This document shows positions 1 through 42,152 of a stretch of 42,152 nucleotides of DNA, in pieces (position 1 is the stretch's first letter; the number at the start of each line of letters is the position of its first letter). The notes under the pieces are model-generated. The model saw nothing but the letters and a program-made list of their open reading frames with translations, was not told the DNA's origin and ran no database searches. A program made the position numbers and the translations under genes. The DNA is from Herminiimonas sp. (GTDB lineage: Bacteria; Pseudomonadota; Gammaproteobacteria; Burkholderiales; Burkholderiaceae_D): contig NZ_JAUSME010000026.1 of NCBI RefSeq assembly GCF_030645555.1, positions 1-42,152 of the forward strand, given 5' to 3'.

Positions 1-17
1 GCAAGTCATGACGACAG

Positions 18-431
18 TTAATTACTGAAGATGATCTGCGCGATGATGCCGGTTGTGATGGCGATCAGGACGTAATCCGGTCCTGTCTGTACCCAATGAT
101 AACCGCGCGGTGGTGCGCTCAGGCGATGACCGCGCCAGTCATTGACGACATATTGGCGGTGGCGATATTCGCTGGAAATGCGCTCGCCCTTGTAGAAATT
201 ATGTTGCGGGCCGGCGCCGCGCCCGTTATGTCGCCCATTGTCATGGCCGCGCGCATGGTTGTCGCGTTGATTGTATCGCTTGCCATGGTCGTCATCGCGA
301 TCGGATCTGTCATGCTGGCCATGCGAATTGCGATCCCTGTCATTTCCATGGCCATGGCCTTGTGCGTAAGCCGAGCTACCTGCCGTCAGGCTGATAGCCA
401 TGATCGTTGCAATGATGATTTTTTTATTCAT
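18..431 (-). CDS. RcnB-like His/Asp/Arg-rich periplasmic protein
   Basis: Translation from internal Met (MNKKIIIATIMAISLTAGSSAYAQ) gives a signal peptide, a His-rich middle, and a C-terminus YRHRQYVVNDWRGHRLSAPPRGYHWVQTGPDYVLIAITTGIIAQII typical of the RcnB family. Start moved in from the ORF track start at 482. Confidence 0.8.
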   Translation of the reverse strand: MNKKIIIATIMAISLTAGSSAYAQGHGHGNDRDRNSHGQHDRSDRDDDHGKRYNQRDNHARGHDNGRHNGRGAGPQHNFYKGERISSEYRHRQYVVNDWRGHRLSAPPRGYHWVQTGPDYVLIAITTGIIAQIIFSN

Positions 432-649
432 GTGTACTCCTGGGGGGGGAATTGCGCTGCGTGTTGCCATTCCTTGATGCATCCATTACATGCGGAATCG
501 AGGTTCAAGGCCAGAGCGATTTGGTAAGGCCTGTTACCAGATGTATCCGGTACATAGCTTGCATGGTCTGACCGGGACGAGATGGAGGGAGGGTTTTTTG
601 TTATCGCCTTTCAGGGGGCCTGGCTGGCGCCGCTGCTAATTCACATCTG

Positions 650-2431
650 TTAATTCACATCGATTTCTATCCGGTTGCGACCGCTTTCCTTGGCACGGTA
701 CAGCGCCATGTCGCTGCGTGACAGCGATGCATCGGTATTGTCATCTGCCGCATTCATGATGGCAATGCCTATGCTCACGGTGACAGCAATTGTGCTTGTG
801 CCGAAAACGAATGGCGTTTCCGCGATTTGTTTGCGCACACGTTGTGCAAAGACACTGGCTTCGTCGAGGCCGGCATCGGATAGCACCACGGCAAACTCTT
901 CACCACCGACCCGGCCCACAGTATCGTTCTTGCGCAACGCATTGCGCAGTATCACTGCAAAGTGTTTCAGCACAAGGTCGCCTATCGCATGGCCGTGACT
1001 GTCATTGATGAGCTTGAAGTGATCAAGATCGCACATCAGGACGGCTGCACGTGCACCGCCGATGCGCTGGATGCGCGCCAGCTCTTCTTCCATGCGTGTC
1101 ATGAAATAGCGTCGATTGGGTAACTGCGTCAGGAAGTCGATGGTGGCAAATCCCTGCAATTCAATTTCTATCTGTTTGCGCTCGGTCACATCGGTGATGA
1201 AGCCATGCCACAGCGTACTGCCATCCGGCAGGCGCTGCGGTTTCGCATCGCCCTGGCGCCAGCGCAAACCTTGTTTGGGCAATATGACGCGGTACTCGAG
1301 ATGCCATGGTGTCAGGCTGGCCGCAGACGCATCCAGTGAAGCGCAGTAATCTGCGTAGTCATCCGGATGGATGATCCGGTGTACCAGGGTAACGTCATCG
1401 GCGACCTGCTCTGGTGCGAGTTCGTAAATATCGCGGATGCCTTCGCTGGCATAAGAAAAACAGGCACTGCCATTAGGCCGGGAACGATACTGGTAAACGA
1501 GGCCGGGAACTTCATTCGTCAGCGAGGTGATCAAGTCCACGCTCTGCTGCAGCTTGTCGGACAAGGCCCGCATCGCCGTGATGTCGGTCGTCGTGCCTAT
1601 CATGCGTAGCGGCTTGCCGGCCGCGTCGCGGCTGACTACCCTGCCGCGGCTTGAGATGTATTTATAGCTGCCATCCTTGCAGCGTATCCTGTGTTCGACT
1701 GCATAGCTTGCTGTCTTTTGATCGAAGTGCGCCTGCATCGTCGCCTGCACATGTGCAAGATCATCGGGATGAACCCGCGAATAGCTGTGTTCTATCTGAT
1801 TGGTGATTTCGGTATCTACGTAGCCAAGCATGGCTTTCCAGCCGGATGAATAGTGGATTTCGCCGGTAGCGATATTCCTGTCCCAGATTCCGGTGCCGCT
1901 GCCTTCTATGGCCTGCGCCATGATGGTTTCATTCTGAAGCAGGGCGTTCTCAGCTTTCCTGATCCTGGCTTCGGCGTCGTGACCTTGCACGGCTATCGAT
2001 GCCAGCACTGCCGCATCGGTCATCGTCTGTCGATACAGACTGCTGTCCTGCTCCGCTGTCCTGGTATGGACAATGAAAAATCCCGGCACGCTGTTGGTGC
2101 CGGAGTGTAGCGGCGTGATTGCGGATACATGCAAGCCATATCGCAGGGCGGTGTCGCGCAGGCCGGAAAGCAAGCGACTGTCTTCGATATTACCGGCGTC
2201 CATCTGCCCCATGTCGTCGGCAGCCATGCCATCGATTGCGCGACAGTAGTCTGGATGCAGACTGGGGGCGGCGCCTACGCGCAGGTGCTGGCCATCTTCC
2301 AGCAAGAGTATGGCGATTGCCAATTCCGGATTTTTTTCTTCGATCTCATGGGCTATGCAAGTTAGCGTCTCGGCCAGAGCTGCGCCTTGTGCAATATGTG
2401 TCAGCACGCTTGGAGAAAAATTAACATTCAT
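650..2431 (-). CDS. GAF/PAS-PAC sensor diguanylate cyclase (GGDEF)
   Basis: GAF-like N-terminus, two PAS/PAC-like segments (WDRNIATGEIHYSSGWKAMLGY..., FSYASEGIRDIYEL...), GGDEF domain with RVGGEEFAVVL. Confidence 0.9.
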   Translation of the reverse strand: MNVNFSPSVLTHIAQGAALAETLTCIAHEIEEKNPELAIAILLLEDGQHLRVGAAPSLHPDYCRAIDGMAADDMGQMDAGNIEDSRLLSGLRDTALRYGLHVSAITPLHSGTNSVPGFFIVHTRTAEQDSSLYRQTMTDAAVLASIAVQGHDAEARIRKAENALLQNETIMAQAIEGSGTGIWDRNIATGEIHYSSGWKAMLGYVDTEITNQIEHSYSRVHPDDLAHVQATMQAHFDQKTASYAVEHRIRCKDGSYKYISSRGRVVSRDAAGKPLRMIGTTTDITAMRALSDKLQQSVDLITSLTNEVPGLVYQYRSRPNGSACFSYASEGIRDIYELAPEQVADDVTLVHRIIHPDDYADYCASLDASAASLTPWHLEYRVILPKQGLRWRQGDAKPQRLPDGSTLWHGFITDVTERKQIEIELQGFATIDFLTQLPNRRYFMTRMEEELARIQRIGGARAAVLMCDLDHFKLINDSHGHAIGDLVLKHFAVILRNALRKNDTVGRVGGEEFAVVLSDAGLDEASVFAQRVRKQIAETPFVFGTSTIAVTVSIGIAIMNAADDNTDASLSRSDMALYRAKESGRNRIEIDVN

Positions 2432-2675
2432 GGCGGTTGCAGCAGAAGCTCAATGGTTGTGCGCGCATGTACGCATGTGCGGGAACGCAGGGCAATTATT
2501 TCCCGTGCTCTGTGCCTTGCAAAAATCCGGGAGGGTCGACAACATTTGTTTTTTCAGCGGAAAAAGCAGCAAGAAAATCATGGCTCCAAGTGTATGCTGA
2601 TTATGCCTGCAAGACATATTTTAAATGTGTAATTTCAGATGCTGCATGGTCCTTGCCGATTAAATTGATGGAGTA

Positions 2676-3671
2676 TCAAGCGCGGTGATTTTCCTTTGCA
2701 TGAAAAATATTTTGCAAGGCGCTGCGCACATCAGGATAGGTAAATTCAAAACCGTTCGCTTGCAGTCGGGCCGGCGTCACGCGTTGCCCCTCCAGCAGCA
2801 GATCCGCCTGCTCGCCCAATAGCAGCCGCATCAGGATGGCAGGAGTCGGGAAAAAACATGGGCGATGCAGCAGCTGAGCCGCGGTCTTGCTGAAGACTGC
2901 CTGCGTGACGATCTCTGGCGCGGTGAAATTGTATGCCTCGATGGAGCCCTGCGCATCGCTTCGAGTATCGTTAGCCTGCGGTTCAGTTGGCATGGTCCAC
3001 AGATGCGCGATGGCGCGCAGCAAATCGTCTACATGTATCCACGATAGCGCTTGCCGGCCATCACCCAGCGGGCCGCCCAACCCCAGTCTGATTGGCAACA
3101 TCATCATCGGCAATGCGCCTTCCGTGCCGAGCACCAGTCCGAAGCGCATGCATTTCACCTGCACGCCATGCCGGCTGGCTGCATGCGCAGCCGCCTCCCA
3201 TTCCTGGCAAAGTTCGGACATGAATATCGCTTGCGGCGCGTCTGCTTCAGTCAGCAAGGCAGTATCTGCCCGCGCCTGTATCCCGTAATAACCGATGGCC
3301 GATGCCGACAGCAAGAGCCGGGGTTTGTGGGCGGCCTGCGCGACCCAGCTCACCAGCTTTTGTGTCGTGCCTGTGCGGCTCAGTCGCAATACGCGTTTGC
3401 GCGCAGCGCTCCAGCGCCATCCCAGTATGCGTGCGCCGGCCAGGTTGATGATGACATCCACGCGTTGCGTTGCCGGCAACTCATCCAGGCTGGCGATGCA
3501 GGTAACGCTGTCATCAAACTGGTGCGCAGTTTTTTCCGGATGCCGGGTCAACACGATGACGTGTTGACCATCTTCCACCAGTGCCTTTACCAGCAGTGTG
3601 CCTATAAAGCCGCTGGCGCCTGTTACCAGCACATATTCCTGTAGGTTACTAAAGTGGATGCGGGATGTCAT
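2676..3671 (-). CDS. TIGR01777-type NAD-dependent epimerase/dehydratase (YfcH-like)
   Basis: VTGASGFIGTLLVKAL Rossmann motif; INLAGARILGWRWSAARKRVLRLSR and LLSASAIGYYG motifs of this family; C-terminal DUF1731-like segment. Confidence 0.85.
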   Translation of the reverse strand: MTSRIHFSNLQEYVLVTGASGFIGTLLVKALVEDGQHVIVLTRHPEKTAHQFDDSVTCIASLDELPATQRVDVIINLAGARILGWRWSAARKRVLRLSRTGTTQKLVSWVAQAAHKPRLLLSASAIGYYGIQARADTALLTEADAPQAIFMSELCQEWEAAAHAASRHGVQVKCMRFGLVLGTEGALPMMMLPIRLGLGGPLGDGRQALSWIHVDDLLRAIAHLWTMPTEPQANDTRSDAQGSIEAYNFTAPEIVTQAVFSKTAAQLLHRPCFFPTPAILMRLLLGEQADLLLEGQRVTPARLQANGFEFTYPDVRSALQNIFHAKENHRA

Positions 3672-3874
3672 CTGAGTCTCCGTTTTCGCTTGATTATCGG
3701 TGTCATTGTGGATGAAACAGCTTGAAACGCGTAGCGGATGCTGGCTGGTGGAAAAACAAAATTAAATTAAAAAGTAACAATTAAAGACAAACAAGAGTAT
3801 GTTGGGGCGAAAATGAAGCTTTGGTCTGCATCCGACAGAATCAAGCGATATTACAGGGTACGGTTAATTCCTAT

Positions 3875-5290
3875 ATGACAGACGCAAAGCAAGCTGAAGC
3901 TGTACCTTCGTCATCTGCGAAAAGCGATGATGACATATCGTTTCCCCATTCCAAGGAAGCCAATCAATTCCGCCAGACGATCGCTGATCTTTTACTGCGG
4001 ATAGATAGCGAAGCAGAGCAACTTCGCAACAAGACTGCCGATCTTTTGACGCAGGTCGATGAACTTCATGAAGCAACGCAAAGCAAGCGCGTACTTGAGG
4101 CGCTGGTCGTGCAGTTGCGCGAAGCTAACGAGAATCTGGTATTGGCGGCGTTTGGTGCGCAAGAAAAGCAGGCGAAGGCCGAGTTCGCCAATCACCGACA
4201 GGAAGAATTTTTGTCGATGCTGGCGCATGAATTGCGCAATCCGCTCGCACCGATTGCAATGGCGGCAGATTTGCTGGGGAAAATTACAACGGCTCATCCA
4301 CTGCTGCCCAAGCTGTATGGCATCATCAGTCGCCAGGTCGGTCACATGTCGCATCTGGTCGATGACTTGCTGGATGCCTCGCGCGTCAGCACCGGCAACA
4401 TTACGCTGCAAAAGCGTTCGCTGCTGCTGTCGGAAATCATAGAAAGTGCGGTTGAAACCAGCCAGCCATTCATAGACAAGCGCAACCAGCAGTTAAGCAT
4501 CAATCTTCCAGAAGAACCTGTCGTCCTTGGTGGCGATCTGGTCAGGCTGGCGCAGGCTTTTGCCAACCTGCTCATCAATGCGACCAAATTTACGCCGGAA
4601 GAAGAACATATTGATATCTCTGCACAAATACTTGCAGATACCGTCAAGATATCGATCAAGGATAACGGGGTCGGCATAGCACTGGATATCCAGCCTTTCA
4701 TTTTCGATCTGTTTCGGCAAGGGACGCACTCACTGGATCGTTCGCAAGGCGGGCTGGGCATAGGGCTTTCGCTGGTGCGCACGGTAGTGGAAATGCATGG
4801 CGGTACGGTCAGCGTCTTTAGTGCCGGCGTTGGATGTGGCAGCGAATTCATTGTCGAGTTGCCGCTTTCCAACGGGCTCTTGCTCGACGATAGCGACGCA
4901 CCATCAAGCACCGCCTCGGTTTATGGACGCCGCATATTGTTGATCGAAGACAATGTCAGCGCCAACGAGATCATGAGTGATTTGCTGACGATGGAAGGCC
5001 ATACGGTAAGCTCTGCCTTTGACGGCACCTGCGGGCTGGCCATGGCGCGCGACAATATTTATGACATCATCGTTTGCGATATCGGCTTGCCTGGTATCGA
5101 TGGCTATGAAGTATTAAAACAGTTGCGTCTGGATACCGCCAAACCTGTGCCCCTGTGCATAGCCATCAGTGGTTATAGCCAGAAGGAAAATCGTATCAAC
5201 GCTGAACGCGTGGGTTTCGATCATTACCTGGTAAAGCCGGTAGCCATCGCCAATCTGGTGAGCCTCATTTCACCGAAACCTCTGCATTAG
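3875..5290 (+). CDS. Soluble hybrid histidine kinase (HisKA-HATPase-REC)
   Basis: H-box LSMLAHELRNPLAPIAMAADLL, N-box NLLINATKFTPEEEHIDI, G-boxes DNGVGIALDIQPFIFDLF and GGLGIGLSLVRTVVEMHGG, receiver domain IVCDIGLPGIDGYEVL. No obvious TM segment. Likely start is the Met of MTDAKQAE; the ORF track starts at 3821. Confidence 0.88.
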   Translation: MTDAKQAEAVPSSSAKSDDDISFPHSKEANQFRQTIADLLLRIDSEAEQLRNKTADLLTQVDELHEATQSKRVLEALVVQLREANENLVLAAFGAQEKQAKAEFANHRQEEFLSMLAHELRNPLAPIAMAADLLGKITTAHPLLPKLYGIISRQVGHMSHLVDDLLDASRVSTGNITLQKRSLLLSEIIESAVETSQPFIDKRNQQLSINLPEEPVVLGGDLVRLAQAFANLLINATKFTPEEEHIDISAQILADTVKISIKDNGVGIALDIQPFIFDLFRQGTHSLDRSQGGLGIGLSLVRTVVEMHGGTVSVFSAGVGCGSEFIVELPLSNGLLLDDSDAPSSTASVYGRRILLIEDNVSANEIMSDLLTMEGHTVSSAFDGTCGLAMARDNIYDIIVCDIGLPGIDGYEVLKQLRLDTAKPVPLCIAISGYSQKENRINAERVGFDHYLVKPVAIANLVSLISPKPLH

Positions 5291-5396
5291 GGTTCTGTTT
5301 GCTCGTCTCCAATGCAAACCTGTGTTTGTGTCGGGTCGAGCCTGATGGATTAACGCCCCTTCATTATTGTCGTTGTAACGCGCTCACTTTCAATCT

Positions 5397-5813
5397 ATGA
5401 CAACAATCGGCCCACAACGGGATCAAATGATAAGAAATGCCGTCATGCGACGGCCCGAGGCAATCGCTGACGTTTCTGTCGACCTGTGGGAGAAGCTCGC
5501 TTGCGGGCTTATTTCCATCATAGGCGAGGGCGGTTTCCAATCTCTCTACAAAAGAAGTCTGCACCTCACCAGTGCGACTTTTCCATGGATGGAAAGCCAT
5601 CCATCCTCACTGCAAAAAGATACCGGATTTGCAGATCTGAAAATTTGTCTTGCAGAACAAGACCCTACCGTAGCCGGCGAAGCCAGTACTGCTTTGCTGA
5701 TTACTTTCATCGACATACTGGCCTTGTTAATCGGCGAGCTTTTGATGTCCAGCATTTTACGTTTGGCCTGGGGTGATGACGCTTTGGATACAGTTGTGAA
5801 GGAACTTCCATAA
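5397..5813 (+). CDS. Small uncharacterised protein coupled to KaiC-like ATPase
   Basis: 138 aa ORF whose TAA stop overlaps the ATG of the KaiC-like gene (TAATGA at 5811-5816). Competing antisense ORF judged spurious. No family recognised by eye. Confidence 0.7.
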   Translation: MTTIGPQRDQMIRNAVMRRPEAIADVSVDLWEKLACGLISIIGEGGFQSLYKRSLHLTSATFPWMESHPSSLQKDTGFADLKICLAEQDPTVAGEASTALLITFIDILALLIGELLMSSILRLAWGDDALDTVVKELP

Positions 5814-7279
5814 TGAGTAACAAAGTAACCATACGCCGTTTGGCGACAGGCGTGCCTGGTCTGGACGATCTGCTGGGCGGCGGCCTGCCGGAATTTTCTT
5901 TCAATCTGCTGGCGGGTACGCCGGGCAGTGGCAAGACAACGCTGGCGCACCAGATCATGTTTTCGCTGGCCAATCCGGATTGCCGCGCGCTGTTCTTCAC
6001 TGTGCTGGGTGAATCGCCATTGAAGATGCTGCGCTATCAGCAGCAATTTCCGTTCTTCGATATCAGCAAGATCAATCACTCGATCAAGTTCGTCAACCTG
6101 GCGGCAGATTTGCTCGATGGCGATTTTGAGCGCGTGCTGGAGCGCATCGCGCAGGAAGTGGCGGCATTTTCGCCCAGCCTGGTCTTTGTCGACTCCTTCC
6201 GCTCGGTCGTGCAATCGGCCAAGACCAAGACACCTGGCGTATCCGGTCTGGAGCATTTCGTGCAGCAGCTGGGCATGCAGATGACGAGCTGGCAGGCGAC
6301 GACATTCCTGATCGGTGAATATCTGACGCCCGAGGCGGAATCCAGCCCGGTCTTTACTGTCGCCGACGGCATCATCTGGATGTCGCAACTCGTGCATCGT
6401 GACGCGATGGTGCGCAAGATACAGGTCGTCAAGATGCGCGGTCAGGCGCAGAGTCCGGGCGTACACACGTTCCGTATCAACGATGACGGCGTCGAGGTAT
6501 TCCCGCGGGCGCTGATCACGGCCAGCGCAGCAGGAGCGGTACAGATTACCGGAGATACCCGTCTGTCCATGGGCGTGCCTGCACTCGATGAGATGATGGG
6601 CGGTGGTTTGCCGGCTGGATATTCATTGCTGCTGGTGGGGCCTTCAGGCTCGGGAAAAACCGTGCTGGCGACGCAATTCCTTGCAGAAGGCGTGCGCGCG
6701 GGCGAGCCTGGCGTCATCGCGGCATTTGAAAAGAGCCCTAACCAACTCCTCAGCCACAAGCTGACCAAGCTGGTGCAAGGCGGCCATGTCGGCGTAATCA
6801 ATACGCGCACGCTGGATTTGTCTATCGATGAAATCCTGCACGATCTGATCGCGATGATTACCCGCATGAAGGCTAAGCGTGTGGTGATTGATTCCCTGTC
6901 CGGCTTCGAGCTCGCACTGGCATCGGTATTCCGTGAAGATTTCCGTGAAGCGTTGTACCGGATGGTTGCGGTATTGACCGGCATGGGCGTGACCGTATTG
7001 ATGACGGCCGAACTGGAAGATCAATATACCGTTCTGCGATTCAGTTCGTATGGCAATGCCTTCCTCGCGGATGCGATCGTCATGCAACGCTATGTCGAAA
7101 TTGACGGCCAGTTCAAACGCGTGATTTCGGTCGTGAAAATTCGTTCCAGCGCGCATAGCAAAGACATACGTTTCTTCGAGATTGCGGCCGACAAGCTCAC
7201 AATTGGTGAGCCGCTGACGCACTACCAGGGGATGCTGTCCGGCCACCCGACCACGACATCGCAGTTTCCGGATGAATAA
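5813..7279 (+). CDS. KaiC-like double-domain RecA/RAD55-family ATPase
   Basis: Two tandem KaiC domains, each with Walker A (GTPGSGKTT at about 5915-5938; GPSGSGKTV at about 6638-6661), repeated (R)LxxGVPxLDxxxGGGLP entry motifs, and a KaiC C-terminal signature QRYVEIDGQFKRVISVVKIRSSAHSKDIRFFEI. Confidence 0.92.
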   Translation: MSNKVTIRRLATGVPGLDDLLGGGLPEFSFNLLAGTPGSGKTTLAHQIMFSLANPDCRALFFTVLGESPLKMLRYQQQFPFFDISKINHSIKFVNLAADLLDGDFERVLERIAQEVAAFSPSLVFVDSFRSVVQSAKTKTPGVSGLEHFVQQLGMQMTSWQATTFLIGEYLTPEAESSPVFTVADGIIWMSQLVHRDAMVRKIQVVKMRGQAQSPGVHTFRINDDGVEVFPRALITASAAGAVQITGDTRLSMGVPALDEMMGGGLPAGYSLLLVGPSGSGKTVLATQFLAEGVRAGEPGVIAAFEKSPNQLLSHKLTKLVQGGHVGVINTRTLDLSIDEILHDLIAMITRMKAKRVVIDSLSGFELALASVFREDFREALYRMVAVLTGMGVTVLMTAELEDQYTVLRFSSYGNAFLADAIVMQRYVEIDGQFKRVISVVKIRSSAHSKDIRFFEIAADKLTIGEPLTHYQGMLSGHPTTTSQFPDE

Positions 7280-7326
7280 AACAGCAAGCGGGAAATGAAT
7301 TTGCCGGTGCATCTGCCGGCGCGCAG

Positions 7327-8211
7327 TCAGCGCATCAGATAGTCGAGTACAACGCCGCCGAAGATGGCGGCGCCCAGCCAGTTGTTGTGGCGGAATGCGG
7401 CAAAGCAGCCTGCGCGTTCGCGCGTGCGGATCAGCGTGTAGTGATAGATCGCGCAGCCGGCAGCAATCAGCATCCCGATCGCAAACCAGGTACGCAAACC
7501 GTATTGCCAGCCGACGATGAAAATCAGGCTCAGGCTCACCGCATAGCAGAGCATGATGGCGGCCACATCGTAGCGGCCAAAGGTGATCGCTGAAGTGCGC
7601 ATGCCTATCTTCAAATCATCTTCACGATCGACCATTGCATACGCGGTATCGTAGGCCACCGCCCAGAATACATTCGCGAGCAGCAGCCACCATGCCGCAG
7701 CTGGGACCGTATTTTGCACGGCGGCAAATCCCATCGGGATGCCGAAGCCGAAGGCGATGCCCAGATAGGCTTGCGGGATCGCAAAGAAGCGTTTGAAGTA
7801 AGGATAGCTGGCCGCGATGATGACGGCAGCGACAGACAATTGTTTGGTCAGCGTATTGAGCGGCCAGATCAGGGCAAACGCAATCAGCGTCAGCGTCAGC
7901 GCGACCAGCAAGGCCTCGCGTGGGCGGATTTTTCCGCTGGTGATGGGCCGGTCCACGGTGCGTTGCACATGCCTGTCGAAATCGCGATCGGCGTAATCAT
8001 TGATTGCGCAACCGGCCGAGCGCATCAATACGGTACCCAGCGTAAAAATCGCCACCAGCATCCAGTCCGGCTTGCCGTCGGACGCCAGCCACAATGCCCA
8101 CAGCGTAGGCCACAGCAGCAAGAGTATGCCTATCGGTTTGTCGAGGCGGACCAGTCGGAAATACAGTTGGAGGCGGTTCATCTGGCAGCGTTGATTCGGC
8201 GTAAGGTGCAA
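7327..8211 (-). CDS. ubiA: 4-hydroxybenzoate octaprenyltransferase
   Basis: [48 protein letters not shown] and [27 protein letters not shown] motifs. Confidence 0.95.
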
Positions 8212-8275
8212 GGAAATTTCAGGGTTCAGGCTTGAATTTCAAGCTGAATGTCAGGTTTGAATTAAAGTTTCAATA

Positions 8276-9223
8276 TCAGGCTTCAAACAAGGGCTCGTCA
8301 GGCAGCATCGTCACGCCCGACAAATCGCAGGACAGCAGCGCCTGCCGCACGGCCTCTATGGCTGCGCCACGCGTGAAGCTCTTGCGCCATGCAATGACGA
8401 CGCGTCGCGAGGGTGCCGGCTGGGCAAACGGGATGTAACGCAACATGCCGTCGGTGGTGTGGATGTCCGGTACCGATGCTTGCGGCAAGACTGTGATGCC
8501 GATGCCGGAGGCGACCATGTGGCGTATCGTTTCCAGCGATGAACCTTCGAAGGTGCGGGCGATGCCGTCGCCGGTGGTGGAGAAGCGCGACATTTCAGGG
8601 CAGACTTCGAGCACCTGATCGCGGAAGCAATGGCCGTTGCCGAGCAAGAGCATGGTTTCCGATTTCAAGTCATCGGTCGTGACGCTGCTGCGCTCTGCCC
8701 ATGCATGATGTTTGGGTACGGCGACCACGAACGGCTCATCGTAGACCGGTTGCACCAGCAAGCCCTGATCGGGGAAGGGCAGCGCGACGATGGCTGCGTC
8801 CAGTTCGCCCTGGCGCAGCAGTTCTAGCAGCTTGACGGTAAAATTTTCCTGCAACACCAGCGGCATTTGCGGCACTTGATCGATCATTGCCTTTACCAGC
8901 GATGGCAGCAGGTAAGGCGCGATCGTGTAGATGATGCCGAGGCGGAACGGGCCGACCAGCGGATCCTTGTTTTGCTTGGCGATTTCCTTGATGGCGGCAG
9001 TCTGCTCCAGCACGCGTTCAGCCTGCGCCACGATTTGCACGCCCAGCGGCGTCATCGACACTTCGTTGCCGCCGCGCTCGAACAATATGACGCCGAGTTC
9101 ATCTTCGAGTTTCTTGATGGCGACGGACAAGGTCGGTTGCGCGACGAAGCAGGCTTCGGCCGCGTGACCAAAATGCTTTTCGCGCGCGACGGCGACTATG
9201 TATTTGAGTTCGGTAAGCGTCAT
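8276..9223 (-). CDS. oxyR: LysR-family hydrogen peroxide-inducible regulator OxyR
   Basis: MTLTELKYIVAVAREKHFGHAAEACFVAQPTLSVAIKKLEDELGV; redox region LLLGNGHCFRDQVLEVCPE containing two Cys. Confidence 0.92.
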   Translation of the reverse strand: MTLTELKYIVAVAREKHFGHAAEACFVAQPTLSVAIKKLEDELGVILFERGGNEVSMTPLGVQIVAQAERVLEQTAAIKEIAKQNKDPLVGPFRLGIIYTIAPYLLPSLVKAMIDQVPQMPLVLQENFTVKLLELLRQGELDAAIVALPFPDQGLLVQPVYDEPFVVAVPKHHAWAERSSVTTDDLKSETMLLLGNGHCFRDQVLEVCPEMSRFSTTGDGIARTFEGSSLETIRHMVASGIGITVLPQASVPDIHTTDGMLRYIPFAQPAPSRRVVIAWRKSFTRGAAIEAVRQALLSCDLSGVTMLPDEPLFEA

Positions 9224-9276
9224 GAGTGTGTCTTGGTTGATGCAGTGGGCTGGTGGAGAACTGCGAAGTTCTCATT

Positions 9277-11409
9277 CTATACCTTCAGAAAATCTTCACG
9301 TGCGCCCAGCCAGCGCGCCAGATGTGCCTCGACCGTAGCCGGATCGTCGCGCAACAAGGCTTGCGCCACATCGCGCGCGCGATCGACCAGCCACTGATCG
9401 GTTTCCAGGTCGGCAAAGCGCAGCATCGCCTGGCCGGACTGGCGTGCGCCGAGGAATTCGCCGGGCCCGCGTATCTCCAGGTCCTTGCGCGCAATTTCAA
9501 AACCGTCAGTCGATTCACGCATGATGCGCAGCCGCTGTTTGGCGACTTGTCCCAGCGGGCCCTGATAGAGCAGCAGGCACACGCTGGCAGTCACGCCACG
9601 GCCGACACGGCCGCGCAATTGATGCAGTTGCGACAGGCCGAAGCGTTCCGCATGCTCGATCACCATCAGCGAGGCATTCGGCACATCAACGCCGACTTCG
9701 ATCACGGTGGTCGCCACCAGCACATGGATATCGCCACGCGTAAAGGCATCCATCACTTCCTGTTTCTCGGCCGGTTTCATGCGGCCGTGCACCAGGCCGA
9801 CGTGCAAGTCCGGCAGCGCAGCCGCCAGCGTCAGATGGGTGTCGGTCGCGGTTTGCAGTTGCAGGGCTTCCGATTCCTCTATCAAGGGACAGACCCAGTA
9901 CACTTGCCGTCCTTCGAGCGCGGCGGCATGCACGCGTTCTATCACTTCATCGCGGCGGTTCTGGTCGATCACGCGCGTGACGATAGGTGTGCGGCCCGGC
10001 GGCAATTCATCGATGACCGAGACTTCAAGGTCGGCGTAATACGTCATCGCCAGCGTACGCGGGATAGGCGTGGCCGACATCATCAATTGGTGCGGGATGG
10101 TTTGCTTGCTGGATGGCGCGTTGCTGTCCATGCCCTTGTTGCGCAAGACCAGACGCTGGCTGACGCCGAAGCGATGCTGCTCGTCGACGATGACCAGGCC
10201 CAGTCTGGAAAACTGCACGTCTTCCTGGATCAGTGCATGCGTGCCTATGACCAGTTGCGCTGCGCCGGATTCTATACGCGCCTTGGCTGCCAGTTTTTCC
10301 TTCTTCTTCAGGCTGCCGGTCAGCCATGCCACGTTGACGCCCAGCGGCTCCATCCAGCCGGCGATCTTGCGGAAATGCTGATCGGCCAGGATTTCGGTAG
10401 GGGCCATCAACACGGCCTGGAAGCCGCTGTCGATTGCCTGCGCGGCAGCGATGGCGGCCACCACCGTCTTGCCGCTGCCTACATCGCCTTGCAACAGGCG
10501 CTGCATCGGAAATGACTGTTTCAGGTCGGCGCGGATTTCCGTCAGTACGCGCTGCTGCGCATTGGTCAGTGAAAACGGCAATTGCTGGATGAAAGCCTGG
10601 GACAAGGCGCCGACTTTCGGCAAGACCGCCGCACCTTTTTCGCGTCGTGCGATTTGGGCGCGTTTCATCGACAATTGCTGCGCCAGCAATTCATCGAACT
10701 TCATCCTTACCCAGGCTGCATGCGAGCGATCGGCCAACGCGCTTTCGTCGATATCGGGCGGCGGATTGTGCAGCATCCTTACTGCCGGCTCGAACGGCAT
10801 CAACTCCAGTGAGGTACGCAATTGTTCGGACAAGGTATCGCGCCATGCCATGCGGCCCATCGCATCGGCTATCGTCTTGCGCAACAGCGTCTGCGACAGG
10901 CCTTCGCCGGCTGGGTACACGGGCGTCAGCGCGGATGGCAGCGGTGCCCCCTCAATCACCATTTTGTACGCTGGATGCACCATCTCGGCGCCGAAAAATC
11001 CATGTCGCACTTCGCCGCGCGCACGCACGCGATTGCCTTCAGCCATCTGCTTGACCTGGCTGCCGTAAAAATTCAGGAAGCGCATCACCAGCTGGCCGGA
11101 TTCGTCGGCAATCGTGACGACCAGCTGGCGGCGCGGACGGAAGGCGACTTCGCATGAAGTCACCACGCCTTCGACCTGTACCGGACGACCAAAGATGAAG
11201 CCGGCTTCGCTGATGTTCTTGATTTCGGTTTCATCTTCATAGCGCAGCGGCAGATGCAGCACCTTGTCGATGTCGGAGCGCAGCCCAAGTTTGATCAGCT
11301 TGTCATCGATTTTTGCCGCGCGCGTAGTCGTCGCAGATGTGGTCGCGCCTGCAGCGGATTTCGCAGTGGATTTGGTGGCGGCAGCAGGCTTTTTCTTTGG
11401 TGCGGGCAT
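9277..11409 (-). CDS. recG: ATP-dependent DNA helicase RecG
   Basis: [71 protein letters not shown] helicase motifs. Start uncertain; MPAPKKK (11409) or MQNPLF further upstream. Confidence 0.95.
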
Positions 11410-11639
11410 ATCGGGCCGAAAATGGGGCGGCAGGGCGTAAAATAGCGGGTTTTGCATCGTCCGGATGCACAAATAATGTAGTGTTTGCGATGGCAACATG
11501 GTTTGCAGCGCGCATCGCATCTAGTGTGGCTTATCCGGCAAGCTTTGCAACCATAGCAGTTCTACCGCGCGTTTGCATGCAAACAACTATAAATTTGCAT
11601 GCTATCGAGCGACAAAAATATCTTCAGACCACTGGCCGC

Positions 11640-13786
<2,147 letters not shown>

Positions 13787-13878
13787 CCGTTTTTTCATGA
13801 AAAATCATGGTGCACCGGAAACAAATTTTCCAGTGCTAAAATGACCGACCATTTCTTATAACAACCTGGAGTATTCCC

Positions 13879-14211
13879 GTGTTTATTTCCAACGCATATG
13901 CACAAGCAGCTGCCACAACCGGCGGCGGCATCATGGGCAGCCTGACCCAGTTCGCGCCTATCGTCCTGATGTTCATCGTGCTGTATTTCCTGATGATACG
14001 TCCACAGATGAAACGCCAGAAAGAGCACAAGGCCATGATAGAAGCGGTCACACGCGGCGATGAAGTCGTGACAGCCGGCGGCGTACTTGGCAAAATCACC
14101 AAGGTATCCGACGTCTATGTGTCGATCGAAGTACAGGACGGCACCGAACTGATCGTGCAAAAAAGTGCAGTCACGACTTTGCTGCCTAAAGGTACGATCA
14201 AGTCGCTGTAA
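13879..14211 (+). CDS. yajC: Preprotein translocase accessory subunit YajC
   Basis: Single TM plus YFLMIRPQMKRQKEHKAMIEAVTRGDEVVTAGGVLGKI; located between tgt and secD. Confidence 0.95.
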   Translation: MFISNAYAQAAATTGGGIMGSLTQFAPIVLMFIVLYFLMIRPQMKRQKEHKAMIEAVTRGDEVVTAGGVLGKITKVSDVYVSIEVQDGTELIVQKSAVTTLLPKGTIKSL

Positions 14212-14222
14212 TGGGTTAAACG

Positions 14223-14256
14223 CCCCACCTCCGCTGGCCGGATGTGGGGTCGATTT
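14223..14256 (+). terminator. Intrinsic terminator-like hairpin between yajC and secD
   Basis: CCCCAC c TCCG ctggc CGGA t GTGGGG followed by TCGATTTTT. Confidence 0.6.
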
Positions 14257-14289
14257 TTGTCTGACGTTCCACCCGAACCCTGAATCAAT

Positions 14290-16149
14290 ATGAATCGCTA
14301 TCCCCTCTGGAAGTACATTACGATCACCGTCGCCTTGTTGCTGGGCGTGCTGTACACCATACCGAATTTCTTTGGTGAGTCACCAGCGGTGCAAATCAGT
14401 AGCGCCAAGGCCACTGTCAAGGTGAGCAGCTCCCTGCTGACGCAGGTTGAGCAAGTGCTGCAAAAAGAGGGCATCCAGTCCGATGGCATGGCGTATGAAA
14501 CGCTGGGCTCGCAAGGCACCGTGCGCGTCCGTTTCCCGAATACCGATGTCCAGTTCAAGGCCAAGGGTGTACTGGAAAAAGGCTTGAACCTCGATCCTGC
14601 CGATCCGACTTACCTGGTCGCATTCAACCTGTTACCAAACACGCCAGCCTGGCTGCAAAGTCTGCACGCAGCGCCCATGTACCTCGGCCTCGATTTGCGC
14701 GGCGGCGTGCATTTCCTGATGCAGGTCGATACCAAGGCAGTGATGAACAAGCGCGTGCTGGGTTTGCAAGCCAGTGCACGCAGCATCCTGCGCGACAAGA
14801 ACGTGCGCCATGCCGGTATTGCGCGTAATGGCGACAATGTGGAAATCCTGTTTCGCGATGCGGAGACCCGTGCCAAGGCGCGCACCGTGCTGGGTGACGA
14901 ATTGCGAGAACTGGCGCTGACCGATGCCGGCAATGGTGAAGAGTTGAAGCTGGTCGGCAGCCTGCAGCCGACTGCATTGAAGCAAACCGTGGAAGACGCG
15001 GTCCAGCAAAACATCACCACCCTGTCGAAGCGCGTCAATGAGCTGGGCGTTGCCGAGCCCCTGATCCAGCGTCAGGGTGCAGACCGCATCGTGGTGCAGT
15101 TGCCTGGCGTGCAGGACGTTTCGCGGGCAAAAGATATCATCGGTAAAACCGCCACACTGGAAGTACGCCTGGTCGATGAAACGGTGACTCGCGGCACTGA
15201 GGAATCGGCTGCGATCCCGTTTGGTTCCGAGCTGTTCAAGGTCGGCAAGAATGCGCCGGTCGTGCTGTACAAGGACCCCATCATCACTGGTGAATACATT
15301 TCCAGTGCCTCGGCCAGTTTTGATTCGAACCAGCAGCCTTCGGTCAGCATCGATCTGAATGGCGATGGCGGCCGCCGCATGCGCGAAGCGACCCGCTCGC
15401 GCGTTGGCAAGGCGATGGCTATCGTGCTGTTCGAGAAAAACAAGGGTGAAGTGCTGACGGTTGCAACGATACGCGACGAACTGGGTGCACGCTTCCAGAT
15501 CACCGGCATGGGTTCATCTGAAGCCGCCAGCGATCTGGCCCTGCTGTTGCGCGCCGGTTCGCTGGCTGCGCCGATGGAAATCATAGAAGAACGCACGATC
15601 GGGCCGCAACTCGGCGCGGAAAACATCAGCAAGGGCTTCCACGCCACGCTGTACGGTTTCCTGGCGATTGCCGTCTTCATGGTGGTCTATTACCGGATGT
15701 TCGGCTTCTTCAGCGTGTTTGCGCTGGGCGTCAACGTGATGCTGCTGATCGCCTTGCTGTCGATGCTGCAGGCGACGCTGACCTTGCCGGGTATCGCCGC
15801 CATTGCGTTGACGCTCGGTATGGCGATTGATGCCAACGTGCTCATCAATGAACGCATACGCGAAGAGCTGCGTGCCGGCCATGCGCCGCACACGGCGATT
15901 GCGATGGGCTTCGAACGCGCATGGGCCACGATTCTCGATTCCAACGTGACGACGCTGATTGCCGGCCTGGCGCTGCTGATTTTCGGCTCCGGTGCGGTGC
16001 GCGGTTTTGCGGTGGTGCATTGCCTGGGCATCATCACCTCGATATTTTCTTCAGTGTTTGTCTCGCGCGGTTTCGTCAACCTCTGGTACGGACGCAAGAA
16101 AAAATTGACGACGGTATCGATAGGCCAGGTCTGGAAACCGGCCGACTGA
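14290..16149 (+). CDS. secD: Protein translocase subunit SecD
   Basis: MNRYPLWKYITITVALLLGVLYTIPNFFGESPAVQIS, YLGLDLRGGVHFLMQVD, GMAIDANVLINERIREELRAG. Confidence 0.97.
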   Translation: MNRYPLWKYITITVALLLGVLYTIPNFFGESPAVQISSAKATVKVSSSLLTQVEQVLQKEGIQSDGMAYETLGSQGTVRVRFPNTDVQFKAKGVLEKGLNLDPADPTYLVAFNLLPNTPAWLQSLHAAPMYLGLDLRGGVHFLMQVDTKAVMNKRVLGLQASARSILRDKNVRHAGIARNGDNVEILFRDAETRAKARTVLGDELRELALTDAGNGEELKLVGSLQPTALKQTVEDAVQQNITTLSKRVNELGVAEPLIQRQGADRIVVQLPGVQDVSRAKDIIGKTATLEVRLVDETVTRGTEESAAIPFGSELFKVGKNAPVVLYKDPIITGEYISSASASFDSNQQPSVSIDLNGDGGRRMREATRSRVGKAMAIVLFEKNKGEVLTVATIRDELGARFQITGMGSSEAASDLALLLRAGSLAAPMEIIEERTIGPQLGAENISKGFHATLYGFLAIAVFMVVYYRMFGFFSVFALGVNVMLLIALLSMLQATLTLPGIAAIALTLGMAIDANVLINERIREELRAGHAPHTAIAMGFERAWATILDSNVTTLIAGLALLIFGSGAVRGFAVVHCLGIITSIFSSVFVSRGFVNLWYGRKKKLTTVSIGQVWKPAD

Positions 16150-16272
16150 GAACGTATCTGTGGTGCGCCTATGCTGGCGCACCATGCTGTACCCGATAGT
16201 TTGTATTTAGACAGGCCGCCGGCATGACGCGTTATCGCGACAACATGCAGCGGTCGCAATGAGAGGAAAGTG

Positions 16273-17217
16273 ATGGAGTTTTTCCGCATCAAAAAAGATA
16301 TCCCGTTCATGCGCCACGCGTTGATTTTCAACGTGATTTCGGCCCTGACCTTTGTCGCTGCCGTGTTCTTCCTGGTGCAAAAGGGTTTGCATCTGTCGAT
16401 TGAATTTACCGGCGGTACGGTGATGGAAGTCGCATATCCAAAACCGGCCAACATCGAAGGCGTGCGCGAAAAAATTGCCGAGCTGGGTTACACCGACATG
16501 CAGGTACAGAGCTTCGGTACTGCGCAAGATGTGTTGATACGCCTGCCGGTGCAAAAGAATGTCGATTCGGCACAGTTGAGCGAGCGCGTGATCGGTGCGC
16601 TGAAGGCGCAAGACAATACGGTGGTCTTGAAACGGGTCGAATTCGTCGGCCCGCAAGTCGGCGAAGAGCTCACGCATGACGGCTTGATGGCGCTCGGCAT
16701 GCTGGTGCTCGGCATCATGATTTACCTGGCCTTCCGTTTCGAGTGGAAATATGCAGTCTCGGCCATACTCGCCAACTTGCATGACGTCGTGATCATCCTG
16801 GGTTTCTTTGCCTTCTTCCAGTGGGAATTCTCGCTGACGGTACTGGCAGCAGTGCTGGCTGTGCTCGGTTATTCGGTCAATGAATCGGTGGTCGTGTTCG
16901 ACCGCGTGCGCGAAACCTTCCGCGATCGCAAGCACGGCAAGATGGCGGTGGCCGATGTGATGAACCACGCGATCACCAGCACGATTTCACGCACGATGAT
17001 CACGCACGGTTCGACCCAGTTGATGGTGTTGTCGATGCTCTTCCTCGGCGGCCCGACGCTGCATTACTTTGCGCTCGCGCTGACGATCGGTATCTGCTTC
17101 GGCATCTACTCTTCGGTATTCGTGGCGGCGGCTCTGGCGATGTGGCTGGGCGTCAAGCGTGAAGACTTGATCAAGCCAATCAAGGAAAAAGATGAGCATG
17201 ACGGCGCGGTAGTCTGA
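16273..17217 (+). CDS. secF: Protein translocase subunit SecF
   Basis: SIEFTGGTVMEVAYP, VLGYSVNESVVVFDRVRETFR, AITSTISRTMITHGSTQLMVLSMLFLGG. Confidence 0.97.
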   Translation: MEFFRIKKDIPFMRHALIFNVISALTFVAAVFFLVQKGLHLSIEFTGGTVMEVAYPKPANIEGVREKIAELGYTDMQVQSFGTAQDVLIRLPVQKNVDSAQLSERVIGALKAQDNTVVLKRVEFVGPQVGEELTHDGLMALGMLVLGIMIYLAFRFEWKYAVSAILANLHDVVIILGFFAFFQWEFSLTVLAAVLAVLGYSVNESVVVFDRVRETFRDRKHGKMAVADVMNHAITSTISRTMITHGSTQLMVLSMLFLGGPTLHYFALALTIGICFGIYSSVFVAAALAMWLGVKREDLIKPIKEKDEHDGAVV

Positions 17218-17233
17218 GCCGGTTTCATCCAAT

Positions 17234-17261
17234 AAAAAAGCCAGCATAAGCTGGCTTTTTT
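17234..17261. terminator. Bidirectional intrinsic terminator between convergent secF and marR-type gene
   Basis: AAAAAAGCCAGC ataa GCTGGCTTTTTT. Confidence 0.9.
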
Positions 17262-17295
17262 ATTGACTGCATGGGATATGCGAACAATCGCTGCG

Positions 17296-17733
17296 CTATG
17301 CTTCCCGGCACTTGCTCAGATGCGCGTGCAGTTTTGCCAATTCCTTTTCCAGCGCTGCAAAATCGTCGTCGCCATATTCGACGAACGGGCGTTTGCAGAA
17401 TTCTATGTGCGGCGCAAAGACGCGTGTGAATTCGCTTTCGCCCAGCGCCGTCAGCCGCACTACCGTGCTGCGCCTGTCTTCCAGCTGCGTGTTGCGGGTG
17501 ACCAAACCCTTGGCTTCCAGCCGGTCGACCACGCCGGTCAGCGTGCCCTTGGTGATCAGCGTCTTTTCACCCAGTTCCTTGAAAGTCATGCCGGGCGTAT
17601 TGCCGAGCGTTGCAATGATGTCGAACTGCGAAGGCGTCAGCCCGGCGCTGCGCGACTTGGTGCCTGCCATGTGCTCGAATGCCTGATAGCACTTGGCCAG
17701 CAGGCGGATGCTGCGTAGATATCGTTCAGCCAT
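17296..17733 (-). CDS. MarR-family transcriptional regulator
   Basis: LTPSQFDIIATLGNTPGMTFKELGEKTLITKGTLTGVVDRLEAKGLVTRNTQLEDRRSTVVRLTALG winged helix. Confidence 0.9.
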   Translation of the reverse strand: MAERYLRSIRLLAKCYQAFEHMAGTKSRSAGLTPSQFDIIATLGNTPGMTFKELGEKTLITKGTLTGVVDRLEAKGLVTRNTQLEDRRSTVVRLTALGESEFTRVFAPHIEFCKRPFVEYGDDDFAALEKELAKLHAHLSKCREA

Positions 17734-17755
17734 AAGAATGTTCAGTCTTCATAAT

Positions 17756-17787
17756 AAAAAAGCCGACGTAGTATAACGTCGGCTTTC
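17756..17787 (-). terminator. Intrinsic terminator downstream of the second yceI gene
   Basis: AAAAAAGCCGACGT agtata ACGTCGGCTTTCG; reads as hairpin plus T-tract on the minus strand after the 17804 stop. Confidence 0.85.
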
Positions 17788-17803
17788 GTGACGCTGGATT
17801 TAC

Positions 17804-18373
17804 TTAGTCTGCCTTGACTGCTTCGACCTGGATCGCCAGCTTGACCTCAGGCGAGAAGCCGTAGTTCATGCCATAGGTCAGACCGAAATCAGCGCGGTTG
17901 AATGTAGCCGATACGTCAGCGCCACACACTTCGCGTTTCAACATTGGATGTTGTATGCATTTGAATTTGTTGATCGCCAGAGTCACAGGTTTTGTGACGC
18001 CGAGCAAGGTCAATTCGCCATCAACTGAAACCGGTTTGTCGCCATCGAACTTGATCGATTTGCTTTTGTAAATGGAGGTCGGAAATTTCTCGACGTTGAA
18101 CATGTCTTTACCTTTTGCATGTTCATTCATTTTGGTATGACCGAAATCGATCGAATTTGCATCGATGACGATATCCAGCGAGCCGGTTTTTGCTGCGCGA
18201 TCCAACACCACGGTGCCGCTGGTTTTCTCAAACTTGCCGCGCCAGAAAGAGATGCCCATGTGATCAGCTTCAAAGCTTGGATAGGTGTGGCCAGGATCGA
18301 TAGTGTAGGTTTGTGCAAACGCCGAAGTCGCGCTGGCAGCCAGCAAACAGATCAGTGCAATTTTTGATTTCAT
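17804..18373 (-). CDS. YceI-family protein (secreted)
   Basis: Signal peptide; [70 protein letters not shown]. Confidence 0.92.
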
Positions 18374-18431
18374 TTAATAACTCCTTGGTTGTTTATCGTA
18401 AATGGTGCTGCGTTGTGTTGCGGTTTTACTG

Positions 18432-19022
18432 CTATTGCGCCGTAACGACGCGGAACTTGATCGTGACTTCATCGGCCACCATGCTGGTGTCTTTCCATTC
18501 ACCTTCACCGATGTTGTAGCTCAGGCGCTTGATGGGCAAGGCGCCTTCAAATATCTGATTTGCGCCTTCTTTCTTCACCGTCAAAGGAAAGCTGACATCG
18601 CTGGTCTTGCCCTTGATCGTCAGCTTGCCGGTGACATCCAGCTTGCCTGCAGCTCCGGCCTTGATCTGGCTGGAAACGAAGCTGGCTTTCGGGAACTGGG
18701 CTGCATTGAACCATTCCTTCTTCATTACTTCCTTGTTGTATTCAGGGTCGCCCAGATCGAAGCCGGCGATATCGATGTCTACAGTCGCCTTGGACGTTTC
18801 CGGCTTGGTTGCATCGTAATTAATCTGCGCATTGAATTTCCTGAATTTTGCATCGACCGGCACATTCAATTGCTTGAAGGTGATCGTGACACTGCTTTTT
18901 GCGGCATCGGTTTTCAATGCAGTGGCGGCGATGGCCGGCAGCGCGAGGCAAATAACAGCGGCAGCCAGCCAGCGACGGGTCTGGCCTGGAGTAGAACGTG
19001 AAAACATGGATGATCCTTTCAA
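18432..19022 (-). CDS. YceI-family protein (secreted), second copy
   Basis: Signal peptide; SSVTITFKQLNVPVDAKFRKFNAQINYDATKPETSKATVDIDIAGFDLGDPEYNKEVMKKEWFNAAQFPKASF. Confidence 0.9.
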   Translation of the reverse strand: MKGSSMFSRSTPGQTRRWLAAAVICLALPAIAATALKTDAAKSSVTITFKQLNVPVDAKFRKFNAQINYDATKPETSKATVDIDIAGFDLGDPEYNKEVMKKEWFNAAQFPKASFVSSQIKAGAAGKLDVTGKLTIKGKTSDVSFPLTVKKEGANQIFEGALPIKRLSYNIGEGEWKDTSMVADEVTIKFRVVTAQ

Positions 19023-19032
19023 AAAAGTGAAT

Positions 19033-19569
19033 TCAAGGCAGCATGCGTTGCATGCTGCGATCGCGGTCTATGAATTGATGCTTGAGTGCGCCCAGCACAT
19101 GCAGGACAAAAACGACCAGCAGGGTGACATTGCAGGCGTAATGGACTTGCTTGAGCAAGATCTTCAGTTCCTGGTCGGGCGCGATGAAGACAGGCAGGGG
19201 CAGGATACCGAGATACACGACAGGTACGCCGGCAGCCAGGCTGTAAAAATAGCCGGACAGCGGGACGGCAAAGATCAGCAGATACAGCAAGCCGTGCGCG
19301 ATGTTCGCGGCTTTTTTCTGCCAGTCGGCCATGCTGCCAGGATACGGTGGTGCCGGATGCGTTAAGCGCCACAGCACGCGCAGGCAGGCGAGGCCGAACA
19401 CGGTCACGCCTAGCCATTTATGCCAGGAAAAATACTTGAGCTTGGTCGGCGTCAGGCCGGGGATGTCGACCATCGTCAGCCCGAGCAGGAAGGTGGCGAT
19501 GATCAGGATCGCCATCAGCCAGTGCAGCACAATGGCGATGATCGAATAGCGGCTGGCATTTTTTAACAT
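19033..19569 (-). CDS. Cytochrome b561 family protein
   Basis: YSIIAIVLHWLMAILIIATFLLGL, SWHKWLGVTVFGLACLRVLWRLTHPAPP, HGLLYLLIFAVPLSGY; His ligands of b561. Confidence 0.92.
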   Translation of the reverse strand: MLKNASRYSIIAIVLHWLMAILIIATFLLGLTMVDIPGLTPTKLKYFSWHKWLGVTVFGLACLRVLWRLTHPAPPYPGSMADWQKKAANIAHGLLYLLIFAVPLSGYFYSLAAGVPVVYLGILPLPVFIAPDQELKILLKQVHYACNVTLLVVFVLHVLGALKHQFIDRDRSMQRMLP

Positions 19570-19690
19570 GATTTCATTTTGGCAATAAGTTCAAACTAGG
19601 ACTAATATACCAAAATAAATAGAAGTCTGCTGGCGGCCAGTTTTGGGCTGGCGCCAGCGCGCTTCTATCGGGTGCTGCCTGGATTTCTTT

Positions 19691-21139
<1,449 letters not shown>

Positions 21140-21213
21140 TTACCACCCGCCGGGGCGATGAAAGCCGCTGGCCGGATAAGCGGCGAAAGCCGGGGTCTGG
21201 TTTGGGCCGATGT

Positions 21214-21219
21214 TATAAT
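21214..21219 (+). promoter_or_regulatory. Candidate -10 element for the GST gene
   Basis: Exact TATAAT 30 nt upstream of the start; -35 is weak. Confidence 0.4.
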
Positions 21220-21248
21220 CGCGTTCCAAATTTCGACTTAAAGCATCT

Positions 21249-21857
21249 ATGAAACTGATTGGTTCTCTCGCCAGCCCTTATGTGCGCAAAGTACGTGTAG
21301 TGATGCTGGAAAAAAAGATCGAGTACGATTTTGTTCTTGAGAATGTGTGGGCGCCCGACACTATGATTCAGGAATCCAATCCGCTGGGAAAAGTGCCATG
21401 CCTGATCATGGAAGACGGCGGCGCGATGTTCGATTCGCGCGTGATCGTTGAATATCTGGATACGCTGACGCCGGTCGGCAAGCTGATACCGCCGAATGGC
21501 CGCGAACGCGCCGAAGTCAAATCCTGGGAAGCGCTGGCCGATGGTGTGGCCGATGCGGCGATGCTGCTGCGCCTTGAACATACCCTGCGTCCTGCCGAGC
21601 AGCGTAGCCCAGACTGGATCGCCCGCCAGAAGTCGAAAATCGATGCCGGCTTGAAGGCGATGTCGGTGGGTTTGAAAGATACCGCATTTTGTGCCGGCAA
21701 TCAGTACACGCTGGCCGATGTGGCGGTCGGTTGCACGCTCGACTGGCTATCCTTCCGTTTCCCGGAAATCAAATGGCGGGATGAATATCCGAACCTGGAA
21801 AGACTGCTGGAGAAATTGTCCGAGCGGCCATCGTTCAAGGAAACGCAGCCTAAATAA
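21249..21857 (+). CDS. Glutathione S-transferase family protein
   Basis: MKLIGSLASPYVRKVRVVMLEKKIEYDFVLENVWAPDTMIQESNPLGKVPCLIMEDGGAMFDSRVIVEYLD thioredoxin-like N-domain. Confidence 0.93.
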   Translation: MKLIGSLASPYVRKVRVVMLEKKIEYDFVLENVWAPDTMIQESNPLGKVPCLIMEDGGAMFDSRVIVEYLDTLTPVGKLIPPNGRERAEVKSWEALADGVADAAMLLRLEHTLRPAEQRSPDWIARQKSKIDAGLKAMSVGLKDTAFCAGNQYTLADVAVGCTLDWLSFRFPEIKWRDEYPNLERLLEKLSERPSFKETQPK

Positions 21858-21871
21858 GCTGCGGAGCAAAT

Positions 21872-21901
21872 AAAAAGGGACGCTGTGTGCGTCCCTTTTT
21901 T
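21872..21901. terminator. Bidirectional terminator between convergent GST gene and bfr
   Basis: AAAAAGGGACGC tgtgt GCGTCCCTTTTTT. Confidence 0.9.
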
Positions 21902-21941
21902 ACGTCCGCCTGGCCAGTATGCGCCAGGGAAATTGCTGGAA

Positions 21942-22415
21942 TTATTCGCCCGCCATTTGCGTTTGCAGATAATTCTGTATACCGACTTTACCTATCAGGT
22001 CGAGTTGCGTTTCCAGCCAGTCTATGTGTTCTTCAGTATCGTCGAGTATGTGCTGGAACAATTCGCGCGAGACATAATCGCCGCTTGCTTCGCATGCGGC
22101 TATGCCTTCTTTCACGGTTTTTTGCGCGGCGACTTCCAGCTTCAAATCACAACCCAGCATTTCCTCTGTATTCTCGCCTATCATCAACTTGTGCAGTAAC
22201 TGCACATTAGGCAAGCCATCCAGCATCAGGATGCGGTCTATCAGTTTGTCGGCGTGTTTCATTTCGCCGATTGATTCTTCGTATTCCTTTTTCGCAATCT
22301 TTTCTAAGCCCCAGTGCTTGTACATGCGTGCATGCAGGAAGTACTGATTGATGGCGCTGAGTTCGTTGGTGAGCTGCGCATTGAGCAGCTTGATGATTTT
22401 GTTGTCACCTTTCAT
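21942..22415 (-). CDS. bfr: Bacterioferritin
   Basis: MKGDNKIIKLLNAQLTNELSAINQYFLHARMYKHWGLEKIAKKEYEESIGEMKHADKLIDRILMLDGLPNVQ; start trimmed from the ORF start at 22466. Confidence 0.95.
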   Translation of the reverse strand: MKGDNKIIKLLNAQLTNELSAINQYFLHARMYKHWGLEKIAKKEYEESIGEMKHADKLIDRILMLDGLPNVQLLHKLMIGENTEEMLGCDLKLEVAAQKTVKEGIAACEASGDYVSRELFQHILDDTEEHIDWLETQLDLIGKVGIQNYLQTQMAGE

Positions 22416-22547
22416 GGGGGCCTCGTCAGTGATGTGGGTATGGCTGGTCTGGTGGGCGTCGTTCAAGAGCAGACGCGTCCGGCCAGCAGCGAGCGTTCAT
22501 GATAGCGCAGCTATGCTAATAAGCAACTTGAAAAATCAGGCAAATAA

Positions 22548-22580
22548 AAACGCGCTGCGGCTGGTTGCCGGAGCGCGTTT
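22548..22580 (-). terminator. Terminator downstream of exbD
   Basis: AAACGCGCT ... AGCGCGTTT; on the minus strand followed by TTTTATTTG. Confidence 0.75.
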
Positions 22581-22624
22581 CGTTTACAAGGCTGGCCGCC
22601 ATCATGCGCGGCTGGCGCAGAACA

Positions 22625-23047
22625 TTACTTCTTGCCGGACGCTTCGGTAACAAAGCCCATTTTGCTCAAGCCGCCGGATTGCGCGGCGGCCATCACTTGC
22701 GCCACTTTTTCATACTGCGTGGTGCGCTCTGCGCGTAAATGCAATTCGGGCTGCGGCGTGGTTTTGGCGGCATCGGCTATGCGCGATTGCAATTGCGACT
22801 CATCCAGCAATTCGCTATTCCAGTAAACCTTGCCTTCGGCATCGATGGACAGATTGATCGTTTGCGGCTTGACTTCATTCGGCTGGTTGGCAGCGCGCGG
22901 CAAATCGATCTTCACGCTGTGATTCATCACCGGGATGGTCATGATGAAGATGATCAGCAATACCAGCATCACGTCGACCAGCGGCGTGGTGTTGATCTCG
23001 GGATTGAAGTCGTCGTCCGCATCGGACAAGGAACCCATAGACATCAT
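22625..23047 (-). CDS. exbD: Biopolymer transport protein ExbD/TolR family
   Basis: DFNPEINTTPLVDVMLVLLIIFIMTIPVMNHSVKIDLPRA; overlaps the exbB stop. Confidence 0.93.
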   Translation of the reverse strand: MMSMGSLSDADDDFNPEINTTPLVDVMLVLLIIFIMTIPVMNHSVKIDLPRAANQPNEVKPQTINLSIDAEGKVYWNSELLDESQLQSRIADAAKTTPQPELHLRAERTTQYEKVAQVMAAAQSGGLSKMGFVTEASGKK

Positions 23048-23772
23048 GCACCTCCAACAACAACCAGTTTGGAGCCGCTGGCGCCAGGTGTATTGGTGTC
23101 GTTGGCGCGCGCGCCGGTGACGAACAATGCGTGCAGGTCGAAGCCGAATTTATTCATCTTGGCGATCAGGCTTTTATTCCCGCGCACCAGCGCGTTGTAG
23201 CCGAAGGTGGCCGGTATCGCCACTGCCAGACCGAGGGCCGTCATGATCAACGCTTCGCCCACCGGTCCGGCAACCTTGTCTATGCTGGCCTGGCCCGAAG
23301 TGCCGATTGCGACCAGTGCGTGATAGATGCCCCATACGGTGCCGAACAGGCCAACGAATGGTGCGGTCGAGCCTACCGATGCCAGCACGGCCATGCCGGT
23401 TTGCAGTTTGGCCGAAGTTTCATCGATGGCCTGGCGCAGCGACAGGGTGACCCAGTCGCTGACGGACAATTGATCGTGCAAATGGCCTTTGTGTGCTTCA
23501 TGGTGACGCATGGCGGCAGCGCCTGCTTCGGCAATCGCCGCAAACGGGTTTTCGGAGCCCAGTGTTGCGGTGCCTTCGGACAGGCTGGTTGCATCCCAGA
23601 ATTCATGGCCGGCGGCGCGCGCGGCGCGGCGATATTGCAGCAATTGCAGTGCCTTGGTGGCGATGACATACCACGATGCGATCGACATCGACACCAGCAG
23701 GATAGCTACACCCTTGGTGACGAAATCACCTTGCGACCACAAACTTTCCAAACCGTACGGACTGACTTCCAT
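23044..23772 (-). CDS. exbB: MotA/TolQ/ExbB family proton channel protein
   Basis: GSTAPFVGLFGTVWGIYHALVAIGTSGQASIDKVAGPVGEALIMTALGLAVAIPATFGYN. Confidence 0.93.
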   Translation of the reverse strand: MEVSPYGLESLWSQGDFVTKGVAILLVSMSIASWYVIATKALQLLQYRRAARAAGHEFWDATSLSEGTATLGSENPFAAIAEAGAAAMRHHEAHKGHLHDQLSVSDWVTLSLRQAIDETSAKLQTGMAVLASVGSTAPFVGLFGTVWGIYHALVAIGTSGQASIDKVAGPVGEALIMTALGLAVAIPATFGYNALVRGNKSLIAKMNKFGFDLHALFVTGARANDTNTPGASGSKLVVVGGA

Positions 23773-23784
23773 GATGATTCCTTC

Positions 23785-24471
23785 TTATTTACTTAAGGTG
23801 AAATTGATAGGCACGATGGCATAGGCTGGAGTTGGTTTCCCATCCTCCAGATAAGGCTTGAACAATGCGCGCATCACGGCATCCCGTGCTGCATCGTCCA
23901 TGCGCAAAGAGCCCGATGATTTTTGCACTTCAACTTTTTCGGCGCGGCCTTTTTCATTGATCAGCACGCGCAGCGTGACGGTTCCTTCATTGCCCATGCG
24001 CGCATCCAGCGGCGGATATACCGGACGCGGTGCATTGATGTAGGAAACGCCGGAAATTGTTTTGGGCGTGGCAGCAGCGGTTGAGGCGGCAGGTGCTGAT
24101 GGCGCGGCAGCTGCCGGTGGTTCTTTCGATTCCTGTGCCGGTGCGGCTGTTTCAGTAATCGCCTGCGGCGATGGCGCTGCCGTCACGACCGGGCGCGGCG
24201 TCGGTTGTGTAATCTGTTTTTTCACCACCGGCACGGTTTTCGGTTCGGCGGCCTGCGGCCTCGGTTGTGGTGCAGGTTCTTCTGTAATGAAGCTGGCAAA
24301 TATCTCTGTCGGCAAGGCCTTGGCGACTTGATGCACCAGACCGCTGCGCAACGCATAAAACAGTCCGATATGCAGCGCGATGATCGCGATCAGCGGGCCG
24401 TATCGTTTGAGCATTTGTGACAGGAGCGGCGGTAAAAGCGGAGCTGACGACGGAATCGATGTTGCATTCAT
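23785..24471 (-). CDS. tonB: Energy transducer TonB
   Basis: N-terminal TM, Pro/Ala-rich middle, C-terminal YPPLDARMGNEGTVTLRVLINEKGRAEKVEVQKSSGSLRMDDAARDAVMRALFKP. Confidence 0.92.
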   Translation of the reverse strand: MNATSIPSSAPLLPPLLSQMLKRYGPLIAIIALHIGLFYALRSGLVHQVAKALPTEIFASFITEEPAPQPRPQAAEPKTVPVVKKQITQPTPRPVVTAAPSPQAITETAAPAQESKEPPAAAAPSAPAASTAAATPKTISGVSYINAPRPVYPPLDARMGNEGTVTLRVLINEKGRAEKVEVQKSSGSLRMDDAARDAVMRALFKPYLEDGKPTPAYAIVPINFTLSK

Positions 24472-24478
24472 AAATTGC

Positions 24479-24694
24479 TTATGCGGCCAATGCGTTAGGG
24501 TGGAACATTATAGGTCGAGTTGGGCGTGCATCGGCAAGGCACTCGCGCAACACTTGTTTTGCACAGGAATGGCATTTGCCGCAGCAAGTGCCGACTTCGT
24601 ACTCTTCGCGCAATTCTGACATCGAGGTGACGCCGTCATCGACAGCCTGGCGAATTTTCCGTTCAGAAACATTGTTGCAAACACAAACGATCAT
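24479..24694 (-). CDS. bfd: Bacterioferritin-associated ferredoxin
   Basis: MIVCVCNNVSERKIRQAVDDG...EVGTCCGKCHSCAKQVL; four-Cys [2Fe-2S] pattern CxC...CCxxC. Confidence 0.92.
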   Translation of the reverse strand: MIVCVCNNVSERKIRQAVDDGVTSMSELREEYEVGTCCGKCHSCAKQVLRECLADARPTRPIMFHPNALAA

Positions 24695-24730
24695 CGATGT
24701 CCCTTGCCACTTTCTTTGTAGGTGAAAAAC

Positions 24731-24765
24731 AAAAAAACGGTAGTACTTTTTTAGTATCCGATACC
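24731..24765 (-). terminator. Terminator between the 24793 ORF and bfd
   Basis: Minus strand CGGTATCGGATACTAAAAAAGTACTACCGTTTTTTT. Confidence 0.65.
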
Positions 24766-24792
24766 GCCTGCCGGTTTATTCGGCGGCTATCT

Positions 24793-25206
24793 TCAATTCA
24801 TCCGCGGTCCGGCAACCAGGCGTGTGAACAACTTGAACTTCTCCGGCTTGGGCATGGCCCGTTCCACCACCGCCGCCCACTGTTCCGATAACTGCAGGCA
24901 GGTCGCGCGCAATACCGGTGCCAGCTCGGGTAAATCTGCCAGCGCCTTCAAATGCCGCTCTATGACCGAGGCCAGTTTGATACACGAGTTACTTTCCTGG
25001 GTATTCGCGGTGTAATGCGACATCAAATGCAGCACGGCGGACACCAGCAACTCTGGTTGTGCCGGCGCTGCGTTTGGCTCTTGCAATGCCTGATCCATTT
25101 TTTCGCTTGCCATCAAACTCTCCTGGTCGGTCGCTTGGTTAGGCGGGCTGGCGTAGCGGTTTGCCGTTACGCGGGCTGGCTCGGTTGCATTGCTGCTGTT
25201 ACTCAT
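24793..25206 (-). CDS. Conserved-looking hypothetical protein between hemP and bfd
   Basis: 137 aa ORF in operon-like position; Q/P-rich N-terminus, helical C-terminal half (LLVSAVLHLMSHYTANTQESNSCIKLASVIERHLKALADLPELAPVLRATCLQLSEQWAAVVERA). No family recognised. Confidence 0.65.
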   Translation of the reverse strand: MSNSSNATEPARVTANRYASPPNQATDQESLMASEKMDQALQEPNAAPAQPELLVSAVLHLMSHYTANTQESNSCIKLASVIERHLKALADLPELAPVLRATCLQLSEQWAAVVERAMPKPEKFKLFTRLVAGPRMN

Positions 25207-25228
25207 GCGTGTTACTCGCGTATGTTAC

Positions 25229-25426
25229 TTATGCGGTCAAAATCAATTTGTTCAATTGCGTCAAACGCAGGCGGTAAATGCGGCCCTCGTGGGCGATTTC
25301 CACTTCGCGCATTTGTTGAAACAGATCGCGACTATTGATGCGTGTTACCGGCTGCCCGGTTGCCGCCTGATTGCGTGCGGAAAGGGAAGCATTTTCTTGC
25401 GCGTCACGTTGTGTCAGGATCGTCAT
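25229..25426 (-). CDS. hemP: Hemin uptake protein HemP family
   Basis: C-terminal INSRDLFQQMREVEIAHEGRIYRLRLTQLNKLILTA matches the HemP pattern (SxxLF...I.H.G..YRLR.T...KLILT). Confidence 0.88.
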   Translation of the reverse strand: MTILTQRDAQENASLSARNQAATGQPVTRINSRDLFQQMREVEIAHEGRIYRLRLTQLNKLILTA

Positions 25427-25443
25427 GATCAGCCTCGCATCTA

Positions 25444-25462
25444 AATGAGAACAATTCGTGTT
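25444..25462. promoter_or_regulatory. Candidate Fur box upstream of hemP
   Basis: Minus strand AACACGAATTGTTCTCATT versus AATGAGAATTATTCTCATT: 15/19 by eye; lies 18-36 nt upstream of the hemP ATG. Confidence 0.55.
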
Positions 25463-25567
25463 TAGATTATTAGCTATTTAAATGGGGATTGCAAGTTTTT
25501 TCGTGCGGATTGGGTTTGGTAATGACTAAAAAGCCGGGATGGCTGACGATCAGGGCGATGAAAGTTG

Positions 25568-25593
25568 ACGGGCAGCTATTTTTAGCTGCCCGT
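25568..25593. terminator. Perfect 11-bp hairpin downstream of the glutamate-synthase-like gene
   Basis: ACGGGCAGCTA tttt TAGCTGCCCGT; no strong T-tract on the minus strand. Confidence 0.5.
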
Positions 25594-25622
25594 ATCACTG
25601 CTTTGTTGCGTATGGGGAAGGC

Positions 25623-27251
25623 TTAGTGGATAGGATGAAACGATCTTGCCTGTGCGATAGGCCAGTAGGTGCTGAACACTTCAGGCAATGCTGCGAGCGC
25701 TTTTGCGTCGCCTAGTAACTGGCCGGGAACGAGATAGGGCAGCAAGGCCGAGGCGAGTTTGACTTGATTGGCGGATACGCGACGCACCAAATGATGCGGT
25801 TTCAATTCCGATGGATGGCTCAGTCCTGCTGCGGCGATCAATTCTGCCAGCGCCTTCAAGGTGCTCTGATGGAAATTCGCCACGCGCTCAGCCTTGTCCG
25901 GCACCACCAGCGCGCGCTGGCGCAGCGTATCCTGCGTGGCGACGCCGGTCGGGCAGCGATCGGTGTGGCAGTTTTGCGATTGTATGCAGCCGAGCGCGAA
26001 CATGAAGCCGCGCGCCGAGTTGCACCAGTCTGCGCCGAGCGCCAGTGTGCGTGTGATATCGAAGGCGCTGATGATTTTGCCGGAAGCGCCTATCTTGACC
26101 TGGTCGCGCAAGTTGGCGCCGACCAGCGTGTCGTGCACCAGCAGCAGGGCTTCCTGCAAGGGCACGCCGACGTGATCGGAAAATTCAACCGGTGCCGCAC
26201 CAGTGCCGCCTTCACCGCCGTCGACGACTATGAAATCGGGCGTGATGCCGGTTTGCAGCATTGCCTTGACGATGCCGAAGAATTCCCATGGATGGCCGAT
26301 CGCCAGCTTGAAGCCGGTCGGTTTTCCACCCGACAGGGTGCGCAATTGATCGATGAACTGCAGCAGACTGATCGGCGTATCGAAGGCGGAATGCGAAGAG
26401 GGAGAAATGCAATCGATACCGACCGGTACGCCGCGCGCCGTGGCTATTTCTATCGATACCTTGGCGCCCGGCAGCATGCCGCCATGACCCGGCTTTGCGC
26501 CTTGCGACAGTTTGACCTCTATCATCTTGACCTGCGGCAGTTGCGCATTGATGGCAAATTTTTCCGCCGAAAAGCTGCCATCGTCATTGCGGCAACCGAA
26601 ATAGCCGGAGCCGATTTCCCACACCAGATCGCCGCCGGCCTCATGTGCATTGTCGGGCCGATGATAGCGGCTGATGCTGCCTTCGCCCGTGTCGTGCATG
26701 AAGCCGCCTTTTTGCGCGCCCTGGTTCAAGGCGCGTATCGCATTGGCTGACAGTGCGCCAAAACTCATCGCGGAAATATTGAATACGCTGGCTGAATAAG
26801 GCTGCGCCCGCTGCGCGCCTATCGTGATACGGAAATCGTGCGACGCTACTTTGGCCGGCACGATAGAGTGATTGATCCACTCATAATCGTTTTGATAGAC
26901 ATCCAGTTGCGTGCCGAATGGCCGTTTGTCTACCGCCTGCTTGGCGCGTTGATAAACCAGTGAACGCTGGTTGCGTGAAAACGGATTCGGTGCATCATCG
27001 TCTTCGAGAAAATACTGGCGCATTTCCGGCCGCACCGATTCGAGCAGGTAGCGAAAATGCGCGAGGATAGGATAGTTGCGCAGCAAGGCGCGCTTGGTCT
27101 GGCTGAGATCGGCTATGCCGACAGCCGTCAATGCGCCAGACAGAATCACCAGCCACCAGCCGGTATCCAGCAATAGCGCCAGTGGTAATGACAGTGCAAA
27201 AACAAAGCCGGCAATCACCAGTGCCAGATAACGTACAGGGAAATCGCGCAT
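25623..27251 (-). CDS. FMN-binding glutamate synthase family protein (GltS/GltB domain-2-like)
   Basis: MSFGALSANAIRALNQGAQKGGFMHDTGEGSISRYH, VKLSQGAKPGHGGMLPGAKV, VVDGGEGGTGAAPVEFSDHVGVPL, GCIQSQNCHTDRCPTGVATQD. Likely start is the Met of MRDFPVRYL. Confidence 0.93.
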   Translation of the reverse strand: MRDFPVRYLALVIAGFVFALSLPLALLLDTGWWLVILSGALTAVGIADLSQTKRALLRNYPILAHFRYLLESVRPEMRQYFLEDDDAPNPFSRNQRSLVYQRAKQAVDKRPFGTQLDVYQNDYEWINHSIVPAKVASHDFRITIGAQRAQPYSASVFNISAMSFGALSANAIRALNQGAQKGGFMHDTGEGSISRYHRPDNAHEAGGDLVWEIGSGYFGCRNDDGSFSAEKFAINAQLPQVKMIEVKLSQGAKPGHGGMLPGAKVSIEIATARGVPVGIDCISPSSHSAFDTPISLLQFIDQLRTLSGGKPTGFKLAIGHPWEFFGIVKAMLQTGITPDFIVVDGGEGGTGAAPVEFSDHVGVPLQEALLLVHDTLVGANLRDQVKIGASGKIISAFDITRTLALGADWCNSARGFMFALGCIQSQNCHTDRCPTGVATQDTLRQRALVVPDKAERVANFHQSTLKALAELIAAAGLSHPSELKPHHLVRRVSANQVKLASALLPYLVPGQLLGDAKALAALPEVFSTYWPIAQARSFHPIH

Positions 27252-27419
27252 TTCTTCTCCAGGCCAAATCCTTACTGCAGGGCGTATGTTCGCGGCACAG
27301 TGTACAACGGCGCGAGGAAATTTCCCTATCGGCAACTTGATCGGCAAGCAAAGTTTCGCCTGACAGTCATCAAGCGGGCGCGGCGCATGCAGTTTTATGG
27401 CGGGATAACAGTGCTCGTG

Positions 27420-28556
27420 TCAGCTTGCGGATGCGATGGAAGATGCAGTGATGATGCCGCCACCCAGGCATACATCGCCTTGATACAGGACCGCGGACTG
27501 TCCCGGCGTGACGGCCCATTGCGGTGTGTCAAAGCTGAGCGAGAAGCCATCGGCATGCGTGTGCTGCGTGCATGCGACATCGGCTTGCCGGTAGCGGGTT
27601 TTGGCAGACAGGTGTTCTTCAGTCGGCGGGCTGCCGGCTACCCAGCTCATTTGGCCAGCACTCAATTCCGACGACAGCAGCCATGGATGATCATGGCCTT
27701 GCACTATATAGAGTGTGTTGCTCGCGATGTCTTTGCGCGCAACATACCAGGGCTCGCTATTGCCGTCGGTATTCTTGTGCGTCTTCATGCCGCCCAGGCC
27801 TATGCCTTTGCGCTGGCCCAGCGTGTAGAAACTCAAGCCTACATGTTCGCCGACGATGACGCCTTCCGGGGTTTTCATCGGGCCGGGCTGGTAGGACAGG
27901 TAGCGATTCAGGAAATCGCGGAACGGGCGCTCGCCTATGAAGCAGATGCCGGTCGAATCCTTCTTGGCCGCGTTCGGCAACTTCAGTTGTTCAGCGATTT
28001 TGCGCACTTCAGTCTTGCGGATTTCGCCTAGCGGGAACAGGGTTTTCGACAGTTGCACCTGATTCAGTCTGTGCAGGAAATAACTTTGATCCTTGCTGGC
28101 ATCGACTGCCTTCAGCAACTCGACCTGGCCGGCGTTTGCGCCGGACGTGACCTGACGCACACGCGCATAGTGGCCGGTCGCGATCATGTCGGCGCCTAGC
28201 AGCATCGCGTGGTCGAGGAAAGCCTTGAACTTGATTTCGGCATTGCACAGCACATCGGGATTGGGTGTGCGGCCAGCCTGGTATTCGCGCAGGAATTCGG
28301 CAAATACGCGATCCTTGTATTCCGCTGCAAAATTGACGGCTTCGATGTCGACGCCGACCACATCGGCCACGCTGACGGCATCTATCCAGTCCTGGCGGGT
28401 CGAGCAGTATTCGGAATCGTCGTCATCTTCCCAGTTTTTCATGAACAGGCCGATCACTTCATAGCCTTGTTCCTTCAGCAGCCAGGCGGAAACCGACGAA
28501 TCGACGCCGCCAGACATGCCGATGACGACACGCTTTTTAGTTGTGTCTTTATTCAC
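27420..28556 (-). CDS. mnmA: tRNA-specific 2-thiouridylase MnmA
   Basis: [80 protein letters not shown]. Confidence 0.96.
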
Positions 28557-29034
28557 CGAAGACCTCGTAGACCGATGGATGCGTGGCCAGCAGCGATAGC
28601 GGCGCGCGCTTGCCGGCCAGATAGTCGTCTACGCGTTGCAATACGGAAGGGCTGCGGTGTTTTTCCTGGCAGGCGACCAACTCGTCGTAGCTCATCCAGA
28701 CCGCGCGTATGATGCCGACGTCCAGCGGCTGATCGTGCCTGGCGCCGACTTCGCCGCAAAAGGTGAAGCTCAAATAGGTGACGTCATGCCCGGTGCGGGC
28801 CGAAAGGTAGCGCGACATATACATGCCCACCAGCGCGGTGGGCGTGAAGTCATGTGCGGTTTCTTCCAGGGTTTCGCGCACTACGGCTTGTTCCAGCGAC
28901 TCTTGCGGATCCAGATGGCCGGCCGGCTGGTTAAAGCGTATGCCGTCGCTGGTTTCTTCTTCGACCAGCAAGAATTGGCCATCGCGCTCGATGACTGCTG
29001 CAACAGTGACAGATGGTTTCCAGATGTAGGGCAT
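28549..29034 (-). CDS. NUDIX hydrolase (NudJ-like)
   Basis: [27 protein letters not shown]..., NUDIX box [25 protein letters not shown]; overlaps the mnmA start. Confidence 0.92.
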
Positions 29035-29427
29035 ATGGGCTCTCGGAATAGGCCGCTATTCTAGCGCGCACGGCAGAAAGTTGCCGGCAATGTTTCCCCA
29101 GCAGAAAATGTTGTAAAAAATGAGTAAGGTCAAGATTGCGCATTTTTGCCTTTGCTAAGGTGGGCATTTAGCTTTATGCTTATCGGTTCGTTGCTCTAAC
29201 GGAAGCCGACGAAAAGCGCGCCTACCCTGGTTAAGCCGGATAGCGCGATCGCCCGATGGATCGGCGCGAATTCTTCTGCAGCTGTAAAAACATCAGATAC
29301 AGGGATGATAGTTATCCTGCTTTAGACCGGTGGAAGCCGCTGGTCCAGGGAAAATACATAAATAATTGATTTGCCTTCGCCGCGTTTAGGCGTTGAGGCA
29401 AAGGTTTGAACACGGAATGGAAGAAAC

Positions 29428-29787
29428 ATGCAACGTATTATGCTCAGGGCTAAGATTCACCGCGCAAAGGTGACTCAGGCTGACTTGCACTATGAAGGTT
29501 CGTGTGGGATAGACGCGGATTTGCTGGATGCTGCCGACATCAAGGTCGGTGAAAGAATTGAGCTGTACAACATCAATAATGGCGAGCGCTTTTCCACTTA
29601 TGCAATTCAAGGCGTAAGGGGCAGCGGCGAAATCTCGTTGAACGGAGCAGCTGCGCGCCGTGCGCACCTCGGCGACTTGATGATCATTTGCACCTATGGT
29701 CCGATGAGCGATGAAGAAATCGCGACCTATGTCCCGAAGATTGTTTTTGTTGATGAAGACAATCATTTCGCCGGAATGAAGAATTAA
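29428..29787 (+). CDS. panD: Aspartate 1-decarboxylase
   Basis: [38 protein letters not shown] with the G-S self-processing site; [38 protein letters not shown]. Confidence 0.96.
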
Positions 29788-29910
29788 TAATCACCAGCGT
29801 TATCGCTAGATAATCCCGGTCGCGCCATTCAGTGCCGCTTGAGCCGGGTTTATTCGTGTGCGTTATGAAGGTGGTATCCAGGAATTTAAACAAACTAAGA
29901 GAGATGCATT

Positions 29911-31509
29911 ATGTCTTTAGTTATAGGAGTGCCGCGGGAGTCATTCCCCGGGGAAAAACGGGTGGCGACTGTGCCAGAAGTCGTTGAAAAGCTGATCAAA
30001 CTCGGCTTTTCCGTCAGCGTAGAATCCGGCGCCGGTGACGACGCCAACTTCAGCGACGATACTTACCGCGCCGCCGGTGCACAGATCGTGCAAGGCGCTG
30101 CCAACTTGTGGTCCGCGTCCGATATCGTCTTCAAGGTGCGTGCTCCAAGTGCCGAGGAAATCGGTCTGATTCGCGAAGGTAGCACCCTGATCGGCTTCAT
30201 TTGGCCGGCACAGAATCCTGAATTGATGCAGCAGCTTGCCGCCAAGCGCGTCACCGTTTTGGCGCTGGACTCGCTGCCGCGCACGCTGTCGCGCGCGCAG
30301 AAGATGGATGCTTTGACCTCTACCGCCGGTGTCAGCGGCTATCGCGCCGTCATCGAGGCTGCCAATGCTTTCGGTCGTTTCTTCAACGGCCAGATCACGG
30401 CTGCAGGCAAGGTTCCTCCGGCCAAGGTCTTTATCGCAGGTGCTGGCGTGGCCGGTTTGGCTGCGATCGGTACGGCTGCCAGCCTAGGCGCCATCGTTCG
30501 TGCCAACGATACTCGTGCAGAAGTGGCCGATCAAGTGGTATCGCTGGGTGGCGAATTCGTGAAGGTCGATTATGACGAAGAAGGTTCGGGCGGCGGTGGC
30601 TATGCCAAGGTCATGTCCGAAGGTTTCCAGGCTGCGCAGCGTGAGATGTACGCCCAGCAGGCCAAGGAATGCGACATCATCATCACCACCGCGCTGATCC
30701 CGGGCAAGCCGGCTCCAAAACTGATTACTGCCGAAATGGTTCAGTCCATGAAACCCGGCAGCGTGATCGTCGATATGGCGGCCGAGCAGGGCGGCAACTG
30801 CGAACTGACCGAACCCGGCAAGGTCGTGGTGAAGCACGGCGTGACCATCGTCGGTTACACCGACTTGCCGAGCCGTCTGCCTAAGCAGGCGAGTACGCTG
30901 TACTCAACCAACCTGCTGCGTCTGACCGAAGAGCTGTGCAAGGACGCCGAAGGTAAAAAGACGACTGACGGCACCATCAACGTCAATATGGAAGACGAAG
31001 CCATTCGTGGGCTGACAGTCATCAAGGAAGGCAACATCACCTGGCCGCCTCCGCCGCCGAAACAAGTGGCTGCTCCGGCTGCTAAACCAGCTGTTGCGCC
31101 AGCGCCAGCGCATGGTCATGGTCCTAGCGGCAAAGTGTCTTCGCCTACGCGCGTAGCGACCATGTTTGCGTTCGCTGCACTGTTGTTTGGCGTGATTGGT
31201 TACGGTGCGCCAACTGCGTTCCTCGGTCACTTGACCGTGTTCGTATTGGGTTGCTTCATTGGTTACATGGTGGTCTGGAATGTGACACCGGCATTGCATA
31301 CGCCTCTGATGAGCGTTACCAACTCCATTTCGTCGATCATCGTGATCGGCGCGCTGGTACAGGTAGCGCCACCACTGGTTGATGGCATCACGCGTCCCGA
31401 GCTGCTGATCAAGTGCCTCGCTGCTGCTGCTATCGCTTTGACCGCAATCAACATGTTCGGCGGCTTTGCTGTTACCCGTCGCATGCTTGATATGTTCCGC
31501 AAGAATTAA
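29911..31509 (+). CDS. pntA: NAD(P) transhydrogenase subunit alpha (full length)
   Basis: [30 protein letters not shown]; AlaDH/PNT NAD domain; Pro/Ala linker then TM segments. Confidence 0.95.
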
Positions 31510-31519
31510 GGAGACCACT

Positions 31520-32932
31520 ATGTCTGCAAATCTGGCCACTGTCTCCTACATTGGAGCAACCATACTTTTTATCCTCAGCCTGGGTGGCTTGTCGCATCCA
31601 GAAACTTCACGCCGCGGTAATCTCTACGGCATGATCGGCATGGGCATCGCTGTCCTTGCCACCATTTTTGGACCACGTGTATCGCCGGAAGGCTATGCCT
31701 GGATCATCGCCGCGCTTGTCGTCGGTGGTTCTATCGGTCTGTACGCCGCCAAGAAGGTCAAAATGACCGAAATGCCGGAACTGGTCGCATTGATGCACAG
31801 TTTCGTTGGTCTGGCCGCAGCTCTGGTCGGTTTCGCCAGCTATATCGATCCGTCGGTACATCTGGAAGGTGCCGAAAAAGCGATACATCAAGTTGAAATC
31901 TACGTCGGTATCTTTATCGGTGCAGTGACCTTCTCTGGTTCCTTGATCGCATTTGGCAAACTGAACGGAAAAATTGGTGGCAAGCCGTTGCTGTTGCCTG
32001 GCCGTCACGTCATCAACCTGATTGGTCTGTTGCTGGTGATCTGGTTTGGTCGTGAATTCGTTAATGCGCCTGACGTCGCCAGCGGCATGACTCCGCTGAT
32101 CATCATGACTGTGATTGCCCTGCTGTTTGGCGTACACATGGTGATGGCTATCGGCGGTGCGGATATGCCGGTCGTTGTGTCGATGTTGAACAGCTACTCC
32201 GGCTGGGCTGCTTCGGCTACCGGTTTCATGCTCGGCAATGACTTGCTGATCGTGACCGGTGCGCTGGTTGGCTCCTCCGGTGCGATTCTGTCGTACATCA
32301 TGTGCCAGGCAATGAACCGTAACTTCTTCAGCGTGATCGCTGGTGGTTTTGGTGGCGGTGCTCCTAAAGCAGTTGGCGCTGCTGGCGATAAAGAGCCTGT
32401 CGGTGAAGCGACTCCGATCAGTGCACAAGAGACTGCGGAACTGCTGCGCGAAGCCAAGAGCGTCGTCATCGTGCCGGGTTACGGCATGGCAGTGGCGCAA
32501 GCTCAGCACACGGTCAACGAAATCACCAAGTTCCTGCGTGCCAAGGGCACCAAGGTGCGTTTCGCGATCCATCCGGTGGCAGGCCGTATGCCTGGCCACA
32601 TGAACGTGCTGCTGGCTGAAGCCAAGGTGCCTTACGACATCGTGCTGGAAATGGATGAAATCAACGAAGACTTCCCGTCTACTGACGTGGTCATGGTGAT
32701 AGGCGCCAACGATATCGTGAACCCGGATGCGCAGGAAGATCCGAACAGCCCGATCGCCGGTATGCCGGTGCTTGAGGTTTGGAAGGCAGAAACGTCGATC
32801 GTCATGAAGCGTTCTATGGCTTCCGGTTATGCTGGTGTCGACAATCCGCTCTTCTACAAAGAAAACAATCGCATGTTGTTTGGCGATGCTAAGAAGATGC
32901 TGGACGAAGTCTTGGCAACTCTCAAAGGCTAA
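31520..32932 (+). CDS. pntB: NAD(P) transhydrogenase subunit beta
   Basis: [93 protein letters not shown] track start (31466) trimmed. Confidence 0.96.
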
Positions 32933-32948
32933 GCTGAAAAGTAGTTTG

Positions 32949-32978
32949 AAAAAAGCCCGCGCAAGCGGGCTTTTTTAT
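32949..32978. terminator. Terminator between convergent pntB and LysR gene
   Basis: AAAAAAGCCCGC gcaa GCGGGCTTTTTT. Confidence 0.92.
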
Positions 32979-33028
32979 TGGGCTTCAGCGTAGCGCTGGC
33001 CACCGCGGAAGGGTGAGAAAGTGAACGC

Positions 33029-33934
33029 TTACCTGCTCCAGTAGCCAGGCTGGCTGTACATCGATTTCAAATGCCAGATGAACAGGCGTACCTTGGCCGG
33101 GACATTTCTTTGTTGGGGGTAGACCGCCATGATGTCGTATTCGGGCAGCGCATAGTCGTCCAGCACCGTTTCCAGCGTGCCATTTTCCAGCTGGCTCTGG
33201 ATTTCCCACATCGAGCGCCATGCGATGCCCAGCCCTTCAGTCATCCAGCGATGCAGCAGTTCACCGTCGTTGCAATCCAGGCTGCCATTGGCGCGCACTG
33301 AAACCGTTTTGCCGCGATGATTGAAATACCAGCCGCGCTGCTGGCCACCTTGCAGATTGAAGGCGAGGCAATTATGCTTGGCAAGGTCGTCCAGTGTTTT
33401 GGGTTTGCCGTGTTTCTTGAAGTATTCAGGTGTGCCGCAGACTACGCGTTTGTTCGAGGCGAGTTTGATGGCGACGAAGTTGGGGTCGATGGCGCCGCCG
33501 ATACGTATGCCCATGTCGTAACCTTCCTGCACCAGATCGACCACGCGGTCGGTCAGATTGAACGACATTTTCAGGTCCGGATGCTGCAGCAGGAATTCAG
33601 GGGCGTAAGGTGCGACGTGCCGGCGGCCGAATGAGGCAGGGGCAGAAACGATCAAGTGGCCAGTCACTTTATGCCGGCCGACAGAGATTGCACTTTCGGC
33701 AAGTTCGAGTTCGGTAAGCAGTTTCCGGCAATGCTCCAGATAGACCGAGCCTTCTTCAGTCAGGGCCAGGCGGCGGGTGGAGCGATGCAGCAAGCGCACG
33801 CCGAGGCGCTTTTCCAGCGTGTCTATGCGTCGGCCGACCATGACGGGCGTGACTTGCAGGGCCAGGGCGGCAGCCGCGAAGCTGCTGTGGTCTACCGCCA
33901 TGACGAAGGCTTCGATCTGTTTCAGCTTGTCCAT
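33029..33934 (-). CDS. LysR-family transcriptional regulator divergent from gcl
   Basis: MDKLKQIEAFVMAVDHSSFAAAALALQVTPVMVGRRIDTLEKRLGVRLLHRSTRRLALTEEG HTH and LysR substrate domain. Confidence 0.92.
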   Translation of the reverse strand: MDKLKQIEAFVMAVDHSSFAAAALALQVTPVMVGRRIDTLEKRLGVRLLHRSTRRLALTEEGSVYLEHCRKLLTELELAESAISVGRHKVTGHLIVSAPASFGRRHVAPYAPEFLLQHPDLKMSFNLTDRVVDLVQEGYDMGIRIGGAIDPNFVAIKLASNKRVVCGTPEYFKKHGKPKTLDDLAKHNCLAFNLQGGQQRGWYFNHRGKTVSVRANGSLDCNDGELLHRWMTEGLGIAWRSMWEIQSQLENGTLETVLDDYALPEYDIMAVYPQQRNVPAKVRLFIWHLKSMYSQPGYWSR

Positions 33935-33944
33935 TCGATACCTG

Positions 33945-34007
33945 GAGTATTTAATTGGTTAAGTAATTATTCTATTCTCAAATTATTGCATACCAATTAA
34001 TATACTC
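33945..34007. promoter_or_regulatory. Interrupted inverted repeat in the LysR/gcl divergent promoter
   Basis: GAGTATTTAATTGGT (33945-33959) and ACCAATTAATATACTC (33992-34007) are reverse complements apart from one inserted base; 32-nt spacer. Confidence 0.7.
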
Positions 34008-34040
34008 TTCAGGAAAATTTCATTTCAACGGAGGTATGTG

Positions 34041-35789
34041 ATGGCAAAGATGACAGCAGCCCAGGCAGCAGTTTGGGTAATGCAAAAAGAAGGTATTGAT
34101 CAGGCGTTCGGCGTTCCAGGCGCAGCAATCAACCCATTTTACTCGGCCATGCAAAAGCAGGGCACGATCAAACACATCCTGGCTCGCCACGTAGAAGGCG
34201 CGACCCACATGGCTGAGGGTTACACCCGCGCCAAATCCGGCAATATCGGTGTTGCCCTCGCTACCTCGGGTCCTGGCGGCACAGACATGATCACCGGTCT
34301 GTACTCGGCAATTGCGGATTCGATTCCTATCCTGTGTATCACTGGTCAAGCGCCACGTGCACGTTTGCACAAAGAAGATTTCCAGGCTGTAGATATCGAA
34401 ACGATCTCGAAGCCAGTAACCAAATGGTCGGTCATGGTTCGCGAGCCAGCATTGGTTCCACAAGTGTTCCAGCAGGCATTCCACATCATGCGTTCAGGCC
34501 GTCCAGGCCCAGTGCTGATCGATTTGCCGTTCGACGTGCAAGTTGCTGAAATCGAATTCGATCCAGATCTGTACGAGCCATTGCCGGTTTATCGCCCAAC
34601 CGCGACCCGCAAACAAATCGTAGCTGCGATCAATATGTTGAATGCAGCTGAACGTCCATTGCTGATTTCCGGCGGCGGCGTGATCAATTCGAACGCAACA
34701 CCGTTGATGCTCGAATTCGCTGAACTGGTTAACGTTCCTGTCGTTCCAACGCTGATGGGCTGGGGAACGGTACCTGATGATCATCCACTGATGGTCGGTA
34801 TGGTTGGTCTGCAAACTTCGCACCGTTACGGTAACGCGACGATGCTGGCTTCGGACTTCGCATTCGGTATCGGTAACCGTTGGGCTAACCGTTTCACCGG
34901 TTCGATCGACGTTTTCACCAAAGACCGTAAATTCGTGCACATCGATATCGAACCGACACAAATCGGTCGCGTGTTTGGTCCTGACCTCGGCATCACTTCC
35001 GACGCTGGCGCAGCACTGAAATTGATGATCGAAGTAGCGAAAGAATTGAAAGCTGCCGGCAAACTGAAAAACCGTGATGCATGGTTGGCCGAGTGCCAAG
35101 AGCGCAAACGCACGATGTTGCGTAAAACGGATTTCGATGTAACGCCTATAAAACCACAACGCGTTTACCAGGAAATGAACGCAGTGTTCGGCAAAACAGC
35201 GCGCTATGTTTCGAACATCGGTTTGTCGCAAATCGCTGCGGGTCAATTCCTGCACGTCTACAAAGAACGTAACTGGATCAACTGCGGTCAAGCAGGTCCA
35301 TTGGGCTGGACTATCCCAGCTGCTCTGGGTGTCCGGGCTGCAGATCCAACCAGCGAAATCGTTGCTATCACAGGCGATTACGACTTCCAGTTCCTGATCG
35401 AAGAATTGGCAGCCGGCGCGCAGTTCAATCTGCCATACATCCACGTGTTGGTTAACAACTCGTACCTGGGTCTGATCCGTCAGGCACAACGCATGTTCAC
35501 GATGGACTACTGCGTTTCGCTGGCGTTCGACAACATCAACTCGACCGAAAACGCTTCGTACGGTGTTGATCACGTTAAAGTGACTGAAGGTCTCGGCTGT
35601 AAAGCAATTCGCGTCTACAACCCAGACGATATCCAACCTGCGCTGCGTAAAGCACAAGAGTGGATCAAGGAATTCAAGGTGCCAGTCGTTGTTGAAATCA
35701 TCCTTGAGCGCGTAACCAACATCGCAATGGGTACTGAAATCAACGCGATCAACGAATTCGAAGAAATCCTCGACGTTAAAGGTGCTTAA
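34041..35789 (+). CDS. gcl: Glyoxylate carboligase (tartronate-semialdehyde synthase)
   Basis: [54 protein letters not shown] with Val at the usual ThDP-enzyme Glu position, characteristic of Gcl; ThDP motif [29 protein letters not shown]. Confidence 0.96.
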
Positions 35790-35790
35790 G

Positions 35791-36570
35791 ATGACGAAAC
35801 TTGCTGCTAATCTGACTATGCTGTTCAACGAGGTGCCATTCATGGACCGCTTTGAACAAGCTGCAAAGAACGGCTTCAAAGGCGTTGAATTTTTGTTTCC
35901 CTACGATTTCCCGGCGGCTGATGTCGCTGCGAAATTGAAAGAAAACAATCTGGAAATGGTCTTGCACAATCTGCCGGCCGGTAACTGGGCTGGTGGCGAG
36001 CGCGGTATTGCTTGCCATCCTGATCGTGTTGAAGAATTCAAAGCCGGTGTCGACAAGGCAATTGAATACGTCAAGGTGCTGGGTACCAAACAGGTCAACT
36101 GCCTGAGCGGTATCGTGCCAGCCGGCGTGTCGCGCGAACAGGCAGAAGCAACTCTGGTTGCCAACCTGAAATATGCTGCCGACAAGTTGAAGGCAGCGGG
36201 CATTCCGTTGTTGATCGAAGCGATCAACACGTTTGATATCCCGGGTTTCTTCCTGACCAACACCAAGCAAGCGCTGGATATCATCGCCAAAGTGGGCTCC
36301 GACAACCTGTTCTTCCAGTACGACATCTATCACATGCAACGCATGGAAGGTGAGCTGGCGAACACGGTCAAGGCTAACCTGGCGATCATCCCGCACATAC
36401 AGCTGGCGGATAATCCAGGTCGCTTCGAACCAGGCACAGGTGAAATCAACTACACCTTCCTGTTCAAGTTCCTCGATGAAATCGGCTATAAAGGCTGGAT
36501 CGGTTGCGAATACAAACCGAAGGCCGGCACGGTCGAAGGTTTGGGCTGGCGCGCTGCGCACGGCGTCTGA
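35791..36570 (+). CDS. hyi: Hydroxypyruvate isomerase
   Basis: LAANLTMLFNEVPFMDRFEQAAKNGFKGVEFLFPYDF; EAINTFDIPGFFL; QYDIYHMQRMEG; starts 2 nt after the gcl stop. Confidence 0.95.
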   Translation: MTKLAANLTMLFNEVPFMDRFEQAAKNGFKGVEFLFPYDFPAADVAAKLKENNLEMVLHNLPAGNWAGGERGIACHPDRVEEFKAGVDKAIEYVKVLGTKQVNCLSGIVPAGVSREQAEATLVANLKYAADKLKAAGIPLLIEAINTFDIPGFFLTNTKQALDIIAKVGSDNLFFQYDIYHMQRMEGELANTVKANLAIIPHIQLADNPGRFEPGTGEINYTFLFKFLDEIGYKGWIGCEYKPKAGTVEGLGWRAAHGV

Positions 36571-36584
36571 TGTAACGCATGGCT

Positions 36585-36620
36585 ATTGAGCGGTCCGATT
36601 CAGGACCGCTCAATATTTTT
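36585..36620 (+). terminator. Strong intrinsic terminator-like hairpin between hyi and glxR
   Basis: ATTGAGCGGTCC gattca GGACCGCTCAAT then ATTTTTAC; 12-bp perfect stem. Confidence 0.8.
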
Positions 36621-36669
36621 ACAGCGTCTCGTACTACACATTCATTAAAAAATTTCAGGAGTCATCATC

Positions 36670-37557
36670 ATGGCAAAAGTCGGATTTATTGGTTTGGGCA
36701 TCATGGGTTCCCCAATGGCACTCAACCTGCAAAAAGGCGGCCACAAGCTGTATTTGCACGATCAAAAAACACCAGCACCAGAACTGATCGACGGCGGTGC
36801 AACCCTGTGCACATCCGGCGCTGAAGTCGCCAAGCGCGCAGACATCATCATCGTCATGGTGCCGGATACCCCGCACGTGGAAGCTGTCCTGTTTGCTGAA
36901 AACGGTGTTGCAAGCGGTTTGACCGCCGGCAAAATCGTCGTCGACATGAGCTCGATCTCGCCTATCGCGACCAAAGGCTTTGCGAAAAAAATCAACGACC
37001 TGAGCTGCGAATACCTGGATGCACCTGTATCCGGCGGCGAAGTCGGCGCCAAGGCTGCATCGCTGACCATCATGGTCGGTGGCTCTGAAGCTGCATTTGA
37101 AACCGTCAAGCCATTGTTTGAACTGATGGGCAAGAACATCACTCTGGTCGGCGGTAACGGCGACGGTCAAACCACCAAAGTGGCGAACCAGATCATCGTT
37201 GCATTGAACATCCAGGCTGTTTCCGAAGCACTGTTGTTCGCTTCGAAAGCTGGCGCAGATCCTGCCAAAGTGCGTCAAGCGCTGATGGGCGGCTTCGCCA
37301 ACTCGCGCATCCTGGAAGTACACGGCGAGCGCATGATCAAGCGTACGTTCAACCCAGGCTTCCGCATCGAACTGCATCAAAAAGATTTGAACCTTGCATT
37401 GCAAGGCGCTAAATCGATGGGTATCTCGCTGCCTAATACAGCGGCTACGCAAGAACTGATGAACGCATGCGCAGCCAATGGCATGAGCGGTCTGGATCAC
37501 TCGGCACTGTGCCGCGCGATTGAAATCATGTCGAACCACGAAATCGCCAAGGCGTAA
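36670..37557 (+). CDS. glxR: 2-hydroxy-3-oxopropionate (tartronate semialdehyde) reductase
   Basis: KVGFIGLGIMGSPMALNLQKGGHKL; DAPVSGGEVGAKAASLTIMVGG; GNGDGQTTKVANQIIVALNIQAVSEALLFA. Confidence 0.94.
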   Translation: MAKVGFIGLGIMGSPMALNLQKGGHKLYLHDQKTPAPELIDGGATLCTSGAEVAKRADIIIVMVPDTPHVEAVLFAENGVASGLTAGKIVVDMSSISPIATKGFAKKINDLSCEYLDAPVSGGEVGAKAASLTIMVGGSEAAFETVKPLFELMGKNITLVGGNGDGQTTKVANQIIVALNIQAVSEALLFASKAGADPAKVRQALMGGFANSRILEVHGERMIKRTFNPGFRIELHQKDLNLALQGAKSMGISLPNTAATQELMNACAANGMSGLDHSALCRAIEIMSNHEIAKA

Positions 37558-37583
37558 TTGGTCTGACGTAGTTTGTACTGCTG

Positions 37584-37611
37584 CCGGCATTGTGCGTGTG
37601 TGCAATGCCGG
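37584..37611 (+). terminator. Hairpin between glxR and the glycerate kinase gene
   Basis: CCGGCATTG ... CAATGCCGG followed by TTTGATTC; weak T-tract. Confidence 0.5.
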
Positions 37612-37646
37612 TTTGATTCAAAAATTTTAAAAAGTATTTTTGCCTC

Positions 37647-38912
37647 ATGTCGATAGATCCACGCCAGTTTTTAAATGATCTGTATGCCACCGCAGTAGAA
37701 GCGGTAAGCGCACAGAAGTGCATGCCCGCCTATTTGCCCAAGCAATCCATCAAGGGTCGTACTCTGGTGATCGGCGCCGGCAAAGGTGCTGCGGCAATGG
37801 CCAAGGTGGTTGAAGATACCTGGCCGGGAAAAGTGGAAGGCTTGATCGTGACGCGTTATGGTCATGGCGCCGACTGCAAGCAAATTGAAATTGTCGAAGC
37901 CGCCCATCCAGTGCCGGACGAAGCTGGCCGCCGTGCCGCTGGCCGCATGCTGGAGTTGGTAAAAGGCTTGACTGAAGACGATCTGGTGTTGTGCCTGATT
38001 ACTGGTGGTGGCTCCGCATTGCTGAGCCTGCCGGGCGAGGGCATCACGCTGGAACAGAAACAGGCGATGAACAAGGCGCTGCTCAAAAGCGGCGCAACGA
38101 TTTCCGAAATGAACTGCGTGCGCAAGCACCTGTCAGCGATCAAGGGCGGCCGTCTGGGCCTGGCCTGCGCACCGGCACGCGTGGTGACGCTGCTGATTTC
38201 CGATGTGCCGGGCGACGATCCTGGCGTCATCGCCAGCGGTCCTACGCTGCCTGATCCCACTACCTGCGCGGAATCGCTGGCGATTTTGAAAAAATACAAA
38301 ATCGAGATTCCAGGCAATATCCTGCAACATCTGGAATCCGGAGCCGGCGAAACACCGAAGCCGGGCGACGTGCGTTTTGCGCGCAATGAACATCATGTGA
38401 TCGCCACTGCGCAACATGCGCTGGAAGCCGCCGCTGCCAAGGCGCGTGCCGCCGGCATCACGCCGTATATTCTGTCGAATGACCTGGAAGGCGAGTCGCG
38501 CGATGTGGGCTCGGTGCATGCCGCGCTGGCAAAACAGGTGGCCAAGTATGGCCAACCGTTCGCCAAGCCTTGCGTGATCCTGTCCGGTGGTGAAACCACG
38601 GTCACCGTGCAAGGCAAAGGCCGCGGCGGGCGGAATGCAGAATTCCTGCTGAGTCTTGCCGCTGCGCTCAATGGCGAGCCGAATATTTATGCACTTGCAT
38701 GCGATACCGATGGCATAGACGGTTCCGAAGACAACGCTGGCGCGATTTACCAGCCTGATTCGATCGCCCGTGCCGCCAGTGCCGGACATAGCGCAAAGGC
38801 GATGCTGGAAAACAATGACGGCTATGGATTTTTCAGCGCGGTGGGCGATTTGATCGTCAGTGGTCCTACGCGCACCAATGTGAATGATTTCCGGGCAATT
38901 CTGATTTTGTAA
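37647..38912 (+). CDS. ttuD: Glycerate 2-kinase / MOFRL-family (TtuD/GckA-like)
   Basis: LVIGAGKGAAAMAKVVEDTWPGKVEGLIVTRYGHG; CLITGGGSALLSLPGEGITLEQKQ; LLISDVPGDDPGVIASGPTLPDPTTC; C-terminal MOFRL domain (CDTDGIDGSEDNAGA). Confidence 0.93.
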   Translation: MSIDPRQFLNDLYATAVEAVSAQKCMPAYLPKQSIKGRTLVIGAGKGAAAMAKVVEDTWPGKVEGLIVTRYGHGADCKQIEIVEAAHPVPDEAGRRAAGRMLELVKGLTEDDLVLCLITGGGSALLSLPGEGITLEQKQAMNKALLKSGATISEMNCVRKHLSAIKGGRLGLACAPARVVTLLISDVPGDDPGVIASGPTLPDPTTCAESLAILKKYKIEIPGNILQHLESGAGETPKPGDVRFARNEHHVIATAQHALEAAAAKARAAGITPYILSNDLEGESRDVGSVHAALAKQVAKYGQPFAKPCVILSGGETTVTVQGKGRGGRNAEFLLSLAAALNGEPNIYALACDTDGIDGSEDNAGAIYQPDSIARAASAGHSAKAMLENNDGYGFFSAVGDLIVSGPTRTNVNDFRAILIL

Positions 38913-38918
38913 TCTTAC

Positions 38919-38958
38919 GCGGCTGCATTTTTATAAAAACAACAGCCGCATCATTTTT
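38919..38958 (+). terminator. Hairpin plus T-tract between ttuD and pyk
   Basis: GCGGCTG (38919-38925) ... CAGCCGC (38943-38949) then ATCATTTTT. Confidence 0.6.
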
Positions 38959-38996
38959 CGCAATATTTTATTTCTCACTTAAAAAGAAGATATCTC

Positions 38997-40412
38997 ATGA
39001 GACGTATCCGTAAAGCAAAAATCGTCGCCACTCTGGGCCCTGCCAGTAACGATCTGGAAACCATCACCGAACTGTTCGACGCCGGCGTTGACATGTTCCG
39101 TTTCAACTTCAGCCATGGTTCACACGCAGACCATCGCGCGCGCCACGAAATCGTGCGCAACCTGGAAAAGAAAACCGGTCGCCCGATTTCTATCCTGGCT
39201 GACCTGCAAGGTCCGAAGATCCGTCTCGGTACCTTTGCCGGCGACTCGGCCATGCTGAAGGTTGGCGATCAGTTCGTGCTCGACCGTGATGAAACACCGG
39301 GCGATGCATCGCGCGTCTACCTGCCGCATCCGGAATTGTTCGCTGCAGTCGCTGCAGGTCAAAACCTGTTGCTCGACGATGGCAAGATCCGCTTGAGCAT
39401 AGAAAGCAACAAAGACAATCGTATCGTTACCCGCATCGCAGTCGGCGGCAAGATTTCGAACCGCAAAGGCGTCAACGTGCCGGATGCGATCCTGCCGATC
39501 CCTGCTATGACCGCCAAAGACCGTGTCGATCTGGATTTCGCCCTGTCGCTGGGTGTGGATTGGGTTGCACTGTCGTTCGTGCAGCAAGTTTCCGACATCA
39601 CAGAAGCGCGCGAAATCATCGGCGACCGTGCCGGCATCATGTCGAAAATCGAAAAGCCGGCTGCGATGCTGGATATCGACGGCATCTGCAACGCATCCGA
39701 CTCCGTGATGGTCGCCCGTGGCGATCTGGGTGTTGAATTGCCAGCCGAGCAAGTGCCACGTGCGCAAAAGGAAATCCTCAAAGCTTCGCGCAAATACGGC
39801 AAGCCTGTCATCATCGCCACGCAAATGCTGGAATCGATGACCGAATCGCCTGTGCCTACCCGCGCAGAAACTTCCGACGTCGCCAGCGCGATTTACGAAG
39901 GTGCTGATGCTGTGATGCTGTCAGCCGAATCGGCCAGCGGCAAATTCCCGGTCAAGGCAGTGGCAATGATGGATCGCATCATCAAGGAAGTCGAAAGCGA
40001 TCCAGCCTACCGCGCCCTGCTCGATGCGCAACAAGTGCCACCGTTGCCGACCGCAGAAGATGCCATCTGCGCCGCCTTGCGCGACGTGACCAAGATCGTC
40101 AATGCAGTTGCTACCGTCACCTACACTACATCGGGTCACACCACGATGCGTGCGGCGCGCGAGCGGCCAACTGCACCTATCCTGAGCATCACGCCCAACA
40201 TCAACACGGCGCGCCGCCTGTCGCTGGTATGGGGCATCCATTCCACTGTCGGCAGCGATGTCGGTTCGGTTGAGGAGATGGTCAAAGTGGCAGTCAGCGC
40301 AGCGCTGCGTGAAGGCTTCGCCAAGGTCGGCGAAAGCATCACCGTGTCGGCCGGCTTGCCATTCGGCGAATCAGGCACTACCAATCTGTTGCATATCGCA
40401 ACGGTGAAGTAA
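38997..40412 (+). CDS. pyk: Pyruvate kinase
   Basis: RKAKIVATLGPASNDLETITELFDAGVDMFRFNFSHG; ILADLQGPKIRLG; IMSKIEKPAAM; ARGDLGVELPAEQVPRAQK. Confidence 0.97.
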   Translation: MRRIRKAKIVATLGPASNDLETITELFDAGVDMFRFNFSHGSHADHRARHEIVRNLEKKTGRPISILADLQGPKIRLGTFAGDSAMLKVGDQFVLDRDETPGDASRVYLPHPELFAAVAAGQNLLLDDGKIRLSIESNKDNRIVTRIAVGGKISNRKGVNVPDAILPIPAMTAKDRVDLDFALSLGVDWVALSFVQQVSDITEAREIIGDRAGIMSKIEKPAAMLDIDGICNASDSVMVARGDLGVELPAEQVPRAQKEILKASRKYGKPVIIATQMLESMTESPVPTRAETSDVASAIYEGADAVMLSAESASGKFPVKAVAMMDRIIKEVESDPAYRALLDAQQVPPLPTAEDAICAALRDVTKIVNAVATVTYTTSGHTTMRAARERPTAPILSITPNINTARRLSLVWGIHSTVGSDVGSVEEMVKVAVSAALREGFAKVGESITVSAGLPFGESGTTNLLHIATVK

Positions 40413-40462
40413 GTTTGCATGGCTCTGGATAGCGGCGCAGCTTGCCCTTATCTAGAGCTGAG

Positions 40463-40506
40463 ATGAATGGTTTGCAGCAAGGCAAGTTTATCTGCAAGCC
40501 ATTCAT
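40463..40506. repeat. 15-bp inverted repeat downstream of pyk
   Basis: ATGAATGGTTTGCAG (40463-40477) / CTGCAAGCCATTCAT (40492-40506); a single G-U wobble as RNA. Confidence 0.75.
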
Positions 40507-40520
40507 GTCATCTGCAAAAG

Positions 40521-40536
40521 ATTGACCCGGGTCAAT
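40521..40536. promoter_or_regulatory. Perfect 16-bp palindrome in the pyk-thiC intergenic region
   Basis: ATTGACCCGGGTCAAT is its own reverse complement. Confidence 0.5.
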
Positions 40537-40630
40537 GTGAGTTGACTATGTAATTCATAGACTCGCGTTGTAATATGTTTTGCCGTATTTTATTTTTCCG
40601 TATTTTTTGTCACTGTTTGTATTGAAGTAA

Positions 40631-42152
<1,522 letters not shown>

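Follow-up and report, generated by a model that had tools for sequence, protein, structure and literature searches.

What does a KaiC-like ATPase do when neither KaiA nor KaiB is encoded beside it? To our knowledge, KaiC homologues without these two partners occur widely in bacteria, and most of them have not been explained. One of them lies in the window analyzed here, a stretch of 42,152 nucleotides from a Herminiimonas metagenome-assembled genome (MAG; 2.49 Mb in 351 contigs). The original prediction described a trio of genes on one strand in which a soluble hybrid histidine kinase is followed, after about 106 nt, by a small ORF that overlaps a KaiC-like gene stop-to-start. ORF calls and Pfam matches confirmed every element of this layout (Table 1): the spacing is 106 nt, and a TAATG at 5811-5815 joins the stop of the 138-aa ORF to the KaiC-like start. 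The likeliest reading of the locus, held with moderate confidence and drawn from comparative sequence evidence, is that the small protein and the KaiC-like ATPase would form an ATP-dependent hub that gates kinase or c-di-GMP output through a helix shared by the partner enzymes, and not a clock.

Table 1. Features of the KaiC-like module, in window coordinates.
Feature	Position	Strand	Evidence
Soluble hybrid histidine kinase, HisKA-HATPase_c-REC, 471 aa	3875..5290	+	Pfam; AF2 model
Shared linker helix LREANENLVLAAFGAQEKQAKAEF, kinase residues 81-104	4115..4186	+	Alignment A3; specificity searches
138-aa protein, modeled as all-helical, from a family without a name; its gene is the constant partner of clade KaiC	5397..5813	+	Alignment A1; AF2; no match in Pfam or to PDB folds
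Double-domain KaiC-like ATPase, 488 aa	5813..7279	+	Two PF06745 domains; KaiC structures matched, best E 2e-62
P-loop of the N-terminal domain, GTPGSGKT	5915..5938	+	Sequence; alignment A2
Catalytic site of the N-terminal domain, LGE replacing the KaiC Glu-Glu pair; Gly66 invariant in clade	6005..6013	+	Sequence alignment
P-loop of the C-terminal domain, GPSGSGKT	6638..6661	+	Sequence alignment
Catalytic site of the C-terminal domain, Glu-Lys replacing Glu-Glu; invariant in clade	6728..6733	+	Sequence alignment
Ala416-Phe417 at the KaiC phosphorylation-site positions (S431/T432 of S. elongatus)	7058..7063	+	Aligned with HISTITDT of 8zn5/8zn6

The terminator scan lists no plus-strand terminator within the gap between the kinase and the 138-aa ORF, and promoter matches were no better than those in shuffled sequence. 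A regulatory RNA in the same gap was considered and rejected, its fold being ordinary (z -1.4). The nearest relatives are Oxalobacteraceae, with the top KaiC match in Undibacterium terreum (85%). Nearby, on the opposite strand, the window encodes a PAS-GGDEF diguanylate cyclase (593 aa, 650-2431, minus strand), which an epimerase-like gene with DUF1731 (2676-3671) separates from the module. Weak PADLOC matches prompted an antiphage defence reading, which was rejected as generic ATPase and receiver similarity: against full-length components the small protein had no match at all, and the kinase and KaiC-like protein had only weak partial ones to generic ATPase or receiver parts.

The invariant core of the module is the 138-aa protein together with the KaiC-like gene. 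Scanning a genome collection with the window KaiC returned 80 loci at 68-85% identity, and in 75 of these an intact small-protein gene lies directly upstream of KaiC, with the stop and start codons overlapping in most cases. The remaining five comprise a fusion to GGDEF-EAL (L070), two frameshifted copies (L049 and L051), a C-terminal remnant (L052) and a copy cut by a contig end (L029). Two of the contigs with clade KaiC come from MAGs labelled Rhizobium and Myxococcales (L072 and L077; 70-74% identity) and are probably binning errors. When a sample of 399 genomes of the order was searched separately with the small protein and with KaiC, the small protein was present in 26, and the KaiC homologues fell into two groups separated by a wide gap, one at 49% identity or more (24 genomes) and one at 34% or less. 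All 24 genomes of the first group, the clade discussed here, are among the 26 with the small protein; of the two left over, one has no clade KaiC that we could find (G661) and the other carries its small-protein gene at a contig edge (G299). The co-occurrence has a Fisher p of 1.5e-36, a value that is overstated because the genomes are related; likewise, the locus counts are not independent, since the genome sample includes some loci of the 80-locus set (e.g., L038 and L128). At the 20 inspected loci of KaiC homologues with 34% identity or less, neither the small protein nor the linker described below stands alongside. Several loci of the same order (L222, L225, L228 and L230-L238) hold a different KaiC class, which usually has a kinase immediately downstream and lacks both small protein and linker; it resembles the Ramlibacter KaiC-kinase group. 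The original view of a module that lacks KaiA and KaiB and includes the small protein is supported by its conservation and by a PF07689 search for KaiB in the window's own genome, which came back empty, an absence that is not absolute because the MAG is 90.5% complete.

The 138-aa ORF is a real gene, with about 60 homologues at 21-61% identity. Across the 62 aligned members R53 and G113 are invariant, while W31, G43, G46-F47, W64 and others are nearly so. AlphaFold2, run on the family alignment, predicts an all-helical protein (pLDDT 83, pTM 0.79). The protein has no match in Pfam, NCBIfam, PHROGs or PADLOC; searching all 62 members against Pfam gave nothing credible, only scattered single-member matches judged to be chance, and Foldseek found no fold match for the model in the PDB (best E 3.1) or among viral models. 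Public plasmid records annotate it as a hypothetical protein. In two loci the family occurs as a domain at the N-terminus of a GGDEF (L150) or GGDEF-EAL (L070) protein, the latter adjoining KaiC, and elsewhere its genes stand beside GGDEF-EAL genes (L017 and L125). The GGDEF fusion (L150, 6046-7140, genome G155) occurs without the linker and without clade KaiC, and in G661 the small-protein gene is followed directly by a linker-bearing kinase (L129, 1752-3955). In one further locus (L133, 6683-9610, genome G431) an insertion element that looks IS66-like, with three ORFs of 101, 119 and 619 aa, interrupts the small-protein gene and leaves KaiC and kinase intact.

These occurrences allow an alternative in which the small protein would sense a ligand or a cell state and relay it to the enzymes and to KaiC, the latter being an amplifier or scaffold. 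Its N-terminal place in both fusions agrees with this, as the N-terminus is the usual sensor position, and so do the partner kinases, which mostly have no sensor domain of their own, and the retention of the small protein without clade KaiC in G661 and G155. Against it, the protein shows no known ligand-binding fold or motif, and the Foldseek searches gave no structural match. We consider this alternative possible though rather unlikely; it is compatible with the hub explanation and differs from it in where the input would enter.

The partner enzymes vary from locus to locus. At 108 clade loci, the gene run contains a kinase in 69 (one of them contig-cut), a GGDEF or GGDEF-EAL protein without a kinase in 23 and a GGDEF-pseudokinase in 4; the other 12 show no partner enzyme, several of them being truncated. 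The kinase is therefore no rare neighbor of the KaiC gene, the pattern that would have spoken against the predicted association. Some loci carry a kinase and a GGDEF-EAL protein together, and the kinase that lies upstream in the window and its nearest relatives gives way to downstream partners in other loci. The kinase is thus interchangeable and not the fixed partner of the KaiC/small-protein pair, so that the proposed three-gene module survives in part: the small protein is nearly always there, whereas the kinase may be replaced or accompanied by GGDEF-EAL or GGDEF-pseudokinase proteins. In a few loci (L134, 8163-9854; L137; L139; L140) a GGDEF domain is fused to a histidine-kinase-like part in which EELSNP or AELLDP replaces HELRNP, so that the phospho-accepting histidine is lost; the linker occurs twice in these proteins.

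The window kinase itself, read from the ATG at 3875, contains HisKA (residues 109-173), HATPase_c (220-332) and Response_reg (354-465), with no sensor domain matched in Pfam. His118, Asn231/Asn235 and the G-box residues are invariant across 24 partner kinases, as expected of hybrid histidine kinases. Its AF2 model has a single unbroken helix from residue 26 to 136 that enters HisKA; the domain arrangement of the model is not to be trusted because pTM is only 0.48.

Within that continuous helix lies a linker of about 24 residues that kinase, GGDEF-EAL and GGDEF-pseudokinase partners have in common, in each case directly ahead of the catalytic domain; the GGDEF-pseudokinase proteins bear one copy before each of their two domains. 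Its consensus is LrxANxxLVxAtxxAQxlxExxExA, and A84, N85, L88 and A95 are invariant in the 24 partner kinases. In the clade gene runs, 114 of 120 kinase or GGDEF enzymes carry it, compared with 5 of 45 signaling ORFs outside the runs, and it occurs in no non-signaling ORF at the 108 loci.

The linker is also restricted to genomes that contain these systems. In a search of 25 genomes that encode the small protein, the strong matches to the linker sit in module gene runs; one further match, on a separate contig behind a receiver fragment (G438), looks like the continuation of a split operon. In 25 genomes that lack the small protein, no match scored better than E 0.3. Among 399 Pseudomonadota genomes the linker reached E<=0.001 in three, all of them among the four with the small protein, and in none of the approximately 395 without it; on both searches, a generic signaling helix was rejected. 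A motif pattern supplied the 36 sequences from which the linker model was built; that these 36 contain the linker is therefore built in, whereas its rarity elsewhere is not. One of the three genomes with linker matches (G976, locus L241) was used to build neither the small-protein nor the linker model and offers a held-out case: the two were found separately, 2 kb apart, with a clade KaiC (62% identity) between them, giving the order small protein-KaiC-kinase. A held-out Caballeronia plasmid has small protein-KaiC-GGDEF/pseudokinase, with the linker twice. Exceptions exist as well. Two genomes keep the small protein and KaiC without a linker match (G569 and G442), one locus keeps KaiC and a linker-bearing GGDEF-EAL protein next to a decayed small gene (L052), and G661 keeps the small protein and a linker-bearing kinase, clade KaiC not being found in its genome. 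These exceptions give opposite answers as to which of KaiC and the small protein the linker needs (G661 versus L052), and with all four considered, either may be the protein that the helix contacts.

Alternatively, the linker may be a mere lineage-specific signaling helix, spread as kinase and GGDEF genes swapped N-termini in place, with the true docking site elsewhere and the KaiC-small-protein pair controlling the enzymes in another way or merely sharing their regulation. The linker does sit where an ordinary signaling helix would, and passing on rotation inside the dimer may be all that it does; like such helices, it is continuous with HisKA in the model, and downstream kinases and GGDEF-EAL proteins share the rest of their N-terminus too. 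However, this remaining N-terminus is poorly conserved in the kinases (0.27), whereas the linker (0.69) is conserved about as well as the catalytic domains (0.65 and 0.63). The helix moreover precedes three different catalytic architectures, and it escaped detection better than E 0.3 in the 25 genomes without the small protein. These observations make a merely lineage-specific helix unlikely in our judgment.

The KaiC-like protein of the window belongs to the KaiC superfamily, its two PF06745 domains scoring E 7e-68 and 228.9 bits against a curated cut-off of 26.6, and it falls far below the cut-offs of the clock-KaiC equivalogs TIGR02655 (164 of 546 bits) and NF006799 (229 of 408 bits). All 34 aligned clade members retain both P-loops and have Ala-Phe instead of the phosphorylation sites, and the paired glutamates of clock KaiC are replaced by Gly-Glu and Glu-Lys. 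From the established biochemistry of KaiC, for which phosphosites and catalytic glutamates have been described (PMC5520375), the clade KaiC should bind ATP yet be unable to run a Ser/Thr phosphorylation cycle.

The sequence comparisons lend no support to the suggestion that the small protein or the kinase stands in for KaiB- or SasA-type partners. The small protein, all-helical in its model, does not resemble KaiA or KaiB in sequence and has neither their Pfam domains nor their folds; the kinase has no KaiB-like N-terminal domain in Pfam of the kind found in SasA, its N-terminus being one long helix in the model. KaiB/SasA signaling, furthermore, reads out KaiC phosphorylation sites, which this clade does not have. 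A damped timer or hourglass built on KaiC, in which the small protein took the role of KaiA/KaiB and the kinase that of SasA, would fit the KaiC fold with its retained P-loops and the KaiC-kinase hourglass proposed for Ramlibacter (PMC3164672), but is very improbable given Ala-Phe at both phosphosites in 34 of 34 members, the altered glutamate pairs, the failure to find KaiB (PF07689) in the 90.5% complete window genome and the judgment in the same paper that KaiC homologues unable to phosphorylate the two residues are unlikely to sustain timing.

The ATP-dependent hub that we prefer could work as follows. The KaiC-like protein would make a hexamer, whose ATP-bound or hydrolyzed state would be set or read by the small protein, and this state would decide whether the ring engages the long dimeric coiled coil ahead of the catalytic domains of the partner enzymes. 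The shared 24-residue helix would be the coupling element: the ring may bind or release it and thereby switch the dimeric enzyme behind. With the phosphorylation sites gone, the hub would keep its state through nucleotide and partner binding and not through an autophosphorylation cycle, which makes a KaiABC-type clock unlikely. Since the linker of the window kinase joins straight onto the HisKA helix, the hub would there switch kinase/phosphorelay output, while in sister loci, where the linker lies ahead of GGDEF-EAL, the output would be c-di-GMP. We infer hexamer formation, physical binding and the direction of signaling; by analogy, the stimulus may relate to stress, biofilm or lifestyle control.

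Parts of this arrangement have precedents. That KaiC occurs beside kinases or GGDEF/EAL proteins is already known from the Ramlibacter tataouinensis genome paper (PMC3164672), which grouped proteobacterial KaiC genes by context. Its third, "black" context, without KaiB and near kinases or GGDEF/EAL proteins, was called heterogeneous; phosphosites there were poorly conserved, with AF among the listed profiles, and the authors judged timekeeping unlikely. The loci described here share the poor phosphosites and the kinase, receiver or GGDEF/EAL protein that often adjoins, but they form one clade tightly organized around a small helical protein, with partners that have a common linker. As in the cyanobacterial KaiABC/SasA system, a double-domain KaiC ATPase is genetically linked to a histidine kinase; in contrast to that system, the module has no KaiA, KaiB or phosphosites, and its kinase no KaiB-like domain. 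The KaiC1 and KaiC2 stress regulators of Methylobacterium extorquens are likewise non-cyanobacterial KaiC proteins in environmental signaling, but they keep phosphorylated serines, and one of their two clusters includes KaiB (PMC8069551). Signal-transduction hubs have also been proposed for archaea, in the form of KaiC-like ATPases (Makarova et al. 2017, summarized in PMC5847659); there, KaiC-family ATPases, some of them divergent and possibly inactivated, are combined with varied signaling domains, as here. The archaeal systems are described there through fusions and other domains, whereas the present module is bacterial and consists of separate operon genes with a shared linker.

No description of the small family or of the linker was found in the literature searched, which covered few of the subscription journals. 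We tentatively suggest, with slightly less confidence than we place in the hub itself, that this is an undescribed signaling system, in which a phosphosite-less KaiC ring and a new helical partner would control chemically different enzymes via a transferable docking helix, so that KaiC would be an ATP-state hub of bacterial phosphorelay and c-di-GMP signaling alike. On the comparative evidence, the module is a real and well-conserved KaiC-associated signaling variant, for which the mechanism is a proposal. One clade of clock-less KaiC thereby gains a defined partner, a new protein family, and a defined output, a kinase or c-di-GMP enzyme, as well as a short sequence element predicted to connect it with these outputs. 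With partner, output and connecting element all defined, a few residue changes would suffice to test directly what a clock-less KaiC does. If the proposal is true, the KaiC ring would serve as a phosphorylation-free switch, and a single linker would be the plug between that hub and unrelated enzymes.
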